The notes beneath the pieces were generated by a model. That model saw only the letters and a list, made by a program, of their open reading frames with translations, made no database searches and was not told the origin of the DNA. From positions 1-5,777 of the forward strand of contig DAOVMD010000223.1 of NCBI GenBank assembly GCA_030630935.1: DNA of 5,777 nt, written 5' to 3'. This stretch comes from Candidatus Mcinerneyibacteriota bacterium (lineage in GTDB: Bacteria > AUK180 > JAQVHJ01). The translations under genes and the position numbers were made by a program. Numbering within the stretch: position 1 is the first letter of the stretch; each line of letters starts with the position of its first letter. Below, piece after piece: positions 1 through 5,777 of the stretch.

Positions 1-133
1 ATGATATAATTCAATATTAATATAACAAAAAAATGGGGAAACTCCTGATTTGTTTAGAGCGAATGTTGCTTAATAAAACAATTGAATGCAAAATAATAAT
101 TTCTTTAGCAGGTCGACGATCAGAGAGAGGAGA

Positions 134-156
134 TCCCGACGCGAAGTGTATCGGGA
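134..156. repeat. Palindromic element, TCCCGA/TCGGGA stem
   Basis: TCCCGA at 134-139 is the exact reverse complement of TCGGGA at 151-156, leaving an 11-nt loop that contains CGCGAAGTG. Short GC-rich palindromes of this look (TCCCGATA..CTTCG..TCGGGA read on the minus strand) are often dispersed in many copies in AT-rich genomes. Copy number cannot be seen from this window. No T-run follows, so it is not an obvious intrinsic terminator. Confidence 0.55.
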
Positions 157-170
157 GAACTGAAGAGTAA

Positions 171-188
171 GGAACCACGTAGGGTTCC
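171..188. repeat. Perfect inverted repeat GGAACC/GGTTCC
   Basis: GGAACC (171-176) and GGTTCC (183-188) can form a six-base-pair hairpin with a 6-nt loop, ACGTAG. It sits 14 nt after the preceding palindrome and just before the A/G-rich tract, so the two may belong to one compound repeat. No T-rich tail follows on the + strand. On the minus strand the sequence after the hairpin is not a clean T-run either, so a terminator role is not supported. Confidence 0.5.
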
Positions 189-211
189 CTATTAAAAAAC
201 TAACGAGAACT

Positions 212-269
212 AAAACAAAGAAAAGAAAAAGAAAAACAAAAACTAAACAGAAAAAAGAAAGAAAAAGAA
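212..269. repeat. A/G-rich low-complexity tract
   Basis: This stretch is almost entirely A and G, with one T (244) and four C (216, 237, 243, 248). It is built of irregular A-runs separated by single G residues, without a fixed repeat period. It lies between two palindromic elements. It may be slipped-strand low-complexity DNA or the inside of a compound dispersed repeat. No coding or RNA function can be read from it. Confidence 0.6.
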
Positions 270-281
270 TTAAAAAGTGAG

Positions 282-316
282 ATTGCCGCAGCACTAATAA
301 ATTAGTACTTCGCAAT
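282..316. repeat. Dispersed-repeat-like palindrome (ATTGC...GCAAT)
   Basis: ATTGC (282-286) pairs with GCAAT (312-316). Inside it ACTAA (293-297) pairs with TTAGT (302-306) around a TAAA loop, with an imperfect internal loop between the two stems. Read on the minus strand the ends are GTCATTGCGAAG and CGGCAATCTC. These closely resemble the GTCATTGCGA...GCAATCTC repeat family that I know from noncoding DNA of many unrelated bacterial genomes. Assignment to that family is from recognition only. Confidence 0.55.
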
Positions 317-401
317 GACAATTGCACGTTTGAGAGCTATCAAGGGTTATCAAGTAACTAAAAGAATATTATAACATAAAAATTACTTTTCATCTTTTTT
401 C

Positions 402-430
402 TTGACATTTATTATATGATGTGATATAAT
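402..430 (+). promoter_or_regulatory. Consensus sigma70-type promoter of the cheC operon
   Basis: TTGACA (402-407) and TATAAT (425-430) are both exact consensus hexamers separated by the ideal 17 bp. The -10 box is preceded by TG (422-423), an extended -10. The 40 bases upstream are AT-rich, as an UP element would be. The predicted transcription start is about 436-438, giving a leader of roughly 15 nt before cheC. No other comparable promoter is evident in the four short downstream gaps, so this probably drives all five genes. The promoter class argues against a Bacteroidota-type host. Confidence 0.85.
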
Positions 431-441
431 TTTTCAAAATT

Positions 442-445
442 GGAG
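442..445 (+). promoter_or_regulatory. Ribosome binding site that fixes the cheC start
   Basis: GGAG lies six bases before the ATG at 452. An in-frame TTG at 440-442 would add four residues, but it overlaps this site and sits almost on the predicted transcription start, so it cannot be the main initiation codon. Confidence 0.75.
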
Positions 446-451
446 AATATT

Positions 452-1057
452 ATGGATTTGAATAATCTTACAAAGATTCAGCAATCAGCATTAAAAGAAA
501 TCGGTAATATTGGGGCAGGAAATGCAGCCTCGGCACTTTCCCAGATGATAGGGAGAAAGATAGAGATGACAGTTCCCGATATAATGTTAATTTCCACAGA
601 GAATATTGCAGAGACAATTAAGGGTAATGAGGTAGGGCTAGGAATATATACAAAGGTTTTAGGAGATATTAACGGAAAGATCCTGATGTTTTTTTTGAAG
701 GAGCACGCATTGCAATTAATTGATATTGTAATGGGACGTGAGGTGGGAACGAGTCAGATTATTGCAGGCATTGAGGAATCTGCTATTATGGAGGTGGGTA
801 ACATCCTTGCATCTTCATATCTTTCTGCAATAGGAGAATTTACCAAGTTAAGGCTCATGCCTTCAATTCCAAACCTTGCTTTAGGAACCATAAGTGAAAC
901 CGTAATATTTGTAAGTAAACAATTTCAGGAAGCTCTTGGAAATGCACTCTGGATTGAGACCGAATTCCTGGATTCCCCGAACCGATTATCCGGGAATTTT
1001 TATTTACTTCCAGATGACAAGGCTTTACAAATAATCTTAGGGGCATTAAATCTTTAG
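452..1057 (+). CDS. cheC: CheC-family CheY-P phosphatase
   Basis: This 201-residue protein is a CheC phosphatase, which removes phosphate from CheY-type response regulators in the cytoplasm and in many species partners the receptor deamidase CheD. Both halves of the pseudo-symmetric fold carry the family signature S/D-x3-E-x2-N-x22-P: S12, E16, N19 and P42 in the first half; S110, E114, N117 and P140 in the second. Two intact active sites and the length separate it from CheX (one site) and from FliM/FliN rotor proteins. The ATG at 452 is chosen because GGAG precedes it by six bases and an upstream TTG lies too close to the transcription start. It is the first gene after a very strong promoter. 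No cheD, cheY, cheA or flagellar gene is in the window, so its target could be chemotaxis CheY or another receiver protein. Family assignment is secure; the target is unknown. Confidence 0.93.
   Translation: MDLNNLTKIQQSALKEIGNIGAGNAASALSQMIGRKIEMTVPDIMLISTENIAETIKGNEVGLGIYTKVLGDINGKILMFFLKEHALQLIDIVMGREVGTSQIIAGIEESAIMEVGNILASSYLSAIGEFTKLRLMPSIPNLALGTISETVIFVSKQFQEALGNALWIETEFLDSPNRLSGNFYLLPDDKALQIILGALNL
970..1001 (+). terminator. Terminator-like hairpin inside the end of cheC (weak)
   Basis: ATTCCC (972-977) pairs with GGGAAT (992-997). One bulged C (978) lets G979 pair with C991, and two G-T pairs could extend the base. Five T residues (997-1001), an A and three more T follow at once, which is the shape of an intrinsic terminator. 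It lies within the coding region about 55 nt before the stop codon, so it may be chance or may lower transcription of the downstream genes. No test is possible from sequence alone. Confidence 0.25.
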
Positions 1058-1080
1058 GGACTTCTATAAAAAATTTAATC

Positions 1081-1860
1081 ATGAAAAAAATCCCTGTTTC
1101 AATTGCAATCATCACGCAGGATGAAGAATCAAATATAAGAACCTGTATAGAGAGTGTTGATTGGGGTGATGAAATAATCGTAATAGACGGTGGTTCAATA
1201 GATCTGACCGTTGAAATTGCTGAGAGTCTTGGTGCAAAAGTTATTCATAATAAATGGCCGGGACATATTGAACAAAAGAACTTTGCAATTGAGCACTGTT
1301 CAAATGACTGGATTTTCAGCATTGACGCTGATGAGAGAGTTTCAGAAAGATTAAAATCAGAGATCCTGAATGTATTTGAAGATCCGGACACGCTTCCCGA
1401 TGCATATTTTTGTCCGCGAAAAGTCTTCTATTTAGGTAAGTGGATTTCACATTCCGGATGGTACCCTGATTATAAGATTCGTTTATTTAAAAAGAGCAAG
1501 GCAAAGTGGGGTGGTCATAATCCACATGATAAAATCATTTTAGATGGAAAGGCGCAGAAATTAAAAGGAGATCTCTTACATTATCCATATAAGAATTTAT
1601 CTGATCACTTGAAACGAATCAATTCCTACACAACCATCATGGCAGAAGGGCTTTTCAAAGAGAAGAAAAGTTCGAATATTTTTAAGATCATATTTAACCC
1701 ATACTTTCGATTCTTAAGGGCATATATTTTAAAACTGGGCTTCCTGGATGGGTTTCAGGGATTAATGATCTCAATACTTGGTGCTTATTATGTTTTCTTA
1801 AAGTACCTGAAATTATGGGAGCTGCAAAAACTTCAAAATGGTAAAAAAAAGTTTGATTAA
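1081..1860 (+). CDS. Family 2 glycosyltransferase, WaaE/LgtF-like (LPS core type)
   Basis: This 259-residue protein is a GT2 (GT-A fold) glycosyltransferase that would move a sugar from a nucleotide-sugar donor onto a cell-surface glycolipid or polysaccharide acceptor at the inner face of the membrane. The N-terminal nucleotide-binding strand and TQDEESNI motif are at about residues 7-19, the DGGS turn at 36-39, and QKNFAI at 65-70. The metal-binding DXD is D82-A-D84 in SIDADERVS. The C-terminal part (about 205-245) is hydrophobic with GFLDGFQGL, as in relatives that sit on the membrane. This order matches the LOS/LPS core beta-glucosyltransferase group (WaaE, LgtF), though donor and acceptor cannot be told from sequence. 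It begins 23 nt after cheC without a visible Shine-Dalgarno. No other envelope-sugar genes are nearby, so its place in this operon may be accidental. Confidence 0.88.
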   Translation: MKKIPVSIAIITQDEESNIRTCIESVDWGDEIIVIDGGSIDLTVEIAESLGAKVIHNKWPGHIEQKNFAIEHCSNDWIFSIDADERVSERLKSEILNVFEDPDTLPDAYFCPRKVFYLGKWISHSGWYPDYKIRLFKKSKAKWGGHNPHDKIILDGKAQKLKGDLLHYPYKNLSDHLKRINSYTTIMAEGLFKEKKSSNIFKIIFNPYFRFLRAYILKLGFLDGFQGLMISILGAYYVFLKYLKLWELQKLQNGKKKFD

Positions 1861-1887
1861 ATCAACAATTTTAACACGGATTACTTC

Positions 1888-2703
1888 ATGAATCAGTTTA
1901 ATAGACAACCTGTTGTTGCCGGAACCTTTTATCCTGGTTCCGAAAAATTAGTTGAGAAACAACTCACTGAATTTCTGTCAAGTGATAAAAATTTCAGCAA
2001 TGCTTTTGGAGCCGTGGTCCCGCATGCCGGGTGGGCTTGTTCAGGCGAAGCGGCAGGAAAGGTTTTCTCTTCCCTGGAACCTTGTGATACATATATAATA
2101 ATAGGACCAAATCATAACGGGATAGGTGCGGGGATTTCAATCATGACTGAAGGGGAGTGGATTCTTCCTAATGGAAATATCAAGATCGACTCGGAATTAT
2201 CAAAAGAAATTTTAAATAATTCAAATACCGTAATGGATGACCCGTCTTCACATTCGAGAGAGCACTCAATTGAAGTTCAATTACCATTTATAATTAAGCA
2301 GAATCCCGCGGCAAAGTTCGTACCTATTTCAATGTTTAATTATTCTTTGAAATCAATTTACAATATTGCCGATGCAATTGTAAAAGCCCTGGAAAATTAT
2401 AAAGAGAAAACTTTAATTATTGCATCAAGTGACATGTCTCATTATGAAACTGCGGATTTTGCACGAGCTCAAGATTTTAAGGCAATTAATAAAATACTCG
2501 AATTAAATACGAAAGGCTTGAATGAAATAGTGAACAATGAACAAATTACTATGTGCGGGCTTGGTCCGGTTTCGGTAGTAATTGAAGTAACAAAAAAAAT
2601 AGGCGCAAAAAAAGGAGAACTAATAATTTATACTAATTCAGGAGAAACCTGTGCTCCAGGAAGTCCCGAAGTAGTTGGGTATGCCGGAATAGTATTTATT
2701 TAA
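1888..2703 (+). CDS. MEMO1-family protein (AmmeMemoRadiSam system protein B)
   Basis: This 271-residue protein is a full-length member of the MEMO1 family, related in fold to LigB-type class III extradiol dioxygenases. In bacteria and archaea it is often encoded with an AMMECR1 protein and a radical SAM enzyme, in a system of unclear function. Motifs in order are PVVAGTFYP (8-16), VPHAGW (44-49), GPNHNG (73-78), REHSIEVQLPF (124-134), SSDMSHYE (180-187) and MCGLGP (222-227). H46, H76 and C223 correspond to the metal-site residues H49, H81 and C244 of human MEMO1, so metal or redox chemistry is possible. Neither usual partner is in the window; its neighbours are the glycosyltransferase (27 nt before) and RNase G (5 nt after). 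The ATG start has no clear ribosome binding site, but PVVAGTFYP lies at the expected distance from it. Family assignment is very secure; function is not known. Confidence 0.93.
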   Translation: MNQFNRQPVVAGTFYPGSEKLVEKQLTEFLSSDKNFSNAFGAVVPHAGWACSGEAAGKVFSSLEPCDTYIIIGPNHNGIGAGISIMTEGEWILPNGNIKIDSELSKEILNNSNTVMDDPSSHSREHSIEVQLPFIIKQNPAAKFVPISMFNYSLKSIYNIADAIVKALENYKEKTLIIASSDMSHYETADFARAQDFKAINKILELNTKGLNEIVNNEQITMCGLGPVSVVIEVTKKIGAKKGELIIYTNSGETCAPGSPEVVGYAGIVFI

Positions 2704-2708
2704 AAATT

Positions 2709-4226
2709 ATGAAAAAGCAAATATTAATTAATAACTTCTTTAATGAAACCAGGGTTGCAATCTTAGAAGATTCTAACCTGGTCGAATTAAATATTGAAAG
2801 AGAATCAGCAAAACATATTTATGGAAATATCTATAAGGGTCGGGTTGTTAACATCCTCCCTGCAATGCAGGCGGCTTTTATTAATATTGGTCTTGAAAAG
2901 AATGCATTCCTACATGTTTCGGATGCTTCTCATAGCCTGAATTATTATAAAGATCTCTTTCAATTTACTGAAAATGGTAATAATGACACACCGAATTACT
3001 ACACGCAGCATTCGATTGAGGATCTTCTGAAGCGTGGTCAGGAACTGTTGGTTCAGGTAAAAAAGGAGACGATAAGTGACAAGGGAGCAAAAGTCACAAC
3101 GAATATTACACTCCCGGGTGGTGTGGTTGTTTATCTCCCCACGTTTAATCATGTTGGAATTTCAAAGAGAATAGTTGACAACAAGCAAAGGCAACGTTTA
3201 AAGAAGATGATTTCGCATGTTAAGAAAAATCAGGAAGGTTTCATTATTCGAACCAGGTCTCAAAACACAAAGAAACAGGAGCTTCTCAGAGAGATTAATT
3301 TCCTGCGTAATCTTTGGGGTAAAATAAAGAAGCGTAATGAGCATTTACCTGCACCCGCATTAATCTATGAAGATCCAGGTATGATTTACCGTGTAGTAAG
3401 AGACCTGATAACCCCGGATACATTTAAAGTATGGATTGATGATAAAGAGAAATTTTATAAGTTACAAACCTTTATTAAGGATTTCTTCCCAAAACTAAAG
3501 AATAGAATTCAACTCTATAATAACCCTGTACCATTGTTTCAATACTTTAAGATTGAAGGTCAAATTGAGGAAGTCTTAAAGAATAAGGTTAAGATGAAAT
3601 CGGGAGCTGAATTAGTTTTTGAACAGACAGAAAGCATGACTACGATTGATATTAACTCAGGTCGATTCTCAAAAGCAACAAATTTTGAAATGTTTGCTTT
3701 GAAAATTAATATGGAAGCGGCAAAAGAGATTCCAAAACAGCTTCGCCTAAGGGATATTGGGGGAATTATTATAATTGATTTTATTGATATGTCAAGGACT
3801 GAGAATAAAAAGAAGGTAGTCAAAACCTTACAAGTAGAATTTAAAAAAGATAAAACATTTACAAAAGTATATTCATTCTCACCGCTTGGACTGGTTGAAA
3901 TGATCAGGACAAGAAGAAAAGAAAGTTTATTAAAAAATCTCTACACAACCTGCCCTACCTGCAATGGAGAGGGTGATATTCCTTCATCGCAAACGATGAC
4001 CTTAAAGATACTAAGGAAGTTAAAGACAATCTGCATAAGTTCGAGAGATAAAAACATAATGGTAAAACTCAACCCGTTCACATTGAAACTGATTGAAAAA
4101 GAGGATGAACTGAAGCCTGAGCTGAGTATCCTGGAAGATAAATACAAAAAATCCATTAGTTTAATTGCAGGGGACGAAGTTTCCTTTGGGGAGATCCTGG
4201 TAGTATCGTATAAGCACATCGTATAA
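2709..4226 (+). CDS. rng: Ribonuclease G (RNase E/G family endoribonuclease)
   Basis: This 505-residue protein is a single-strand-specific endoribonuclease of the RNase E/G family, acting in the cytoplasm in rRNA maturation and mRNA turnover. An N-terminal S1-type RNA-binding domain (about 38-130: GNIYKGRVVNILPAMQAAF, later AFLHVSDA) carries an acidic, Asn-rich insertion near 74-104. The catalytic aspartates are D314 in TIDINSG and D357 in IIIIDFIDM. Their 43-residue spacing equals that of D303 and D346 in E. coli RNase E. The zinc-link cysteines are C415 and C418 in CPTCNGEG, 58 residues after D357, as in RNase E. There is no long C-terminal degradosome scaffold, and the length is close to E. 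coli RNase G (489), hence Rng rather than Rne. It starts 5 nt after the MEMO1 gene, which implies translational coupling. Its TAA stop is in the same frame as the next gene. Confidence 0.95.
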   Translation: MKKQILINNFFNETRVAILEDSNLVELNIERESAKHIYGNIYKGRVVNILPAMQAAFINIGLEKNAFLHVSDASHSLNYYKDLFQFTENGNNDTPNYYTQHSIEDLLKRGQELLVQVKKETISDKGAKVTTNITLPGGVVVYLPTFNHVGISKRIVDNKQRQRLKKMISHVKKNQEGFIIRTRSQNTKKQELLREINFLRNLWGKIKKRNEHLPAPALIYEDPGMIYRVVRDLITPDTFKVWIDDKEKFYKLQTFIKDFFPKLKNRIQLYNNPVPLFQYFKIEGQIEEVLKNKVKMKSGAELVFEQTESMTTIDINSGRFSKATNFEMFALKINMEAAKEIPKQLRLRDIGGIIIIDFIDMSRTENKKKVVKTLQVEFKKDKTFTKVYSFSPLGLVEMIRTRRKESLLKNLYTTCPTCNGEGDIPSSQTMTLKILRKLKTICISSRDKNIMVKLNPFTLKLIEKEDELKPELSILEDKYKKSISLIAGDEVSFGEILVVSYKHIV

Positions 4227-4232
4227 TTTTGC

Positions 4233-4237
4233 AGGAG
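4233..4237 (+). promoter_or_regulatory. Ribosome binding site supporting a TTG start
   Basis: AGGAG lies seven bases before the TTG at 4245. It is the best Shine-Dalgarno in the window and makes the rare start codon credible. The first in-frame ATG (4275) would remove residues of the conserved N-terminal nuclease motif and has no such site before it. Confidence 0.75.
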
Positions 4238-4244
4238 AGTTAAA

Positions 4245-5777
4245 TTGTTTTATATTAGCCCATTTAAATTATCCATGTATTTTCAATGCCCTCTAAAATA
4301 CAGATTTCATTATCTTGATAAATTAGATAAGAGTTATCCAAAACCTGAAAATGATTATCTTATTCTTGGTAATATTGTTCATAGGACATTGAAGGAATTC
4401 TTTTTACAAAAAAGACACCGGTCACCGGAATATTTATTAGAACTGCTGAAGTATATTATTGATAATGAGAATAAAAAGAACTCGCAGGTAAAAGATGATG
4501 TAATTAAGACTGCTGAAGAATTAATTGGTAATTTTATTGAAAAGTTTGACTTGACCATAAATCCCGAGTTTCTTGAAGAGAACATCAATGTTAATATTCA
4601 GGACTTTAAGCTGCTCTGTAAAATTGATAGAATTGACCTGCTAAATAACGGGTACGGAATTATTGATTATAAAACAGGTCGAATTCAATTGACCCGAAAT
4701 GAACTGCAGAAAAACCTTCCAATCAAGTTATATTTCATTGGAGCAAAGCATGGACTTGGTTTAGAAATAGAGAAGTTAACTTTACTCTATCTCCATTCAC
4801 TTGAGGAAATATCAATTGGCCCAACTGCTTCAGAAATAAAAATTTTTGAGGAAGAGCTTATCGAACAGGTGAATATTATTAGGAATACGAAGTTGGAAGA
4901 TTTTATACCGAAAACAAATTCGTTTTGCGGATTTTGTGAATTTAAGTTATTCTGCTCTGAATTTAAAAATAAGAATGTACAATTTAATATTGATTCTAAA
5001 AAATCTGATTTTTTAAATAAGGTCAATATCAGTATCTCTGAATTAATAAAGATGGAGAGCTTAAAGAGATTACAGAAAAAAATCCCCGAAGTTTTTCGGG
5101 AGCTGACAGAATCTGACTGGTCAATTCTTTATTATGATTTTAAGAATAAAACTGAATTAATTATTCGAGATAAAAAGAATGATTCATTAAGGTTGCCGCC
5201 AAAGAATTTAATTATTAAAATTTCCAAACAAGCAATCACATCAGGGAAAATATTTAAATTTGATAACAAAAACTTTAGTGTTCTTAGTTTTCCATATTCA
5301 TCAGAAGATTTTCGATTTAATTCTAACCTTTTAATTCCTTTAAAACTGGACTTTCAGTTAAAAGAAGAGCTACAAATTATTAGCTACACTGCTATAAATC
5401 TGCTGAACCAATTGTTCCGTGAATATAAAAACTATGAGTCTAAGAAAGACGGGTTAACCGGATTATTCATGCAGAGATACTTCAAAGAAGAAGTTGAAAA
5501 GATGGCTCAAGCATCTGAAACTTTCAGTGTAATCCTATGTGATATCGATTTTTTTAAGAGAGTTAATGATAACCACGGTCATCTGTTTGGAGATTATATT
5601 TTACAATCTATCTCAGCAATAATTAAAGAAAACCTTCGCGAGATAGATTTCTGTGCACGGTATGGCGGGGAGGAATTTGGAATTATTCTACCTGGATTAG
5701 ATGAAGTGGATGCATTCTTTATTGCAGAGAGGATTAGAAAAAGAATTAAGCGTAAGAGTTTTAAAGTAAATAATTCA
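4245..5777 (+). CDS. PD-(D/E)XK Fe-S nuclease fused to GAF-like and GGDEF domains (3' end cut off)
   Basis: At least 511 residues are encoded without a stop; the gene runs off the window. Residues 1-240 resemble RecB/AddB/Cas4-type nucleases: an SxxxxYxxCP-type start (S10, Y12, C15), GNIVH with H46, D128 in KIDRID, and D141-Y-K143-T-G. The 13-residue spacing from D128 to D141 matches D1067-D1080 of E. coli RecB. C228-x2-C231-x5-C237 with C15 gives the four-cysteine iron-sulfur pattern of AddB and Cas4. Residues 262-397 look like a divergent GAF sensor domain ending in a long signalling helix. From D402 (DGLTGLFMQR) a GGDEF domain follows: D433, N441, D450, GGEEF 474-478, and an RxxD inhibitory site at 465-468. 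All match the PleD spacing, so it should make cyclic-di-GMP. The Gln usual four residues before Y163 is Pro159. It starts at TTG 4245, 18 nt after rng, with AGGAG. I know no characterised protein of this architecture. Confidence 0.88.
   Translation, partial: MFYISPFKLSMYFQCPLKYRFHYLDKLDKSYPKPENDYLILGNIVHRTLKEFFLQKRHRSPEYLLELLKYIIDNENKKNSQVKDDVIKTAEELIGNFIEKFDLTINPEFLEENINVNIQDFKLLCKIDRIDLLNNGYGIIDYKTGRIQLTRNELQKNLPIKLYFIGAKHGLGLEIEKLTLLYLHSLEEISIGPTASEIKIFEEELIEQVNIIRNTKLEDFIPKTNSFCGFCEFKLFCSEFKNKNVQFNIDSKKSDFLNKVNISISELIKMESLKRLQKKIPEVFRELTESDWSILYYDFKNKTELIIRDKKNDSLRLPPKNLIIKISKQAITSGKIFKFDNKNFSVLSFPYSSEDFRFNSNLLIPLKLDFQLKEELQIISYTAINLLNQLFREYKNYESKKDGLTGLFMQRYFKEEVEKMAQASETFSVILCDIDFFKRVNDNHGHLFGDYILQSISAIIKENLREIDFCARYGGEEFGIILPGLDEVDAFFIAERIRKRIKRKSFKVNNS
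5085..5100 (+). repeat. Short perfect hairpin within the nuclease-cyclase gene
   Basis: CCCGAA (5085-5090) pairs exactly with TTCGGG (5095-5100) around a GTTT loop. It lies at codons 281-286, near the start of the GAF-like region. No T-run follows, so it is not a terminator. It resembles the GC-rich palindromes upstream of the operon only in base composition and may be coincidental. Confidence 0.35.

Follow-up and report, generated by a model that had tools for sequence, protein, structure and literature searches.

A PD-(D/E)XK nuclease, a GAF-like fold and a GGDEF domain are joined in one protein encoded at the end of the window, that is, of the whole 5777-bp stretch of DNA analysed here, which is an entire contig (G000:C235) of a MAG assembly 80% complete. 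Computation revealed a fusion of three folds with intact, conserved active sites, under purifying selection and conserved throughout its class, whose genomes also encode PilZ and EAL partners. The best explanation, to which we assign a probability of roughly 0.45, is that the protein may be bifunctional, with a DNA-engaging Fe-S nuclease serving as the input of a diguanylate cyclase through the GAF fold and a helix, by a logic like that of DisA. The novelty lies in the combination, since each part belongs to a known family.

The fused gene and its distribution

A preliminary description of this DNA had claimed a stop-free single frame at positions 4245-5777, and translation confirmed it.

4245..5777, + strand: coding sequence of the PD-(D/E)XK nuclease-GAF-GGDEF fusion; open frame from a TTG start to the contig end, 511 codons present
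4233..4239, + strand: Shine-Dalgarno-like AGGAGAG, read from the sequence; AGGAG lies 7 nt from the TTG start

Because the contig ends inside the gene, the 3' part of the GGDEF domain is absent. Such a truncated gene on a short MAG contig could in principle reflect an assembly or frameshift artefact that joins two genes, and the preliminary description, which took the gene for a true fusion, had named this risk together with that of homologues that are always split. Neither is borne out. An orthologue was found in 7/7 sampled genomes of the class (G000-G006), and in G002, G003, G004 and G005 it is a complete single frame of 515-521 aa that holds nuclease and GGDEF together. The two halves in G001, which at first look split, flank a 10-N scaffold gap and are open up to it on both sides, so that the interruption is uninformative on the frame; in G006, the nuclease is followed by the middle part and then by the contig edge, in the order seen in the other orthologues. 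Three genomes of another phylum (G219, G386 and G389) carry the same domain order without interruption, in proteins of 586-588 aa, counted from the start that we selected. As independent genomes show the fusion in a single frame, the artefact reading, now practically out of the question, is rejected by the seven class genomes and the three of the other phylum.

When relatives were sought with the whole window protein, ordinary GGDEF proteins alone were retrieved, none of them fused. G219 was found by a profile of the nuclease plus the start of the middle part, and its protein then found G386 and G389. In a search of 386 genomes, scores of 439-463 bits set the fusions apart from the runner-up, a stand-alone nuclease with 192 bits; no fusion occurred outside the two lineages among the other ~380 genomes sampled.

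Purifying selection acts on both enzyme domains and on the linker, with dN/dS at about 0.1, a rough value: between G002 and G003 it was 0.13 for the nuclease, 0.12 for the middle part and 0.09 for GGDEF, estimates that rest on few substitutions. In a tree of the nucleases, the fused proteins fell into three groups, and a single clade was not rejected (p-AU 0.125). In a quick GGDEF tree, the GGDEF domains of f2, the other family of the class (G002-G006), had those of the window's family as their closest neighbours.

Nuclease, GAF-like and cyclase parts

Profiles and an AlphaFold2 model (25-row alignment; mean pLDDT 87.7, pTM 0.52) concur in predicting three folded parts in one chain: nuclease 1-240, GAF 245-400 and GGDEF 396-511. 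Since the pTM is just 0.52, the relative placement of the domains is uncertain. The domain calls of the preliminary description, a Cas4/AddB-like Fe-S nuclease, a GAF-like middle part and a diguanylate cyclase, thus find support in profiles, the predicted structure, orthologues and selection, and its motif positions proved correct for H46 (4380), D128 (4626), D141/K143 (4665/4671), Cys15/228/231/237 and GGEEF 474-478 (5664-5678).

4254..4958, + strand: PDDEXK_1 nuclease domain, residues 4-238; Pfam PF12705 at E 1.2e-21, and residues 1-240 of the model match the AdnA nuclease
4287..4289, + strand: putative Fe-S ligand Cys15, invariant in fused and non-fused relatives
4380..4382, + strand: predicted catalytic His46, invariant in 10/10 fused proteins
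4626..4628, + strand: predicted catalytic Asp128 in KIDR, invariant in 10/10 fused proteins
4665..4673, + strand: predicted catalytic Asp141-x-Lys143 in DYK, invariant in 10/10 fused proteins
4719..4733, + strand: position of the QxxxY motif, Pro159...Tyr163; Gln in 8/10 fused proteins
4926..4955, + strand: putative Fe-S ligands Cys228, Cys231 and Cys237, invariant in 10/10 fused proteins

The preliminary description could have failed on the lack of an N-terminal PD-(D/E)XK fold, but that fold is present: by structural alignment, residues 1-240 of the model match the AdnA nuclease domain at Z 20.5 (225 aligned), ACE1 at Z 18.6 and AddB at Z 16.1. Together with the profile match and the H...D...D-x-K site, the fold places the domain in the PDDEXK_1 / RecB-AddB-AdnA-Cas4 superfamily. 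The nuclease domains of AdnA and AddB, from the repair helicase-nucleases AdnAB and AddAB, are the closest solved folds and share H-D-D-K; in contrast to those enzymes, the fusion has no helicase and is joined to GAF and GGDEF. Cas4 and the Argonaute-associated Cas4 family protein ACE1 (9iab, 9iac) are stand-alone nucleases that resemble this domain in size and fold.

All eight key residues (C15, H46, D128, D141, K143, C228, C231 and C237) are invariant across the ten fused proteins. The invariant columns of the nuclease number 21/240, and the hypergeometric probability that all eight fall among them is ~8e-10, a test that ignores the superfamily-wide conservation of such residues. Non-fused relatives (n=62) have replaced H46 in 10 cases, D128 in 7 and D141 in 10, and retention in the fused proteins is therefore informative. 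At the QxxxY motif, the window and G001 keep Y163 and have Pro (P159) in place of the Gln that the other eight have, a change that might weaken nuclease activity.

A PDDEXK-PDDEXK tandem protein with a degenerate first copy, overlapping the start of recJ, was noticed in G006 (L126:7858-9303 and 9300-10919), and RecJ was confirmed there by Pfam. Similar tandem proteins occur in other class genomes (L014, L016, L017, L028 and L029). That a PDDEXK_1 paralogue adjoins recJ suggests that the family takes part in DNA processing in G006.

The middle part was assigned from the model as follows.

4977..5435, + strand: GAF fold, residues 245-397; model matches GAF domains 3p01 and 3cit
5361..5441, + strand: long helix 373-399 joining GAF and GGDEF, in the position of a signalling helix; DSSP on the AF2 model

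Structural alignment of residues 245-397 gave Z 15.1 to 3p01 (149 aligned) and Z 13.9 to 3cit. The basis of the GAF call is the full-length model; folded alone without an alignment, the middle part gave a model of no use (pLDDT 41). A Pfam profile scan of the window protein gave no match, GAF included, between PDDEXK_1 and GGDEF. The call is independently supported by the other-phylum orthologues (G219, G386 and G389), which have Pfam GAF/GAF_2 matches at the equivalent place (E 2e-4 to 3e-3, under the curated cut-offs). The length of linker plus GAF differs greatly between lineages, and in f2 the middle part has ~110-120 residues with a much shortened GAF core; a GAF ligand is therefore unlikely as the signal common to all, and a classic GAF relay is not shared by all members.

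5439..5777, + strand: GGDEF diguanylate cyclase domain, residues 399-511 (cut by the contig end); Pfam PF00990 at E 5.9e-29, match at 401-509
5637..5648, + strand: RxxD inhibitory-site motif, R465-D468, read from the sequence; five residues ahead of GGEEF
5664..5678, + strand: GGEEF active-site motif, residues 474-478; unaltered in all fused proteins that cover it

Residues 396-511 of the model adopt the GGDEF fold, with Z 16.3 to 3ign by structural alignment. The metal/substrate motif DxDxFKxxND is present as DIDFFKRVND and is conserved among the fused proteins. The GG(D/E)EF and DxDxFKxxND motifs assign the domain to the GGDEF diguanylate cyclases, and synthesis of cyclic-di-GMP is predicted. 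The window, G001, G219, G386 and G389 retain RxxD, which f2 has lost. GAF, helix and GGEEF with RxxD are shared with GAF-GGDEF diguanylate cyclases (DgcA-type, PleD-like GGDEF), and residues 258-582 of the G219 protein can be aligned over the greater part of the DgcA model, with a score far under its cut-off. Unlike those cyclases, the fusion has a predicted Fe-S nuclease in the N-terminal input position.

The nuclease as a candidate input of the cyclase

Input-controlled diguanylate cyclases usually have the order sensor, GAF, helix and GGDEF. To our knowledge, no input has been identified for most diguanylate cyclases. Because the nuclease occupies the sensor position, DNA engagement or the state of the Fe-S cluster appears to be the likeliest input, and we infer that both enzymes are active, that the cluster is bound, and that the nuclease is the input with DNA as its ligand. 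An N-terminal 4Fe-4S PD-(D/E)XK nuclease of the AdnA/AddB/Cas4 type would thus be joined through GAF and a signalling helix to GGDEF. Were the nuclease to engage or trim DNA ends or single-stranded DNA, or to lose its Fe-S cluster, dimer pairing might be altered through GAF and the helix, by which synthesis of cyclic-di-GMP would be raised or lowered; PilZ and EAL proteins in the cell would read and remove the product. Several findings weigh against this reading: the Pro at QxxxY in the window and G001, the strongly shortened GAF core in G002-G006, the lack of SOS, repair or defence genes beside the fusion, and a pTM that leaves the placement of the domains uncertain. A more specific version, a conserved DNA-integrity checkpoint in which the Fe-S nuclease is active, acts on DNA ends or detects them, and thereby directly controls how fast the fused cyclase works, is put forward only tentatively. 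If true, the protein would be a cyclic-di-GMP counterpart of DisA whose sensor is itself a repair-type nuclease.

Three other arrangements of the same parts have to be weighed against DNA as the input. Simple tethering, in which shared expression or location is gained with little direct coupling of the two enzymes, is a possible but unlikely reading: the highly variable length of linker and GAF, and a nuclease tree that does not force a single fusion origin, agree with it, whereas a domain order kept in 10/10 fused proteins, purifying selection on the middle part (G002 versus G003) and the absence of any split or domain loss seen in the class argue for more than mere joining. It is rather improbable that the Fe-S cluster, and not DNA, is the input, with the nuclease fold sensing redox state, NO or oxygen for the cyclase and cutting being secondary. 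Fe-S clusters are common redox sensors, and all four cysteines are invariant in the fused proteins; however, the Mg/DNA site (H46, D128, D141 and K143), needless for a pure redox sensor, is equally invariant, and the cysteines are also kept in most stand-alone and tandem relatives that have no cyclase. Signalling might also run in reverse, so that the nuclease is activated or shut down by cyclic-di-GMP that GGDEF makes or binds at its RxxD site, but we hold the chances of this to be similarly low. In proteins with a C-terminal GGDEF domain, it is usually the N-terminal part that exerts control, which speaks against the reverse direction. A precedent for a DNase controlled by cyclic-di-GMP is HipH of E. 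coli, which is held down by it (PMC11452175). RxxD is kept in the window, in G001 and in the other phylum, yet G002-G005 have lost it and kept both enzymes.

DisA, a DNA-integrity scanning diadenylate cyclase that makes cyclic-di-AMP, resembles the fusion in logic only, in that a DNA-engaging part is joined to a cyclic-dinucleotide synthase; the DNA-binding part of DisA is unrelated and has no nuclease. The likeness to Cas10 of type III CRISPR is again one of logic only, in that a single protein carries a nuclease together with a GGDEF-like cyclase. Cas10, however, combines an HD nuclease with a Palm cyclase, makes cyclic oligoadenylate and works in an RNA-guided complex, whereas the fusion has no CRISPR context. 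The GGDEF of Cas10 is divergent (PMC10910872). No diguanylate cyclase known to us combines a repair-type nuclease and cyclic-di-GMP synthesis in one chain. The preliminary description likewise knew of no such system, in agreement with our search, confined to open-access papers, in which no PD-(D/E)XK-GGDEF fusion was found. As the fusion is present in every sampled class genome, recurs in a second phylum and keeps its catalytic residues, gating of cyclic-di-GMP by DNA or Fe-S is directly testable. The joining of the two enzymes in one conserved gene suggests that bacteria of this little-known lineage may link DNA events to a cell-wide lifestyle signal.

Gene neighbourhood and cyclic-di-GMP partners

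440..1057, + strand: CheC-like gene, conserved neighbour; Pfam CheC at E 5e-24; also upstream in G002, G003, G005 and G006 by sequence
1888..2703, + strand: MEMO / AmmeMemoRadiSam system B gene, conserved neighbour; TIGR04336 at E 2e-83; adjoins the fusion in class genomes
2709..4226, + strand: RNase G/E gene directly upstream of the fusion, in G000 and G001 only; TIGR00757 at E 9e-139

Genes are ordered CheC-like, GT2, MEMO, RNase G and fusion in the window; MEMO, RNase G, fusion and GidA/TrmFO-like in G001; and PFK, SurA-like, CheC-like, MEMO, fusion and PPIase in f2, where CheC and MEMO were assigned by sequence likeness to the window genes. In G004, MEMO is immediately upstream of the fusion. 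The fusion of the other phylum lies among genes for a polysaccharide deacetylase, YceG and TldD/PmbA. The kept position beside MEMO suggests one origin within the class; we know of no functional link between the MEMO gene and the fusion. RNase G sits between MEMO and the fusion solely in the window's family. The CheC-like phosphatase gene is near the fusion in both class families, and the window shows no chemotaxis cluster.

Judged by sequence, the neighbours of the fusion are housekeeping genes, and no cas, SOS, repair or defence genes were found beside it in the window or among selected neighbours in G001, G002 and G389. The preliminary description had also raised a role in CRISPR adaptation or phage defence, which found no support. 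A phage-defence or CRISPR-linked effector would account for the weak Cas4 and DruK profile matches and for the close structural match to the Cas4-family ACE1, but this is very improbable: the Cas4 scores stay below the curated cut-offs (36.9 bits versus 65 for TIGR00372, 17.4 versus 22.7 for PF01930), the neighbours are core genes (PFK, PPIase, CheC-like, MEMO, RNase G, GidA/TrmFO-like, YceG and TldD), the gene is in every class genome and not patchy, and no fused copy was found in the phage, plasmid and viral-contig collections searched. Identity with Cas4 of CRISPR adaptation, from which the fusion differs in the lack of nearby cas genes and in its sub-cut-off profiles, was rejected on those profiles and the core-gene neighbourhood.

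PilZ and EAL domains were found in 7/7 class genomes, so that a cyclic-di-GMP circuit exists in them. A separate, unusual 394-aa frame in the window's genome (G000:C212:12885-13700) apparently combines GGDEF with PilZ and has likely counterparts in G001-G004.
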